A DNA stretch of 64,000 bases, taken from positions 1,436,501 to 1,500,500 of the forward strand of contig NZ_BLLN01000003.1 in the NCBI RefSeq assembly GCF_011170125.1. The letters are read 5' to 3'. The notes under the pieces are model-generated. The model worked only from the letters and a program-made list of their open reading frames with translations, was not told the DNA's origin and did no database searches. This document shows positions 1 to 64,000 of the stretch, one piece after another. The position numbers and the translations under genes were made by a program. Every line of letters begins with the position of its first letter. Position 1 is the first letter of the stretch. This stretch comes from Streptomyces diastaticus subsp. diastaticus (GTDB lineage: Bacteria; Actinomycetota; Actinomycetes; Streptomycetales; Streptomycetaceae).

Positions 1-246
1 CTTCCACCCGCGCGTGCGCCGGTCGTCCTCGACCCCCACCAGGAGCGGCAGTCCGCGCTCGCGCACCTCCGTGAGGAAGCGCACGTGGCCCACGTGCAGG
101 AGGTCGAAGACCCCGGTCACCACCGCCGCACCGCCCCGGGCCGCTTCGGGCACCGTCCCCCCGGGCCACGACAGGGTCAGTCCCCCGCCGTGTCCGACGG
201 GCGCGGCGGGGGAGGAGGACGAGGCGGATGACGCGGAACGGCTCAT
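1..246 (-). CDS. Cytidylyl/adenylyltransferase-like protein (partial, C-terminus off the left edge)
   Basis: The first 82 codons of a minus-strand gene are present; the rest lies beyond the window. After a Ser/Ala-rich leader, residues about 40-56 read GGAVVTGVFDLLHVGHVRFL. This contains the HxGH nucleotide-binding signature and the preceding GxFDLLHxGH context of the TagD/RfaE-C nucleotidyltransferase superfamily, which transfers a nucleotidyl group from CTP or ATP to a phosphorylated substrate. The sequence then continues LLVGVEDDRRTRGWK as in family members. The ATG at 246 is the only start that keeps the whole domain with a short leader. The substrate cannot be inferred from this fragment. 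Confidence 0.8.
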   Translation of the reverse strand, partial: MSRSASSASSSSPAAPVGHGGGLTLSWPGGTVPEAARGGAAVVTGVFDLLHVGHVRFLTEVRERGLPLLVGVEDDRRTRGWK

Positions 247-435
247 GGGTCACACGCTAGTGCCCGCCGGGAGCCCGCCGGGCCGGGCGCCGGTCCCGGT
301 CACCCCCGGAACAAGGTCGCAGGCCGGGGGAGGGCTCAGGCAGTGGCACACCTCACGCCGGTCATCACGCCTGTGCGCCGGCCGGGCCGCCGCCCGCCTC
401 CTCGCCTTCCGGCCTCCGGACCGGCCCCGCACACA

Positions 436-473
436 CCGACGGGCGGGCCCCCGGGGGGGAACCCGCCCGTCGG
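436..473. terminator. Strong hairpin, probable terminator
   Basis: A perfect 12-bp inverted repeat (CCGACGGGCGGG, 436-447, and its complement, 462-473) has a 14-nt loop that is itself C/G-rich and can pair further. There is no T-tract, as is usual in Streptomyces. It sits just past the stop of the small membrane protein gene transcribed leftward, so it most likely ends that transcript. Confidence 0.6.
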
Positions 474-493
474 ACGCTCTTCGGGCGCGGATC

Positions 494-655
494 TCACGCG
501 CCGCGGGAGGCCGCCACCATGCTGACCGTGGCCATCGCCAGGATCACCCAGCCGAACCAGACCCAGCCGTTGCTACCCAGCGTCACCGAGTACGCCGTGG
601 CGAGCACCAGGGTGCCGACCGTGAGCGCTCCCATCGTCTTCGTGGAACCGTGCAT
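494..655 (-). CDS. Small two-helix membrane protein, 53 aa
   Basis: The product starts MHGSTKTMGALTVGTL and has two hydrophobic segments, roughly residues 8-25 and 30-48, with a short polar turn between them. It ends with a basic tail (ASRGA). The start at 655 is fixed by a very strong ribosome site (GGAAGGAGG) about six bases upstream. The reading frame is open further upstream, but that extension is Arg/Gly-rich and has no comparable site. A hairpin follows the stop. No function can be assigned. It lies 121 bp downstream of the CtaG-like gene on the same strand and could be co-transcribed with it. Confidence 0.7.
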   Translation of the reverse strand: MHGSTKTMGALTVGTLVLATAYSVTLGSNGWVWFGWVILAMATVSMVAASRGA

Positions 656-776
656 CGGACGCCTCCTTCCGGTGGCCGGAACCTGAACCGGTGCCAGGCC
701 GCCTCGGCCTCCATGGTCGCCCGCCGGAGCCCGCACCGCCAGGGCTGTGACGCCTCCCGCGGCCCCTCCCGCCGCT

Positions 777-1727
777 TCAGCCCCGCCGGGTGTGCAGCGA
801 GGCGAGGTAGGCGTTGTACGCCTCCAGCTCCTTGTCACCGTCCCGGTCCGCGGCCCGGTCCTTGCGCCGCGCCTGCCGCTCCTCCGAGCGCCGCCACTGG
901 AACAGCAGTGCCAGCAGCACCAGCACCGACGGGATCTCGCTGAACGCCCAGGCGATGCCGCCGGCCGCGCTCTGGTCGCTCAGCGCGTCGATGCCCAGCG
1001 AGGCCGGCGGGTCCAGGTACGTCCCGATCATCGGGCCCGAGGCCATCATCAGCGCGATGCCGAAGAAGGCGTGGAAGGGCATCCCCGCGAACAGCTCCAG
1101 CATCCGCATCACGTAACCCGGCCGGTGCGGGCCCGGGTCCACGCCCATGATCGGCCAGAAGAAGACCAGGCCCACCGCGAGGAAGTGCACCATCATCACG
1201 ATGTGGCCGGCCGCCGAGCCCATCAGGTGGTCGAAGAGGGGCGTGAAGTACAGCCCGTACAGGCTCGCGATGAACATCGGGATGGTGAAGGCGGGGTGGG
1301 TGATGATCCGCATGTACCAGCTGTGCAGGAGCTTCAGCAGCAGCTCCCGAAGCCCGGTCCGGCCGCGCGGGGCCACCGGCAGCGCGCGCAGTGCCAGCGT
1401 GATGGGGGCGCCGAGCAGGAGCAGGATCGGTGACAGCATGCTGATCACCATGTGCTGCACCATGTGGACACTGAACATGACCATGCCGTAGTCGTTGAGC
1501 CTGGTGCACATCACCAGCAGCACGGTCAGCACACCGACGACGAACGAGACGGTCCGTCCCACCGGCCACCGGTCGCCGCGCGCCACCAGCCGTGCCACGC
1601 CCCAGCCGTAGAGGGCCAGCCCCAGCAGGCAGGCGAAGAGGAAGAAGCCGTTGAACGACGGTTCCAGGCCCCGGCTCAGCGTGAACGGCGGCAGCTCCGT
1701 CATCATGCCGTGCCCGCTGTGATCCAT
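777..1727 (-). CDS. Cytochrome c oxidase assembly protein, CtaG-like
   Basis: A 316-aa polytopic membrane protein with about seven hydrophobic segments. The sequence matches the actinobacterial CtaG/caa3-type assembly factor family: an N-terminal His/Met-rich segment (MDHSGHGMM), conserved histidines in and near membrane helices (SVHMVQHM, MMVHFLAVG, MPFHAFFGI), and the run FFWPIMGVDPGPHRP. Such proteins help insert copper into cytochrome oxidase subunits at the membrane. I chose the ATG at 1727 because it has a GGGAG ribosome site and begins the His/Met segment. The frame is open for 21 further codons upstream, but these are Arg/Thr-rich. The tail (last ~40 residues) is charged and probably cytoplasmic. 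Confidence 0.85.
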   Translation of the reverse strand: MDHSGHGMMTELPPFTLSRGLEPSFNGFFLFACLLGLALYGWGVARLVARGDRWPVGRTVSFVVGVLTVLLVMCTRLNDYGMVMFSVHMVQHMVISMLSPILLLLGAPITLALRALPVAPRGRTGLRELLLKLLHSWYMRIITHPAFTIPMFIASLYGLYFTPLFDHLMGSAAGHIVMMVHFLAVGLVFFWPIMGVDPGPHRPGYVMRMLELFAGMPFHAFFGIALMMASGPMIGTYLDPPASLGIDALSDQSAAGGIAWAFSEIPSVLVLLALLFQWRRSEERQARRKDRAADRDGDKELEAYNAYLASLHTRRG

Positions 1728-1801
1728 GTGTCGCGCTCCCACGGGGAAGATCCGGCGCCGTACGGAAGGATTCGTACGGGATGTCCGCACCAGACTAGAG
1801 C

Positions 1802-1831
1802 CGCCCCCGGCCGCGTCGGCGGCCGGGGGCG
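1802..1831. terminator. Hairpin terminator after pfkA
   Basis: A perfect 13-bp stem (CGCCCCCGGCCGC, 1802-1814, pairing with 1819-1831) closes on a GTCG tetraloop. It lies 33 bp past the pfkA stop in the direction of pfkA transcription and before the CtaG-like gene start, so it probably separates the two units. Confidence 0.65.
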
Positions 1832-1863
1832 TCCTTCGTGCGCGTGGCGGCGCGCGGGCGCGG

Positions 1864-2889
<1,026 letters not shown>

Positions 2890-3115
2890 GGCCCGCAAAA
2901 ACCTTTGCAACGTGGGCGGAGACCGGACCGCGTCGTCCGGCTGGATGGCCGCCACCCTACCGGCGCCGAGGGCCCGTGTCCGAATCCGGAGTCCGCCTGC
3001 TGGACGTCTGTCAAGTGTGCGAAGAGGCCGTCGTTTGAGCGGAGTTGACGCAGCCCAGTGGCTTGCGGGGAACTCCCGCCGAGGGCACGCCGGTTGGCCT
3101 GCGCGGGTACGCGGA

Positions 3116-3147
3116 CGGCGCCGCCCCCGGGTCGGGGAGCGGCGCCG
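3116..3147. terminator. Hairpin terminator after gatD
   Basis: CGGCGCCGC (3116-3124) pairs perfectly with 3139-3147. The stem extends by CCCC/GGGG across a single bulged A, giving about 13 pairs. It starts 28 bp past the gatD stop, in the direction of murT-gatD transcription, and insulates pfkA. Confidence 0.65.
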
Positions 3148-3174
3148 TGGGACGCTCGGGAAGACCGGTCGCGG

Positions 3175-3906
3175 TCAGGCCGGCTGCTGGGTCGCGGCGG
3201 CGATCCGCTCGGCCCGCAGCGCCTCGTACCAGCGGTCGTCGGCCGGCGGCAGCGCGTTGACGTCCAGCGCCAGCTTCAGCAGCAGGTCGGCGATGAGCGG
3301 GTTCCGGGCGAGGACGGGGCCGTGCATGTACGTGCCGAAGACGGTGCCGTTGAAGGCGCCCTCGGTGCCGTCGCCGGTGCCGTTGCCGCGGCCCATCCGG
3401 ACCTGCGCGAAGGCGCTGGCCGAGGGGCCGAGGTGGGTGACGCCCTGGTGGTTCTCGAAGCCGGTCAGCTGCGGCAGGCCCAGGCGCGGGTCGATGTCGC
3501 CGAGGACGTCGCCGACGCACCGCTCGCCCTCGCCCCGCGTGGAGACGACGTCCAGCAGGCCGAGACCCGACTGGCGCTGGCCCTGGTCGTTGACGAACTC
3601 GTGGCCGAGGATCTGGTAACCGGCGCAGACCGAGAAGACGATGGCGCCGTTGCCGACGGCGCGGGAGAGTCCGCCGTCACGGTGCAGCCGCTCGGCCGCG
3701 AGCCGCTGCGGGCGGTCCTCACCGCCGCCGATCAGGTAGATGTCGCCGGAGGTCGGCACCGGCTGGTCGCTGCGGACGTCGATCCGCGTCACGTCCAGCC
3801 CCCGCTGCCGGGCCCGGCGCTCGACGACCAGGGCGTTCCCCTGGTCGCCGTAGGTGCTCAGGAGGTCCGGGTAGACCCAGACCAGACGCAGGCTGTTGTC
3901 GCTCAT
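3175..3906 (-). CDS. gatD: Lipid II isoglutaminyl synthase, glutaminase subunit GatD
   Basis: A 243-aa class I glutamine amidotransferase of the CobB/CobQ-like GatD family. It releases ammonia from glutamine for MurT, which amidates the D-Glu carboxyl of lipid II to D-isoglutamine on the inner face of the membrane. The nucleophile Cys94 lies in FSVCAGYQILGHEF and the catalytic His195 in GTYMHGP. The N-terminus LRLVWVYPDLLSTYGDQGN is characteristic. The gene lies 29 bp downstream of murT on the same strand, forming the usual two-gene operon. The start ATG at 3906 matches the family length. Confidence 0.93.
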   Translation of the reverse strand: MSDNSLRLVWVYPDLLSTYGDQGNALVVERRARQRGLDVTRIDVRSDQPVPTSGDIYLIGGGEDRPQRLAAERLHRDGGLSRAVGNGAIVFSVCAGYQILGHEFVNDQGQRQSGLGLLDVVSTRGEGERCVGDVLGDIDPRLGLPQLTGFENHQGVTHLGPSASAFAQVRMGRGNGTGDGTEGAFNGTVFGTYMHGPVLARNPLIADLLLKLALDVNALPPADDRWYEALRAERIAAATQQPA

Positions 3907-3935
3907 GCTGTGGTGTCCTTACGGGCTGGGGCGGA

Positions 3936-5174
3936 TCAGTTGCCGACGCGGCGGCGCACGTCCTGGAACGCGGTGTAGTTCGCGATGACCTCGATCCGGC
4001 CGGGCGGCGCCGACTGCACCGCCTCGTCCAGGGTCTCGCAGACCCGGAAGTCCAGCCCCGCGACCTCCAGGCGCACCGCCAGGTCCAGCTTGCGGTCGCC
4101 GATGACGAAGATCGGGTGCCCGGCCAGTTGCGTGTAGTCGACGTCCCACAGCCACGAGGTGTCCGTGCCGTCCGCGCCGCGCGCGTTGACGGAGAGGACG
4201 ACCGGCGTGGGCGGCGGGTCGATGAGCGAGAAGGTCTCCAGCCAGCCGGCCGGGTTCTTCGCCAGCAGCAGCCTCAGGTCCCGGCCGAGGAACGACACCA
4301 CGTCGTACCGCCCGGCCACCGCCTGTACCTGGTACATCCGCTCCAGTGCCACCTGCGGCGGCACACCGAAGACGGCGGCGACGGCCGCCGAGGAGGTGGC
4401 GTTGGCCTTGTTGGCCCGGCCCGGCAGCTGGAGGTGGATCGGCCAGGCGGAGCCGTGCGGGTCGAGGACGTGGTCGCCGGTGAGCGCCCAGGTCGGCGTC
4501 GGACGGCGGAAGCCGCACTGGCCGCAGAACCAGTCGTCGCCGGGGCGCTGCATGACGCCACCGCAGGACGGGCACGACCAGGCGTCGTCCTTCCACGCCT
4601 GACCGGCGGCCACCCAGACCACCTGCTGCGAGGAGGAGGCGGCCCACACCACCAGCGGGTCGTCGGCGTTGGCGACGATGACGGCCTTCGAACCGGCCAG
4701 GCCCTCCCGCCACTTCTCCGCCAGCATGCGGGTCTCCGCGGCGCGGTCGAGCTGGTCGCGGGAGAGGTTGAGCAGCGCGATCGCCTTCGGCGTGACGTCG
4801 CGGGCCACCCCCGCCAGGTACTTCTCGTCGACCTCGATCACACCGAACTTGGCGTCCGAACCGCCCGCCAGCGCCGAGGTGATGCCCGCGGGCATGTTGG
4901 CGCCGAGCGCGTTGGAGACGACGGGCCCCGCCGCCCGCAGCGCCTCGGCGATCAGCCGGGTCGTCGTCGTCTTGCCGTTGGTCGCCGAGACCAGGACCAC
5001 GTCCAGGTGCTGCGCGAGCCGGGCCAGAAGATCGGGGTCGAGCCTGAGGGCCACCTTGCCGCCGATCACCGATCCGCTGCCGCGGCCCGCGGCGCGGGAC
5101 ACCGCCGCCGCCGCCTTTCCCGCCGTCACGGCCAGCTTGGCCCGCGGCGACAGCGGCTCCGTGTTGCCTGCCAT
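3936..5174 (-). CDS. murT: Lipid II isoglutaminyl synthase, Mur-ligase subunit MurT
   Basis: A 412-aa Mur-ligase-like protein. A P-loop (SATNGKTTTTRL, about res 63-73) binds ATP. A four-cysteine zinc ribbon (CPSCGG... FCGQCG; Cys201, 204, 217, 220) is the MurT-specific insert in the middle domain, followed by the DUF1727-type C-terminal domain. Together with GatD it amidates the D-glutamate of lipid II. The start at 5174 has an AAGGAGGA ribosome site; the open frame upstream (32 codons) is Arg-rich and is not part of the family. murT and gatD are transcribed as one leftward unit, divergent from def. Confidence 0.93.
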   Translation of the reverse strand: MAGNTEPLSPRAKLAVTAGKAAAAVSRAAGRGSGSVIGGKVALRLDPDLLARLAQHLDVVLVSATNGKTTTTRLIAEALRAAGPVVSNALGANMPAGITSALAGGSDAKFGVIEVDEKYLAGVARDVTPKAIALLNLSRDQLDRAAETRMLAEKWREGLAGSKAVIVANADDPLVVWAASSSQQVVWVAAGQAWKDDAWSCPSCGGVMQRPGDDWFCGQCGFRRPTPTWALTGDHVLDPHGSAWPIHLQLPGRANKANATSSAAVAAVFGVPPQVALERMYQVQAVAGRYDVVSFLGRDLRLLLAKNPAGWLETFSLIDPPPTPVVLSVNARGADGTDTSWLWDVDYTQLAGHPIFVIGDRKLDLAVRLEVAGLDFRVCETLDEAVQSAPPGRIEVIANYTAFQDVRRRVGN

Positions 5175-5380
5175 CGTCCTAGCTCCTCCTTGCGTCCGCG
5201 CCCGCGCCTCACACCTGGCGGCCCGCCGTCGCACCGTCGGTGTTACGGCTGTCGCCCCTGGGCACCGCACACCGGCCGGGAGGCGTGCGGTCGGGATCAG
5301 CCTATCGACTGACGCGCCGGGGCCCGAACCACGGCACCTGGCCGCTCACCCGCCACGCCGTCCTGCGTACGCTGATCGCC

Positions 5381-5929
5381 ATGCGACAGCGTTCCATTCC
5401 GGGCAGCGCCGGACGTGTCCGGCCCCTGGCCCTGCTCGGCGACCCGGTCCTCGCCGCCCCCTGCGAGGAGGTCACCGACTTCGGCCCCGCGCTGGAGCGC
5501 CTGGTGGAGGATCTCTTCGCCACCATGTACGCCGCCCGGGGGGTGGGCCTGGCCGCCAACCAGATCGGCGTACCGCTGCGCGTCTTCGTGTACGACTGCC
5601 CGGACGACGAGGACCGCCGCCATCTCGGCCACCTCGTCAACCCCCGCCTGACCGAGGCCGACGGCGTGGTGGTCCGGGGACCGGAGGGGTGCCTGTCGCT
5701 GCCGGGGCTGGAGGCGGGCACCGAGCGGTACGACCATGCGGTGGCCGAGGGCGTCGACCTGAGAGGCGAGCCGCGCACCGTGCACGGCAGCGGCTTCTTC
5801 GCCCGCTGCCTCCAGCACGAGACCGACCACCTGGAGGGGACCCTCTACATCGACCGGCTCACCGGTCTGCGCCGCCGCCGGGTGCTGCGGGCGGCGGCCC
5901 GGGCTCCCTGGGCGGGGGAGGAGAGGTAG
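5381..5929 (+). CDS. def: Peptide deformylase
   Basis: A 182-aa peptide deformylase, the metalloenzyme that removes the N-formyl group from nascent proteins. All three family motifs are intact: GVGLAANQIG (res 54-63), EGCLSLPG (102-109, metal ligand Cys104), and QHETDHLEG (145-153; His146 and His150 as metal ligands, Glu147 catalytic). The start ATG at 5381 gives the normal length; the frame is open upstream but reads low-complexity Arg/Gly sequence. Streptomyces typically carry several def paralogs, and this one sits divergent to murT. Confidence 0.93.
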   Translation: MRQRSIPGSAGRVRPLALLGDPVLAAPCEEVTDFGPALERLVEDLFATMYAARGVGLAANQIGVPLRVFVYDCPDDEDRRHLGHLVNPRLTEADGVVVRGPEGCLSLPGLEAGTERYDHAVAEGVDLRGEPRTVHGSGFFARCLQHETDHLEGTLYIDRLTGLRRRRVLRAAARAPWAGEER

Positions 5930-5968
5930 AGCACTGCCCTGGGAAGGCGGATGCCGCCTGGGCCGCCG

Positions 5969-6622
5969 TCAGAACCCCGGCCCGCCGGCCTTGTCCCCCG
6001 CCGCCGCCAGCCGCCCCCACAGCAGGTCGGCCAGGGCGCTCACCAGGGCCGCCCGGCCGCAGGGCCGCTCCGAGAGCCACCAGTCGCCGGCGGCGTGCAT
6101 CATGCCGACGATGCCGTGGCCCCAGGCCCGGGCCAGTTCGTCGCCGCGGGGCCCGAGGTCGACGCGCTCGGCGATGACGTCGGCCAGCTCCTCGCCCATC
6201 AGCCGCAGCAGCGGTGCCGAGTGCCGGCCCGCGTCGAAGGGGCTGTCGCCCGCTCCCGGCTCGCCCGCGGCGCCCTCGGCGGGATGCATCAGGAAGCGGT
6301 AGACCTGCGGGCGCGACTCGATGGCCGCCAGATAGGTGTCGAGAGTGGCCTCCACCCGCTCGCGGCGGTCGGCCGGAGCGTCCAGTGCCGCCCGCAGCGA
6401 GGCGAGCAACGCGTCGGTGTGGCGCTTGGCCAGGGCGCTGTACAGGCCGCCCTTGTCGCCGAAGTGGCGGTAGAGGATCGGCTTGGTGATGCCGGCCTCG
6501 GCGGCGATGGCGTTCATCGAGGCGCCGGGGCCGTCCCGCAGGACCACGCGGTCCGCGGCGTCCAGCAGCTCGCGGCGCCGCTGGGCGGCCCGCTGCTCGG
6601 CGGTCCGCTGTGTGGTCTCCAT
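5969..6622 (-). CDS. TetR-family transcriptional regulator of the acyl-CoA dehydrogenase gene
   Basis: A 217-aa repressor. Residues about 10-60 form the TetR helix-turn-helix (LLDAADRVVLRDGPGASMNAIAAEAGITKPILYRHFGDKGGLY), followed by an all-helical ligand domain with a YRFLMHP segment. The ATG at 6622 has a GGGGAGA ribosome site; the same frame is open far upstream only because it is antisense to the neighbouring gene. It is divergent from the acyl-CoA dehydrogenase gene, with two palindromes in the shared region. It is therefore likely to control that gene and itself in response to an acyl-CoA or fatty acid; the ligand is inferred from context only. Confidence 0.9.
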   Translation of the reverse strand: METTQRTAEQRAAQRRRELLDAADRVVLRDGPGASMNAIAAEAGITKPILYRHFGDKGGLYSALAKRHTDALLASLRAALDAPADRRERVEATLDTYLAAIESRPQVYRFLMHPAEGAAGEPGAGDSPFDAGRHSAPLLRLMGEELADVIAERVDLGPRGDELARAWGHGIVGMMHAAGDWWLSERPCGRAALVSALADLLWGRLAAAGDKAGGPGF

Positions 6623-6728
6623 GGATTCTCCCCGCCGGCTGCTCAATCGTGACGCCTCGGCAACGTAACACCCTGGAGGTCGCCGACGGTGACCGGGCGG
6701 CCGGGCCGGGGAGCCCCGGTGGCGGAGG

Positions 6729-6776
6729 TTGACAGATGCTACCGACCGGTAACAGACTCGGGTTACCGCAAGTAAC
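6729..6776 (+). promoter_or_regulatory. Promoter with TetR operator for the acyl-CoA dehydrogenase gene
   Basis: A perfect -35 box TTGACA (6729-6734) is followed after 18 bp by CAGACT (6753-6758). The palindrome TACCGACCGGTA (6740-6751) fills the spacer, the classic position for repression by a TetR dimer. A second inverted repeat, GTTAC-N5-GTAAC (6762-6776), lies just downstream over the likely transcription start. Both share the TTACCG/CGGTAA theme, so one regulator, probably the divergent TetR gene, could bind both. A GGAGG ribosome site (6783-6787) precedes the ATG at 6794. Confidence 0.7.
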
Positions 6777-6793
6777 AAGCAGCTGGAGGGGTC

Positions 6794-8020
6794 ATGGCCG
6801 AGTTCACCATGGAGCTCAACGACGAGCAGAAAGAGGTGCGGGACTGGCTGCACGGCTTCGCCGCCGACGTGATCCGCCCGGCCGCCGCCGAGTGGGACGA
6901 GCGCGAGGAGACCCCCTGGCCCATCATCCAGGAAGCCGCCAAGGTCGGAATCTACTCCCTCGACTTCTACGCGCAGCAGTACTTCGACCCGACCGGTCTC
7001 GGCATCCCCATGGCGATGGAGGAACTCTTCTGGGGGGACGCGGGCATCGCCCTGTCGATCGTCGGCACCGGCCTCGCCGCCGTCGGCGTCCTCGCCAACG
7101 GCACCGAGGAGCAGATCGGCACCTGGATACCCCAGATGTACGGCGACGTGAACGACGTCAAGGTCGCCGCCTTCTGCTCCTCCGAGCCCGACGCCGGCTC
7201 CGACGTGGCCTCGATGCGCACCCGGGCCGTCTACGACGAGGCCAAGGACGAATGGGTGCTCAACGGCACCAAGACCTGGGCGACCAACGGCGGCATCGCC
7301 AACGTCCACGTGGTCGTCGCCGTGGTCGACTCGGAACTGGGCTCCAAGGGCCACGCCTCCTTCATCGTGCCGCCGAACACCCCCGGCCTCTCCCAGGGGC
7401 AGAAGTTCCAGAAGCACGGCATCCGCGCCTCGCACACCGCCGAGGTCGTCCTGGAGGACGTCCGCGTCCCCGGCTCCTGCCTGCTCGGCGGCAAGGAGAA
7501 GCTCGACGAGCGCCTCGCCCGCGCCCGGGAGCGCGCGAAGAGCGGCGGCGAGCGCGTGAAGAACGCCGCCATGGCCACCTTCGAGGCGTCCCGACCGGCC
7601 GTCGGCGCGATGGCCGTCGGCACGGCCCGCGCCGCCTACGAGGAGGCCCTGGAGTACGCCAAGACCCGCACCCAGTTCGGCCGCCCGATCATCGACAACC
7701 AGGGTGTCGCCTTCCAGCTCGCCGACATGCGGACCTCCGTCGACGCGGCCCGGCTGCTGGTCTGGCGTGCCTCCTGGATGGCGGTCAACGGCAAGCAGTT
7801 CACCGCCGCCGAGGGCTCCATGTCCAAGCTCTTCGCCAGTGAGACGGCGAAGAAGGTCACCGGCCAGGCCATCCAGATCCTCGGCGGCAACGGCTACACC
7901 CGTGAGTACCCGGTGGAGCGAATGCACAGGGATGCGGCCATCTACACCATCTTCGAAGGCACGAGCGAGATCCAGCGCCTGGTCATCGCCCGCACCCTGG
8001 CGGGCATGCCCATCCGCTGA
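6794..8020 (+). CDS. Acyl-CoA dehydrogenase
   Basis: A 408-aa FAD-dependent acyl-CoA dehydrogenase that introduces the alpha,beta double bond into acyl-CoA thioesters. Visible family signatures are [14 protein letters not shown] (FAD/substrate loop), [46 protein letters not shown], and the C-terminal [17 protein letters not shown], in which the glutamate of FEGTSEIQ is at the usual catalytic-base or FAD-contact region. An unusually charged Lys/Arg/Glu-rich insert ([25 protein letters not shown], residues ~234-258) lies in the middle. It is regulated from the operator-bearing promoter upstream and monocistronic, with a strong hairpin after the stop. Confidence 0.93.
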
Positions 8021-8056
8021 GGCCGGCCCCGCAGGGCGGGGCTCCGGGTGGTGGAC

Positions 8057-8097
8057 GCGTCCGCCGTCCTCCGGTACGCCGGGAGGGCGGCGGACGC
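8057..8097. terminator. Long hairpin terminator
   Basis: The left arm 8057-8074 (beginning GCGTCCGCCG) pairs with 8079-8097 through about 17 bp with one bulge and one wobble, closing on TACG. It lies 37 bp past the acyl-CoA dehydrogenase stop and ends that transcript before the alcohol dehydrogenase gene. Confidence 0.65.
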
Positions 8098-8184
8098 CGT
8101 TTCCGGGCAAGCGTGGTCAAGAGGGGCGAACTAGCCTGTTGGACGGCGTGACGCGCCACCCGTCCGCAGCGCAGGGAGCACCTC

Positions 8185-9198
8185 ATGAAGGCAGCCGTTG
8201 TCCGTAGCTTCACCGAGCCGCTCGTGGTGGAGGAGCGGGAGGTGCCCGAGCCCGCGCGGCACCAGGTGCTGGTGCGGATGGAGACCTCCGGGCTCTGCCA
8301 CACCGACATCCACGCCGCACACGGCGACTGGCCGGTCAAGCCCAGCCCGCCGTTCGTCCCCGGACACGAGGGCATCGGGGTGGTGGAGGCCAGGGGCGAC
8401 CAGGTGGACCACATCGGCATCGGCCGACGGGTCGCCATCCCCTGGCTGGCCGAGGCGTGCGGGCACTGCACGTACTGCGTCACCGGCTGGGAGACGCTCT
8501 GCCCGGAGCAGCGCAACAGCGGCTACTCGGTCGACGGCACCCACACCGAGTACGCCCTGGCCCACGGCGACTACGTCGTCCCCGTCCCCGACGGCGTCGA
8601 CCCGCTCGACGCGGCGCCACTGACCTGCGCAGGTGTCACCACGTACAAGGCGGTCAAGGTCTCCGGTGCCCGGCCCGGCAAGCGGGCCCTGGTCTCCGGC
8701 ATCGGCGGGCTCGGCCACCTCGCCCTCCAGTACGCCGGCATCTTCGGTGCCGAGACCATCGCCGTCGACATCACCGACGAGAAGCTGGAGCTGGCCCGCG
8801 AACTCGGCGCCGACCACGTGATCGACGCCCGCACCCAGGACGTGGCCGAGGAGGTCGGGCGGCTCGGCGGGGCCGACGCGGCCATCTCCCTCGCCGTCAG
8901 CAACGACTCCTTCCGCGCCGCCTACGCCTCGCTCAACCGGGGCGGCACCCTCGTCCTGGTCGCGCTGCCGCCCGAGGGCGAACTGTCGGTCCCGGTCTTC
9001 GACACCGTCCTGAACGGCACCACCGTCACCGGCTCCATCGTCGGCACCCGCGAGGACCTCGCGGACGTCTTCCGGCTCCACCGGCTCGGCCGCACCCGCG
9101 TCGTCCGCGAGAGCCGCCGGCTGGAGGACGTCAACACCTCGATCGACGAGGTCCTCGGCGGACGGGTCTCCGCCCGCCTCGTCTTCGACCTGCGCTGA
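8185..9198 (+). CDS. Zinc-dependent alcohol dehydrogenase (AdhP-like)
   Basis: A 337-aa medium-chain dehydrogenase. Catalytic zinc ligands are in GLCHTDIH and PGHEGIG. The structural zinc site is the four-cysteine lobe ACGHCTYCVTGWETLC. The NAD-binding Rossmann loop is SGIGGLGHLALQYA, followed by VDITDEKLELARELGADHVID, in which the acidic residue after the second strand favours NAD over NADP. It most resembles the AdhP/propanol-preferring group that oxidises short primary alcohols. The gene stands alone with hairpins on both sides. Start ATG at 8185 follows GCAGGGAGCACCTC, an adequate ribosome site. Confidence 0.92.
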   Translation: MKAAVVRSFTEPLVVEEREVPEPARHQVLVRMETSGLCHTDIHAAHGDWPVKPSPPFVPGHEGIGVVEARGDQVDHIGIGRRVAIPWLAEACGHCTYCVTGWETLCPEQRNSGYSVDGTHTEYALAHGDYVVPVPDGVDPLDAAPLTCAGVTTYKAVKVSGARPGKRALVSGIGGLGHLALQYAGIFGAETIAVDITDEKLELARELGADHVIDARTQDVAEEVGRLGGADAAISLAVSNDSFRAAYASLNRGGTLVLVALPPEGELSVPVFDTVLNGTTVTGSIVGTREDLADVFRLHRLGRTRVVRESRRLEDVNTSIDEVLGGRVSARLVFDLR

Positions 9199-9226
9199 CC
9201 GGGGCGGCGGCCGGCGCCCGCCCCGG
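9199..9226. terminator. Bidirectional hairpin between convergent genes
   Basis: CCGGGGCGG (9199-9207) pairs perfectly with 9218-9226 around a 10-nt loop. It fills the 39-bp gap between the converging alcohol dehydrogenase and the large membrane protein gene, and can serve both. Confidence 0.5.
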
Positions 9227-9237
9227 CCGGTGCCGGT

Positions 9238-11232
9238 TCAGCGGTAGTCCAGCTCCGCCACCTCGTCCCCGCCCGGCAGCCGGCCGGTCACCCGCGGGTC
9301 CGGCGCACCGCCCGTCCCCAGGGCCTGGGTCCGGCCCCGCTCCCGCTCGTGCCCGGAGACCGTCAGCGCCCGCACCTCACGGCTGCCCGCCGCCAGCGCG
9401 TACCAGCGGCCCGACGGCGCCCGCCACGCGGTGCTCGCCACCAGGTGCCGGCCGAACCGGCCGCACGCGGCGGTGGGGCCGCTCTCCCCGATCAGCCGCA
9501 CCGGCGCCGCCCGCCCGCCTGGCAGCCGCAGATGGACCAGGACCCGCCCCGGCCCCCGCCAGGTACCGATCCGGGTGCACCCCCAGACCGCCCGCCCGGC
9601 CTTCTCCGGCAGGTCCTGCTCGGCGAAGTCCCAGGTGTTCACGGACCGCACCCCGCCGCGCTCCAGGCCGGCCAGGCGGCACCCGATCCGGGCCCACGCC
9701 GCCAGCGCGGCCTTCCCGGTCGCCTCGCGCGGCGACCGGGCGGGGGCCCGCCCACCCGGCGGTGGCGTGTAGGAGAGGTGGGCCGTCGTCAGCTCGCCCA
9801 GGTCGGTGACGAGGAAGGCGTGGTCCTCCGCGATCCGGGACGAGGAACGCAGCCGCACCACCGGCCACCGCTCGCAGGCGGTGCCCGCGACCGGGGGCCC
9901 GGCCACCGCCTCCGTCACGCCGTCCCCGGCGACCCGGAGCTTCTGCCCGGCGCCGCCCGGCCGCAGCAGGTCCCGCGTCCCGGCCTCGCTCACCCACGGG
10001 GCGAGCAGGAACCGCACCCCGCTCTCGGTGCGGCTGACCACCAGCGCCGCGGCCGTCGTCACGTCGGCCCCGTCGGTCCTGGCCACCTCCAGCGAGGGCG
10101 GGGCGGAGCCGTCGAGTGGTTCGGTGTAGCGCGCGACGCGGCCGCCGTCGTGCAGCAGGACCACCGCCGAGCCCGTCACGTCGCCCGCGTAGAGCAGCCG
10201 CGGCGGGCTCGCCGGCGCCTTCACCGGCGTGGCCCGCGAGCGGACGAGCGTCACCTCGGCCGCCTCCGGCGCTCGCCAGGCACGCAGTGCCCGGCCCAGC
10301 AGACGGGCGTCCTCCACGCGGCCGCCACGAGGCGGCCACGCCGTGAAGTCCATCCGGGAGGTGTCCGTCCACTGGCCGGCGTCCGTGCGGGTCAGCGATC
10401 GGGCGCCCAGTGCCGGGGCGCCGTCCCGGGTCCCGGCGACCGGCGCCACCTCGCCCCTCGTACCGCCACCGGCCGGGACGGGCGCCGGTGCGGGGGCCGG
10501 AGAGGCCACCGCCAGCGCGCACGAGGCGGCCACCGCGGCGAGCCCCACCCCGGTCAGCCGCTTGCCGCGGCGGCGGCTCAGCAGATCGGTCGGCCGGGCC
10601 CGCACCTGGCACGGGTCGAACTCGTGGGACGCCGGCAGCACCCCCGCCGACTCGCCGGTCCGGGCCCGCACCCCGGCGGCCTCCGCCAGGGCCGCGTCGG
10701 GCTCCGCCACCCCGGCCGCCGCCAGCAGCGCTGCCACGTCCCGCGCCCCCAACTCCTCCAGGGCCGCCAACGCGAAGGCGGCCCTGGCCGGTGCCGAGAC
10801 CCCCGCCAGCGCCCGGTCCAGCGCCAGTTCCTCCGTACCGCCCGCCCGGGGGAGGAACCGCAGCCCCCACACGACGGGCAGCCCCGGCCGCAGGGCGCGC
10901 GGCGGCGGCAGGCGACGTGGCCAGAGCCGGGGCCGGCGCTCGAAGGAGAGGGCGGCAGACAGGACTCGGCCGCGCACCCAGGCGTAGCCGGCCGGGTCCG
11001 TGCCGCCCTCCGGGACCGGGACCTCGCCGCGTCCGGTGGTCAGGCCGGGCAGGGCCCGCTGCACCACGCCGTGGGCCAGCAGGATCCGCCGGTGGCGGCC
11101 CAGCGCGGGCGGCAGCACCAGATGGGCCAGGCGGACCAGTCGCGCGTAACGCTCGACCACCACCGCCTCGGCCCGGTCGAGCCCGATCCGGGCGGGCGGT
11201 GCGGCGTCGGGACGGTGGGGGAGGGGCGCCAT
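9238..11232 (-). CDS. Membrane-anchored protein with a sigma-factor-like cytoplasmic domain
   Basis: A 664-aa protein not recognised as a named family. Residues ~20-60 (ARIGLDRAEAVVVERYARLVRLAHLVLPP) resemble a weak ECF region 2. Residues ~135-185 (ALDRALAGVSAPARAAFALAALEELGARDVAALLAAAGV) resemble the helix-turn-helix of region 4, where sigma factors read LPxxxRxxxxL...S..EVAxLLG. One transmembrane helix follows (~res 212-230, LTGVGLAAVAASCALAVASP), then an A/P-rich linker and a ~420-residue extracytoplasmic part with Trp and Cys residues, possibly beta-rich. The start ATG at 11232 has AAAGG 12 nt upstream. It is convergent with the alcohol dehydrogenase and divergent from mscR. The sigma likeness is my reading of helix patterns, not a firm homology. 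Confidence 0.6.
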   Translation of the reverse strand: MAPLPHRPDAAPPARIGLDRAEAVVVERYARLVRLAHLVLPPALGRHRRILLAHGVVQRALPGLTTGRGEVPVPEGGTDPAGYAWVRGRVLSAALSFERRPRLWPRRLPPPRALRPGLPVVWGLRFLPRAGGTEELALDRALAGVSAPARAAFALAALEELGARDVAALLAAAGVAEPDAALAEAAGVRARTGESAGVLPASHEFDPCQVRARPTDLLSRRRGKRLTGVGLAAVAASCALAVASPAPAPAPVPAGGGTRGEVAPVAGTRDGAPALGARSLTRTDAGQWTDTSRMDFTAWPPRGGRVEDARLLGRALRAWRAPEAAEVTLVRSRATPVKAPASPPRLLYAGDVTGSAVVLLHDGGRVARYTEPLDGSAPPSLEVARTDGADVTTAAALVVSRTESGVRFLLAPWVSEAGTRDLLRPGGAGQKLRVAGDGVTEAVAGPPVAGTACERWPVVRLRSSSRIAEDHAFLVTDLGELTTAHLSYTPPPGGRAPARSPREATGKAALAAWARIGCRLAGLERGGVRSVNTWDFAEQDLPEKAGRAVWGCTRIGTWRGPGRVLVHLRLPGGRAAPVRLIGESGPTAACGRFGRHLVASTAWRAPSGRWYALAAGSREVRALTVSGHERERGRTQALGTGGAPDPRVTGRLPGGDEVAELDYR

Positions 11233-11541
11233 GGGATCGGGGAGCCTTTCGCTCAACAGGGGGACGGCGGTGGAGCACTCCGTCAAACGAGTGAATCCGG
11301 GGACGGTCACCCGGTCCGCCCGCACCCGCTTCCACCTGCGGGGCGGTGGCCCGCCCGGCCACGACCCGCCCCCGGCCGCTCCCCGCGGCGGGTCCGGCGA
11401 CCCGGCCCGTCCCGCCTCCGCCTCGCGCCCGGCGATCTGTGATCCTGGTGTCAGCGACCGGCGCGCGACGGGCGCGTACCGCCGCGCCGTGTCACCGGAC
11501 GGCGCCACCGCGCCGCACGACGAAGAGGAGAGGCACCAGAG
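11233..11541. other. Divergent intergenic region, no gene
   Basis: A 309-bp region separates the starts of the membrane protein gene and mscR, so both promoters must lie here. I find no good -35/-10 pair. A small GATC-TGT-GATC repeat occurs near 11441. An AGAGGAGAGG ribosome site precedes the mscR ATG. Confidence 0.4.
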
Positions 11542-12627
11542 ATGGCACAGCACGTGCGGGGCGTCATCGCCCGCGCCAAGGGCGAGCCCGTGGAGATCAC
11601 GACGATCGTCGTGCCCGATCCCGGGCCCGGCGAGGCCGTCGTCGACATCCAGGCGTGCGGCGTCTGCCACACCGACCTGCACTACCGGGAGGGCGGCATC
11701 AACGACGACTTCCCGTTCCTCCTCGGCCACGAGGCGGCGGGCGTCGTGGAGTCCGTCGGCGAGGGCGTCACCGAGGTGGCCCCCGGCGACTACGTGATCC
11801 TCAACTGGCGCGCCGTCTGCGGCCAGTGCCGGGCCTGCAAGCGCGGCCGTCCGCAGTACTGCTTCGACACGCACAACGCGAAGCAGAAAATGACTCTCCT
11901 CGACGGCACCGAGTTGACGCCCGCCCTGGGCATCGGCGCCTTCGCCGACAAGACCCTGGTCGCCGCCGGGCAGTGCACCAAGGTCGATCCGGCCGCCTCC
12001 CCGGCCGCCGCGGGGCTGCTCGGCTGCGGCGTGATGGCCGGTATCGGCGCGGCCATCAACACCGGCGAAGTCGGCCGCGGCGACTCGGTCGCCGTCATCG
12101 GCTGCGGCGGCGTCGGCGACGCCGCCGTCGCGGGCGCCCGCCTCGCCGGAGCCCGCCGGATCATCGCCGTCGACATCGACGACCGGAAGCTGGAGAAGGC
12201 CCGTTCCGTCGGCGCCACCCACACCGTCAACTCCCGTGGGACCGACCCGGTGGAGGCCATCCGCGAACTCACCGACGGCTTCGGCGCCGACGTGGTCATC
12301 GAGGCCGTCGGCCGCCCCGAGACCTACCGGCAGGCGTTCTACGCCCGGGACCTGGCCGGCACCGTCGTCCTGGTCGGGGTCCCCACCCCGGAGATGAACA
12401 TCGAACTGCCCCTCCTCGACGTCTTCGGCCGCGGCGGCGCCCTCAAGTCCTCCTGGTACGGCGACTGCCTGCCCTCCAGGGACTTCCCGATGCTCATCGA
12501 CCTCTATCTCCAGGGGCGGCTCGACCTCGACGCGTTCGTCACCGAGACCGTCGGCCTGGACGACGTGGAGGAGGCGTTCGCCCGGATGCACCAGGGTGAC
12601 GTGCTGCGCTCGGTGGTGGTCCTCTGA
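11542..12627 (+). CDS. mscR: S-(hydroxymethyl)mycothiol dehydrogenase (mycothiol-dependent formaldehyde dehydrogenase)
   Basis: A 361-aa zinc, NAD-dependent medium-chain dehydrogenase of the MscR/AdhE2 type. It oxidises the mycothiol-formaldehyde adduct (and reduces S-nitrosomycothiol). Catalytic zinc residues are in [14 protein letters not shown] and LLGHEAAG. The structural zinc lobe is [15 protein letters not shown]. The Rossmann loop is [18 protein letters not shown], with [18 protein letters not shown] after it. Sequences such as [27 protein letters not shown] and [18 protein letters not shown] are typical of the mycothiol enzyme. It overlaps the next gene by one base (TGATG), so the two are translationally coupled. 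Confidence 0.93.
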
Positions 12628-13256
12628 TGGCCGCCCGCATCGAACACCTCGTCACCAGCGGCACGTTCTCGCTGGACGGCGGCACCTGGGACGTCGACAA
12701 CAACGTGTGGATCGTCGGCGACGACACCGAGGTGATCGTGGTGGACGCCGCCCACGACGCGGACGCCATCGCGGCCGTCGTCGGCGAGCGGAAGCTCGTG
12801 GCGATCGTCTCCACCCACGCCCACGACGACCACATCGACGCCGCTCCCGCCCTCGCCGACCGCTACGGCGCGCCCATCCTCCTCCACCCGGACGACCTGG
12901 AGCTCTGGGACACCACCCATCCGGCCCGCCGCCCCGACGCCGATCTCGCCGACGGCCGGCAGATCACCGTCGCCGGGACGACCCTGACCGTGCTGCACAC
13001 CCCCGGCCACAGCCCGGGAGCGGTCAGCCTGTACGCCCCGGAACTGCACACCGTCTTCAGCGGCGACACGCTCTTCCAGGGCGGCCCCGGTGCGACCGGA
13101 CGCTCCTTCAGCGACTTCCCGACCATCATCGACTCGATCCGGGACCACCTCCTCACCCTCCCGGACAACACCGTGGTCCGCACCGGGCACGGGGACACCA
13201 CCACCATCGGCGAGGAGGCGCCCCACCTCGACGAGTGGATCGCCCGCGGGCACTGA
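12627..13256 (+). CDS. MBL-fold hydrolase coupled to mscR
   Basis: A 209-aa metallo-beta-lactamase-fold enzyme. Metal-binding residues are visible in STHAHDDHIDAAPAL (HxHxDH), HTPGHSPGAVSLY and FSGDTLF, with the final His in RTGHGDTTTIG. It begins inside the mscR stop codon (TGATG), which argues for a shared task. The usual proposal is hydrolysis of the S-formylmycothiol made by MscR, returning mycothiol and formate; this is context-based inference. It belongs to the glyoxalase II-like subgroup by length and motif spacing. Confidence 0.88.
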   Translation: MAARIEHLVTSGTFSLDGGTWDVDNNVWIVGDDTEVIVVDAAHDADAIAAVVGERKLVAIVSTHAHDDHIDAAPALADRYGAPILLHPDDLELWDTTHPARRPDADLADGRQITVAGTTLTVLHTPGHSPGAVSLYAPELHTVFSGDTLFQGGPGATGRSFSDFPTIIDSIRDHLLTLPDNTVVRTGHGDTTTIGEEAPHLDEWIARGH

Positions 13257-13445
13257 CGGCCTCTCAGGTGGCCGCGCCGGTACGGCCGGTGACCGCCGTC
13301 GTCCGCCGTGTTCGCCCGCTCCCGGCTCCGGGGGCGGGCGAACCCCGTTCGCGGAGCGGGGCGTACGCGAACCCGCACACACCCCTCACGCGCCCCCGCC
13401 CCCCGAGATCGCCCCCGCGCGCCCCTGATAGGGCACCCTGTCCAC

Positions 13446-15446
13446 GTGTCCTTCGCCTCGACCCCGTCCTCCGCCGTGCCGAGCCAGTCCCCGCCCGCCG
13501 ACCCGCACATGGTGGTCTGCGGGGACGACGCGCTCGCCCAGCGGCTCGCCGCCGAACTCGCCGACGTCTACCGGGTCCGCGTCGTCCTGCTGACTCCGGC
13601 CGGTTCGGAGAGCCGCAGTCCCGGTCTGCCCGGCGCCGCCCGCCCGCCGGGCCGGGCCTCGTTGCTGCTCGGCCGGGTCTCCTCGGTGATGAGCCGCAAC
13701 GGCGGCCCCGGCAACGGCGCCGGCCCCGCCGCGCCCCCCGCCCCGGAGGCCGCACGGCGGCCGGGCCAGGTCCGGGTGGTGGACACACCGGCTCCGGACG
13801 ACGAGGCGTTCGCGGTCGCCCGCGTGCACACCGCGGAGGCCCTGGCCCTCGTCTACGACGACGACGAGACCAACATCCACGCCGCCCTGCGCGCCCGTCG
13901 CCTCAACCCCCGCCTGCGGCTGGTGATCCGCCTCTACAACCGCAAACTCGGCCAGCACCTCGAAGAACTCCTCGAACAGGCCGCCCACCTCGCCGGCCTG
14001 GAGGACGTCGACGCCGGGGTCACCGTGATGTCGGACGCCGACACCGCCGCGCCCGCCCTCGCCGCGGCCGCCGTCGCCGGGTCGAGCAAGGTCGTCGAGG
14101 CCGACGGCATCCTGCTGCGCGCCGCCGAGCGGGACCCCTCCCTCCCGCGCCGCCCGGGAGACCCGCCCCCGGTCACCCTCGCCCTGCTCTCCGCCACGGT
14201 CAGCGACCCGGCGGGCGCCGAGGGCTCCGACAGTGACGGCGACACGCCCTCCCTGCTCCCGGACGACGCCGACGTGGCCGACTCCCGGAGCCGGGGCACG
14301 GTCGTCCTGGAACGCGTCGGCACCACCGTGCCGCAGCTCCCGCGCCGCCGCCTGCGAGGCCGCGGCGCGCCCCTCGGCTCCCTCTTCTCCCGGCAGCTTC
14401 GTTGGTCGGTCGCGGGGCTGGTGGCCGCTGTCGTCTGCCTGGCGGTGGTCGCCATCGTCACCACCGACGAGCGCCCGCTGCACGCCATGCACATGACCCT
14501 GCTCGACCTGCTGGCGATCAACGAGCCCGCGGTCGAGGACGGGGAGGTGCTGACCCGGAAGGTCCTGCAACTGCTCGCCTCCGTCGTCGGCATGCTGCTC
14601 CTGCCGTTCCTGCTCGCCGCCGTCCTGGAGGCGCTCGGCACCTTCCGCACCGCCACCCACCTGCGCCGTCCGCCGCGTGGCCTCAGCGGCCACGTGGTGC
14701 TGCTCGGTCTCGGCAAGGTCGGCAGCCGGGTGCTCAGCCGCCTGCACGAGATGGAGGTGCCGGTGGTCTGCGTGGAGGAGGACCCGGAGGCCCGGGGCAT
14801 CGCGCTGGCCCGGCGGCTGCGGGTGCCGACCGTCATCGGCGACGTCACCGAGGAAGGCGTACTGGAGGCGGCCAAGATCCACCGGGCCCGCGCGCTGCTC
14901 GCGCTGACCAGCGTCGACTCCACCAACCTGGAGGCCGTGCTCTACGCGCGCGGCGTCAAACAGGACCTGCGGGTGGTGCTGCGCCTCTTCGACGACGCCT
15001 TCGCCACCGCCGTCTACCGCACCCTGCGCGCCGCCCACCCCACCGCCCGCACCCGCAGCCGCAGCGTCTCCACGCTCTCCGCCCCGGCCTTCGCCGTCGC
15101 CATGATGGGACGCCAGATCCTCGGGGCCGTCCCGGTCGAGCGGCGGGTGCTGGTCTTCGCCGCGCTCGATGTCGCGGGGCACCCCGAGTTCGAGGACCGC
15201 ACCGTCGAGGAGGCGTTCCGCCCCGGCTCCTGGCGGGTCGTGGCCCTCGACGCGGCCCGGCCCGACGAGCGCCGCGACCACCTCGGCGCCATGCCGGGAG
15301 AGCAGCGCCCGCCCACCCTGGCCTGGGACGTCCACCCCGGCTACGTCCTGCGGGCCCAGGACCGCGTGGTCCTGGTCGCCACCCGGCGCGGCCTCGGCGA
15401 GCTGCTCGGCCGGCAGGGCCTGACCGACCCGGCCGGTCGGCCCTGA
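13446..15446 (+). CDS. TrkA-N/CASTOR-type ion-channel-like membrane protein
   Basis: A 666-aa protein with two nucleotide-binding-like lobes around a short membrane part. The N-terminal lobe (from HMVVCGDDALAQRLAAELAD) is degenerate and lacks GxGxxG. Two helices follow, WSVAGLVAAVVCLAVVAIVTT and VLQLLASVVGMLLLPFLLAAVLEALG. The second lobe has a proper TrkA-N fold start, GHVVLLGLGKVGSRVLSRLHEMEVPVVCVEED. Such proteins gate ion flux in response to NAD(H) or other nucleotides. The loop between the two helices has no TVGYG filter. I prefer the GTG at 13446, which begins VSFASTPSSAVPSQ; an upstream ATG at 13308 would add 46 Arg/Pro-rich residues. Confidence 0.8.
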   Translation: MSFASTPSSAVPSQSPPADPHMVVCGDDALAQRLAAELADVYRVRVVLLTPAGSESRSPGLPGAARPPGRASLLLGRVSSVMSRNGGPGNGAGPAAPPAPEAARRPGQVRVVDTPAPDDEAFAVARVHTAEALALVYDDDETNIHAALRARRLNPRLRLVIRLYNRKLGQHLEELLEQAAHLAGLEDVDAGVTVMSDADTAAPALAAAAVAGSSKVVEADGILLRAAERDPSLPRRPGDPPPVTLALLSATVSDPAGAEGSDSDGDTPSLLPDDADVADSRSRGTVVLERVGTTVPQLPRRRLRGRGAPLGSLFSRQLRWSVAGLVAAVVCLAVVAIVTTDERPLHAMHMTLLDLLAINEPAVEDGEVLTRKVLQLLASVVGMLLLPFLLAAVLEALGTFRTATHLRRPPRGLSGHVVLLGLGKVGSRVLSRLHEMEVPVVCVEEDPEARGIALARRLRVPTVIGDVTEEGVLEAAKIHRARALLALTSVDSTNLEAVLYARGVKQDLRVVLRLFDDAFATAVYRTLRAAHPTARTRSRSVSTLSAPAFAVAMMGRQILGAVPVERRVLVFAALDVAGHPEFEDRTVEEAFRPGSWRVVALDAARPDERRDHLGAMPGEQRPPTLAWDVHPGYVLRAQDRVVLVATRRGLGELLGRQGLTDPAGRP

Positions 15447-15454
15447 CACCTGGT

Positions 15455-15484
15455 GCGCCGCCCCGGACGCGGCCGGGGCGGCGC
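15455..15484. terminator. Bidirectional hairpin terminator
   Basis: GCGCCGCCCCGG (15455-15466) pairs perfectly with 15473-15484 around a 6-nt loop. It fills the 43-bp gap between the converging TrkA-like and PhnB-like genes. Confidence 0.65.
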
Positions 15485-15489
15485 CCGGC

Positions 15490-15966
15490 TCAGCCGCCCG
15501 CGGCGGCGTCCCGCAGCGCCTGGACGTCGAGCTTCTTCATCTCCAGCATGGCGCGGGTGGCGCGGGTGGCGGCCGCACGGTCCGAGGAGGCCAGCAGTTC
15601 GACCAGCGCACGCGGCACGATCTGCCAGGACAGCCCGTACTTGTCCTTGAGCCAGCCGCACCGCACCTCCTCGCCGCCGTCGGCGGTCAGGGCCTCCCAG
15701 TAGCGGTCGACCTCCTCCTGCGTCTCGCAGTCCACCGAGAGCGAGACCGCCTCGGTGAAGGTGAACTCCGGTCCGCCGTTGATGGCGACGAACTCCTGGC
15801 CGGCGAGCTGGAAGGTGACGGTGACGACGGTGCCCGGCTCACCCGGGCCCGCGTCGGTGAACCGTTCGACGCCCAGGACGCGGGAGTCCTCGAAGACCGA
15901 GGTGTAGAAGGCCGCCGCCTCCTCCGCCTGTCCGTCGAACCACAAATTGGTGGTGATCTTCTGCAT
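15490..15966 (-). CDS. PhnB-like / VOC-fold protein
   Basis: A 158-aa protein of the '3-demethylubiquinone-9 3-methyltransferase' (PF06983) branch of the vicinal-oxygen-chelate fold. Visible features are MQKITTNLWFDGQAEEAAAFYTSVF at the N-terminus, FQLAGQEFVAINGGPEFTFTEAVSL in the middle, and CGWLKDKYGLSWQIVPRAL, all diagnostic of the family. Function is usually unknown despite the methyltransferase name. The ATG at 15966 matches the family start exactly; the open frame extends 23 codons upstream with no similarity. Confidence 0.88.
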   Translation of the reverse strand: MQKITTNLWFDGQAEEAAAFYTSVFEDSRVLGVERFTDAGPGEPGTVVTVTFQLAGQEFVAINGGPEFTFTEAVSLSVDCETQEEVDRYWEALTADGGEEVRCGWLKDKYGLSWQIVPRALVELLASSDRAAATRATRAMLEMKKLDVQALRDAAAGG

Positions 15967-16063
15967 GGCGCGCTCCCGGTGTGTTCGGCCCCTCCCGGCC
16001 CCGGGGCGGGAGGCGGGGCCCGGCGGCCCTCTCACAGGGATGGACCGCGCGGGCCCCGCCTAT

Positions 16064-17332
16064 TCACCGGGGCAGCCGTTCGGCGGACGCCGGCGGCCGG
16101 GCGGTGGTGGTGTGGTGCAGCAGATGGTTGAGCGGCAGGGTGGCGGCGCCCTGGGTGATGGCGTCGGGGCCGAGCGTGGAGAGGGTGATCTCGGTGTGCC
16201 GCCCGGGGTGGTGCAGGGCGTAGCCGCGGGTCCGCTCGCGGATGGTGTCCAGCAGCAGCGGCCCGAGCTGGAGCCCGGCCCAGCCGCCGATGAGGATGCG
16301 CTGCGGCTGGAAGAGGTTGACCAGGTCGGAGAGGCCGGCCGCCAGGTACTCGGCGGTGTCGTCCAGGATCGCCAGCGCCGTCGGGTCCGCCTCGGTGCCC
16401 TCGTCCGCGGGCCGCGCGGCCGCCACCAGCCGGTTGATGCCGTGCTCCTCGGTCGCCTCTTCGGGACCGGGCCCACCCGCCTCGTGCCAGCGCCGCAGGA
16501 TCGCCTGCGCGCCGGTGTACGCCTCCAGGCAGCCCCGTGAGCCGCAACGGCAGGTGCGGCCGCGCACCTGCACGGTCAGGTGGCCGAACTCGGCAGGCGT
16601 GCCGTGGTCGATGCCGTGGATCTGCCCGTCGGTGACGATGCAGGCGCCGACGCCGGAGCCGAAGAGCACGATGGCCGCGTCCGTGGTGCCGCGTCCGCCG
16701 CCGTACCACATCTCGGCCTGGCCGAGCGCCACGGTGCCGTTGCTGATGTGGAAGGCGGTGGCCGGCGGCAGGCCGGTGGCGCCGCGCAGCAACTCCTCCA
16801 GCGGGACGGCGTCCCAGCCGACGGTCTGGCCGTGCACGACGGCACCGCCCGGGGCGCGTTCCACGATGCCGGGCACGCCGACGCCGATGCCGGTGAGCGC
16901 CTCGACGGCGACGCCCGACTCCTCCAGCACGGCGGCGACGGAGCGGGCGGTGTGGGCGACGACGGTCTCGATGTCGCGGGCACCGCCGCTCAGCGGCAGC
17001 TCGCAGCGGGCGAGTTCGGTCATGGCGAGGTCGAACAGCTCGGCGCGGACCCGGGTCTCCCCGATGTCGATGCCGATCAGGTACCCGGCCCTGGGGGCGA
17101 CCCGCAGCAGGGTGCGGGGGCGTCCGCCGTCGGACTCGACGAGCCCGGCCTCCTCGACCAGCCCCTCGGCGGCCAGCTCGGTGACGACGTTGCTGATCGA
17201 CCCCGAGCTGAGTCCGGTCACCGGTCCCAGCGCCTGCCGGCTCATCGGGCCCTGGAAATACAACCGTCGCAGAACGGCGGCGCGGTTGCCGCGCCGCAGG
17301 TCGCGCACGGTCCGTCTGTGGTTCTCGGCCAT
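16064..17332 (-). CDS. ROK-family transcriptional regulator
   Basis: A 422-aa sugar-responsive repressor. An N-terminal winged helix (res ~10-75, NRAAVLRRLYFQGPMSRQALGPVTGLSSGSISNVVTELAAEGLV) is followed by the ROK domain starting LIGIDIGETRVRAELFD. The ROK zinc motif CRCGSRGCLEAY is intact. Where active ROK kinases have NDANAAALGE, this protein reads ISNGTVALGQAE, so the catalytic Asp is absent, as expected for a regulator that only binds sugar. It faces the remains of an ABC sugar transporter and a beta-glucosidase gene, so it probably sensed an oligosaccharide or glucoside. Confidence 0.9.
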   Translation of the reverse strand: MAENHRRTVRDLRRGNRAAVLRRLYFQGPMSRQALGPVTGLSSGSISNVVTELAAEGLVEEAGLVESDGGRPRTLLRVAPRAGYLIGIDIGETRVRAELFDLAMTELARCELPLSGGARDIETVVAHTARSVAAVLEESGVAVEALTGIGVGVPGIVERAPGGAVVHGQTVGWDAVPLEELLRGATGLPPATAFHISNGTVALGQAEMWYGGGRGTTDAAIVLFGSGVGACIVTDGQIHGIDHGTPAEFGHLTVQVRGRTCRCGSRGCLEAYTGAQAILRRWHEAGGPGPEEATEEHGINRLVAAARPADEGTEADPTALAILDDTAEYLAAGLSDLVNLFQPQRILIGGWAGLQLGPLLLDTIRERTRGYALHHPGRHTEITLSTLGPDAITQGAATLPLNHLLHHTTTARPPASAERLPR

Positions 17333-17373
17333 GTGGCTCCTTCCCAGGCCGCAACATACCGGTGTGCGAACCC

Positions 17374-17417
17374 TTGACGCGACCTTCCCCCGAGGTTTAA
17401 CTCACGTCCTAAATTAA
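17374..17417 (+). promoter_or_regulatory. Promoter and AT-rich candidate ROK operator
   Basis: TTGACG (17374-17379) is followed after 17 bp by TTAACT (17397-17402). This forms a plausible promoter reading into the broken transporter gene. The -10 lies within an unusually AT-rich stretch of imperfect symmetry, TTTAA-N11/12-TTAA (17396-17417), the kind of site ROK regulators use. The divergent rok gene starts at 17332, so the site could also control its own synthesis. Confidence 0.5.
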
Positions 17418-17501
17418 GCCGTGAGGTCATAGGGTCCGCGCACGCCTCCGCCCTGGCCGCCACGAGTTGGCATGTTCTCCTTTCTGGAAGGGACTCGCGT
17501 C

Positions 17502-17938
17502 ATGCGCAGATTCAGAGCCGCCTGTACCACCGCCACGGTCACCGCGCCGGCCACCATGGCCGCAGGCTGCGGCGGTGGTACCGGCACCGCCGGCGGCGGC
17601 GCCGGCCGGCCCGGGGAACTCGTCTACCGGGCCTCGAACCAGGGCCCCAGCGCCGAGGCGGACAAGAGGATCCTCACCCCCGGCTGAAGAGGTTCGAGCA
17701 GGAGACCGGGATCAAGGTAAAGCTCGAGGTCGTGCCCTGGTCCGACCTGCTCAACCGCATCCTCGCCGCCGCCACCTCCGGGCAGGGCCCCGACGTCCTC
17801 AACATCGGCAACACCTGGTCCTCCTCGCTCCAGGCCACCGGTGCCCTGCTGCCCTGGGGGCAGCGTCCCGTCGTCGCCGGCTTCCTGCTGCTCCAGCGCC
17901 ACCTGGTCGCCGGACTCACCGCGGGCTCGGTCAAGTGA
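17502..17938 (+). pseudogene. Deletion-fused remnant of a sugar ABC transporter operon (binding protein N-terminus joined to permease C-terminus)
   Basis: From ATG 17502 (GGAAGGG ribosome site) the sequence encodes a lipoprotein signal (MRRFRAACTTATVTAPATMA, lipobox MAAGC), then VYRASNQGPSAEADKRILTP as in solute-binding proteins. A one-base frameshift gives a stop at 17685-17687. In the next frame the binding protein continues LKRFEQETGIKVKLEVVPW...GPDVLNIGNTWSSSLQATGALLPW. At about 17857 it turns abruptly into QRPVVAGFLLLQRHLVAGLTAGSVK and a stop, the standard C-terminus of a MalG-type permease. Most of the binding protein, all of the first permease and nearly all of the second are missing. 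Neither product can work. Confidence 0.88.
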
Positions 17939-19432
<1,494 letters not shown>

Positions 19433-19462
19433 CGGCCGTCGGGGCCCGGGGCGGACCCGGCC

Positions 19463-20380
19463 TCAGGGCCGCCCCAGCTCCCGGCCGATCTTCCGCAACT
19501 GCTCCAGGCGCTGCTCCAGCGTCGGGTGCGAGGCGAAGAGGCGGGCCATGCTCTGCCCCGAGGAGAAGGCCGGCACGAAGTAGAACGCGTTGTACGGCTC
19601 GGCCTCGCGCAGGTCCCGGGTCGGGATGCGGCCCATCTGCCCGGTGATCTTCGTCAACGCGGAGGCCAGCGCAGCGGGCCGTCCGGTCAGCAGTGCCGCG
19701 CCCCGGTCCGCCGACAACTCCCGGTACCGCGAGAGCAGCCGGGTCAGGAGGAAACCGACTGCGTAGACCACGGCGCTGACCAGCGGGATCAGCATGATGA
19801 GCAGCCCGGCCTGGTTGTTGCCGCCGCGTCCGCCGCGGGCCAGGCCGCCCCAGAGGGCCACCCGGGTGATCACCCCGGCCAGCACGCCGAGGAACGAGGC
19901 GATCGTCATGACCGCCACGTCCTTGTGGGCCACGTGGGACATCTCGTGCGCCAGTACGCCGTCCAGTTCCTCGGGCTCCAGGCGGCGCAGCAGGCCCGTC
20001 GTCACGCAGACCATCGACGTCTTCTCGCTGCGCCCGGTGGCGAAGGCGTTCGGCACGTCGCTGTCGGCGATGGCCACCTTCGGCTTCTCCATGTCGGCGA
20101 GGGCGCAGATCCGGTCCACCGCCCCGTGCAGCTCCGGCGCCTGCTCCCGGGTGACCTGCCGCGCCCCCATCCCGTACGCGGCGATGGAGTCACTGAACCA
20201 GAACTGGGCCACGAAGAGGCCGCCGACCAGCAGCACGATCAGCGGCCAGGAGCCGTGCGCCACCGCCAGCAGCACCCCCACCAGGACCACGTACAGCAGC
20301 CCGATGAAGAACATCGTCATGACCATGCGCGCGGTGAGCCCCCGGTCACCCGCGAACCGCGATCCCCGCCGACCAGCCAT
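19463..20380 (-). CDS. htpX: Membrane zinc metalloprotease HtpX
   Basis: A 305-aa M48-family protease for quality control of membrane proteins. Two N-terminal transmembrane helices (MVMTMFFIGLLYVVLVGVLLAVA, WPLIVLLVGGLFVAQFWF) precede the catalytic part. The zinc site is LAHEMSHVAHKD (HExxH), with the third ligand in the helix RELSADRGAALLTG. Two more helices lie between them. I chose ATG 20380 with GAGAGG upstream; a GTG five codons earlier is possible. It is convergent with the beta-glucosidase gene. Confidence 0.92.
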   Translation of the reverse strand: MAGRRGSRFAGDRGLTARMVMTMFFIGLLYVVLVGVLLAVAHGSWPLIVLLVGGLFVAQFWFSDSIAAYGMGARQVTREQAPELHGAVDRICALADMEKPKVAIADSDVPNAFATGRSEKTSMVCVTTGLLRRLEPEELDGVLAHEMSHVAHKDVAVMTIASFLGVLAGVITRVALWGGLARGGRGGNNQAGLLIMLIPLVSAVVYAVGFLLTRLLSRYRELSADRGAALLTGRPAALASALTKITGQMGRIPTRDLREAEPYNAFYFVPAFSSGQSMARLFASHPTLEQRLEQLRKIGRELGRP

Positions 20381-20481
20381 CGGAGCACCTCTCACCGGCT
20401 AACAGCTCTTTCCCTCCCATTCTCCCCTTACCGGCGGCAAACGTGCTGAACCATCCTTCGCCCCCGCCCGTGACGCGAGGC

Positions 20482-20510
20482 CCCCCGCGCCGGCCCGAGC
20501 CGCGCGGGGG
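20482..20510. terminator. Hairpin terminator after the secreted protease gene
   Basis: CCCCCGCGC (20482-20490) pairs perfectly with 20502-20510 around an 11-nt loop, 42 bp past the protease stop in its direction of transcription. Confidence 0.55.
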
Positions 20511-20551
20511 ACCCGGTCCGCCGTCCTGGCGGGTCAGGTCGTTGTGCAGGG

Positions 20552-21694
20552 TCAGGCCGTGTGCAGGGTCAGCCCGTACCGGCCCAGGATCTCGTTGACC
20601 GGCTGGTACCAGGTCTCACCGCCGCCGGAGCAGTTGCCCCAGCCGCCGGAGGTGACGCCCTGGGCCTGGTCGCCGCTGATGAACGAGCCGCCCGAGTCAC
20701 CGCCCTCGGCGCAGACGCTGGTCTTGGTCATCTGGTGGACCGCGCCCTGGCTGTAGTTCACGGTCTCGTTCTTGGCCAGCACCGTGCCGCAGTGCCAGTG
20801 CGTCGTGGAGCCGGACCGGCAGATGGAGGCGCCGACCGGCGCCTCCGCCGAGCCGCGCACCAACTGGTCGGAGACGGTGCCCCAGCCGAGGACGACCGGC
20901 TCGGTCCACCAGCCGTTGCCGACGCTGACGTACGCCATGTCGTCACCGGGGAACGAGGAGCCTTGGAACGAGCCGATCCCGCTGCCGTCCCAGCCGCTGA
21001 CGCTCTGGCCGGTCCCGCCGCAGTGACCGGCGGTGACGAAGCCGCCGTGCACCGAGAAGCCGATGGAGCAGCGCACGTTGCCCGTGTAGTAGGGGTCGCC
21101 GCCGACGGTGCCCGCCGCGAAGGTCTCCGGTGCCGCCGCCACCGTCTCCACCTCGACGGGGCCGATCGCGCCTGCCCGCTCCACGAAGCCTCGCACCGGC
21201 TTCTCGGTCGCCCGGCCCTCGACGACGCTCACCACGACGCTGTTGGCCTTCGGGTCCACCCGCCAGCCGGCCACGCCCCGGGGCGCGTCCAGGGTGTCGA
21301 TCCGCTCCTTCGCCGCGTCCAGGGTCTTCGCGCTGTGCTCCACCAGCCGGACCGAGGCGCCCACCCCGGTCACGGCGTCCGCGGCGGCGCCGTCGCTGAC
21401 CGCCACCACCAGAGAGTTGGTCTCGGCGTCGAACCAGGAACCGCCGTACGCGGCGCCGGCCGCGCGTTCGGCCCTCCGCTCGACGGCGGTCGCCTCCTTC
21501 TCGGCGGCCAGGCGTGCCTTCGCCTCGGCCGGGGTGAGGCCGAGGTCGCGTTCCATCCCGGCCAGCACCGCGCTGGAGGCGACGGGTGCGGGTGCCGGGG
21601 CGGCGTTCGCCGCGGGGGTCAGGCCGAACGCGGCCCAGCTTCCGGCGACCAGCAGGGAGGACAGGCCGATACGTGCTGCGGTGGTGCGTCTCAC
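20552..21694 (-). CDS. Secreted streptogrisin/alpha-lytic-type serine protease (S1 family)
   Basis: A 380-aa preproprotease. Residues 1-~32 form a signal peptide ending ANAAPA. Residues ~38-185 form the alpha-lytic protease pro-domain (two repeats of the SLVVAVSDGAA / VDPKANSVVVSVVEG type). The mature chymotrypsin-fold enzyme starts near res 190. The triad is His in VTAGHCGG, Asp in PGDDMAYV and Ser in GGDSGGSF. Cysteine pairs fit the streptogrisin pattern (VRCSIGF...GHC; SICRSG...HCG; VCAEGGDSGG...GNC). It is exported and self-processed. A LacI-type palindrome lies 50 bp upstream of the start, suggesting catabolite- or sugar-linked control. Confidence 0.93.
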   Translation of the reverse strand: MRRTTAARIGLSSLLVAGSWAAFGLTPAANAAPAPAPVASSAVLAGMERDLGLTPAEAKARLAAEKEATAVERRAERAAGAAYGGSWFDAETNSLVVAVSDGAAADAVTGVGASVRLVEHSAKTLDAAKERIDTLDAPRGVAGWRVDPKANSVVVSVVEGRATEKPVRGFVERAGAIGPVEVETVAAAPETFAAGTVGGDPYYTGNVRCSIGFSVHGGFVTAGHCGGTGQSVSGWDGSGIGSFQGSSFPGDDMAYVSVGNGWWTEPVVLGWGTVSDQLVRGSAEAPVGASICRSGSTTHWHCGTVLAKNETVNYSQGAVHQMTKTSVCAEGGDSGGSFISGDQAQGVTSGGWGNCSGGGETWYQPVNEILGRYGLTLHTA

Positions 21695-21743
21695 GGGGGA
21701 CCCTTTCGTCGTTCCAGCGAGGTGGGGGTGGGAACCGAAGTGG

Positions 21744-21757
21744 TGAGAGCGCTCTCA
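21744..21757. promoter_or_regulatory. 14-bp perfect palindrome, LacI-type operator
   Basis: TGAGAGCGCTCTCA is a perfect palindrome centred on GCGC, 50 bp upstream of the secreted protease start. It matches the general shape of LacI/CebR-type operators in Streptomyces (TGGGAGCGCTCCCA). The same intergenic region serves the divergent DUF4389 gene (start 21936), so either gene could be controlled. Confidence 0.6.
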
Positions 21758-21935
21758 ATCAGGCTCGGCAGGAGCTTAGAAGTGACTACTGGGCATGTCC
21801 ATACCAATAATCGGCCGGATCGGCGGTCCCGTGCGCCCGCCCGCCGGTTCACCCGCGTGGCCGTCACGGCTTGTCCGCCCGCCCCGACGCCTGAAATCTG
21901 GGGGTTCACGCCGAGCGGGCCGGGAGCGAACCGCC

Positions 21936-22781
21936 ATGACCGAAGGCCAGTGGGCACAGCCGTCCCCGCCCTTTGCGCCGGAGCGCCTGCCGCAGCTCGA
22001 CATCCCCGCGCCGGGACCCCAGCGCCGCCTCACGGTCTTCTTCCGGCTGCTGCTGCTCGTCCCGCACTTCGTCGTGCTGTTCTTCCTGCACGTCGCCGCC
22101 TGGTTCGCGACGATCGCCGCCTGGTTCGCCGCCCTCGCCACCGCCCGCGTCCCCGACCCGCTGTACCGCTTCCTCTCCGGCTACCTCGGCTGGACGACCC
22201 GGGTGGACGCCGAGGCGATGCTCCTGGTCGACCGGTATCCGCCGTTCGCCCTGCACGCCCCCGCCCACCCGGTACGTGTCGAGGTCGGCGGCGACCGGCT
22301 CAACCGCCTCGCGGTCCTCTTCCGCGTCGTCCTCATGCTCCCGGCGGTGATCGTGCAGGCGCCGGCCGTCTGCGGCTGGTGGACGCTCGGCCTCGTCTGG
22401 TGGCTGATCGTGCTGATCAGGGGCCGCGTCCCGCAGCCCCTCTTCGAGGCGTCCGCCGCCCTCCTGCGCTTCCGCGTACGCACCGGTGCGTACGTCATGA
22501 TGCTGACCCCGGCGTATCCGAAGGGCTTCTTCGGCGACCGCCCGGGTGCCCTGGGCACCGACGCCGAGGAGGCCGCGGAGGTGGGCCGGGTCACCGAGAA
22601 CCTGGGCGGCGCCGGGTCCGCCACCCGGCCGCTGGTCCTGGGGACGCCCGCCACCGTGCTGCTGGTGGTCTTCCTCCTCGCCGGGCTGGCGGCCGGCGCC
22701 TCCGGTTCCACCTCGTCCTACACCACGGGTGACGAGCCGGGGCGTGAGCCCGGCGGCGCCCGGACCGTCACGGACCGCTGA
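21936..22781 (+). CDS. DUF4389 membrane protein
   Basis: A 281-aa membrane protein. The core has hydrophobic helices RLTVFFRLLLLVPHFVVLFFLHVAAWFATIAAWFAAL, a second DUF4389 half with RLNRLAVLFRVVLMLPAVIVQAPAVCGWWTLGLVWWLIVLIRG, and a C-terminal helix VLLVVFLLAGLAAGA. Signatures DPLYRFLSGYLGWTTRVDAEAMLLVDRYPPF and RFRVRTGAYVMMLTPAYPKGFFGD recur in the family. Function is unknown. Start ATG 21936 has GGGAGCG upstream; the open frame reaches 47 codons further but is Arg/Pro-rich. Its 3' end overlaps that of the converging pspAB-like gene by 14 bp. Confidence 0.85.
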   Translation: MTEGQWAQPSPPFAPERLPQLDIPAPGPQRRLTVFFRLLLLVPHFVVLFFLHVAAWFATIAAWFAALATARVPDPLYRFLSGYLGWTTRVDAEAMLLVDRYPPFALHAPAHPVRVEVGGDRLNRLAVLFRVVLMLPAVIVQAPAVCGWWTLGLVWWLIVLIRGRVPQPLFEASAALLRFRVRTGAYVMMLTPAYPKGFFGDRPGALGTDAEEAAEVGRVTENLGGAGSATRPLVLGTPATVLLVVFLLAGLAAGASGSTSSYTTGDEPGREPGGARTVTDR

Positions 22782-23370
22782 GCGCGGGACTGTTCCACAG
22801 CGGGTACCAGCGGCCGAGGTCCGCCTCCAGCGGCAGCTCGTGCTCCAGCGCGCCCTGCACGCGCAGCTCCAACGCGTTGTCGCGGCGGTTGCCGGTGCGG
22901 GGCGCGAACGGGTAGAAGGTGCCCCGTTTGTAGAGGTAGACCAGACCGAGCGGCAGCCCCGCCTCCTGGCTGTCGGCCGGGCCGGTGAAGCCGACGAGGG
23001 AGCACAGGAGCTGGGGCCCCCAGCCGTGGTCCTGGAGCATGCTGTTGATCGTGTGCAGGTCGTTGACGAGGGCCGGGAGGTCGTCCGGGGGCTGCTCCAC
23101 CTGGAGCCAGGTGTAGCCGTACCGGTCCTGGCTGTACTCCACCGGCTGCCCGCCCTGTGCCGTGTCGGTGTCCAGCAACTCCCTGATCTCCTGCTTCAGC
23201 CGCGCGAACTGCCCGCCCTCGACGCCGGTGAAGCAGACGGCTCCCCGCCCCGCGGGGGTGAACCCGGTGGCCGCCTCCAGCTCCAGCGCGGCCGAGGGGA
23301 GGGCGAACCAGTCGTCCAGGTTGGGCTGGATCTGCTTGCGGCGGCCGAAGAGGGCGTCGAGGAATCCCAT
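22768..23370 (-). CDS. pspAB: PspA-associated protein PspAB-like
   Basis: A 200-aa soluble protein beginning MGFLDALFGRRKQIQPNLDDWFALPSAALELEAATGF and containing GAVCFTGVEGGQFARLKQEI, DRYGYTWLQVEQ, LHTINSMLQDHGWGPQLLCSLVGF and LGLVYLYKRGTFYPFAP. This pattern matches the actinobacterial PspAB family found with PspA phage-shock proteins. The role is presumed to be in envelope stress. No pspA is visible in the window, so the association is by family name only. The start at 23370 fits the family; the upstream open frame is low-complexity. Confidence 0.75.
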   Translation of the reverse strand: MGFLDALFGRRKQIQPNLDDWFALPSAALELEAATGFTPAGRGAVCFTGVEGGQFARLKQEIRELLDTDTAQGGQPVEYSQDRYGYTWLQVEQPPDDLPALVNDLHTINSMLQDHGWGPQLLCSLVGFTGPADSQEAGLPLGLVYLYKRGTFYPFAPRTGNRRDNALELRVQGALEHELPLEADLGRWYPLWNSPALSGP

Positions 23371-23862
23371 GCAGGGATCTTCCGTGATCCACGCGGCGTT
23401 CCGGCCGCGACGTGCCGGGCGGGGTGCCCGGCGCCGGAACCCGGGCAGGGGCACGGGCGGCTGCCCGGCACCGCGCCGCTCGTCGGTGGGTGGTCTCAGG
23501 CGCGCTCCGCAGGGGGCAGAGCCCCGCCCGGGCCGGTCCGGTGCGGACGTCCGGTGGGCCGGCGCGTCCCTCGGCAGGCTGTCGGCAGTACAGGAGCGTC
23601 TGCCGGGCGGACAGGCTCGTCGGCACACCGAGGACTCGCCGGTGCCGGTCCGGGGCGCTGCCCCCGGGGTGGCCTTGAGGAGCGCGTCGAGCAGCCGGCC
23701 GGGTGCCGGGGCTGTCACCGGCTCGTCGGCCGTCAGGCCCGGCACGGGTCCGCCGCCGCTGCCGCACGGCGGTGGCGGGCGGGTCCGGTGCCGAAGGCGG
23801 CCTGGCGGGTGCCGGGGCCGCCCCGCCGGACCCTCCGGCGGCGAGGGCGTCGTGAGGCCGGG
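23371..23862. other. Intergenic stretch without a convincing gene
   Basis: These 492 bp lie upstream of the pspAB-like gene and downstream of the small membrane protein gene on the same strand. All open frames here are Arg/Pro/Gly-rich and lack a ribosome site plus family resemblance. I see no repeat or RNA structure of note. It should hold the promoter of the pspAB-like gene. Confidence 0.4.
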
Positions 23863-24213
23863 TCAGAGACTGCCCGGGGTGTCCCGGGCGGGCGCGTACC
23901 AGCCGAGGGCCGCGGCCAGGAAGAGGCCGGTGCTGACGAGGACCGCCGCGGTCCGCAGGACGGGCGAGGCGGTGGTCCGGCAGGCGACGGTCCAGGAGAG
24001 GAGGGGCAGGGCCACCCCGATCAGCACCATGGCCGGGAAGTCCAGGTAGAGCACACTCCACTCCGGGCTGGTCTCGAATTCCCCGGGCCACCGCCGTGGG
24101 GCCGCGACGGCCCACGCGCCCAGCCCGGCGGCGGCGCCGAGGGCGGCGGACAGGCAGCCCCCCGCGGTCCCCGCTCCGCTCACGGCCGGGCGCTTCCGCT
24201 CGGTGGTGATCAC
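23863..24213 (-). CDS. Small membrane protein, 116 aa
   Basis: The product begins at a GTG (MITTERKRPAVSG) and has about three hydrophobic segments: CLSAALGAAAGLGAWAVAAP, YLDFPAMVLIGVALPLLSWTVAC and TAAVLVSTGLFLAAALGWYAP. No known family is recognised. It is 52 bp downstream of the TauE-like exporter on the same strand and may share its transcript. The start has only a weak ribosome site, so the N-terminus is uncertain. Confidence 0.55.
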   Translation of the reverse strand: MITTERKRPAVSGAGTAGGCLSAALGAAAGLGAWAVAAPRRWPGEFETSPEWSVLYLDFPAMVLIGVALPLLSWTVACRTTASPVLRTAAVLVSTGLFLAAALGWYAPARDTPGSL

Positions 24214-24265
24214 GTGGGTGAGGACGCAGCCCGCCCGCGCCCGGTTCCGGGCGCGGTGGAGCCCC

Positions 24266-25018
24266 TCAGCGCATGACGAGGGCGTCCACCAGCATCAGCG
24301 CGGCGACGGCGAGCAGCGCCACGCCGAAGACGCGTCGCACGGTGCGCCCGGAGACCCGGGCGGCGAGCCGGCGCCCGTCCCACGCGCCGAGGACGGCCGC
24401 GGCGGTGAAAGGGCCGACCACCGACCAGTCCAGCCCGGCGAGGGTCCCGCCCCGGGCGGCGAGGGAGGCGGTGGAGGTCAGGCTGATGACGAGCAGGCTG
24501 GTGCCGACCGCCGCCCGGATCGGCAGCCCGACCACCCGTACGAGGGCGGGCACCCCGAGGAACCCGCCGCCCACCCCGAGCAGCCCGGTCACCGCGCCCA
24601 GCCCCGCCCCCGCCCCGGCCGCGCGGAGAGCGCTCGGGTCGCCGGCCGGCGGGGCGTCGTCGCGGGCCCGCAGCATGCCGACGGCGGCGACGGCGGCCAG
24701 TACCGAGAAGGCGGCGGTGAGCAGCACCTCGGGGAGCCTGGTGGCGAGCAGGCCGCCCGCCACCGCCGGGAGGAGCCCGGCGCCCGCGAAGAGCAGCCCG
24801 GGCCGCCAGCGGACGTTGCCGTCGCGGCCGTGGGCGTACAGGGAGGTGGCCGTGGTGATGGCGACGATGACCAGGCTGGCCGTGGTGGCCTCCACGGGAG
24901 AGAAACCGAGCAGGTGGATCAGGGCCGGTACGGCGAGGACGCTGCCGCCGCCGCCCATGCCCCCGAGGGCGAGCCCGGCCACCGCTCCGGCCAGCAGGGC
25001 GAGGACCACGGCGCTCAT
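24266..25018 (-). CDS. TauE/SafE-family sulfite or sulfonate exporter
   Basis: A 250-aa membrane protein with about eight helices. Both TauE/SafE half-repeats are visible: GGMGGGGSVLAVPALIHLLGFSPVEATTASLVIV and LLGVGGGFLGVPALVRVVGLPIRAAVGTSLLVI, the glycine-rich re-entrant signatures of the family. Such proteins export sulfite, sulfoacetate or other organosulfur anions. Just upstream on the same strand lies the remnant of a rhodanese gene. This is consistent with an ancestral sulfur-detoxification operon, since TauE-type exporters often accompany rhodaneses. Confidence 0.87.
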   Translation of the reverse strand: MSAVVLALLAGAVAGLALGGMGGGGSVLAVPALIHLLGFSPVEATTASLVIVAITTATSLYAHGRDGNVRWRPGLLFAGAGLLPAVAGGLLATRLPEVLLTAAFSVLAAVAAVGMLRARDDAPPAGDPSALRAAGAGAGLGAVTGLLGVGGGFLGVPALVRVVGLPIRAAVGTSLLVISLTSTASLAARGGTLAGLDWSVVGPFTAAAVLGAWDGRRLAARVSGRTVRRVFGVALLAVAALMLVDALVMR

Positions 25019-25125
25019 GCCGGGCCGCCGGACGTGAGGGGCGGCAGGGTACAGCCGGGGTGGGGCATGGTGCGGGCCGGTTCCGTTCGTAGGTGACGCG
25101 GTGCGGTCGTGCGGGCGCGGGCGGG

Positions 25126-25398
25126 TTACAGGTCACGGTGAGGCCGGCGGCCTCGGCCTGGTCGGGAGAGCCGCCGACGGCGACCGCCTCATGGCCCGCG
25201 GCGTCCGGCAGCGAGGCGTCGACGACGACGCGCCACACCCGGACGGGGTCTTCGGGAAGCTCGGTGGAGCCGCCCCGCCAGGGTGTGCGGCGAGATGTGC
25301 GGGGAATCCTCGCCCGGCGCCCGGCGCCCGGCGCGCTCGCCGTCGGGGCGGACGTCGAGGACGGCGGCCGGGCGCTCCTCGGCGAGGGCGGCGAAGGT
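25126..25398 (-). pseudogene. Decayed rhodanese (sulfurtransferase) domain
   Basis: In one frame the minus strand reads TFAALAEERPAAVLDVRPDGERAG, then HISPHTLAGRLHR. This matches the first half of a rhodanese domain (xxLDVRxxxExAxGHxPGxxHIPxxxLxxRL). At about 25261 the frame shifts and continues LPEDPVRVW, then DAAGHEAVAV and DQAEAAGLTVT, the second half. The active-site loop, which normally reads CxxGxRA after the VxVxC strand, is absent (VRVWRVVVDASLPDAAG). So the gene has both a frameshift and loss of the catalytic cysteine region. No start codon or natural stop is present. It lies upstream of the TauE-like gene on the same strand. Confidence 0.78.
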
Positions 25399-25498
25399 GG
25401 CACGCCGAAGGGGGCGGGCGCGGCGCCGGACGGCAGCCGGTCGGCCGGGCCGCCGGTCGCCGCCGAGGCGGGGCGGTGCCGGTGACGGGGGGCCGGGA

Positions 25499-26266
25499 TC
25501 AGCCGCGCCGCAGGAGGTAGGTGTCCATGATCCAGCCCTTGCGGGCGCGGGCCTCGGCACGGAGCTCGGTGATGCGGTCGGCGACCTCGCTGAGGCGCCC
25601 CGAGACCAGGATCTCGTCGGGGGTGCCGACGTAGGCGCCCCAGTGGATCACCGGATCCTCTGCCAGGTGGTGGCGGTAGGCCTGCTGAGCGTCGAGCATC
25701 ACCACCAGGTCGTCCACCCCCTCGGGCCAGCCCTGCGCCAGCCGCCGGCCGGTGGTGAACTGCACGGGCCGGGCGACCCGGTTGAGCCCGGTGCGATGGC
25801 GGGCGAGCAACGCCGAGACGCTGCTGATGCCGGGGATCACCTCGTACCCGAAGGCGACCCTGCCCCGCTCCAGGATCTCCTCCAGGATGCCGAGTGTGGA
25901 GTCGTACAGCGCCGGGTCGCCCCAGACCAGGAAGGCGCCCGTGCCGTCCTCGGGCAGCTCGTCGGTGATCATCCGCTCGTACACGTCGGCCCGGCGGCCG
26001 CGCCAGTCCTCGACCGCCTCGGTGTACGCGGCGGTCCCCGCGCTCCGGTCCCGGTCGCGGTCCGGGTCCCGGGCCTCCACCAGCCGGTACGGGCGGTCCC
26101 CGGCGTGCTCGGCCAGCATCTCGTGGCGAAGCCGCAGCAGGTCCGCCTTCTCCTCGCCCTTGTCGAGCAGGAAGAACACGTCCACCCGCCGCATCGCCTT
26201 CACCGCCTGAAGGGTCAGCTGATCCGGATCTCCCGATCCCATACCGATGACATAGATGTTCCGCAC
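25499..26266 (-). CDS. cobF: Precorrin-6A synthase (deacetylating), CobF
   Basis: A 255-aa SAM-dependent methyltransferase of the aerobic cobalamin pathway. It methylates C-1 of precorrin-5 with loss of the acetyl group. Starting at a GTG it reads MRNIYVIGMGSGDPDQLTLQAVKAMRRVDVFF, the tetrapyrrole methylase N-terminus. VWGDPALYDSTLGILEEI and YEVIPGISSVSALLARHRTGLNRVARPVQFTTGRRL follow, as in CobF. No other cobalamin gene is in the window, so it stands alone here; the rest of the pathway must be elsewhere. Confidence 0.92.
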   Translation of the reverse strand: MRNIYVIGMGSGDPDQLTLQAVKAMRRVDVFFLLDKGEEKADLLRLRHEMLAEHAGDRPYRLVEARDPDRDRDRSAGTAAYTEAVEDWRGRRADVYERMITDELPEDGTGAFLVWGDPALYDSTLGILEEILERGRVAFGYEVIPGISSVSALLARHRTGLNRVARPVQFTTGRRLAQGWPEGVDDLVVMLDAQQAYRHHLAEDPVIHWGAYVGTPDEILVSGRLSEVADRITELRAEARARKGWIMDTYLLRRG

Positions 26267-26638
26267 CCGACCGAGTCTGCCCTACCGCCGCCGGCGCCCG
26301 GGCGCCAGCCCCCGTGCCCCCGTGCGCGAGGGAGCGCGCGCCCTCCCCGCCGGCCACGCGGCGGCGACCTTGACCGGATCGTGCCGCCGAGGGCGGTCCG
26401 GAGGGCCCCTTGCCCCGTTATGACCGAGTGAGCCCGGACACAGTGCGCGGGCCACGCCCCCTGCGCATGGCGGGATGTGCCCGGCCGGAGCCGCGACCGA
26501 GGGCGTACACCCCAGCCCTTGTCGCATATGCTTCCGGCCGGTGGCGCCGCACGCGCGTGACACAGGTGAGTGAGGGGGTGGAGCGCAGCCGTGCTGCTCC
26601 CGCAGGTGATGCCGCCTCCTTCGAGGACGGCAGGAAAG
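26267..26638. other. Divergent intergenic region, no gene
   Basis: 372 bp separate cobF from the signalling operon. Both promoters should lie here. A relatively AT-rich element, TTGTCGCATATGC (26519-26531), is the best -10-like site, but I find no matching -35. A GGCAGGAAAG ribosome site precedes ATG 26639. Confidence 0.35.
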
Positions 26639-27841
26639 ATGAACCCACTGAACGGCACCGGACCGGTCAACGGCTCGCTCAGAGCCGTCGACGCCGTACT
26701 GCTCCTCGTCGAGGACGACCCCGGCGACGCCCTCCTGCTGGAGGAGACGCTCGCCGACAGCGACCTCGACGCCGAACTCGTGAGCGTCCACACCCTCGCC
26801 GAGGCGCAGAGCTACCTCGCCGACTGCGACCGCCTGGTCTGCGTCCTGCTGGACCTGCATCTCCCGGACGTGCACGGCCTCGACTCGGTCACCCGCATCG
26901 TGCACTCCGCGCCCGACGCCGCCATCGTCGTCCTGACCGGGCTCGCCGAGTCCGAGGCGGGCCTCGCCGCCGTCGCGACCGGCGCGCAGGACTACCTCGG
27001 CAAAGGCCACCTCGACCCGGAGACACTCAGCCGCGCCGTCCGCTACGCCCTCCAGCGCAAGCAGGTCGAACGCGCCTCCGCGGCCCTGCGCGCCAACGAG
27101 CGGATAGCCCAGGAGAACGCCCGCCTCGAACGGGGCCTGCTGCCCGTCCCGCTGCTGCACGGCGACGACTTCGGCGCGGCCGCGCGCTACGAGCCCGGCC
27201 GGGCGCACGGCTTGCTCAGCGGCGACTTCTACGACGTGGTGCAGACCGCCGACGGCGCCGTCCACGCGGTGATAGGCGACGTCTCCGGCCACGGCGCGGC
27301 CGAGGCGGCACTCGGCGTCTGCCTGCGCGTCGCCTGGCGCACCGCCGTGCTGTGCGGCACGGAGCAACTGGAGAAGGTCCGGCTGCTGGAGGAGATCCTG
27401 GTCGCAGAGCGCTCCGACCCGCACGTCTTCGCCACCGTCACCCTTCTCGTCTTCCCGGCCGACCGCGGTTCCGTGCGGGTGGTACGCGCCGGGCACCCCG
27501 GCATGCTGATCCGCTCCGGCGCCACCGTGCAGCAGGTGGAGACCCCCGGCGGCATGGCCCTCGGGCTGCTGCCCGGCCGGGGGGAGTGGCCGCAGGAGGA
27601 GGTGCCGCTGCCGCCCGGCGGCCACGTCGTCCTCTTCACCGACGGCCTCTTCGAGGGCCGTACCGGCCCCGGCACCCGCCTCGGCGAGGAGGGGCTGCTG
27701 GAGCTGGCCCTGCGCAACGCCGACCTGGAGCCCGCCGCCTTCGTGGACGCCCTGGTGGACGGCGCCTCCGAGGGGGCCGCGCCCTACGGCGGCCTCGCCG
27801 ACGACGTCGCCGTCCTGCACCTCGGATGGAGGAAGTCGTGA
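26639..27841 (+). CDS. Response regulator fused to PP2C-type (SpoIIE/RsbU) phosphatase
   Basis: A 400-aa two-domain signalling protein. Residues ~18-140 form a receiver ([17 protein letters not shown]; phosphoacceptor Asp72 in VLLDLHLPD; the Thr/Lys positions in VVLTG and YLGKGHLD). A short helical linker leads to a SpoIIE-type Mn-dependent phosphatase (GLLSGDFYDVVQTADGAVHAVIGDVSGHGAAEAALGVCLR ... VLFTDGLFEGR ... DDVAVLHL). Phosphorylation would switch the phosphatase, whose usual target is a STAS anti-sigma antagonist; one is encoded 3 kb downstream (30702). It overlaps the kinase gene by 4 bp (GTGA). Confidence 0.9.
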   Translation: MNPLNGTGPVNGSLRAVDAVLLLVEDDPGDALLLEETLADSDLDAELVSVHTLAEAQSYLADCDRLVCVLLDLHLPDVHGLDSVTRIVHSAPDAAIVVLTGLAESEAGLAAVATGAQDYLGKGHLDPETLSRAVRYALQRKQVERASAALRANERIAQENARLERGLLPVPLLHGDDFGAAARYEPGRAHGLLSGDFYDVVQTADGAVHAVIGDVSGHGAAEAALGVCLRVAWRTAVLCGTEQLEKVRLLEEILVAERSDPHVFATVTLLVFPADRGSVRVVRAGHPGMLIRSGATVQQVETPGGMALGLLPGRGEWPQEEVPLPPGGHVVLFTDGLFEGRTGPGTRLGEEGLLELALRNADLEPAAFVDALVDGASEGAAPYGGLADDVAVLHLGWRKS

Positions 27842-29469
27842 GCCGCACCCGCAGGACCTTCCAGGAACGTCTCTCCGTCCAGGGCTGGGTCCGCCTCGTC
27901 CTGGTGGCGATGGTCGTCGTCGTCCTCGGCTGCACCGCGGTGGCCGGCGCCCTGCTCTCCCGCGCCAACGACCGGACCAACGAACTGGTCGACCGCATCC
28001 AGCCCGCCCGCTCCATCGCCTTCCAGCTCCAGAAGTCGCTGCTGGACCAGGAGACCGGCGTCCGGGGCTACGTCCTCACCGGCGACACCTCCTTCCTCAC
28101 CCCCTACGCGGAAGGGCGGAAGGACGAGCGCGCGCAGGTCGCCCGCATCGAGCGGTACATCGGTGGCGACGCCCGCTTCGCGCAGGACGTCGAGCGCATC
28201 GAGAAGTCGGCGGCGAAGTGGCGCCGCGAGCAGGCCGAACCGCTCATCGCCGCCGTCCGCGAGGGCGGCCCGCAGGCCGCCACCGCCGTCGACGTCACCG
28301 AGAGCAAGCTCCAGTTCGACTACATCCGGGACCTCTTCGAGGCTCAGCAGAGCCACCTTGAGGAGGCCCGCGCCGCCACCCGGGCGGAACTCGACGAGGC
28401 CCGCTCGGTCCGCGACATCATGCTCGTCGTGGTCCTGGTCTTCTTCGTCCTGGCCGTCGTCGTCCTCGCACTGCTCCTGCACCGGATGGTCGGTCGCCCG
28501 CTGAACCGGATGCTGGTCGCCTCCGAACGCGTCCGTGAGGGCGATTTCGACCGCCGCATCGAGGTCGGCGGACCCTCCGACCTGGCGGCGGTCGGTGGTG
28601 CCGTCGAGGCGATGCGCCGCCGCCTGGTCGACGAACTCGTCGCCGGCCGGGGCCGCGAGGCCCTGCTCTCCGGCCAGGCCGACGAGCTGCGCCGCTCCAA
28701 CGCCGAGCTGGAGCAGTTCGCCTACGTCGCCTCGCACGACCTCCAGGAGCCCTTGCGCAAGGTCGCCTCCTTCTGCCAGCTGCTGGAGAAGCGGTACAGC
28801 GCGCAACTGGACGACCGCGGCCGCCAGTACATCGACTTCGCGGTCGACGGGGCCAAGCGTATGCAGGTCCTCATCAACGACCTGCTCACCTTCTCGCGCG
28901 TCGGCCGGGTCGGCGACGCCTGGCAGCAGACCTCGCTCGACGGCGCGCTGGACCGCGCGCTGGGCAACCTCGAACTCGCCATCGAGGAGAACGGCGCGCT
29001 CGTCGTGCGCGACGCGCCGCTGCCGGAGGTCAGCGGAGACCCCACCACGCTGGCGATGCTCTGGCAGAACCTCATCGGCAACGCCCTGAAGTTCCGGCGC
29101 CCGGACGTGCCCAGCCGGATCGTCGTCGACTGCGTCCGCGAGGACGACGACACCTGGCACCTGTCGGTCACCGACAACGGCATCGGCATCGCGCCGGAGT
29201 TCTCCGAGAAGGTCTTCGTGATCTTCCAGCGGCTGCACGCCAAGGACGCCTACGGCGGGACCGGCATCGGCCTCGCCCTCTGCCGCAAGATCGTCGAGTT
29301 CCACGGGGGCCGGATCTGGCTGGAGCCGGTCACCGGCGCCGGCGAGGACGGGGACGCGGGCACCGCACAGGGCACCCGTGTCCACTTCACCCTGCCCGCG
29401 ACCGCGACCGGCTCGCGGTCCGACCTGCTCACCCCCGCCACCACCAGCCTCCCGGGAGACGGCCAGTGA
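27838..29469 (+). CDS. CHASE3-domain sensor histidine kinase
   Basis: A 543-aa membrane kinase. TM1 ([25 protein letters not shown]) is followed by an extracytoplasmic CHASE3 domain ([27 protein letters not shown]), TM2 ([26 protein letters not shown]), HAMP ([29 protein letters not shown]), the HisKA dimerisation helix with phosphoacceptor His300 ([25 protein letters not shown]), and the ATPase domain ([43 protein letters not shown]). This is the phytochrome/Rcp-type kinase class that pairs with small Rcp1-like regulators, as encoded next. I take GTG 27838, with GGAGGAA just upstream, as the start. It overlaps both neighbours by 4 bp. Confidence 0.92.
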
Positions 29470-29909
29470 CCACCCCCGCCCAGCCCATCGAAGTCCTGCT
29501 CGTCGAGGACGACCCCGGCGACGAGCTCATGACGCGCGAGGCGTTCGAGGACAACAAGATCCGCAACACCCTCCACGTCGTGCGCGACGGGGAGGAGGCC
29601 CTCGACTTCCTCTACCGCCGCGGCGCGTACCCCGAGGCCCCTCGCCCGGACCTGATCCTGCTCGACCTCAACCTGCCCAAGTACGACGGCCGGCAGGTCC
29701 TCGCGCAGATCAAGGCCGACGCGGAACTGGCCCTCATCCCGGTCGTGGTGCTCACCACCTCGTCCGCCGAGGAGGACATCCTGCGCAGCTACAAGCTGCA
29801 CGCCAACGCGTACGTGACCAAGCCGGTCGACCTGGACCAGTTCATCGCGGCGGTCAAGCAGATCGACGACTTCTTCGTCACGGTGGTACGGCTCCCGGGG
29901 CGGTCCTGA
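29466..29909 (+). CDS. Rcp1-like single-domain response regulator
   Basis: A 147-aa stand-alone receiver: [23 protein letters not shown], phosphoacceptor Asp67 in [13 protein letters not shown], Thr in [12 protein letters not shown], Lys in [12 protein letters not shown]. It has no output domain, like Rcp1, the partner of CHASE3/phytochrome kinases. The GTG start overlaps the kinase stop as GTGA, so the three proteins are translationally coupled. With two receivers for one kinase, this protein may act as a phosphate sink or shuttle competing with the PP2C-linked receiver; that is inference. Confidence 0.92.
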
Positions 29910-29962
29910 TCCGTTCCGCCGGTGGGTGACACCTTTCACGGCGGAAGGAGACATACCCGTGG

Positions 29963-30032
29963 ATCCGCTGGGCACAAGCGGATGGAGGAGAACCCAGAGC
30001 TTCTCACCGGGTGCACGGGCAGGAGCAGATGA
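29963..30032 (+). other. Leader hairpin and possible 16-codon upstream ORF
   Basis: ATCCGCT (29963-29969) and AGCGGAT (29977-29983) form a perfect 7-bp hairpin. An ATG at 29982, on the edge of the hairpin, opens a 16-codon frame (MEENPELLTGCTGRSR) whose TGA (30030-30032) overlaps the ATG at 30029 of the anti-sigma gene. This may be chance, but the geometry would allow translational coupling. Confidence 0.25.
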
Positions 30033-30496
30033 ACGAACAGGTCACCATGGACACGGGCTTTCCCTTCGCCGCGGCGGACTCCGTCGAACCGCTGCGGCAG
30101 GCAGTCGAGTTCGACGGGGAGCCGGGCTGCATAGCGCGGGCCCGCCACGTCGCGAGCCGCTTCCTCCAGCAGCTCCAGGCCGAATGGCTGGCCGTCCCGC
30201 GGCCCCGTCTCGGCGACGACCTGCTGCTCGTCGTCAGTGAGCTGGTCACCAACGCCGAGCGGCACAGCCACGGACCGTACGTCCTGGAGCTGGAGGGCAC
30301 CGACACCCACCTGTCGGTGAGCGTCTACGACAGCAGCTCGGCCCTGCCGCGCTGGTACGAGCCGGACCCGACGCGGCTCGGCGGCCACGGGCTGGAGATC
30401 GTCCGGGCCGTCGCCGACCGCGTCACCGCCGAGCGGGTGCCGGTCGGCAAGCGCGTCACCGCCGCCTTCGCCCTGCCGCCCCGGGCCGCCGTCTGA
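30029..30496 (+). CDS. Anti-sigma factor-like serine kinase (HATPase_c, RsbW/SpoIIAB type)
   Basis: A 155-aa protein of the single-domain GHKL ATPase group common in Streptomyces. Motifs are the N-box LLLVVSELVTNAERHSHGPY, the G1 region LSVSVYDSSSALP, and the G2 glycine loop RLGGHGLEIVRAVADR. Members bind a sigma factor or phosphorylate STAS antagonists. The next gene encodes such an antagonist, and a PP2C phosphatase lies upstream, so the elements of a partner-switch are all present. Start is uncertain: ATG 30029 is preferred, but GTG 30011 (six codons longer) is possible. Confidence 0.88.
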   Translation: MNEQVTMDTGFPFAAADSVEPLRQAVEFDGEPGCIARARHVASRFLQQLQAEWLAVPRPRLGDDLLLVVSELVTNAERHSHGPYVLELEGTDTHLSVSVYDSSSALPRWYEPDPTRLGGHGLEIVRAVADRVTAERVPVGKRVTAAFALPPRAAV

Positions 30497-30701
30497 CCCG
30501 ACCGGACCTCCCGCGACCGACCACGGCGCGAGGTCCACCGGGGGAAGCGTGAAGAAACGGGGGAAGTCGCTTGTTGTCAGCACCTGACGCTCGCTCATGT
30601 CGTGGGGCCCCGCGCCGCGCCCTTCTGGCCGCGGTGCGTACGGCTCCGGTGCGCATCGTCCACGACCACCGGCCCAGGGCCGGTTGATCAGAGAGGTTGT
30701 C

Positions 30702-31097
30702 GTGTCCTCAGCCCAGTCCTCCCCCCGTCCCGCGGACCGCTCCCTGCAGATTCGGCAGCGCCCCGAAGGCGGCGGCATCGTCGTGTCGCTCGGCGGCGAT
30801 CTCGACCTGGAGAACATCACCCCGCTCGGCCCCGCCCTCAGCGACGCCGCGGCCTCGGTGTCCGGCCCCGTCGTCGTGGACCTCTCCGGCGTCGGCTTCG
30901 CCGACTCCAGCACGGTCAACGTCTTCCTCCAGGCGTACGGCGCCATAGGGCCCCGCCTGCGGTTCGCCGCGCTCTCCCCCTTCGTCGAGCGGCTCTTCGG
31001 GCTCATCGGACTCCAGAGCGCCCTGCCGGTGCACGAGACGGTGGCCGAGGCGCTCGCGGCCCCGCTGCCCGCCCCCGACGGCGACCGCGCCCCCTGA
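30702..31097 (+). CDS. STAS-domain anti-sigma factor antagonist
   Basis: A 131-aa SpoIIAA/RsbV-like protein starting at GTG 30702 (AGAGG ribosome site). The STAS fold is visible as GGGIVVSLGGDLDLENITPLGPALSDAAAS, PVVVDLSGVGFADSSTVNVFLQAYG and RLRFAALSPFVERLFGLIGLQ. The phosphorylatable serine is in the FADSST loop. When unphosphorylated it would bind the anti-sigma kinase and free a sigma factor. The preceding 205 bp carry no gene. Confidence 0.9.
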   Translation: MSSAQSSPRPADRSLQIRQRPEGGGIVVSLGGDLDLENITPLGPALSDAAASVSGPVVVDLSGVGFADSSTVNVFLQAYGAIGPRLRFAALSPFVERLFGLIGLQSALPVHETVAEALAAPLPAPDGDRAP

Positions 31098-31104
31098 CGG
31101 CGGC

Positions 31105-31136
31105 GGCCGGGGAGCCCGCCGCGGCGCTTCCCGGCC
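31105..31136. terminator. Bidirectional hairpin terminator
   Basis: GGCCGGGGAGC (31105-31115) pairs with 31126-31136 over 11 bp with one G-T wobble and a 10-nt loop, between the converging STAS and AEC-transporter genes. Confidence 0.55.
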
Positions 31137-31157
31137 CCACCGCGCGTGCCGTCGCCG

Positions 31158-32078
31158 TCAGCCCAGCAGCACCGCCACCGCCACCAGCGCCGGTACCGCC
31201 AGCACCGTGGAGAGCAGCACCGCCTCCCGGGCCAGCCGGACGCCGGTGTCGTAGCGGGAGGCGTAGGTGAAGAGGTTCTGCGCGGCGGGGAGGGCGCTGG
31301 TGACGACCACGGCCAGCAGCGCCGGGCCCGCCAGCCCGAAGACGCCCGCGCCCACCGCCCACGCCGCAACCGGCTGGCCGGCCGTCTTCAGCCCGACCGC
31401 GAGCAGGACCTGCCCCCGCTCCGGGCCCCGGGCGGGCAGCGTGGCACCCCGCAGCGAGATCCCGAAGGCCAGCAGCACCGCCGGGACCGCCATCGCCCCC
31501 ATCAGCTCCACCGGGTCGAGCACGGGAGCGGGCACCCGTATCCCCGCGGCGGCCACGGCGACACCGGCCAGCGAGCCGAGCACCACCGGGTTGCGCAGCG
31601 GCGCCGTGACCACCGCCAGCGGCGAGGTGCGGGCCCCGGGCCGGGAGAGGTCGATGACGGTGAGCGCCAGCGGGGAGACGACCAGCAACTGGAAGAGGAG
31701 GACCGGCGCGATCAGCGTGGCGTCGCCGAGCACGTAGACCGCGATGGGGATGCCGAGGTTGCCGGCGTTGACGTAACCGGCGCACAGGGCTCCGATGGTG
31801 GTCGGCCCGGTACCCCAATGGCGTAGCGCCCCCACCACGATGTAGACGCCCGCCACCAGCAGCGTCGAGACGGCGGTGACCAGCAGGGCGGGGGAGGTCA
31901 GGGCACCGAGGTCGGCCTGGGCCAGGGTGGTGAAGAGCAGCGCCGGGGAGGCGACATGGAAGGCCAGCCGGGTCAGCACGGGCCCGCCCTGCTCCCCGAG
32001 GACGTGGGTCCGCCCGACCAGGTAGCCCACCGCGATCAGGGCGCCGATGACCGCGAACCCTTCCAGCACCCCGGTCAC
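31158..32078 (-). CDS. AEC-family (auxin efflux carrier-like) transporter
   Basis: A 306-aa membrane protein with ten predicted helices arranged as two inverted halves. Conserved features include YLVGRTHVLGEQGGPVLTRLAFHVASPALLF, the broken-helix motif ALCAGYVNAGNLGIPIAVYVLGD, and in the second half VVTSALPAAQNLFTYASRYD, the equivalent unwound helix. AEC proteins move organic anions such as malate or malonate; the substrate here is not evident. The start is a GTG at 32078. It is convergent with the STAS gene and divergent from the aldo-keto reductase gene. Confidence 0.88.
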   Translation of the reverse strand: MTGVLEGFAVIGALIAVGYLVGRTHVLGEQGGPVLTRLAFHVASPALLFTTLAQADLGALTSPALLVTAVSTLLVAGVYIVVGALRHWGTGPTTIGALCAGYVNAGNLGIPIAVYVLGDATLIAPVLLFQLLVVSPLALTVIDLSRPGARTSPLAVVTAPLRNPVVLGSLAGVAVAAAGIRVPAPVLDPVELMGAMAVPAVLLAFGISLRGATLPARGPERGQVLLAVGLKTAGQPVAAWAVGAGVFGLAGPALLAVVVTSALPAAQNLFTYASRYDTGVRLAREAVLLSTVLAVPALVAVAVLLG

Positions 32079-32305
32079 CGCGGGCTCCGGGGCCGGGGGC
32101 GGCGACAGGGCCCCGCGCGCCCGGCGCGTCCCTCGCGCGGGGCCTCGCGAGGACCGGCTATGTCCGAGGGGTCGCCGCTCACCGGCTGGTCGGGATCGTG
32201 TCGCACATGACCCGCACCCTAAGGATCATGGAACCCGGTGGGCAAGCCCGCCCCGCGCCCGCCGCCCGGCCCGCCCGACCAACGATCCGAGGAGTCCTGA
32301 CCGCC

Positions 32306-33148
32306 ATGACCGGACCGATCCCGCCCCTCGCCCCGACCGTCCGGCTGCGTCACGGCGCCCAGATGCCGCGCCTCGGCTTCGGCACCTACCCGCTGGACGA
32401 CACCGAGGCCGAGCACGCCGTCGCCACCGCCGTCGAGAACGGCTACCGCCTCATCGACACCGCCGCGCTCTACGGCAACGAGATCGGCGTCGGCAGGGGT
32501 ATGCGTGGCGGGGGCGTCGCCCGCGACGAACTCTTCGTCACCAGCAAGCTCACCAAGGGGCAGCAGGGCGCCGGCACCCGCCGCGCCGTCGAGGAGAGCT
32601 GCGCCCGGCTGGGCACCGACCATCTCGACCTGTACCTCATCCACTGGCCCGACCCCGTCCAGGACGCCTACGTGGAGACCTTCCGGACCCTGGCCGACCT
32701 GATGGGGGAGGGGACGCTGAAGGCGGTCGGTGTCTCCAACTTCAAGCCCCACCACCTCGACCGGGTCATCGAGACCACCGGCGTGGTGCCCGATGTCAAC
32801 CAGATCCAGCTCAGCCCGTACCACACGCGGGACGCCGCCCGGGCGCACCACGAGAAGCTGGGCATCGTCACCGAGGCGTGGAGCCCGCTCGGCCGGGACG
32901 GCACGGTCTTCGCCGAGGAGCCCGTCCGCCGGGCCGCCGAGCGGCACGGGCGCACCCCGGCGCAGATCGTGCTGCGCTGGCACGTGCAGCAGGGGATCGT
33001 GCCGGTGCCCAAGTCCGGCCACTCCGAGCGGATGCGGGAGAACCTGGACGTCTTCGGCTTCGAGCTGACCGAGGCGGAACTGGACGAGATCTCCGGGCTC
33101 GACCGGGGTGAGGCCTCCGCCGACGACTCGGACGTCATCGCGCACTGA
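32306..33148 (+). CDS. Aldo/keto reductase
   Basis: A 280-aa NADPH-dependent reductase of the AKR5 type (2,5-diketo-gluconate reductase-like). The tetrad is visible: Asp in YRLIDTAALYGNE, Tyr in the same segment, Lys in ELFVTSKL, His in DLYLIHWPDP. NADP contacts are VGVSNFKPHHL, QIQLSPYH and PVPKSGHSERMRENLDVF. It reduces aldehydes or ketones; the substrate is unknown. I chose ATG 32306 with GAGGAG upstream. The frame is open 36 codons further, with Pro/Ala-rich sequence. Confidence 0.9.
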   Translation: MTGPIPPLAPTVRLRHGAQMPRLGFGTYPLDDTEAEHAVATAVENGYRLIDTAALYGNEIGVGRGMRGGGVARDELFVTSKLTKGQQGAGTRRAVEESCARLGTDHLDLYLIHWPDPVQDAYVETFRTLADLMGEGTLKAVGVSNFKPHHLDRVIETTGVVPDVNQIQLSPYHTRDAARAHHEKLGIVTEAWSPLGRDGTVFAEEPVRRAAERHGRTPAQIVLRWHVQQGIVPVPKSGHSERMRENLDVFGFELTEAELDEISGLDRGEASADDSDVIAH

Positions 33149-33229
33149 GCCGGGCGCGCGGCGGGCCGGGCACGGCCTACGGGGCCGCCGGTCAGACGGC
33201 CGGTACCCGGGCTTAGGATCGGCTTCCGC

Positions 33230-34072
33230 ATGGACCCGATCACTCCCGGGGCGTTCGCCCTGCTCGCCGCGGCCGCCCTGCTCGTCGGCTTCTCCAAGAC
33301 CTCGGTCAGCGGCGCCAACACCATCAGCCTCGCCGTCTTCGCCGCCGTGCTGCCCGCCAAGGAATCGACCGGCGTCCTGCTGCCGCTGCTCATCGTCGGC
33401 GACGTCTGCGCGGTCCTCGTCTACCGGCGCCACGCCCACTGGCCCACGCTCTGGCGGCTCTTCCCGGCGGTCGCCGCCGGAGTGCTGGCCGGCACCACCT
33501 TCCTGGCCGTCGCCGACGACGGAGCGGTCCGCACCTCGATCGGCGCGATCCTGCTGGTGATGTCCGCCCTGACGTACTGGCGCCGCAGGCAGGCCGCCCG
33601 GCCCCGCGCGGCCCCGGCGCCGGCCGCCCCCGAGCCGGCGGCGCCGGAGGCGGCCGGCGTGGCGGCCGGGAGCGCCGCGCCCGGCACGGGGGAGGCCCCC
33701 GGGACCGGGCGTGGTGCCCGCCTGAAGGCCCGTACCTACGGTGTCCTGGGCGGCTTCACCACCATGGTCGCCAACGCCGGCGGCCCGGTGATGTCGCTCT
33801 ACCTGCTCTCCGCGGGCTTCCGCAAGCTCGGCTTCCTGGGGACGTCCGCATGGTTCTTCCTCATCGTCAACACCTCCAAGGTGCCGTTCAGCGTCGGCCT
33901 CGGACTCATCGACGGGCCGTCCCTGCTGCTCGACGCCGTGCTGGTGCTCCTCGTCGTCCCCGGCGCCCTGCTCGGCCGCGCCCTGGCCCACCGGATCAAC
34001 CAGGTGCTCTTCGAGCGGCTGGTCCTGGCCGCCACGGTGGCCGGCGGCGTCCAGCTCCTCCTGCTGGGCTGA
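33230..34072 (+). CDS. Second TauE/SafE-family membrane transporter
   Basis: A 280-aa protein with eight likely helices. Half-repeats are LLVGFSKTSVSGANTISLAVFAAVLPAKESTGVLLPLLIVGDV and LGGFTTMVANAGGPVMSLYLLSAGFRKLGFLGTSAWFFLIVNTSKVPF. The halves are split by a ~45-residue Ala/Pro/Gly linker (res ~120-165), longer than usual. It belongs to a different TauE subgroup from the gene at 24266. It probably exports an organic or sulfur anion; no linked enzyme indicates which. Confidence 0.87.
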   Translation: MDPITPGAFALLAAAALLVGFSKTSVSGANTISLAVFAAVLPAKESTGVLLPLLIVGDVCAVLVYRRHAHWPTLWRLFPAVAAGVLAGTTFLAVADDGAVRTSIGAILLVMSALTYWRRRQAARPRAAPAPAAPEPAAPEAAGVAAGSAAPGTGEAPGTGRGARLKARTYGVLGGFTTMVANAGGPVMSLYLLSAGFRKLGFLGTSAWFFLIVNTSKVPFSVGLGLIDGPSLLLDAVLVLLVVPGALLGRALAHRINQVLFERLVLAATVAGGVQLLLLG

Positions 34073-34083
34073 GTGAGGAGGCT

Positions 34084-34375
34084 TCAGCGGGACAGCGCGG
34101 CCGTGCGCGCCGTGCCGGTGGGCTTCGTGAGGTCGCGTACCGCGTGGAAACCGGTGAAGGGACCGTCCGACAGGTGGACCGCCGCCACCGCGTCGAGCGC
34201 GCCGCCGAGCCCGAGGACCAGCGCCGGGGCGCCGTCGGCCACTGGCCGGCCGCGGGGCGTCCGCGGTGATCCCGGCGACCCCGCCCAGCCCTGCGGCGAG
34301 CAGCCGGGCCACCTTGCCTGCGCCCACGACCGGCCGCGGCGCCGCCTGCTTCGCACCGCCGCGCCGGAGGGCGGC
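34084..34375 (-). pseudogene. C-terminal remnant of an ECF41/SigJ-type sigma factor (SnoaL-like domain)
   Basis: On the minus strand one frame reads RRGGAKQAAPRPVVGAGKV then ARLLAA. This matches the SnoaL-like C-terminal extension of ECF41/SigJ sigma factors (DGGGKxxAxRRPVxGxxxVARFL). Near 34230 a frameshift occurs, and the adjoining frame continues VADGAPALVLGLGGALDAV, then AAVHLSDGPFTGFHAVRDL, and ends TARTAALSR and TGA. This corresponds to the end of the same domain, where intact members carry NPDKL in place of RDLTKP. All sigma regions 2 and 4 are missing, replaced by the promoter of the ABC transporter gene. It is therefore a 5'-truncated, frameshifted remnant. Confidence 0.7.
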
Positions 34376-34376
34376 C

Positions 34377-34407
34377 TTGACCTCAACTCGAGTGCAGGTC
34401 CTACCTT
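34377..34407 (+). promoter_or_regulatory. MerR-type promoter (19-bp spacer) of the ABC exporter gene
   Basis: TTGACC (34377-34382) and TACCTT (34402-34407) are separated by exactly 19 bp, the over-long spacing that MerR-family activators correct by twisting DNA. A dyad spanning 34379-34400 fills the spacer: arms GACCT and AGGTC, central CTCGAG, 9 of 11 pairs matched. This ACCTCAA... form is typical of MerR operators controlling drug- or redox-responsive transporters. Transcription would start about 34413-34415, at the ATG itself. No merR gene is in the window. Confidence 0.75.
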
Positions 34408-34414
34408 CGCGGTC

Positions 34415-36298
34415 ATGAGCATGGAGACCACGGCATGGACGCAGCTCTACAGCGTCCTCCACGCCGATCAGGACCGCCGCCCCTTCGCCCGCGCCACCGT
34501 GCGCCGCATCGCCGCGTTCGCCCGCCCGCACCGCGTCCGGATCGCCTGGTTCGTGGTGCTCAGTGTCGCCACCGCACTGCTCGCCGTCGCCACGCCCGTC
34601 CTCGCCGGGCAGGTCGTCAACACCCTGGTCTCCGGCTCCGACCCCTCCCTGGTCACCCGGCTCGCCCTGCTCATCGCCGCCATCGCCGTGGCCGAGGCCG
34701 GCCTCGGCATGGTGGCCAGGGGCCTGAGCGCCCGCCTCGGAGAGGGGCTCATCCTCGACCTGCGCACCGCCGTCTTCGACCACGTCCAGCGGATGCCGGT
34801 CGCCTTCTTCACCCGCACCCGCACCGGCGCCCTGGTCAGCCGCCTCAACAACGACGTCATCGGCGCCCAGCGCGCCTTCAGCGACACCCTCTCCGGGATC
34901 GTCTCCAACGTCGTCACGCTGGTCCTCGCCTTCGCCGTGATGGTCGGCCTGTCCTGGCAGGTGACCCTGCTCGCCCTCGCGCTGCTCCCCGCCTTCGTCC
35001 TCCCGGCCCGCCGCACCGGCCGCCGCATGGCCGCGCTGCGACGCGAGGCCGCCGAGCACAACTCCGCCATGGGCACCCGGATGACCGAGCGGTTCTCCGC
35101 ACCCGGCGCCACCCTCGTCAAGCTCTTCGGCCGGCCCGCCGACGAGTCCGCCGAGTTCGCCGCCCGGGCCCGCCGCGTCCGCGACATCGGCGTGCGCACG
35201 GCGATCGCCGAGTACACCTTCATCACCTCCCTGACGCTGGTCTCCGCCCTCGCGCTCGCCCTCGTCTACGGCCTCGGCGGCCGCCTCGCGCTGAGCGGCG
35301 CCCTCGAACCGGGCGCCGTCGTCTCCCTCGCCCTCCTGCTGACCCGCCTGTACGCCCCGCTGACGGCCCTCGCCGGGGCCCGGCTGGAGGTGATGACCGC
35401 CCTGGTCAGCTTCGAGCGGGTCTTCGAGGTCCTCGACCTGAAGCCGCTCATCGCCGAACCCGAGCAGCCCCGTCCGCTGCCCGAAGGCCCCCTCTCCGTC
35501 ACCTTCGAGGACGTCACCTTCGCCTACCCGGCCGCCGACAGGGTCTCGCTGGCCTCCCTGGAGGAGGTCGCCGCCCTCGACGGCCGGGAGGAAACCGAGG
35601 TCCTGCACGGTGTCAGCTTCCGCGCCGAACCCGGGCAGACCGTCGCCCTGGTCGGCTCCTCGGGCGCCGGCAAGTCCACCATCGCCGCCCTGCTTCCCCG
35701 CCTCTACGACACCGACGCGGGCACCGTCCGGATCGGTGGCCAGGACGTCCGGGACCTCGGCGCGGACACCCTGCGCGACACGCTCGGCATGGTCACCCAG
35801 GACGGTCACCTCTTCCACGAGTCGGTCCGCGCCAATCTGCTTCTCGCCCGCCCCGCCGCCACCGAGGACGAACTCTGGGACGCGCTGCGGCGGGCCCGCC
35901 TCGACGGCCTCGTCGCCTCCCTGCCCGAGGGGCTCGACACCGTCGTCGGCGAACGCGGTTACCGGCTCTCCGGCGGTGAGCGGCAGCGCATGACGATCGC
36001 CCGGCTGCTGCTGGCCCGCCCTCGCGTCGTCATCCTCGACGAGGCCACCGCCCACCTCGACAACACCTCGGAGGCGGCCGTCCAGGAAGCCCTCGCCGAA
36101 GCCCTCGACGGACGTACCGCCCTGGTCATCGCCCACCGCCTCTCCACCGTCCGCACCGCCGACCGCATCCTCGTCGTGGAGGAGGGCCGCATCGTCGAAC
36201 AGGGCACCCACGCCGGCCTGCTGGCCCGCGAGGGCCGCTACGCCGAGCTGTACCGCACCCAGTTCGCCCCCGCAGCCGGCGGGGTGTCCGTCGGCTGA
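34415..36298 (+). CDS. ABC exporter (fused transmembrane and ATPase domains)
   Basis: A 627-aa half-transporter of the MsbA/multidrug type. A six-helix ABC membrane domain (res ~35-320, beginning VRIAWFVVLSVATALLAVATPVLAGQVVN) carries the RLNNDVIGAQRAFSDTLSGIVSN motif. The nucleotide-binding domain has Walker A VGSSGAGKST, Q-loop VTQDGHLF, signature YRLSGGERQR, Walker B ARPRVVILDEATAHLD and H-loop IAHRLSTVRTADRI. A ~25-residue insert (AADRVSLASLEEVAALDGREETEV) sits between the first NBD strands. It functions as a dimer exporting lipids or toxic compounds. There is no ribosome site before ATG 34415; with the MerR-type promoter just upstream, the mRNA is probably leaderless. Confidence 0.92.
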   Translation: MSMETTAWTQLYSVLHADQDRRPFARATVRRIAAFARPHRVRIAWFVVLSVATALLAVATPVLAGQVVNTLVSGSDPSLVTRLALLIAAIAVAEAGLGMVARGLSARLGEGLILDLRTAVFDHVQRMPVAFFTRTRTGALVSRLNNDVIGAQRAFSDTLSGIVSNVVTLVLAFAVMVGLSWQVTLLALALLPAFVLPARRTGRRMAALRREAAEHNSAMGTRMTERFSAPGATLVKLFGRPADESAEFAARARRVRDIGVRTAIAEYTFITSLTLVSALALALVYGLGGRLALSGALEPGAVVSLALLLTRLYAPLTALAGARLEVMTALVSFERVFEVLDLKPLIAEPEQPRPLPEGPLSVTFEDVTFAYPAADRVSLASLEEVAALDGREETEVLHGVSFRAEPGQTVALVGSSGAGKSTIAALLPRLYDTDAGTVRIGGQDVRDLGADTLRDTLGMVTQDGHLFHESVRANLLLARPAATEDELWDALRRARLDGLVASLPEGLDTVVGERGYRLSGGERQRMTIARLLLARPRVVILDEATAHLDNTSEAAVQEALAEALDGRTALVIAHRLSTVRTADRILVVEEGRIVEQGTHAGLLAREGRYAELYRTQFAPAAGGVSVG

Positions 36299-36374
36299 CC
36301 CGCGGGACGTGCCGCCGGGCCGCCGGGAACGTACGGTGGCGACCGTGACCGCCGGACCGGCGAAGGAGCGAGGA

Positions 36375-36740
36375 ATGAGCGAGACCCCGGGCGAGCGCCC
36401 CGTCCCCGAACTGATCGACGACCGGCCGGCGGGCATGCTCCGCGCCGTCGCCGGCGACGAGGTGATCGGGCACATCCAGTACCTCGTCCTGGAGACCCCC
36501 GAGGCCGCCCTCGCCCCGGTCCACACCATCGTGGACCCGGGCCACGAGGGGCAGGGCGTCGGCTCCGCCCTGGCCGCCGAGTTCTACGCCATGGCCGACC
36601 GCGAGGGGGTGGCCGTCGCCCCGCTCTGCCCCTACGTCGCCCGGTGGGCCGAGCGCCACCCCGACCAGGCGGCGCCCGCCTCCGAGGAACTGCTCGCGGC
36701 GGCCCGCGCCAAGGTGGCGGAGGACCCCGCCCTCTGGTGA
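36375..36740 (+). CDS. GNAT-family acetyltransferase (YidJ/Atat-like small type)
   Basis: A 121-aa protein of the short GCN5-related group (PF14542). The acetyl-CoA loop is HTIVDPGHEGQGVGSALAAEFYAMADREGVAVAPLCPYVARWAERHPD, which contains the V.P...GQGVGSAL pyrophosphate-binding pattern and the conserved CPYVARW end. It starts at ATG 36375 behind GAAGGAG. The substrate is unknown. It is 76 bp after the ABC exporter and may be co-transcribed. Confidence 0.85.
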   Translation: MSETPGERPVPELIDDRPAGMLRAVAGDEVIGHIQYLVLETPEAALAPVHTIVDPGHEGQGVGSALAAEFYAMADREGVAVAPLCPYVARWAERHPDQAAPASEELLAAARAKVAEDPALW

Positions 36741-36790
36741 ACCTCGCCCGGCCCCGGCCCCGCACCGGCCGGTGACCGTACGCTCGGCGG

Positions 36791-37447
36791 ATGCTCACCC
36801 TGCTGCACACCTCACCCGTGCACATCCCCGTCTTCGACGCCCTGCGGGACCGGCACCGGCCCGGCCTGCCCCTGCGCCATGTGGTCGAGCCGGAACTGCT
36901 CGACCGCGCCCGGCGGGAGGGGCCCGCCGCCGTGGCCGCGGAGATCGCCGGGGTGGTGCGGCGGGCCGCCGCCGACGGCGCGGGGGCCGTCCTGTGCACC
37001 TGCTCGACGCTGGGGGCCGTCGCCGAGACGGTGGCCGCGCCCGTCCCGGTCCTCCGGGTCGACCGGCCGATGGCCGAGGCGGCCGCGGACCACGCGGGGG
37101 ACGGGCGGATCACCGTGGTGGCCGCGCTCGCCGCCACCCTCGGCCCCACCGCCGACCTGGTCGCCGAGGTCGCCCGCCGCGCCGGACACCGGCCCCGCCT
37201 CACCACCCTGCTGGTCCCGGGCGCCTGGGACCTCTTCGAGGCGGGCGACACCGCCGGGTACCACCGGGCCGTCGCCGGCGCGGTCGCTGGGCTCACCGGG
37301 ACCGACGCCGTGGTGCTCGCCCAGGCGTCGATGGAACCGGCCCGCGCCCTCCTCCCCGCCGCGCCGCGGGTCTTCGCCAGCCCCGGCCCGGGCTTCGCGG
37401 CCGCCGCTTCGGCCGTCACCGGCGAACCCGGTCCCCCGAACGGATGA
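36791..37447 (+). CDS. Aspartate/glutamate racemase-family protein
   Basis: A 218-aa protein of the Asp/Glu racemase fold. The N-terminus (LTLLHTSPVHIPVFDALRDRH) and the motif GAVLCTCSTLGAVAE, with the first-site cysteine, are typical. In the second half the equivalent site reads VVLAQASMEPA, without a second cysteine, so a two-cysteine racemisation mechanism is unlikely. Related proteins are annotated only generally, sometimes as decarboxylase-like. No linked pathway genes are present. Confidence 0.8.
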   Translation: MLTLLHTSPVHIPVFDALRDRHRPGLPLRHVVEPELLDRARREGPAAVAAEIAGVVRRAAADGAGAVLCTCSTLGAVAETVAAPVPVLRVDRPMAEAAADHAGDGRITVVAALAATLGPTADLVAEVARRAGHRPRLTTLLVPGAWDLFEAGDTAGYHRAVAGAVAGLTGTDAVVLAQASMEPARALLPAAPRVFASPGPGFAAAASAVTGEPGPPNG

Positions 37448-37606
37448 GTGGGCGCGCGGACGCCGGGTAGCCGTGGGACACATCAGGAGCCGGAACCCTT
37501 CCGGCGCCGCCCGTCCACGCCCGCTCCGGGCGCAGGCCGCACGGCGGGGCGTCCACGCCCGGCAGCGCCGGGCCGCCCCGCCCGGCCGCCCCGGCTGGAG
37601 GACACG

Positions 37607-37921
37607 ATGACCCACCCGTACCCCGACCCCGTCCCCCCGGCGCCGCCGGGCCCGCAGCCCGTACCGCCGGGGCCCGACCGGCCCGACCCGGTGCCACCGG
37701 CACCGAAGCCGGTACCGACGCCTCCGGGGCCCGGCCGCCCCGACCCGGTGCCGCCCGTCCCGCCGCCTGACCCCGGCCCGCTGCCGGGCCCGGGCCCGGC
37801 CCCGGGCGGCCCCACTCCGGGCCCGGGGCCCGGCGATCCGGGGCCGCTGCCCGAACCCCCGCCCGCCCCGGCGCCCTACCCCGATCCGGCGCCGCCGGAG
37901 CCCGAACCGGACCCGCGCTGA
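37607..37921 (+). CDS. Proline-rich small protein (about half proline)
   Basis: A 104-aa product starting MTHPYPDPVPPAPPGPQPVP, with 54 prolines by my count and the rest mostly Gly, Asp, Val, Ala and Glu. It has no signal peptide or hydrophobic helix, so it should be an extended, disordered cytoplasmic protein. A GGAGG ribosome site seven bases before the ATG and a strong terminator directly after the stop argue that it is a real gene. The opposite-strand frame gives a Gly-rich shadow. Function is unknown. Confidence 0.6.
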   Translation: MTHPYPDPVPPAPPGPQPVPPGPDRPDPVPPAPKPVPTPPGPGRPDPVPPVPPPDPGPLPGPGPAPGGPTPGPGPGDPGPLPEPPPAPAPYPDPAPPEPEPDPR

Positions 37922-37923
37922 AC

Positions 37924-37973
37924 CGCGGCCGGCCCGGCACCCTGGGTACTCCGCGGGTGCCGGGCCGGCCGCG
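37924..37973. terminator. Very strong bidirectional hairpin terminator
   Basis: A perfect 19-bp stem pairs 37924-37942 with 37955-37973 (arms start CGCGGCCGGCCCGGC) around a 12-nt loop. It lies between the convergent proline-rich gene and gnd and serves both. Confidence 0.8.
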
Positions 37974-37985
37974 TGCCCGGGTGGC

Positions 37986-41159
<3,174 letters not shown>

Positions 41160-41177
41160 CGGACGCCCCGGCCCGGT

Positions 41178-42092
41178 TCAGCGGTGCCGCGCGGCCTGCG
41201 GCTTTCCGGCAGCCTCACCGGAGCCGGGGGAGTCCGGGTCCGCACCGGACCGCGCCGGGGTGGCCAGGCGGTCCTGCATGCGCTCCGTGGTGAGCAGGAT
41301 GAGGCCGCCGGCCGCCACCACCCCGCAGCTCAGCGCGAGGACGGTACCGGCCGTGCCGTACCGGAAACCCTCTCCGAAGAGCACCAGGCCCACGGCTGCC
41401 GCGGCCACCGGATTGACCACCGTCACCGTGGCCAGTGGCGCGGCCAGACCCGCGCCCCGGTACGACGCCTGGGAGAGGAGCAGGCCGCCGGCGGCCAGGA
41501 CCGCCACCACCGCGAGGTCGGGGAGCTGCCCGAGGACTCCGCGGTCCCCGAGCGCCTGCGTGACGATCTTGGTGAAGACCGAGGCGATACCGAAGGCCAC
41601 GCCCCCCGCCGCGGCCAGCAGTCCGCCCCGTACCGCAGGGTGCCGGTGCACCGCCAGCGCCGCCCCGGCCAGGACCGCCACCACCGAGCCGGTGACCACC
41701 ACCAGCACGGTCCGCTCGGTGGCGTCCGGACCGCCGGTCCCGGCCGAACCGGTGAGCGCCAGCAGCCCGGCCAGCCCGGCCGTGGCCATCAGCGCGCCCC
41801 GCCACGCCGTGGTCCCGGCCCGGCGCCCGAGCAGCGCCGCCATCGGCAGCGCGAAGACTATGGTCAGCGCCCCCAGCGGCTGCACCAGCGTGAGCGGCCC
41901 GAAGGCGAGCGCCAGGACGTGCAGGACGGCACCGGCGCCGTTCAGCGCCACCGCGCCCCACCAGGCGAGACGCCGCCAGGGGACGAACGCCGGGCCCTGT
42001 TCGCCGGCCACCCGCTCCTGCACGATCGCCCCGGCCGCGTAGGCCACCGCGGAGGCCAGGCACAGGAGGGCGGACAGCGTGAGGTCGTTCAT
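41178..42092 (-). CDS. EamA/DMT-family transporter
   Basis: A 304-aa membrane protein with nine to ten helices in two EamA halves: ALLCLASAVAYAAGAIVQERVA ... PLTLVQPLGALTIVFALPMAALLGRR, and LLAAAGGVAFGIASVFTKIVTQAL ... GAGLAAPLATVTVVNPVAAAAVGLVLFGEGF. Such proteins export small metabolites or amino acids; the substrate is unknown. ATG 42092 with GGGAG upstream gives the natural start; the open frame extends 36 codons upstream. It converges on the Rpf/LysM/M23 gene with an 18-bp gap. Confidence 0.85.
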   Translation of the reverse strand: MNDLTLSALLCLASAVAYAAGAIVQERVAGEQGPAFVPWRRLAWWGAVALNGAGAVLHVLALAFGPLTLVQPLGALTIVFALPMAALLGRRAGTTAWRGALMATAGLAGLLALTGSAGTGGPDATERTVLVVVTGSVVAVLAGAALAVHRHPAVRGGLLAAAGGVAFGIASVFTKIVTQALGDRGVLGQLPDLAVVAVLAAGGLLLSQASYRGAGLAAPLATVTVVNPVAAAAVGLVLFGEGFRYGTAGTVLALSCGVVAAGGLILLTTERMQDRLATPARSGADPDSPGSGEAAGKPQAARHR

Positions 42093-42450
42093 TCGATCGG
42101 CTCCCGGAGCAGCGCCGCCCCCTGTCAGCCGGCATCCTGCCGGGCAGTCTGCCGGTGGGCGGGGCCCGTGTCGTCGTTCCACGGAGGCCATCGCGTCCAC
42201 TGCCGCTGGAGTGGACGAGGCCGCGGATCGTCCCGTCCGGTGCGGGCGGCCACCCGCCCTCCGGCGACCGGCACCCGCTCCTCTTCAGTCTCCCGCTCCT
42301 GCCCACTTGCCGCGCCCGGAACCCGGCCCGCTCCCGCGGCATGGCAAAATTGGCGGGGCCGCCGGTACCGGCGTGCCCCCGCCCCGCGAGAAGCGCGCCC
42401 CGGCCGGCACCGCCCCGGGGACCCCGCGGACGAACACACGAGGAACAACG
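42093..42450. other. Divergent intergenic region, no gene
   Basis: 358 bp lie between the EamA and SDR gene starts. The open frames here are Arg/Pro-rich without ribosome sites. GGCATGGCAAAATTGGCG (42338-42355) is the only AT-rich spot. A CGAGGAAC ribosome site precedes ATG 42451. Confidence 0.35.
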
Positions 42451-43911
42451 ATGACGGTGGCACCCGAGGGCCAGGAATTCGGCCCCGGCATCGACCCCGA
42501 ACGTCTGGCCGTCTGCCTGTCGGTCCTGGACGAGCTGGACGGCCTGGAGATCGACCACCCCGACGCGATCACCGTGCGCCGCGCCACGGCCGGGATCTAC
42601 CGGACGGTCAAGCAGCGCCGCCGCCAGGAGCGCAGGGCCGCCAAGACCGCCCACGACCGGGCGGTGACCGAGGCGACCGCGACCGGTTCGGCCGAGCGCA
42701 TCGACGACGAGACGCAGGGGCTGCTGCCCACCGCCTCCGCCGAGGGCACCATCGCCGGCGTGCTCCAGCGCCCCCGTTCCTGCTACATCTGCAAGACCCG
42801 CTACGTCGAGGTCGACGTCTTCTACCACCAGCTCTGCCAGAGCTGCGCCCACGAGAACCGCGAGCGGCGCGACGCCCGCACGGACCTCACCGGAAAGCGG
42901 GCGCTGCTCACCGGTGGCCGGGCGAAGATCGGCATGTACATCGCGCTGCGCCTGCTGCGCGACGGCGCCCACACCACCATCACCACGCGCTTCCCCAACG
43001 ACGCCATCCGCCGGTTCAAGGCGATGCCCGACAGCGACGAGTGGATCCACCGGCTCAAGGTCGTCGGCATCGACCTGCGCGATCCGGCCCAGGTGGTCGC
43101 CCTCAGCGACTCGCTGGCCGCCGAGGGCCGTCTCGACATCCTCATCAACAACGCCGCGCAGACCGTGCGCCGCTCCCCGCAGGCCTACAGCGAGCTGCTC
43201 GGGGCCGAGTCCGCGCCGCTGCCCGCGGGGGAGCTGCCCGCCTCGGAGGTCATCGGCGGTTTCGGGTCCGGCGCGGTCGCCGCTCTCCCCGGCCCGCGCC
43301 ACGGCAGCCTGAGCGCCCAGGACGTCACCGAACTCGCCCTCGTCACCGGCTCGGCGACCCCGGCCCGGATCGCCGCGGGGACGGCCATCGACGCCGGGGG
43401 GCTCGTCCCCGACCTGCACGACTCCAACAGCTGGGTGCAGACCGTCGACGAGGTCGACGCGGTCGAACTGCTGGAGGTGCAGCTCTGCAACTCCACGGCG
43501 CCGTTCATCCTCATCAGCCGGCTCCGCCCGGTGATGGCCGCCGCGGCCGAGCGGGCGGGGCGGGCGTACGTCGTCAACGTCTCCGCCATGGAGGGCGTCT
43601 TCGGCCGGGGCTACAAGGGCGCCGGCCACCCGCACACGAACATGGCCAAGGCCGCGCTGAACATGCTGACCCGCACCAGCGCCCAGGAGATGTTCGACAA
43701 GGACCGCATCCTGATGACGGCCGTCGACACCGGCTGGATCACCGACGAACGCCCGCACCCGGACAAGATGCGGCTCGCCGAGGAGGGCTTCCACGCCCCG
43801 CTCGACCTCGTCGACGGCGCCGCCCGCGTCTACGACCCGGTGGTCCGTGGCGAGGCCGGCGAGGACCTGTACGGGGTCTTCCTCAAGGACTACGCCGCCG
43901 GGCAGTGGTGA
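42451..43911 (+). CDS. SDR-family oxidoreductase with N-terminal zinc ribbon
   Basis: A 486-aa protein. Residues 1-~105 form a charged helical region. A four-cysteine ribbon follows (CYICKTRYVEVDVFYHQLCQSC, res ~111-132). A short-chain dehydrogenase domain occupies the rest: KRALLTGGRAKIGMYIALRLL (nucleotide loop), DLRD, DILINNAAQT, and VVNVSAMEGV with the catalytic Ser. The expected YxxxK reads TNMAK, so the usual Tyr is replaced by Thr; a Tyr occurs earlier in GRGYKGAG. A ~60-residue insert separates the NNA motif from the later part. Function is unknown. A terminator follows the stop. Confidence 0.82.
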   Translation: MTVAPEGQEFGPGIDPERLAVCLSVLDELDGLEIDHPDAITVRRATAGIYRTVKQRRRQERRAAKTAHDRAVTEATATGSAERIDDETQGLLPTASAEGTIAGVLQRPRSCYICKTRYVEVDVFYHQLCQSCAHENRERRDARTDLTGKRALLTGGRAKIGMYIALRLLRDGAHTTITTRFPNDAIRRFKAMPDSDEWIHRLKVVGIDLRDPAQVVALSDSLAAEGRLDILINNAAQTVRRSPQAYSELLGAESAPLPAGELPASEVIGGFGSGAVAALPGPRHGSLSAQDVTELALVTGSATPARIAAGTAIDAGGLVPDLHDSNSWVQTVDEVDAVELLEVQLCNSTAPFILISRLRPVMAAAAERAGRAYVVNVSAMEGVFGRGYKGAGHPHTNMAKAALNMLTRTSAQEMFDKDRILMTAVDTGWITDERPHPDKMRLAEEGFHAPLDLVDGAARVYDPVVRGEAGEDLYGVFLKDYAAGQW

Positions 43912-43941
43912 GCACCTGACACCGCCTTCCGCCTCGCGGGC

Positions 43942-43978
43942 GCCCGGTCCGTCCCTCCTGCGGAGGGACGGACCGGGC
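43942..43978. terminator. Very strong hairpin terminator
   Basis: A perfect 17-bp stem pairs 43942-43958 with 43962-43978 (left arm GCCCGGTCCGTCCCTCC) with a 3-nt loop, 31 bp after the SDR stop. It separates the SDR gene from the peptide gene downstream. Confidence 0.8.
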
Positions 43979-44273
43979 CGCTTGGGTGGATCATGGCCGA
44001 ATAAGGGGGTTCGTCCCGACAACCCGTCCGGCATTTGAGCGCTATCGAGCGCGGCGCCGCTCATTTGGTTAATCTGGACGACGGACAGCCCCTCCGGGTT
44101 CCACCTCACCCACGGCGCGTCCCGGGATCCACCGGTCACCCGGTGGTCCTCCCGCACGATTCCCGGCGCCACCGCGCCCGAACGGCCTCGAACAGCAGGA
44201 CCCATTCGGCGGGTGCCCGGTACACGGCGGGACGCCCGGCACCCGACGGGTAACCGATACGAAGGAGTGCGCG
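43979..44273. promoter_or_regulatory. Upstream region of the small peptide gene
   Basis: This 295-bp stretch is clearly less GC-rich in its first 100 bases (CATTTGGTTAATCTGG near 44062-44077). It contains several inverted repeats: TGAGCG...CGCTCA, CCACCG-N6-CGGTGG (around 44129-44147), and GGGTGCC (44211-44217) with GGCACCC (44238-44244). No classical -35/-10 pair is certain. It likely holds the promoter and leader of the gene at 44274. Confidence 0.35.
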
Positions 44274-44447
44274 GTGACACCAGACCAGACGATCCAGGAC
44301 GAACCTCCCCTGTCCCGGCCAGAACGCCGGGCCAAGGCCACCCAGAACCCCGGCTGCCTCGAAGTCTGGTCGCGGTCGGCACCGATCCGGCTGGCGGGTT
44401 ACGAGGACGACCTCGCCGAACCGCACATCCTGCCCAGCGTCGACTGA
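44274..44447 (+). CDS. Orphan 57-residue peptide, RiPP-precursor-like
   Basis: A GTG start lies behind a strong AAGGAG site six bases upstream. The product has a polar N-terminal half (MTPDQTIQDEPPLSRPERRA), a middle KATQNPGCLEVW, and an acidic C-terminus containing SRSAPIRLAGYEDDLAEPH and ending ILPSVD. There is no signal peptide, no hydrophobic helix and one Cys. Size, leader-like half and a dense C-terminus with W, Y, H and P resemble precursors of ribosomally made, modified peptides. I cannot place it in a known class, and no modifying enzyme is adjacent. It is bounded by a strong terminator upstream and a gene-free region downstream. Confidence 0.6.
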   Translation: MTPDQTIQDEPPLSRPERRAKATQNPGCLEVWSRSAPIRLAGYEDDLAEPHILPSVD

Positions 44448-44984
44448 CGCCCCGGGCGGACCGGCCCGGCCCCCCCCCCGCAGGTGCGGGCCGCTCTGAC
44501 GCCCCGGCCTCCTGGCCCCGTGGCGGCGTACGGCGCCTCCGCCGGGCCGAGGCCGGGCACCAGCCCTCCCGGACGAGGAGTCCCCGGGGCGGCCCCGTCG
44601 CGGGCGTCCGGCCACCCCCAGGACGCACCGCGGTTGCCGGCGCGCTTCCGGCGAGCCGGCCACCGCGGGACACCGCGCAGGGCTCGCGGACGCCGCGCGG
44701 GGCTTCGGAGGCGCCCTTGGGGCTGTCCGGCGGATCTTCGTGGGCCCGCGACGCCCGGCACCCACTCTCGGCGCACGCCCGAATCGCCCGAGTGCGTCCA
44801 GTGCGAGGGAGGTCCGGGCGCGCGTCGAGAGCACGCAGCAGGCGCCGCAGGCTGTGCCACGAAGGTCCGCCGGACGGGCCCTGGCAGTGCGGCCCCCCCG
44901 GTGCCCAGCGCCCAGGGGGCCGTTTCCGGACTTTCCGGGCCGGCTTTCCCGTAGTGCCGGGCAGCGGCCCGCTCGCCGGGGACC
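44448..44984. other. Gene-free stretch with a 10-C homopolymer
   Basis: I find no convincing gene in these 537 bp. All frames are Arg/Ala/Gly/Pro-rich. It begins with a run of ten C (44470-44479), which is prone to slippage or base-call error. It may be debris related to the truncated lipase maturation factor gene that runs into it. Confidence 0.4.
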
Positions 44985-45419
44985 GCGCTCCAGCAGTGTG
45001 GGGCCGACCTGTTCGCGGACCAGCGTCCGGTGCCACCAGTCGCCGGCCGCCCGCCGCTCCTCCCTGGTCGTGAAGCGGTACCGGTACAGCCGCACCCGCA
45101 CGTGGAACGGCGGTGCGTCCGGGGAGGGGACCGTGCCGCCGGCAGGGCGCAGCCCGTCCAGGCGCAGCAGGCGAAGGGGCCGTCGGAGCGGGGGTGGCAG
45201 CAGCAGGCCGGGCGTGGTCCGCCACCGGGTCCACCGGGTCTTCTCGGGGGCCGGGGTCATGCCCCGGCTGCCGTTCGGCGCGCGGAAGCTCAGGGCGGTG
45301 GTGAGAAGGGCGACCAGGTGGAGCAGTGCCACCAGTCGCTGGAAGACCGGCCGGCTCAGCCGGCACTCGGGTGCCGCGAACCATTCCAGCCGGCCTCTCC
45401 CCTGCGGAGGCGGGCTCAT
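44985..45419 (-). pseudogene. Internally deleted lipase maturation factor gene
   Basis: From ATG 45419 the frame encodes LEWFAAPECRLSRPVFQRLV, then ALLHLVALLTTALSFRAPNG and GMTPAPE, the N-terminus of membrane lipase maturation factors (WFxAPxYWLSRLVFQR...ARQFRxLxGxRGxLPxP). Within about 40 codons it passes to DAPPFHVRVRLYRYRFTTRE, then ERRAAGDWWHRTLV, the C-terminal end of the same family (PPxYVRAxLYRYRFTTxxERRxxGxWW). About 300 central residues with the other helices are missing. No natural stop follows; the frame runs on through meaningless sequence. The family folds secreted lipases, so this copy cannot function. Confidence 0.85.
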
Positions 45420-45506
45420 CCTCACCCCCGCCGTGCCTGCCCGCACGCCTCGCCCCCGGAGCGGTGAAATGTCGACCTATCGACGCGGGGGTGGGAAAGT
45501 GAGGAC

Positions 45507-47618
45507 ATGGCTGACCGGGGCGCGAACGAGCATTCCCTCCCGGACGACTGGCCGGCGGACCCGGACCCGATCCTGGCCCTGAACCGCATCGGCAGCTTCG
45601 ACTGGGACCTGGCCAGCGGCCTGATGGCGATGGACGGCCAGGCGCTGGCCGTGTTCGACATGCGCCCCGACGAGTACGACGACAACCCCGAGACCCTGTC
45701 CCCGCGGATCCCGCGGGAGGAGGGGCGGCGCCTGGACGAGATCGTCGCCGAGGCCCTCAAGGAGGGTGCGGAGAACTACGGTGCGTACTTCCGGATGCGG
45801 CTGCGTGACGGCGCGCTGCGCTGGACCCACACCCAGGGCTACATCCGCCGGGACGAGGAGGGCCGCCCGGTGCGCATCGTCGGGCTGATCCGCGACGCCA
45901 CCCAGGAACTCAACGACACCACCGCCCGCAGCCGCCGTATCGACCGGCGCCGCCGCGAGGCGGGCATCGTCCAGTCCACCACCGACGCCCTGGCCGGCGC
46001 CCGCACGCTCGGCGACGTGGTCGAAGTCCTCCAGGACCCGCTCGCCCTGGAGCGCCTGGGCGCCGTCGGCATCGCCCTGGGCCTGCTCGAGGGCGGCCGT
46101 GTCCGGCTGCGGGCGGCCGGCCCGGCCCTCCGCTTCGTCTCCGAGGCCGTGCCGATCCGGCTGGACGAGCCGTTCCCGATCACCGAGGCGATCCGCACAC
46201 TCACCCCCCGCTTCATCGAGAGCCGTGCCGAGTTCGACCGCCGCTACCCGGACATCACCGGGCACCTGTGGCGCAGCGGCATCCGTTCCGCCGCCTACCT
46301 GCCGCTCATCGCGCAGGGCCGCGCCGTCGGCGCCCTCGCCGTGCTGTACGGCGACGACACCCGGTTCGGGGAACGCGCCCGCACCCTCCTCATCGGCCTC
46401 GGCAGCGCCATCGCGCAGAGCGTCCAGCGCGCCCTCTTCTACGAGCAGGAGAAGGACCTCGCCGAGGGGCTCCAGCAGGCCATGCTCCCGCGCACCATCC
46501 CGGCGGTTCCCGGCGCGCAGATCGCCGTACGCTACCGCTCGGCCCGCGCCGGCCGGGACGTGGGCGGCGACTGGTACGACGTCATCCCGCTGCCCGGCGG
46601 CCACACCGGCCTGGTCATCGGTGACGTCCAGGGCCACGACACGCACGCCGCCGCGGTGATGGGGCAGCTGCGCATCGTGCTGCGCGCGTACGCGGCCGAG
46701 GGGCACCCGCCCGCCACCGTGATGGCCCGGGCCTCCGCCTTCCTCCGCGAACTGGACACCGACCGGTTCGTCACCTGCCTGTACGCCGACGCCGACCTCA
46801 CCACCGGGGTCCTCCAGGTGGTCCGAGCGGGCCACCTCGACCCGCTCGTCCGCGCCGCCGACGGCACCTGCACCCGCGTCCCGGTGCCCGGCGGTATGCC
46901 CCTGGGCCTCTCCGCCGAGTTCGGTGAGGCCCAGTACCCGGTCGCCACCGTCGAACTCGACCCCGGGAACACCCTCATCCTCTGCACCGACGGCCTGGTC
47001 GAACGTCCCGGCGACGACCTGGACGACGGCTTCCGGGCCCTGGCCCGGCTGGTCCGCGAGGGGCCGGCCGAACCCGACGCCCTCGCCGACGTGCTCTGCG
47101 CCGACGTCGACCGGCGCGACGGCCAGGACGACGTCGCGATCCTGCTGATGCGCCGGCGCGCCGGCGCCACCCCGGCAGCCGGCGGGCGGCTGCGCCAGCA
47201 TGTCGCACCGGAGGACCCGGAGGCGCTCGCCGGGGCCCGCCATCTCATCCGCGCCGCCGTCCGCTCGTGGGGCTCCGGCGAACGCGCCGACGAGATCGAA
47301 CTCGCCGCCGACGAGATGATCACGAACGCGCTGATGCACACCGAGGGCTCCGCCGTCGTCACCCTGCGCGTCCTGACCGGCACCGACCGGCGGCTGCGGG
47401 TCGAGGTCGAGGACACCTCGAGCGCCCTGCCGCGGCGCCGGGAGGCAGCTGAGGACGGTGTGTCCGGCCGGGGCCTGCTCCTCGTCGACCGACTGGCCGA
47501 CGGCTGGGGCGTCGAGGCGCGCGGCACCGGCAAGTCCGTGTGGTGCGAGTTCGTCGTCCCGCCCGGTCCGGCCACAGCCGGCCGCGGCCCGTACGAGGAG
47601 CGCCCCGGCGGCGGCTGA
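45507..47618 (+). CDS. PAS-GAF-PP2C phosphatase fused to an anti-sigma-type ATPase domain
   Basis: A 703-aa soluble regulator. A PAS domain (res ~20-135, IGSFDWDLASGLMAMDGQALAVFDM...GYIRRDEEGRPVRIVGLIRDAT) is followed by GAF (~165-325), then a SpoIIE-type phosphatase (LQQAMLPRTIPAVPGAQIAVRYRSARAGRDVGGDWYDVIPL; GDVQGHD; LILCTDGLVERPG; DDVAILLM). The C-terminal GHKL ATPase domain has LAADEMITNALMHTEG and GRGLLLVDRLADGWG. One chain thus has sensor, phosphatase and anti-sigma kinase-like parts, acting on STAS antagonists in opposite directions. The start ATG 45507 has GTGAGG upstream. The next gene (Fpg/Nei) begins 14 bp later. Confidence 0.92.
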   Translation: MADRGANEHSLPDDWPADPDPILALNRIGSFDWDLASGLMAMDGQALAVFDMRPDEYDDNPETLSPRIPREEGRRLDEIVAEALKEGAENYGAYFRMRLRDGALRWTHTQGYIRRDEEGRPVRIVGLIRDATQELNDTTARSRRIDRRRREAGIVQSTTDALAGARTLGDVVEVLQDPLALERLGAVGIALGLLEGGRVRLRAAGPALRFVSEAVPIRLDEPFPITEAIRTLTPRFIESRAEFDRRYPDITGHLWRSGIRSAAYLPLIAQGRAVGALAVLYGDDTRFGERARTLLIGLGSAIAQSVQRALFYEQEKDLAEGLQQAMLPRTIPAVPGAQIAVRYRSARAGRDVGGDWYDVIPLPGGHTGLVIGDVQGHDTHAAAVMGQLRIVLRAYAAEGHPPATVMARASAFLRELDTDRFVTCLYADADLTTGVLQVVRAGHLDPLVRAADGTCTRVPVPGGMPLGLSAEFGEAQYPVATVELDPGNTLILCTDGLVERPGDDLDDGFRALARLVREGPAEPDALADVLCADVDRRDGQDDVAILLMRRRAGATPAAGGRLRQHVAPEDPEALAGARHLIRAAVRSWGSGERADEIELAADEMITNALMHTEGSAVVTLRVLTGTDRRLRVEVEDTSSALPRRREAAEDGVSGRGLLLVDRLADGWGVEARGTGKSVWCEFVVPPGPATAGRGPYEERPGGG

Positions 47619-47632
47619 GGCAGGCTGGACCC

Positions 47633-48493
47633 ATGCCGGAGCTGCCCGAAGTCGAAGCCCTGCGGGATTTCCTCTCCGTCCACGCCCTCGGCCGGAGGGT
47701 GGAACGGATCCTGCCGGTCGCCTTCCACGTCCTGAAGACCTACGACCCGCCCGCCACCGACCTGGCCGGGCATCAGGTCACCGCGGTCGACCGGTACGGC
47801 AAGTTCCTCGACCTGACCGCGGGCCCCCTCCACCTCGTGACCCACCTCGCGCGGGCCGGCTGGCTGAAGTGGCGGGACCCGGTGCCCGCGGCCCCGCCCC
47901 GGCCCGGCAAGGGCCCGCTGGCCCTGCGCGTGGTCCTGGACGACGGCTCCGGCTTCGACCTCACCGAGGCCGGCACGCAGAAACGCCTCGCCGTGTACGT
48001 CGTCCGCGATCCCGCCGAGGTCCCGGGCATCGCCCGGCTCGGCCCCGACCCGCTCGCCGCTGACTTCGACCGCGACCGGCTCGCCGCCCTCCTCGCCTCC
48101 GAGCGCCGCCTGCTCAAGGGGGCCCTGCGCGACCAGAGCCTGATCGCGGGCGTCGGCAACGCCTACAGCGACGAGATCCTGCACGCCGCCCGGCTCTCCC
48201 CGTTCAAGAACGCCGGACGCCTCACCGACGAGGAGGTCACCGTCCTGCACGAGGCGCTGCGCACCACCCTCACCGAAGCCGTCGAGCGCGGCCGGGGCGT
48301 CGCCGCGGGCCACCTCAAGAAGGAGAAGAAGACCAACCTGCGGGTCCACGGAAAGGACGGCGAACCCTGCCCCGTCTGCGGCGACACCATCCGCTCGGTC
48401 AACTTCGCCGATTCCTCCCTCCAGTACTGCCCCACCTGCCAGACCGGCGGCAAGATCCTCGCCGACCGCCGCCTGAGCCGCCTGCTGAAGTGA
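47633..48493 (+). CDS. Fpg/Nei-family DNA glycosylase
   Basis: A 286-aa base-excision repair enzyme. The N-terminus PELPEVEALRDFL contains the catalytic Pro and Glu (after Met removal). The helix-two-turn-helix appears as LIAGVGNAYSDEILHAARLSP, and the zinc finger as CPVCGDTIRSVNFADSSLQYCPTCQTGGK. An internal GKFLDL segment gives the conserved Lys. It removes oxidised bases and nicks the strand. Detailed substrate (8-oxoguanine or oxidised pyrimidines) is not decided by the motifs. It is 14 bp after the PAS-GAF-PP2C gene, so transcribed with it. Confidence 0.92.
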   Translation: MPELPEVEALRDFLSVHALGRRVERILPVAFHVLKTYDPPATDLAGHQVTAVDRYGKFLDLTAGPLHLVTHLARAGWLKWRDPVPAAPPRPGKGPLALRVVLDDGSGFDLTEAGTQKRLAVYVVRDPAEVPGIARLGPDPLAADFDRDRLAALLASERRLLKGALRDQSLIAGVGNAYSDEILHAARLSPFKNAGRLTDEEVTVLHEALRTTLTEAVERGRGVAAGHLKKEKKTNLRVHGKDGEPCPVCGDTIRSVNFADSSLQYCPTCQTGGKILADRRLSRLLK

Positions 48494-48578
48494 GCCGGGC
48501 CCGGCCGGGCGCCGCCAGGACCCAGCCAGGGCCCGGACGGATTGGCCGGAACGCGACCAGCCCCTAGACTCCACCGGC

Positions 48579-49343
48579 ATGCTGCGCGTACTGGCTGTGG
48601 ACGACGAGGAACCGGCACTGGCCGAACTGCTCTACCTGCTGCGCGCCGACCCCCGGGTGGGCGCCGCGGAAGGCGCCACCGACGCCACCGAGGCGCTGCG
48701 GCGCATCACCAGGGCCGTGGAGGCGGGCCCGGACGGCGACGAGGCCATCGACGTGCTCTTCCTCGACATCCAGATGGCGGGGCTCACCGGGCTCGACGTG
48801 GCCCGGCTGCTGGCCGGATTCGCCCGCCCGCCGCTCATCGTCTTCGTCACCGCCCACGAGGGCTTCGCCGTGCACGCCTTCGACCTCAAGGCCGTCGACT
48901 ACGTCCTCAAGCCGGTCCGCCGCGAACGCCTCTCCGAGGCCGTCCGCCGCGTCGCCGAACAGGCCGAGGCGCTCGGACACCGCAGGGCGGCACCACCCGC
49001 GACCACCACCCCGGACACCATCCCGGTGGAACTCGGCGGCGTCACCCGGCTCGTCGCCGTCCAGGACATCGCCTACGCCGAGGCCCAGGGCGACTACGCC
49101 CGCCTGCACACCCAGGACGCCAGCCACCTGGTCCGCATTCCGCTGACCACCCTGGAGGAGCGCTGGCAGCAGCACGGCTTCGTCCGCGTCCACCGCCGTC
49201 ACCTCGTCGCCCTGCACCGCATCGACGAACTGCGGCTCGACGGCGGCTCGATGAGCGTCCGCGTCGGTGACGCCGAACTCGCCGTCTCCCGCCGGCACGC
49301 GAGCCGGCTGCGCGAACTGCTCCTCAGGCGCTCCGCGAGCTGA
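48579..49343 (+). CDS. LytTR-family response regulator
   Basis: A 254-aa two-domain regulator. The receiver (LRVLAVDDEEPALAELLYLL; Asp63 in VLFLDIQMAGLTG; VFVTAHEGFAVHAFDLKAVDYVLKPV) is followed by a LytTR DNA-binding domain (VAVQDIAYAEAQGDYARLHT...RWQQHGFVRVHRRHLVALHRIDEL). It is the partner of the LytS-like kinase encoded three genes downstream (51378). The symporter between them is the likely target or co-sensor. The preceding 85-bp gap must hold its promoter. Confidence 0.93.
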   Translation: MLRVLAVDDEEPALAELLYLLRADPRVGAAEGATDATEALRRITRAVEAGPDGDEAIDVLFLDIQMAGLTGLDVARLLAGFARPPLIVFVTAHEGFAVHAFDLKAVDYVLKPVRRERLSEAVRRVAEQAEALGHRRAAPPATTTPDTIPVELGGVTRLVAVQDIAYAEAQGDYARLHTQDASHLVRIPLTTLEERWQQHGFVRVHRRHLVALHRIDELRLDGGSMSVRVGDAELAVSRRHASRLRELLLRRSAS

Positions 49344-49435
49344 CCCGTGACCAGGCCGTTCGCCGCCTAACCGGCCCACCGGAGAGACCGGCGCACCCCT
49401 TCAACCCGCTCCGGTGAGCGGTTAGACTCCCCGCC

Positions 49436-49807
49436 GTGTCCGCAGAGCCAGCGCCGCGCCGCGAGACCGTGACCGGCGAGCACCGGCGCGTGCACCGGCC
49501 CCAGCGCCCCCTCACCCGCTGGGAGATCGACGAACAGACCACCCTCGGCGCCGCCTACGTCCGCTCGCTCATGCGCGGACAACTGCGCACGGGGCTGGCC
49601 GCCTTCGCCGTCCTGGCCCTGCTGCTGGCCACCCTGCCGCTCTTCTTCGGCGCCCTCGGCAGCGCCACCGTCGTCTGGGCCGCCCTCGGCTTCGCCGCGT
49701 ACCCCGTCCTCGTCGTGATCGCCTGGTGGTACGTCCGCCGCGCCGAACGCAACGAGAGCGACTTCGCCCGCCTCGTCGAGGGCGCAGAGCATCGCGGTGG
49801 CCCGTGA
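49436..49807 (+). CDS. DUF485-like small membrane protein
   Basis: A 123-aa protein starting at GTG 49436, with two membrane helices (LAAFAVLALLLATLPLFFGAL and VVWAALGFAAYPVLVVIAWWYVRRAERNE) after a polar N-terminal region containing RWEIDEQTTLGAAYVRSLMRGQL. Small DUF485 proteins usually precede acetate-type sodium/solute symporters, as here, where the genes overlap by 4 bp (GTGA). It is likely an accessory subunit of the transporter. Confidence 0.85.
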   Translation: MSAEPAPRRETVTGEHRRVHRPQRPLTRWEIDEQTTLGAAYVRSLMRGQLRTGLAAFAVLALLLATLPLFFGALGSATVVWAALGFAAYPVLVVIAWWYVRRAERNESDFARLVEGAEHRGGP

Positions 49808-51381
49808 ACCCGGCCTACGCCATACCCGCCGTCGCCGTCGTCGTCCTCGCCACCGTGCTGATCGGCGGCTTCGGCCTGCGCCTGTCCCGCACCACCTCCG
49901 ACTTCTACGTCGCCTCCCGCAGCGTCGGCCCGGGCCTCAACGCCGCCGCCATCAGCGGCGAGTACCTCTCCGCCGCCTCCTTCCTCGGCGTCGCCGGACT
50001 GCTCCTCGTGCACGGCCCGGACATGCTCTGGTACCCGGTCGGCTACACCGCCGGCTACCTCGTCCTGCTGGTCTTCGTCGCCGCCCCGCTGCGCCGCTCC
50101 GGCGCCTACACGCTCCCCGACTTCGCCGAGGGCCGCCTGGAGTCACGCCAGGTGCGGATGCTGGTCTCGATCTTCGTGGTCGGCGCGGGCTGGCTCTACC
50201 TCGTCCCGCAACTCCAGGGCGCGGGGCTGACCCTCTCCCTGCTGACCGGTGCCCCCCGCTGGCTCGGCGGCGCCGTCGTGGCGGCCGTGGTCATCCTCGC
50301 CGTCGCCGCGGGCGGGATGCGCTCCATCACCTTCGTCCAGGCCTTCCAGTACTGGCTCAAACTCACCGCGCTGCTGGTCCCCGCCTTCTTCCTGCTGATC
50401 GCCTGGCACCGCGACGGTGGCGCCGCCCCCTCCTTCCCCGACCTCCCCGCCGCCCTGCTCGGCGGTGCCGGGGCCGACCAGCCGCTCGCGACCAGCCGCG
50501 CCGCCCACCCGCTCTACGCCACCTACGGACTGATCGTCGCCACCGTGCTCGGCACCATGGGCCTGCCGCACGTCGTCGTCCGCTTCTACACCAGCCCGCA
50601 CGGCCGCGCCGCCCGCCGCACCACGCTCATGGTCCTCACCATGGTCGGCTTCTTCTACCTGCTGCCGCCCGTCTACGGCTGGCTCGGCCGCCTCTACGCC
50701 CCGGCCCTCAGCCAGGCCCACGACGCCGACGCCACCGTGCTGCTGCTCCCCGGCCTCATGGTCGGCGGTGTCGGCGGCGACCTCCTCGGCGCGCTGGTCG
50801 CCGGAGGCGCCTTCGCCGCCTTCCTCTCCACCGCCTCGGGCCTGACCATGGCCGTCGCCGGGGTCCTCACCCAGGACGTGCTGCCCTCCCGCGGTGTGCG
50901 CCACTTCCGGTTCGCCACCGTCCTCGCCATGGCGGTGCCGTTCGCCGGGACCATGCTGGTCAGCGGCGTACCCGTGGCGGACGCCGTCGGCATGGCGTTC
51001 GCCGTCTCGGCCTCCGCCTTCTGCCCTCTGCTCGTCCTCGGCATCTGGTGGCGCCGTCTCACCCCGCCCGGCGCCGCCGCCGGTCTGCTCCTCGGCGGCG
51101 GCGCGTCCCTGCTCGCCGTCGGCCTCACCGTCGCGGGCGTCGTCCGCTCCGGCTGGCTGCACACCCTGCTGGCCTGGCCCGCCGTCTGGTCGGTCCCGGT
51201 GGGCTTCCTCGCCATGGTCCTGGTCTCCCTCGCCACCCCCGGCAGCGTGCCCCCGCACACCAGCGCCACCATGACCCGCCTCCACCTCCCCGAGGCCCTC
51301 ACCGTGCGCCGCCCGCCTCCGCCCGACGCCCCCGGCACACCGCCCGCGCGTCGCTCCCGCGTCACCGGAGGCGGCCGATGA
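49804..51381 (+). CDS. Sodium/solute symporter (acetate permease-like)
   Basis: A 525-aa SSSF-family transporter with about 13 helices. Signatures include TSDFYVASRSVGPGLNAAAISGEYLSAASFLGVAGLLLVHGPDMLWYPVGYTAGYLVLLVF, GTMGLPHVVVRFYTSPHGRAARRTTL and AAFLSTASGLTMAVAGVLTQDVL, all typical of ActP/MctC-like carriers of acetate or other monocarboxylates. The last ~45 residues are Pro/Arg-rich and cytoplasmic. It overlaps the DUF485 gene (GTGA) and the kinase gene (ATGA), so the operon makes regulator, accessory protein, transporter and kinase together. It was probably induced by the substrate it carries. Confidence 0.9.
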   Translation: MNPAYAIPAVAVVVLATVLIGGFGLRLSRTTSDFYVASRSVGPGLNAAAISGEYLSAASFLGVAGLLLVHGPDMLWYPVGYTAGYLVLLVFVAAPLRRSGAYTLPDFAEGRLESRQVRMLVSIFVVGAGWLYLVPQLQGAGLTLSLLTGAPRWLGGAVVAAVVILAVAAGGMRSITFVQAFQYWLKLTALLVPAFFLLIAWHRDGGAAPSFPDLPAALLGGAGADQPLATSRAAHPLYATYGLIVATVLGTMGLPHVVVRFYTSPHGRAARRTTLMVLTMVGFFYLLPPVYGWLGRLYAPALSQAHDADATVLLLPGLMVGGVGGDLLGALVAGGAFAAFLSTASGLTMAVAGVLTQDVLPSRGVRHFRFATVLAMAVPFAGTMLVSGVPVADAVGMAFAVSASAFCPLLVLGIWWRRLTPPGAAAGLLLGGGASLLAVGLTVAGVVRSGWLHTLLAWPAVWSVPVGFLAMVLVSLATPGSVPPHTSATMTRLHLPEALTVRRPPPPDAPGTPPARRSRVTGGGR

Positions 51382-52607
51382 GCTCCACCGCCGTCCTGCT
51401 CGCACTCTGCCCGCTGCTGCTCGCCGGAGGCTTCCTGGCCGGCCGCCGCACCGCCCACCCGGACGGCCGCAGCGACCTCGGCACCCCCGTCGAACGCGCC
51501 ACCTTCGAGACCCTGCACACCGCCTCCCTCGCCGCCCCGCCGCTGCGGGCCGGACTCACCGAGGACAGCGCCCGCAAGGCGGCCCGCAGACTGCGTTCCC
51601 TGCTGGGCACCGATGCCCTGTGCCTGACCAACCGGTCCGCCGTGCTCACCTGGCACGGCACCGGCGAACACCACGCCAAGCAGGTCCTCGACCGGCTCGC
51701 CGACGTGCTCGACGCGGGCCGCAGCGCCGCCTTCGACTGCGGCTGCCGTGCCGACGACTGCCCGCTGCGCTGGGCCGTCGCCGCCCCGATCGTCGTCGAC
51801 CACCGGGTCCTGGGCGCCCTCGTGGCCTACGCGCCCCGTGAGTCGGCCGTACTGGCCCGCGCCACCGACGAGGTGGCCCGCTGGGTCTCGGTCCAGCTGG
51901 AACTGGCCGAGCTGGACCGTTCCCGCACCCGGCTCATCGAGGCCGAGATCAAGGCGTTGCGGGCGCAGATATCCCCGCACTTCATCTTCAACTCGCTGGC
52001 CGCCATCGCCTCGTTCGTCCGCACCGACCCGACCCGCGCCCGTGAACTCCTGCTGGAGTTCGCCGACTTCACCCGCTACTCGTTCCGCCGCCACGGAGAG
52101 TTCACCACCCTCGCCGACGAACTCCACTCCATCGACCAGTACCTCGCCCTGGTCCGTGCCCGCTTCGGCGACCGGCTCTCCGTCACCCTCCAGATCGCCC
52201 CCGAGGTACTCGCCGTCACCCTGCCCTTCCTCTGCCTCCAGCCGCTGGTGGAGAACGCCGTCAAACACGGCCTGGAGGGCGCGGTCACCCGCAGCCGCAT
52301 CACCATCAGCGCCCAGGACGCCGGGGCGGAGGCGGAGGTCGTCATCGAGGACGACGGCGTCGGTATGGACCCCGGCCGCCTCCGCGCGCTCCTGCGCGGC
52401 GAGGGCGGGCCGTCGGCCGGCGTGGGCCTGCTCAACGTCGACGAACGCCTGCGTACCGTCTTCGGTGACGCCTACGGCCTGGTCATCGAGACGGCCCGAG
52501 GGGCCGGCACCCGCATCACGGTCCGCATCCCGAAGTTCCGCGCGGGGGTGCACTCGTCGCCCCCGGAAGCGGGGGACCAAGGGGTGCCTTTCGGGTCATC
52601 CGGCTGA
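51378..52607 (+). CDS. LytS-like sensor histidine kinase with GAF domain
   Basis: A 409-aa kinase of the LytS/YehU class (PF06580). A single N-terminal helix (STAVLLALCPLLLAGGFLAGRR) anchors it. A GAF domain (res ~40-180) contains the cysteine cluster FDCGCRADDCPLRWAV. The His_kinase domain has phosphoacceptor His201 in LRAQISPHFIFNSLAAIASFV, and the ATPase has LVENAVKHGLEG, EDDGVGMDP and GVGLLNVDERLR. The Cys cluster might bind a ligand or metal; related kinases keep the CPL. It signals to the LytTR regulator at 48579. A hairpin follows, overlapping the end of the convergent gene. Confidence 0.92.
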   Translation: MSSTAVLLALCPLLLAGGFLAGRRTAHPDGRSDLGTPVERATFETLHTASLAAPPLRAGLTEDSARKAARRLRSLLGTDALCLTNRSAVLTWHGTGEHHAKQVLDRLADVLDAGRSAAFDCGCRADDCPLRWAVAAPIVVDHRVLGALVAYAPRESAVLARATDEVARWVSVQLELAELDRSRTRLIEAEIKALRAQISPHFIFNSLAAIASFVRTDPTRARELLLEFADFTRYSFRRHGEFTTLADELHSIDQYLALVRARFGDRLSVTLQIAPEVLAVTLPFLCLQPLVENAVKHGLEGAVTRSRITISAQDAGAEAEVVIEDDGVGMDPGRLRALLRGEGGPSAGVGLLNVDERLRTVFGDAYGLVIETARGAGTRITVRIPKFRAGVHSSPPEAGDQGVPFGSSG

Positions 52608-52738
52608 CGGGGGCGCGGTACGGAACCCGGCCGGGCAGCCGGTGGCCGGGCCGCGCCCCTGCCCGGACCGACACCGCTCGGCCGCCTGCTGGGGCCGGGC
52701 GGCCACACCACCGCTTCGCCCGGGGGCACCGTGGTGCC

Positions 52739-52781
52739 GAGCGCCGGCACGCCGCCCCCGGCGGCGGTGTGCCGGCCGCTC
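52739..52781. terminator. Hairpin at the convergent gene end
   Basis: GAGCG-CCGGCAC-GCCGCC (52739-52756) pairs with the matching strand to 52781 through about 16 pairs with two bulges. It overlaps the last codons of the convergent 167-aa protein gene and ends the transporter operon. Confidence 0.55.
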
Positions 52782-53283
52782 AGAACAGATGGATGGCCAG
52801 GTGCCCCAGCGGCAGTCCCAGGCGCCAGGCCGGTGTCCACACCGGGGGCCGCTCCTTGTCGGGCAGAGCCGCGGCGCCGGGCACCGCGTCCAGGTCGGGG
52901 GCGAGGAGTTCGGTCTCCTCCAGCCACCGCCAGGCGGCCCGCGCGAGGCGCAGATCCGGGTCCTCGGGACCACGCGCACGGCGCTCGGCCAGCCGCTCGG
53001 CGACCCATTCCTGCCAGCACTGGTCGTACGCGGTGAGGGCGAGCCAGGTCTCCAGCTCGGTGACGACGCGGATGCCCGAGAGGGCGTCCTCCGTGTCGGC
53101 GAGGAAGACGGTGAGGGCCAGCGCCTCCCGTCCGGCCCGGAACTCGAAGGTGGTCGGCGGCATCAGGTCCCCCGTGCGCAGCACTTCCTCCGCGATGTAC
53201 TCCGCGTAGAACCACGCCATCGGTACCGCCGTGCCGCCGGTGCCCCCGCTCCCGTCCGTGCCGGTCCCGCTCTCGTACCGCAT
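52780..53283 (-). CDS. Uncharacterised protein coupled to an ECF sigma factor, 167 aa
   Basis: Begins MRYESGTGTDGSGGTGGTAVP with a Gly/Thr-rich leader, then MAWFYAEYIAEEVLRTGDLMPPTTFEFRAGREALALTVFLAD and WRWLEETELLAPDLDAVPG, ending LGLPLGHLAIHLF. Starts at ATG 53283 behind GGAGGAAGG. It has one Cys, no HxxxCxxC anti-sigma zinc motif and no transmembrane helix. It lies 134 bp downstream of the ECF sigma gene on the same strand. I do not recognise the family. By position it could be an anti-sigma-like partner or a target of the sigma factor. Confidence 0.7.
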   Translation of the reverse strand: MRYESGTGTDGSGGTGGTAVPMAWFYAEYIAEEVLRTGDLMPPTTFEFRAGREALALTVFLADTEDALSGIRVVTELETWLALTAYDQCWQEWVAERLAERRARGPEDPDLRLARAAWRWLEETELLAPDLDAVPGAAALPDKERPPVWTPAWRLGLPLGHLAIHLF

Positions 53284-53417
53284 GCCGTCCCGCCTTCCTC
53301 CGGTCCGCGTCCCCGCCACCCGGGCCGGGTGACCCGCGAGGGCGGACAGGGACAGCCGATTACCGCGAGGGGGCACCCGGCAAGGCGCTTTGCCGAGCCT
53401 TGACCGAGCGTACGGTT

Positions 53418-53972
53418 TCAGCGCAGGTCGGTGGCGTATCCCGGCAAAACCCTGCGCAGAGCCCGCAGCGCGTAGTAGGCGCGGGACTTGACGGTGCCCA
53501 CGGGGATGCCGAGCACCGCCGCGGCCTCGGCGACGCTGGCGCCGCGGAAGTACACCTGGTGCAGGACGGCCCGGTGTTCGGGGCTGAGGGTGCGGACGGC
53601 CTGGCGGACGTCCAGCGTGGCGGCCGAGCGATCCGCGTGGTCGGCCGCCACCCGGGAGTGCTCCAGCACGGCGTCGCCCACCTCGGCGGGGCGGGCGCGG
53701 CGGGCCCGGCGGGCGTCGATGGCGAGGCGCCGGGCCACGGTGAACAGCCACGGCCGGATCGAGCCGTAGTCGGACCGCAGCGCCTCGGGGTGCTGCCAGA
53801 CGCGGACGAAGGTCTCCTGGACGAGGTCCTCCGCGCGCTGGCGGTCGCCGTCGGTCAGGCGGAGGAGGTAGGCGAAGAGGGCTCCGCCGTGGTCGTGCTG
53901 GAGGGCCGCGAGCTCCCGCTCGTGGGTGCGCGCCGCCGGAGCCTCGACAGTGGTGTGGGTCACGGTGGTCAT
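53418..53972 (-). CDS. ECF RNA polymerase sigma factor
   Basis: A 184-aa sigma-70 family factor. Region 2 appears as LFAYLLRLTDGDRQRAEDLVQETFVRVWQHPEALRSDYGSIRPWLFTVARRLAIDARR, and region 4 as LSPEHRAVLHQVYFRGASVAEAAAVLGIPVGTVKSRAYYALRALRRVL. It directs RNA polymerase to a stress or envelope regulon. No zinc-type anti-sigma gene follows; instead there is the uncharacterised gene at 52780. The ATG at 53972 is chosen for family length; an ATG at 54008 would add 12 residues. Neither has a strong ribosome site. Confidence 0.9.
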   Translation of the reverse strand: MTTVTHTTVEAPAARTHERELAALQHDHGGALFAYLLRLTDGDRQRAEDLVQETFVRVWQHPEALRSDYGSIRPWLFTVARRLAIDARRARRARPAEVGDAVLEHSRVAADHADRSAATLDVRQAVRTLSPEHRAVLHQVYFRGASVAEAAAVLGIPVGTVKSRAYYALRALRRVLPGYATDLR

Positions 53973-54180
53973 GGGCGTATGCCAACGCAGCGCGCCCGCC
54001 ACCGACATACGCCGTGCACGGCTCTGCGGCGGGCGGTCGATGCTGTCGGTGAGTGGTGCGGCGAACGGGCGACCGGAACGCCCCCGCGCAGGGCGGCCGC
54101 CGGCGGGTGAACGTGGTGCGTCCGCGCCGGTCACCGCCGTGCCGCCGGGACCGGCGGTGTGCCGGGGCGGCGGGCCGGCG

Positions 54181-54642
54181 TCAGGGGACGACCGTCACCG
54201 GCCAGCGGCCGGCCTTCACCAGGCGGACCGCCACCGAACCGACGATGCGGTGCCCGGCCTGCTCGGAGGCGCCCACCACCACGGCGTCCGCCGTCAGCTC
54301 GTCCGCCGCCTGGACGAGACCGGAGTACGGGTCGCCGTGGTAGGTGTGGAATTCCCAGCGCACCTCGTAGAGGTCGCGCAGCCGTTCCGCCGAGGCGCGC
54401 ACCTCGTGCATCAGGTCCTCGGCCAGGCCGTCCGGGGCGGCGGGGACCGGCATGCCCATCGCCGTTCCGGCGGTGACCACCGGCTGCACGTAGACGATGG
54501 CGAGCAGCGAGCGCTGGCGGCGCGCGAGACCGGCCGCGTAGGCCGCCGCCCGAAGGGAGGGCGCCGACCCGTCGAGGCCGGCGAGGATCACCTTCGGCCC
54601 GTCCGTGCCGCGTTCGAACGAGGACGACTGGTGGCTGCTCAC
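54181..54642 (-). CDS. Universal stress protein (UspA family)
   Basis: A 153-aa single-domain Usp. The N-terminal strand PKVILAGLDGSAPSLRAAAYAAGLARRQRSLLAIVYVQP and the C-terminal ATP-binding loop VVVGASEQAGHRIVGSVAVRLVKAGRWPVTVVP (G-2x-G-9x-G-S/T pattern) are visible. It is probably a nucleotide-binding stress or dormancy protein. The start is uncertain: GTG 54642 lies seven bases after TATCCT and might be leaderless, while ATG 54681 would add 13 residues. Confidence 0.85.
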   Translation of the reverse strand: MSSHQSSSFERGTDGPKVILAGLDGSAPSLRAAAYAAGLARRQRSLLAIVYVQPVVTAGTAMGMPVPAAPDGLAEDLMHEVRASAERLRDLYEVRWEFHTYHGDPYSGLVQAADELTADAVVVGASEQAGHRIVGSVAVRLVKAGRWPVTVVP

Positions 54643-54741
54643 AGCCCAGAGGATAGGCGCGGCGCGTCCCATCGGGTGCATGTACCCCGCCGCCCGGTGT
54701 GGGGGAGCGGCGGCGGGCCGCCCGCGTGCGAGTCATGAGAT

Positions 54742-55593
54742 ATGACGAACGACGCGCCCCTGGTCCCCCGAAGAGTCCTGCTGCGGACCGCCGCCGTGCT
54801 CGGCGCCGCCGTCACCACCCGCCTGCTCACCGCCGGCCCCGCGGCCGCGCCGGGCGGCCCGGCCCCGTCCGCCGGGCCGCCGTCCGCCGCGGGGCCGTCC
54901 GCCGCCACCCCCGTCCGCCCCGACCACCGCCTGCGTCCGCTCGCGGGCCACGCGGCCGCAGAAGGCCGCCGCCGCCTGCCGACCCCGGTCCGGACCCGGC
55001 CCGTGCTGCGGATGCCGGGGGCCGGCCATCCCATGGTGCTGACCTTCGACGACGGCCCCGACCCGCGCTACACGCCGCCCATCCTCGACCTGCTCCGCCG
55101 CCACCACGTACGGGCCACCTTCTTCGTCTGCGGGGAGATGGCCGAGCACCAGGGCGGACTGCTGCGGCGGATGGTCGACGAGGGCCACGTGATCGGCAAC
55201 CACTCCTGGTCGCACCCGCTGCTCACCCGTGCCTCGACCGCCGTGGTCCGCGCCGAACTGGAGCGCACCAGCGAGGCCGTCGAGCGGGCCGTGGGGCAGC
55301 ATCCGCAGTGGATGCGCGCTCCCTACGGCGCCTGGAACCGCCGGGTCTTCCGGCTCGGCGCCGAACTGGGCATGGACGCCTTCGCCTGGACGGTCGACTC
55401 GCTGGACTGGACGGAGCCCGGCACCCGCACCATCATCGACCGGGTGCTGAACGGAGCCGGCCCCGGCGTCATCGTGCTGGCCCACGACGCGGGCGGCGAC
55501 CGCTCCCAGACGGTGACCGCGCTCCGCACCTACCTGCCCCGGCTGCTCGCCGACGGTCACCGCTTCACCGTGCCGGTGCGCGGCGAGGTCTGA
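54742..55593 (+). CDS. Secreted polysaccharide deacetylase
   Basis: A 283-aa exported NodB-fold enzyme. A twin-arginine-like signal (PRRVLLRTAAVLGAAVTTRLLTAG) precedes a Pro/Ala linker. The NodB motifs are complete: MVLTFDDGPD (metal Asp), GNHSWSHP (metal His pair), MRAPYG, VDSLDW, and VIVLAHDAGGDRSQ with the catalytic-base equivalent. It probably deacetylates N-acetyl sugars of the cell wall or an exopolysaccharide. It is divergent from the universal stress protein gene with a 99-bp gap. Confidence 0.9.
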   Translation: MTNDAPLVPRRVLLRTAAVLGAAVTTRLLTAGPAAAPGGPAPSAGPPSAAGPSAATPVRPDHRLRPLAGHAAAEGRRRLPTPVRTRPVLRMPGAGHPMVLTFDDGPDPRYTPPILDLLRRHHVRATFFVCGEMAEHQGGLLRRMVDEGHVIGNHSWSHPLLTRASTAVVRAELERTSEAVERAVGQHPQWMRAPYGAWNRRVFRLGAELGMDAFAWTVDSLDWTEPGTRTIIDRVLNGAGPGVIVLAHDAGGDRSQTVTALRTYLPRLLADGHRFTVPVRGEV

Positions 55594-55797
55594 CACCGCG
55601 TCCCGGCCCGCCCCGGTCCACGGAGCCCCGAGGCGGCCGGAGCCGACCACGTCGGCCTCGTACCGGGCCGGCCGGTGGTGGCGGCCGCCGCCGCGGCTGA
55701 CCGGGCGGGACCGGAGGGGCCGGTGTCCGGGTGCACCCGGCCGGCCGGGCAGCCGTCCGCGGGCACCGCGTCAACAACGCAGCGGGTCAATACACCC

Positions 55798-56184
55798 CTA
55801 GCCGGCGAAGACGGCGGCCCGCCCGTCCGCGGGGGCCGCCGCCGTCCGCCCGCCCTTCTCCCCTGCCGCCGGGCCGGCGGAGCCGGCCGGCCCGTCGTCT
55901 CCGTGCGCGCGCCCGACCAGCGCGGACGTGCCGTTCCCGCCCAGGGCGGGGGAGCCGGTGCACCACGCTGCCGGAGAGGAGGGCAAGGCAGCCGGTGCCG
56001 CGGGGCCGGCGGGGGAGCGGGCGGCGGTGGCCGCGGCCGGGGCGGGCCGCGGGGGCGGACTGCCGGACTCGCCGGAGCCGTTGCGGACCAGCGCCAGGCC
56101 GGTCAGCAGCAACAGCGCCAGCACCCCCCAGGGCGCGGGCCACGACGGCGGCCCGATGCGGTCGAAGGGCCGGGGTTCGGGCAT
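55798..56184 (-). CDS. Single-helix membrane protein with Ala/Pro-rich tail, 128 aa
   Basis: MPEPRPFDRIGPPSWPAPWG is followed by one hydrophobic helix (VLALLLLTGLALV, res ~20-33), then an extracytoplasmic Ala/Pro/Gly-rich tail with a single Cys (SPAAWCTGS). The ATG at 56184 has a GAGGGGAAG ribosome site. Function is unknown, and the tail is low in complexity. It is divergent from the secreted protein gene at 56744. Confidence 0.6.
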   Translation of the reverse strand: MPEPRPFDRIGPPSWPAPWGVLALLLLTGLALVRNGSGESGSPPPRPAPAAATAARSPAGPAAPAALPSSPAAWCTGSPALGGNGTSALVGRAHGDDGPAGSAGPAAGEKGGRTAAAPADGRAAVFAG

Positions 56185-56743
56185 GGCGGCTTCCCCTCTC
56201 GACGCGGCCGGACGGGCACGGGCGCCACGGTAGGCGCGGGGCGCGGAGGCGGCGACAGAGCGAGGGCGAACGGGTGGTGGTACGTCACCCGCCCGGCAGC
56301 CGGGGCCGGGTGGAGCGGTGCCGGACGCCACCGCGCACCGGTGGTCCGGCGACGACGGGCCCGGACGGCTCCCGGCCAGGACGCGGTACGGGTCCTGACG
56401 GGCGTGCACCGCATCGGCGAAGGCGGGGCCGGCTTCCCTGACGGCGGCTCACGCGTCATCACCGTCACCCGCTGACGCACCGCCACCTCGTGTCCCGGGG
56501 CACCGGCATCCGGGGGTCCTCCGGCCGGGCGCGTCCGTCCGGGTCGTCGCGCCGGCCCCGGGCACACCGCCGTGAGCTGCGACGACCGTGCCGGACCGGG
56601 GCCCCGGCCGGTGTGTCGGCCACCGGGACGCGCGGGCGCCGACGTGCGGGTGCCCGCACGCGGTCCGAAGGTCTTCGACGGGAGGCGCTGCCCGCCGACC
56701 GACCGGGGGGCCGCCCCCGGGGTGTCTCCCGTGGAGGTCCCTG
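56185..56743. other. Divergent intergenic region, no gene
   Basis: 559 bp lie between two envelope-protein genes. Open frames are all Arg/Gly/Pro-rich. One inverted repeat, CGGGTG-N9-CACCCG (about 56271-56291), is the only structure noted. Promoters for both flanking genes must lie here. Confidence 0.35.
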
Positions 56744-57250
56744 ATGCCTGCTCCCCGTGCCCGCACGGTCGCCGCCGCGTGCGTCCTGCTGGCGCTGGCG
56801 GCCCCGTCGGCCACGGCCGACGGCGGCACCGGCAACATCGTCGTCGCCCCGAAGGTCACCACCCGGGAGGAGCCGCTGACGGTCACCGTCCACGCGGCCT
56901 CCTGCCGTACCGGGTCGGCCTCCTCCCCGGCCTTCGGTGAGACACGGCTGACCCCGCGGACGGACGGCGCCGGGGGCCACGCCAGGCCGGCCGTCGGCCG
57001 CGACGTGCCACCCGGGAGTTACGACATCACCGTGACCTGCGACGACGGCCGGTCCGTCACCCGTACCGCGGCCTTCACCGTCGTCAACGGCGTGGCCCGT
57101 GGCGACCACGGCCCCGCGCCGTCGGACGGCGCGTCCACCGCCGACCTGGTCATCGGCGGTCTCATGGTGGCGTCCGCCCTGGCCGGCGGCGGGGTGCTCT
57201 GGCTGCGCGGTGAGCGGAGAGAGGGCCGGGAGGAACGGCGCTCGGCGTGA
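56744..57250 (+). CDS. Secreted, membrane-anchored surface protein, 168 aa
   Basis: A signal peptide (MPAPRARTVAAACVLLALAAPSATA) is followed by a beta-rich domain of about 95 residues with two Cys (AASCRTGSASS...ITVTCDDGRSV) that may form a disulfide. A C-terminal transmembrane helix (LVIGGLMVASALAGGGVLWL) and basic tail (RGERREGREERRS) follow. The ATG at 56744 sits behind GGAGGT. This type-I topology resembles Streptomyces surface proteins of unknown role. It has no LPxTG, so a membrane rather than wall anchor is expected. Confidence 0.75.
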   Translation: MPAPRARTVAAACVLLALAAPSATADGGTGNIVVAPKVTTREEPLTVTVHAASCRTGSASSPAFGETRLTPRTDGAGGHARPAVGRDVPPGSYDITVTCDDGRSVTRTAAFTVVNGVARGDHGPAPSDGASTADLVIGGLMVASALAGGGVLWLRGERREGREERRSA

Positions 57251-57265
57251 GCGGCGGCCGCCGCC

Positions 57266-58030
57266 CTACCGTGCGAGGTGCGGGAACAACTCCAGGAACG
57301 GCTCGGCGCTGGTCGCCACGCCCCGGCTGTAGGGCGCGTCGAAGTCCCAGATGAGGAAGAGCAGGAAGGCGATCAGGGCGGAGAAGAGTCCGGCGAGGAT
57401 CATCTCCCGCGCCGTCCGCCGGATCTGCAGCGCGAAGATCATGCCGAGGGTCACCAGCCCGCCGGTGATCAGCCCGAACCAGACCACGGCCGGCATCGTC
57501 GCCTCCGTGCTGTCGGCACGCGCGCCGCGCGCCTGGTCCGCCGCCATCACCTGGTCCAGCAGCGGCTGGTACGCCTGTGCCTCGAACTCGTCGGCCGGCT
57601 CGTAGTCGGTGACCGCGTGACGCACCCGGTCGAGCAACTTGGTGCCCTTCCCGGTGAGTTCACCGTGGTCGGCCATCGTCTTCCACTCGGTGGTCGTGAC
57701 ATGGCCGACATAGGCGTCGACATCCGCCCGGACACGGTCCCGGACGTCCGCCGGATAGACGCGGACCCGCTCGGTGATCTCGTGCAGTGCCTGCGCCTCG
57801 GCGCGGACGTGGTCCTCCGCCGCGTTCCGCGCCTCCCAGACGCCGGCGATGGCCAGACCCAGCACGATCGCGTACACCACGCCGATCATCATCGTCATGT
57901 ACTCGATGACGTCCGGGGTCTCGGTGGGGTCGTCGTCATCCCCGACGCGCCGGTGGCGCAGGGTGGTCACCAGCACCACGACAGCGCAGACCGCCGCCAT
58001 CGCGAGAGTGAGAACAAGCCATTCCGACAT
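57266..58030 (-). CDS. DUF4239-type membrane protein
   Basis: A 254-aa membrane protein with an N-terminal helix (LVLTLAMAAVCAVVVLVTTL), a second at YMTMMIGVVYAIVLGLAIAGVWEARNAAEDHVRAEAQALHEI, and two near the end (VVWFGLITGGLVTLGMIFALQIRRTAREMILAGLFSALIAFLLFLIWDF). Between them lies a soluble helical domain of ~110 residues. This arrangement matches DUF4239 proteins (bestrophin-like by annotation), whose role is unknown. It lies 15 bp downstream of the proline-rich surface protein gene on the same strand. Confidence 0.8.
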   Translation of the reverse strand: MSEWLVLTLAMAAVCAVVVLVTTLRHRRVGDDDDPTETPDVIEYMTMMIGVVYAIVLGLAIAGVWEARNAAEDHVRAEAQALHEITERVRVYPADVRDRVRADVDAYVGHVTTTEWKTMADHGELTGKGTKLLDRVRHAVTDYEPADEFEAQAYQPLLDQVMAADQARGARADSTEATMPAVVWFGLITGGLVTLGMIFALQIRRTAREMILAGLFSALIAFLLFLIWDFDAPYSRGVATSAEPFLELFPHLAR

Positions 58031-58045
58031 GGGTTCCTCCGGCGG

Positions 58046-58636
58046 TCAGCGGGGCCGCAGCGCGGCGACCGCGAGGACCGCGGGTGCCGTGATGAGCAGG
58101 GTGAGCGAGACGAGCGAGGGGCCGTGCCGCGGCTGCGTGCGCCGGGCCGGCGGGCGGTACGCCGGGTAGACCACCGGTTTCACCGAGGGCTCGGGCGTCA
58201 CCGAGGGCGTCGGGGAGGGCCGGGGAGCCGGCGACGGGGCAGGAGGTGCCGGCGTGGGCGTGGGCGCGGGGGCGGCGGGCGGCGGAGCCGGAGGGGCCGG
58301 GCGGACCGGGGGCGGCACGGCCTTCGGCGGCGTGGGCTCCGGCGTGGGCGACGGGCGAGGCGGGGCAGGCGGGGGCTTCGGCGGCGTCGGCGCCGGGGTC
58401 GGCGGGAGCGGTCCGGCCGAGCAGTCGCCGTCGGTGGAGACCGCGACGTCGCTGTCCTCGCCGTCGCCGATCGAGGCGTAGCCGCAGTCGGAGGCCAGGG
58501 CGGGTAAGGGCGTCGTCAGCAGCCAGGCCAGGCAGGCGACCGCCAGCAGGCAGGCCGGCCGGAGCAGGGGCCGGAGCCCCGGCGGGCGGAGTGGGGCGAC
58601 CTGCCCCCGCGCGGATGCGTACACGCCACGGATCAT
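58046..58636 (-). CDS. Secreted proline-rich surface protein, 196 aa
   Basis: After a basic start, a signal sequence (LLAVACLAWLLTTPLPALA) leads to a short region with two Cys (SDCGYASIGDGEDSDVAVSTDGDCS). A ~100-residue Pro/Ala/Thr tract (PPTPAPTPPKPPPAPP and similar) then spans the wall, followed by a C-terminal transmembrane helix (LVSLTLLITAPAVLAVAAL) and short basic tail. This suits a stalk anchored in the membrane. It is the first gene of a two-gene unit with the DUF4239 gene. The ATG at 58636 has a weak ribosome site. Confidence 0.75.
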   Translation of the reverse strand: MIRGVYASARGQVAPLRPPGLRPLLRPACLLAVACLAWLLTTPLPALASDCGYASIGDGEDSDVAVSTDGDCSAGPLPPTPAPTPPKPPPAPPRPSPTPEPTPPKAVPPPVRPAPPAPPPAAPAPTPTPAPPAPSPAPRPSPTPSVTPEPSVKPVVYPAYRPPARRTQPRHGPSLVSLTLLITAPAVLAVAALRPR

Positions 58637-59118
58637 GGGCCGCCCGCACCCGCCGTACGCGTCGGCCGGGACCGATTGGTCCGATCGGGTGGTGTCGGTG
58701 TGCAGGCGTTTACCGGACGGTGTCGGCGGTCCGGTAACGCTCGGCGCGCATGTCCGGTGCGGGCGGGCCCCAGGTGTCGTCGGTCACGTGCGGCCGCTTC
58801 GGCCTTCCGCGCGCCGGGAGGCCGTCCGTCCGTCCCGTCCGCAGGCGAGGTGGGTGTCGCCTGGTCCGGATTCCCAGGAACTTCTGCGGTGGCTGGTCCG
58901 GGTTTTCTTCCTTTCGCCCACCACCGCCACAGGTTCCGCACGCGCTCCGCACTTGAGTCCCGGGGGCTTCCGGGGACATGATCCACCCTGCCCCCACTGA
59001 GCCGCTGTCGCAGGCTGTGACTGAGAACGGACGGTCAATTTCCGCTTCAGGTCGCTGTATTGGCGGGTGATCAGTAGCCTCTGCCCGAACACCGGCTGTC
59101 CACCTCTGGGAGACATTG
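58637..59118. promoter_or_regulatory. Divergent intergenic region with a long inverted repeat
   Basis: 482 bp without a convincing gene. A 12-bp inverted repeat with one bulge lies at 58706-58740 (core TTACCGGAC, 58710-58718, and GTCCGGTAA, 58729-58737), 70 bp upstream of the surface protein start. A second, CCGAT-N6-ATCGG, occurs about 58674-58689. These could be operators for the surface-protein unit. The rightward promoter for the methyltransferase gene is not clear. Confidence 0.45.
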
Positions 59119-59931
59119 ATGGAGCGTCCCGCCTGGGCGCCGCGAGGTATCGACATCACGGTGCCGAGCGTGTCCCGCATCCACGACTACTACCTGGGCG
59201 GTTCGCACAACTTCGAGGTCGACCGGGAGGCCGCCCGGCGGGCGACGCGCTTCCTCCCGGGGCTGCCGAAGATCCTCCGGGCCGACCGTGCCTTCACCCG
59301 CCGCGCCGTGCGCTGGGCCGTCGGCGAGGGCGTCACCCAGTTCCTCGACATCGGTTCCGGAATCCCCACCTTCGGCAACGTCCACGAGACGGCCCGCGCC
59401 GCCGATCCCGGCGCCCGGGTCGTCCTCGTGGACCACGACCCGGTCGCCGTGGCGCACGGCCGCACCGTGCTGGCCGGTGACGAGCGCGCCGGGACCTTCA
59501 CCGCCGACCTGCGCAGACCTCGGGAGATCCTGGAGCATCCGGTGACCGCCGAGGTGCTGGACCTGACCCGGCCGGTGGCCGTCCTCCTCGTCGGCGTCCT
59601 GCACTTCGTGGACGACGCCGACGCCCCGTACGAGGCGGTCGCGGAGCTGACCGAGGCGCTCGCCCCCGGCAGCCTGCTGATCCTCACCCACGCCGCCCTC
59701 GACGCCGTACCGGCCGACGAGGAGGGCGTCCGGGGCGCCGCCGAGGTGTACCGCTCGGTCCGCGCCCCACTGGTGGGGCGCTCCCGCGAGGGCATCGCCC
59801 GCTTCCTCGACGGCGTCGAACTCGTCGACCCCGGCCTCGTCCCCCTGCCGCGATGGCGCCCCGAGGGACCCGTCGAGGACGAGGACCCGTACGCCTTCTC
59901 GGGCTTCGGCGGCGTCGGGCGGGCCGCGTGA
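59119..59931 (+). CDS. SAM-dependent methyltransferase (DUF574 type)
   Basis: A 270-aa protein of the actinobacterial PF04672 methyltransferase-like family. Visible signatures are PSVSRIHDYYLGGSHNFEVDREAA, the SAM-binding strand-loop VTQFLDIGSGIPTFGNVHE, VVLVDHDPVAVAHGRTVL and PVAVLLVGVLHFV. Streptomyces have many paralogs, mostly of unknown substrate. The start ATG 59119 has GGGAGA upstream; a TTG one codon earlier is possible. Its stop overlaps the GGDEF-EAL gene as GTGA, so the two are translationally coupled. Confidence 0.88.
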   Translation: MERPAWAPRGIDITVPSVSRIHDYYLGGSHNFEVDREAARRATRFLPGLPKILRADRAFTRRAVRWAVGEGVTQFLDIGSGIPTFGNVHETARAADPGARVVLVDHDPVAVAHGRTVLAGDERAGTFTADLRRPREILEHPVTAEVLDLTRPVAVLLVGVLHFVDDADAPYEAVAELTEALAPGSLLILTHAALDAVPADEEGVRGAAEVYRSVRAPLVGRSREGIARFLDGVELVDPGLVPLPRWRPEGPVEDEDPYAFSGFGGVGRAA

Positions 59932-62048
59932 GCGCGCGCGCCGAGGCCGAGGACCGCCTGCGCCGGTTCGCCGCGATCTGGAGCCGTGCCGTCTACCCGG
60001 TGGCGTCCGTCTCCTGCACCCGCGCCGAACTGGAGGAGCAGCTCCTGCCGTTGGCGACCCGGCTCAGCGAGGCGCTCACCGACCGCACCCTGGAGACCGA
60101 GGCCGGGCAGTACGCGGGCGCCGCCCTGGTCGCCGCCCACTGCACCGACCCCGAGGCGCTCAGCCGCAGTCTCGACGTGGTCGACTCCTACCTGGTGCTG
60201 TACTGCGGGACCGAGACCGACCGCGAGGAGCAGCGGGCCCGCTGCTCGCGCATCCAGCACCGGATGGCCGCCGGGTACGCCCGCGCGCTGCGCGACCGCA
60301 CCCTCGCCGAGCAGGAAGCCGTCGCCCACGCCGCCCTTGACGCGCGTAGCGCCGTCGCCGAGGCCCTGCACGACAGCGAGGTCCGCTTCCGGGCCGTCTT
60401 CCAGGGCGCCGCCATCGGCATCGCCATCGCCTCGCTGGACGGCCGGGTGCTGGAGGCCAACGACACCCTGGTCCGGATGTTCGGCGGCCTCGGCCACGCC
60501 GTCCGCCGCAACCTCACCGAGTGGGTGCACCCGGACGACGCGCCGCACGTCTGGAATCTCTACGGCGAGCTGGTGCGCGGCGAACGCGAGAGCTACCGCG
60601 TGGAGAAGCCCTTCTTCCGCAGCGACGGCACGGTCCTGTGGACCAACCTCACCGTCTCCCTGCTGCGCGACGCCGACGGAGCGCCCCAGTACCAGCTGGC
60701 GCTGCTGGAGGACACCACCGAACGCCGCCTGCTCCACCTGCGCCTGCGGTACGAGGCGACCCACGACGCGCTCACCGGACTGCCCAACCGCACCCTCTTC
60801 TTCGAGCGGCTGGAGAAGGCCGTCACCCGGCCCGACGGCCACTTCTCCCTGTGCTACCTGGACCTGGACGGCTTCAAGACCGTCAACGACAGCCTCGGCC
60901 ACGCCGCCGGCGACCGGCTGCTGGTGGAGGTCGCCGACCGGCTCCAGTCCTGCGCGACCGCGCCCGGGGAGATGGTCGCCCGGCTCGGCGGCGACGAGTT
61001 CGTGGCGCTCACCACCGATCCGCGCGACGAACCCGGCCGCAGCGAGCTGGCCGGACGCATCCTCCAGGCACTGGAGGCCCCGATCAGCGTCGACGGCCGC
61101 GAGCTGCTGGTCCGCGGTTCCATCGGGGTGGTCGACGGGCCGACCGGGGAGCGCGGCCCCGCCGAGGTGCTGCGCAGCGCCGACATCACCATGTACCGGG
61201 CCAAGTCGGCGGGCGGCAACCGCTTCGAGCTGGCCGACCCGGAGTCCGACGCCCGCGCCATCACCCGGCACGCCCTCACCACGGCCTTGCCCGCCGCGCT
61301 GGAGCGGGGCGAGTTCTTCATCGAGTACCAGCCGCTGGTCCACCTCGGCGACGGCAGCGTGCGCGGCGCCGAGGCGCTGGTGCGCTGGGCCCATCCGCAG
61401 CACGGGGTGCTCGGGCCCGACCGCTTCATCCCGCTCGCCGAACACACCGGGCTGATCGTGCCGCTGGGCCGGTGGGTGCTGGAGGGTGCCGTGCGCCAGG
61501 CCCGCCGCTGGCAGGGCGGCGACACCGGGCCGGTGAGGATCAACGTCAACGTCTCCCCGATGCAGCTGCACCACCCCGGCCTCGTCGCGGACACCGTGGA
61601 CATCCTGGAGCGGGAGGGGCTGGAGCCGGGTGCGCTCTGCCTGGAACTCACCGAGTCCGCGCTGATAGGAGCCGACGACGACCTGCTGAAACCGCTCAGG
61701 CGGCTGGCCGAGATGGGCGTGGACATCGCCCTGGACGACTTCGGCACCGGCTACTCCAACCTCGCCAACCTGCGCCGGCTGCCGGTGAGCGTCCTCAAGC
61801 TCGACCGGTCCTTCACACGGGGGATGCAGCAGTACCCGGCCGACCCGGTCGACCGGAAGATCGTCGAGGGGATCGTCTCGCTCGCCCACAACCTGGACCT
61901 GTCGGTCACCGTCGAGGGCGTGGAGACCGGCGCCCAGGCCGACGCCCTGCGCGAACTGGGGTGCGACACCGCCCAGGGCTGGTTCTACGCCCGCCCGGGC
62001 CCGCCCGACCGGCTGCACACGCTCGTCCTGGCGGACGCCGTCGGCTGA
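59928..62048 (+). CDS. PAS-GGDEF-EAL cyclic-di-GMP enzyme
   Basis: A 706-aa soluble protein. A helical N-terminal domain (res ~1-140) is followed by PAS/PAC (VRFRAVFQGAAIGIAIASLDGRVLEANDTLVRMFGG...YQLALLEDTTERR), GGDEF (LTGLPNRTLFFERL, YLDLDGFKTVNDSLGH, active site RLGGDEF) and EAL (FFIEYQPLVHLGDGSVRGAEALVRWAHP; the metal motif LALDDFGTGYSNL appears as IALDDFGTGYSNL). Both active sites are intact, so it may make and degrade c-di-GMP, as Streptomyces RmdA does; I would not claim orthology. c-di-GMP controls development in this genus. It starts at GTG 59928 inside the methyltransferase stop. Confidence 0.92.
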   Translation: MSARAEAEDRLRRFAAIWSRAVYPVASVSCTRAELEEQLLPLATRLSEALTDRTLETEAGQYAGAALVAAHCTDPEALSRSLDVVDSYLVLYCGTETDREEQRARCSRIQHRMAAGYARALRDRTLAEQEAVAHAALDARSAVAEALHDSEVRFRAVFQGAAIGIAIASLDGRVLEANDTLVRMFGGLGHAVRRNLTEWVHPDDAPHVWNLYGELVRGERESYRVEKPFFRSDGTVLWTNLTVSLLRDADGAPQYQLALLEDTTERRLLHLRLRYEATHDALTGLPNRTLFFERLEKAVTRPDGHFSLCYLDLDGFKTVNDSLGHAAGDRLLVEVADRLQSCATAPGEMVARLGGDEFVALTTDPRDEPGRSELAGRILQALEAPISVDGRELLVRGSIGVVDGPTGERGPAEVLRSADITMYRAKSAGGNRFELADPESDARAITRHALTTALPAALERGEFFIEYQPLVHLGDGSVRGAEALVRWAHPQHGVLGPDRFIPLAEHTGLIVPLGRWVLEGAVRQARRWQGGDTGPVRINVNVSPMQLHHPGLVADTVDILEREGLEPGALCLELTESALIGADDDLLKPLRRLAEMGVDIALDDFGTGYSNLANLRRLPVSVLKLDRSFTRGMQQYPADPVDRKIVEGIVSLAHNLDLSVTVEGVETGAQADALRELGCDTAQGWFYARPGPPDRLHTLVLADAVG

Positions 62049-62057
62049 CCTCGCCCC

Positions 62058-62972
62058 TCAGCCCTCGGCGGCCGGCTCCCGCACCGTCCCGGTCGTCTCC
62101 AGCAGCATCCGCTGGAGTTCCCGGGCGGCGCGCGGCGGGTCGACGTCACCGCGCCGGGCCAGCCCGATGGTCCGGTGCAGCCCCGGGGCGGCGAGCGGCG
62201 TCACCTGGAAATCCTGGCCGGCCCGGGCGGCGACCATGCGCGGCACCACGGCGTGGCCGAGCCCGGCGCGGACGAAGCCGAGGACCGCGTCCATCTCGCC
62301 GCCCTCCACCGCCAAGGTGGGCTCGAACCCCTCGGCCCGGCAGGCGGAGACGGTCAGCTCCCGCAGGTCGTAGCCGTGCCGGAACATCACCAGCCGCTCA
62401 CCGGCCAGGTCGGCGATGCGCACCGGACGGTGTCCGCCGGGGACCGGCACGTCCCGCCCGGAGACCACCACCAGGTCCTCGCGGAGCAGCTCGGTGGTGA
62501 GCAGGGCGGGCGCGGGGGCGGGCAGCGGCAGCACCACCAGGGCCAGGTCGAGCGCGCCCCGTGCCAGCTCGCGGACCAGGTCGTGCGAGCCGTTCTCCTC
62601 GATCATCAGACGGATGCCCGGGTAGCGGTCGTGGTACGAGCGCAGTACGTCCGGCAGCAGCCCCGTGCACAGGCTCGGGGTGGCGCCGAGGCGGACCCGG
62701 CCGCTGCGCAGCTGGGCCAGCTCCTGCACCTCGTGGCGGGCGGTGTCGGCGTCGGCGAGGATGCGCCGGGCCAGTGGCAGCAGGGCCTCCCCCGCGTCGG
62801 TGAGGGTGATGTTCCCCCGCGCGCGCAGGAAGAGGTCGGCGCCCAGCTCCCGCTCCAGAGCCCGGATCTGCTGGGAGAGGGAGGGCTGCGCCACGTGCAC
62901 CATCTCGGCGGCCCGGGTGAAGTGGCGGGTCTCGGCGACCGCCACGAAGTAGTGGAGCTGCTGGAACTGCAT
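62058..62972 (-). CDS. LysR-family transcriptional regulator
   Basis: A 304-aa LysR protein: the helix-turn-helix MQFQQLHYFVAVAETRHFTRAAEMVHVAQPSLSQQIRALERELGADLFLR is followed by a substrate-binding domain of normal length. It is divergent from the succinate dehydrogenase operon, with a T-N11-A box between them, so it is likely to control sdhCAB and itself. The effector is unknown but may be a TCA-cycle acid. ATG 62972 gives the exact family N-terminus. Confidence 0.92.
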   Translation of the reverse strand: MQFQQLHYFVAVAETRHFTRAAEMVHVAQPSLSQQIRALERELGADLFLRARGNITLTDAGEALLPLARRILADADTARHEVQELAQLRSGRVRLGATPSLCTGLLPDVLRSYHDRYPGIRLMIEENGSHDLVRELARGALDLALVVLPLPAPAPALLTTELLREDLVVVSGRDVPVPGGHRPVRIADLAGERLVMFRHGYDLRELTVSACRAEGFEPTLAVEGGEMDAVLGFVRAGLGHAVVPRMVAARAGQDFQVTPLAAPGLHRTIGLARRGDVDPPRAARELQRMLLETTGTVREPAAEG

Positions 62973-62991
62973 AACGGCACATTACACCCGA

Positions 62992-63058
62992 ATAGGCTAC
63001 GGCTATGGAAATGAGCCGTACCATGTCTTGGACCTCTCGGGCCTTCCGGCCCTACCGT
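62992..63058 (+). promoter_or_regulatory. LysR box and sdhC promoter
   Basis: ATAG-N7-CTAT (62992-63006) forms a T-N11-A LysR recognition box between the two genes. A promoter-like pair follows, TTGGAC (63028-63033) and TACCGT (63053-63058), with a 19-bp spacer. Transcription would start at about 63065, so the sdhC mRNA is probably leaderless from ATG 63066; no ribosome site is visible before it. The sequence TTACACCCGAATAGG overlaps the regulator's own promoter region. Confidence 0.55.
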
Positions 63059-63065
63059 CATGCCC

Positions 63066-63773
63066 ATGGCTCTGGCAACGAGGACGGACCGACGGCCGTC
63101 CACGATCCGCACGCTCTGGGACTCGTCCGTCGGCAAGAAGACCGTGATGGCCGTCACCGGCCTGATCATGCTGCTCTACCTGGTCGTCCACATGCTGGGC
63201 AACCTGAAGATCTTCTTCGGAGCCGGTGAGTTCAACGGCTACGCCGCCTGGCTGCGCACCATGGGCGAGCCCTTCCTGCACCACGAGTGGGCGCTGTGGA
63301 TCGTGCGGGTCGTGCTGCTGGCAGCCGTCGTCCTGCACGCCGTCTCCGCCGCCCAGCTCAGCCGCCGTGACATCAGGGCCCGCCCGGTCAAGTACGTCCA
63401 CAAGCGGCCGAGGGCCGGCTACGCCACCCGCACCATGCGCTGGGGCGGGATCATCCTCGGCCTGTTCATCGTCTGGCACATCCTGGATCTGACCACGGGC
63501 ACCGTCCACGCCGGCGACTTCCAGCACGGCCAGGCCTACCAGAACGTCGTCGGGACCTTCTCCACCTGGTACGGCAACACCATCTACATCGTCGCGATGG
63601 TCGCCCTCGGCCTGCACATCCAGCACGGCTTCTGGAGCGCCGCCCAGACCCTCGGCGCGGGCAGCGGGAGCCGGGACCGGCTGCTGAAGGCCACCGCCAA
63701 CGTCCTGGCCCTCCTCCTGACCCTCGGCTTCATCGCCGTACCCGTCGCCGTCATGACCGGATTGGTGAGCTGA
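63066..63773 (+). CDS. sdhC: Succinate dehydrogenase cytochrome b subunit
   Basis: A 235-aa membrane anchor of the five-helix, di-heme type (SdhC of Gram-positives). After [13 protein letters not shown] come helices [87 protein letters not shown] and [23 protein letters not shown]. Histidines in VVHM, VLHAV, WHILD and LHIQHG are the candidate heme ligands. It links succinate oxidation to menaquinone reduction. I prefer ATG 63066 (leaderless) over ATG 63060. It is followed three bases later by sdhA. Confidence 0.9.
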
Positions 63774-63775
63774 CC

Positions 63776-64000
63776 ATGGCTGACACCGACTACACCCGCT
63801 ACACCACCGGTGAGCCGATCGCCGACGCCAAGGCCCCGGCCGGACCGGTCGACGAGCGCTGGGACACCCGCCGCTTCGAGGCGAAGCTGGTCAACCCCGC
63901 CAACCGCCGCAAGCACACCGTCATCGTCGTCGGTACCGGCCTGGCCGGCGGCTCGGCCGGTGCGACCCTGGCCGAGCAGGGCTACCACGTCGTCCAGTTC
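63776..64000 (+). CDS. sdhA: Succinate dehydrogenase flavoprotein subunit (partial, C-terminus off the right edge)
   Basis: The first 75 codons of the flavoprotein are present. It starts [20 protein letters not shown] and reaches the FAD-binding dinucleotide loop [28 protein letters not shown], the classic GxGxxGG motif. The stop of sdhC is at 63771-63773, so the genes are almost adjacent. The iron-sulfur subunit sdhB should follow outside the window. Confidence 0.93.

Follow-up and report, generated by a model that had tools for sequence, protein, structure and literature searches.

Among the described systems of Streptomyces, two come closest to the locus considered here. According to the passages of the source used here, the cebR-cebEFG-bglC genes of Streptomyces scabiei form cello-oligosaccharide clusters, in which a binding protein (SBP), two permeases and a GH1 beta-glucosidase lie beside the regulator gene (PMC9953190). 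In Streptomyces griseus, SGR_2423-2427 is presented, in the part of the paper drawn on, as a beta-1,2-glucan cluster, and there too a GH1 is clustered with an ABC importer (PMC12369401).

We have analysed a 64-kb stretch of Streptomyces DNA (hereafter the window), in which a ROK regulator and a GH1 beta-glucosidase flank what is left of an importer. Compared with intact clusters of the ROK-SBP-MalF-MalG-GH1 type, as found in Streptomyces and further actinomycetes, the orthologous pieces stand in the same order, while of the importer region present there the window keeps the ends only. Its regulator is ROK, whereas the S. scabiei clusters, in the passages cited, have CebR. The gene order of the S. 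griseus cluster may equal the ancestral order of the window, though the paper is not consistent in its passages as to the identity of the SBP gene; the GH193 protein SGR_2427 comes next in that cluster, whereas the window has an opposite-strand HtpX-like gene, recognised by eye (PMC12369401). None of the papers listed in the literature searches deals with how this cluster was lost. We consider it almost certain that a Streptomyces cluster of the ROK-SBP-MalF-MalG-GH1 kind has lost its importer here by a deletion of ~2840 bp together with one-base shifts, and that the regulator, the operator-like region and the GH1 gene are intact.

Results

The features of the locus are listed in Table 1. Read directly in the window, a binding-lipoprotein frame runs from ATG at 17503 to the stop TGA at 17685-17687, and a second frame is open from 17687 to a stop at 17936-17938, carrying SBP sequence as far as ...SLQATGALLPW and then the permease end ...VVAGFLLLQRHLVAGLTAGSVK. 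The SBP piece covers the gene of an ABC sugar-binding lipoprotein as far as codon ~120. The other piece is the end of a MalG-type permease, its final ~25 codons, and is 92% identical to residues 288-311 of MalG in an intact sister cluster, G686. Pfam finds SBP_bac_1 in the frame 17687-17935 (3.6e-11). The fragment 17503-17685 alone matches no Pfam or NCBIfam model, and none of these models extends past the SBP part of the fused frame. The sequence-only reading of the locus would have been refuted had a protein search shown the frame 17693-17938 to be a known intact family; the models give an SBP domain and no such family, and together with the G686 match, first to SBP and then to MalG, this bears out the fusion which that reading had described.

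Table 1 Features of the collapsed cluster, in window coordinates
Feature	Position	Strand	Remarks
ROK regulator, 422 aa	16064..17332	-	divergent from cluster; PF00480 2e-40
Promoter/operator-like region	17374..17417	.	TTGACG 17374-17379 and imperfect palindrome TTAACTCACGTCCTAAATTAA 17397-17417
SBP remnant, N-terminal part	17503..17687	+	lipoprotein-type signal and start of mature protein; premature TGA
SBP frameshift	17677..17687	+	C-rich stretch, one base shorter than G686 in-frame allele
SBP remnant continued, other frame	17688..17857	+	to ...SLQATGALLPW; PF01547 3.6e-11; G686 alignment
Deletion junction	17858..17861	+	at most 3 bases assignable to neither side
MalG remnant	17862..17938	+	last ~25 codons and stop; one-base contraction near 17867-17869
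GH1 beta-glucosidase, 461 aa	18047..19432	+	PF00232 4.6e-152; TIGR03356 625.3 bits (cut-off 478.5)

Both flanking genes had been taken as intact, and the profile matches in Table 1 agree with this. The ROK protein has the same length as in G686 (93.1% protein identity), with a ROK domain above the cut-off and MarR-like HTH matches under theirs. The GH1 protein carries NEP at residue 180 and ENG at residue 366, which we take to be the acid/base and nucleophile motifs of GH1. The operator-like region could be aligned in 76 of 101 loci, and ten palindrome positions are identical in all 76; TTGACG and the palindrome are unchanged in G686, and the spacer between them differs. The region lies between the ROK and SBP starts, and ROK would be predicted to bind the palindrome.

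To judge from the alignments, G686 is the closest intact relative found, with flanks 91.5% (17821-20500) and 90.2% (15402-17858) identical to the window. Its order, read gene by gene, is ROK-SBP-MalF-MalG-GH1, with an SBP of 439 aa (SBP_bac_1 1.4e-48), a MalF between SBP and MalG (PF00528 1.9e-19) and a MalG of 311 aa (PF00528 1.5e-17). It came from the family sample of 394 genomes, of which 132 gave a match at E <= 1e-25. Among 306 genomes at E <= 1e-105, only the window's own genome was a closer relative than G686. The start of the G686 SBP gene is 77-79% identical to the best of 392 genomes, G686 excepted, with some matches of 84-91% over at most about half of it.

In the alignment, SBP matches to G686 run to window position 17858 and MalG matches start at 17862. 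The bases between these anchors number 2843 in G686 and 3 in the window, so that the net loss is 2840. The missing part reaches from SBP codon ~120 to MalG codon ~286, so that MalF is gone entirely, along with the remainder of SBP and the greater part of MalG. From the G686 alignment, a single ~2.84 kb deletion would account for this loss, which fits the suggestion that about three genes were removed in one event. The spacer from the MalG remnant to the GH1 gene (17939-18046) is longer than that of G686, with several small insertions in the alignment.

The junction in the window reads CCCTGG, GGG, C, AGCG. In G686, CCCTGG is followed by GAC on the SBP side and by TGGTGAGCG on the MalG side; as this hexamer is shared by both, the G686 match begins six bases left of the junction. 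A check for microhomology at 17850-17865 has therefore a divided outcome: CCCTGG is indeed present at both G686 breakpoints, but the junction is not its simple product, from which it differs by 2-4 bases. Moreover, among 90 other loci, CCCTGG occurs on the SBP side in 39, near the MalG side in 14 and at both in 8. We regard the repeat as weak evidence for microhomology. The junction might have arisen by end joining with little or no homology and 1-3 untemplated bases, or alternatively by pairing at the shared CCCTGG followed by small changes. End joining of the former kind exists in actinomycetes.

Besides the deletion, the comparison with G686 gives two further lesions, so that there are three in all: the SBP frameshift, the deletion and a one-base contraction of the MalG end. 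The frameshift claimed for the N-terminal part of SBP is confirmed by the in-frame G686 allele of the C-rich stretch (Table 1). At this site (17677-17687) SBP reads open in the 91 relatives with a detectable SBP, and among the collected loci the frameshifted string of the window occurs only in own-genome sequences. The MalG remnant measures 77 bases to the end of the stop, against 78 in G686. Because of this second one-base shift, the SBP and permease pieces look as if they were in frame. The switch had been placed near 17857 and within one codon; its position is right, while the one-codon transition is an accident of the second shift.

A wider survey covered 96 loci, namely the best 80 of 583 GTDB loci by GH1 protein (L016-L095) and 16 others (L096-L111), two sets which may overlap in species. 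At least one remnant was matched in 94 of the 96, and both on one strand in 90. In these 90 loci, the extra bases between the pieces relative to the window range from 2629 to 2893 (median 2758), a spacing that, along with the gene-by-gene order in G686, supports the ancestral ROK-SBP-MalF-MalG-GH1 order proposed earlier. Three short contigs (L062, L086, L087) gave the MalG piece only and L093 the SBP piece only; in L094 and L095 neither remnant was matched at the DNA level. Across the 90 loci, DNA identity amounts to 71-82% for the SBP piece and 77-91% for the MalG piece, values that exclude a chance resemblance of the remnants to SBP and MalG. We have also searched 97 loci (the 96 and G686) for an open SBP frame, defined as one tblastn alignment from residue <=55 to >=400 without a stop; of the 91 loci that gave a tblastn match, 90 have such a full-length-type frame. 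In L096 (G005), whose cluster is otherwise orthologous, the SBP alignment ends at residue 304, which may reflect another lesion or a divergent end.

The junction region was matched in 255 of 392 Streptomyces genomes, the own genome included. Among the matches listed in E-value order, the own match alone runs well across the junction, and some other listed Streptomyces matches extend past it by the six bases of the shared CCCTGG. The top GH1 match in the GTDB scan is L016 of Thermoactinospora rubra (6698-11314, 81% identity), above the listed named Streptomyces, and its SBP start is 82% DNA-identical. There may be hints here of whole-cluster transfer between genera.

We have further counted the differences between the window and G686. 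They affect 16 of 245 sites in the mature SBP remnant, 80 of 1380 in GH1 and 92 of 1266 in ROK; in the signal and linker part of SBP the level is higher (17 of 110), and this part varies in intact genes too. The synonymous/non-synonymous counts are 43/37 for GH1, 60/32 for ROK, 7/10 for the SBP signal and linker, 8/8 for the mature SBP remnant and 3/1 for the MalG remnant. Sequence decay of the remnants thus does not appear clearly visible in these counts; the remnants may be too short, or the loss too recent, for relaxed selection to show firmly. As for GH1, the polarised changes (non-synonymous/synonymous) number 3/8 on the branch of the window and 9/4 on that of G686, with 58 unpolarised, which is too few to conclude on relaxed selection. 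For ROK they number 1/4 and 2/4, respectively, with 81 unpolarised.

In the rest of the own genome, the best other matches to the lost genes have only 29% (SBP) and 39% (MalG) identity, and as no close copy was found there, we have rejected a relocation of the transporter. These nearest remaining relatives adjoin each other at G000:C3:436971-440172 and probably belong to another sugar importer. The genome has four GH1 genes; the other three are 51-54% identical to that of the window, and in two cases (L156, L157) the GH1 gene adjoins genes for a LacI regulator, an SBP and two permeases. CebR is of the LacI type, and L156 and L157 are LacI-type clusters of the cebR-cebEFG-bglC layout. A TGGGAGCGCTCCCA box lies ahead of the SBP gene of L157, at L157:4492. 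No TGGGA-N4-TCCCA box occurs in the 64-kb window. With a ROK regulator and no CebR box, the window differs from a CebR-type cellobiose cluster, and cellobiose as the substrate is unsupported on the same two grounds. Since the two LacI-SBP-permease-GH1 clusters remain, growth on cellobiose would not reveal the loss of the importer. That import by this route is lost, as the sequence-only reading held, would follow from the anatomy; its wider bearing is limited by the remaining ABC-GH1 clusters.

Concerning the substrate, the best solved relative of the G686 SBP is Lin1841 (1.6e-33), which the passages at hand call a binder of sophoro-oligosaccharides (PMC12369401). This likeness may serve as a lead and is not an assignment. 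The S. griseus beta-1,2-glucan cluster was considered by way of Lin1841 and not assigned, as the passages of that paper contradict each other on the gene order (PMC12369401) and the matches listed include neither of its GH1 structures, 8KAP and 9U98. Specifically, they are absent from the 60 of 193 window-GH1 matches listed and from the 14 best matches of a Streptomyces microflavus relative, in a library that may not hold them.

Discussion

The same lesions appear in other records. P0001 (68 aa, on a contig of 8389 bases) differs by one residue from the window and has the same ...LLPWGQRP junction; P0017 (80 aa, on a contig of 6,660,302 bases) has ...LLPWGQRP as well and continues in another frame after the junction. 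P0046, with 7 member sequences on 3 contigs, is a truncated 71-aa SBP frame identical to that of the window; its longest contig has 6,616,679 bases against 2,193,358 for the contig of the window, though P0046 may include the own genome, and a further assembly of this strain could be among the sources of P0046 and P0017. Since P0001 and P0017 share the junction and P0046 the truncated SBP frame, the deletion is, as far as these records tell, not private to one assembly. This speaks against an assembly collapse or mis-join that would leave the cluster intact in the organism. Such an artefact could be imagined in a draft of 9 contigs with numerous ABC permease genes (68 PF00528 matches), but the junction recurs in sequences non-identical to the window and on contigs of other sizes, the breakpoints have only 6 bases in common in G686, and the assembly, which is rated 100% complete, does not have the missing genes elsewhere. 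Given these records we hold it very unlikely. Both one-base shifts sit in runs of C, which are prone to sequencing errors; nevertheless, an error seems unlikely for the SBP shift because P0046 has the identical truncated frame, and likewise for the MalG-end shift because P0001 has the form of the window. A fused frame kept by selection as a real small protein family, e.g., a truncated binding protein, deserves equally little credence. P0001 shares the open frame 17687-17938, but the lipoprotein start is cut off by the frameshift and stop, the family models reach no further than the SBP part of the fused frame, and 39 of its 44 matches have SBP Pfam domains, i.e., they are SBP pieces and do not form a family of fused proteins. 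In P0017 the second one-base shift is absent, and the same junction leads into an unrelated C-terminus in another frame; as the in-frame look comes from that shift, a selected fusion protein is unlikely, and the frame of P0017 speaks against a functional one.

The order of events is less settled. The SBP starts of P0047, a record deposited as Actinomadura keratinilytica, and of P0048 are near that of G686, yet both stop at the same ...ILTPG as the window, and P0047 shares with the window the residues ACTT where G686 has ACMT. The transporter might accordingly have been inactivated by the SBP frameshift already in an ancestor common to P0047, and perhaps P0048, so that the deletion removed genes which were dead. 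We give this a real though minority chance: SBP is full length in G686 and in P0049 (439 aa, 98% identical to the G686 SBP, 184 member sequences), and parallel slippage in the C run explains the same facts on P0047 and P0048, which are known here as proteins only. Thus the SBP frameshift may have preceded the deletion, or it may reflect recurrent slippage of the C-rich stretch, where more than one lineage seems to have shifted frame. As full-length (G686, P0049) and frameshifted (P0046, P0047, P0048) forms coexist in the clade, the stretch could even be a contingency-like on/off tract by which populations switch uptake off reversibly before some lineages, such as that of the window, lose it permanently by deletion, but this we judge improbable.

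Overall, we favour the loss of the importer by the ~2.84 kb deletion together with the one-base shifts, and the case is one of ordinary operon decay with an instructive junction. The remnants would be untranslated, or would yield useless peptides. Transcription of the GH1 gene would still start at the ROK-controlled promoter, at a present distance of about 0.65 kb, and the enzyme would act on beta-glucosides entering via other transporters.

Considering that a close intact relative is at hand, the locus offers a clean case of the decay of a catabolic operon, in which uptake was lost while the regulator and the enzyme were kept. It is also a warning to annotators that a fused open frame of this type is not to be read as a gene. 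What is left should be an orphan GH1, probably under ROK control, whose inducer and substrate would now have to come via another importer.
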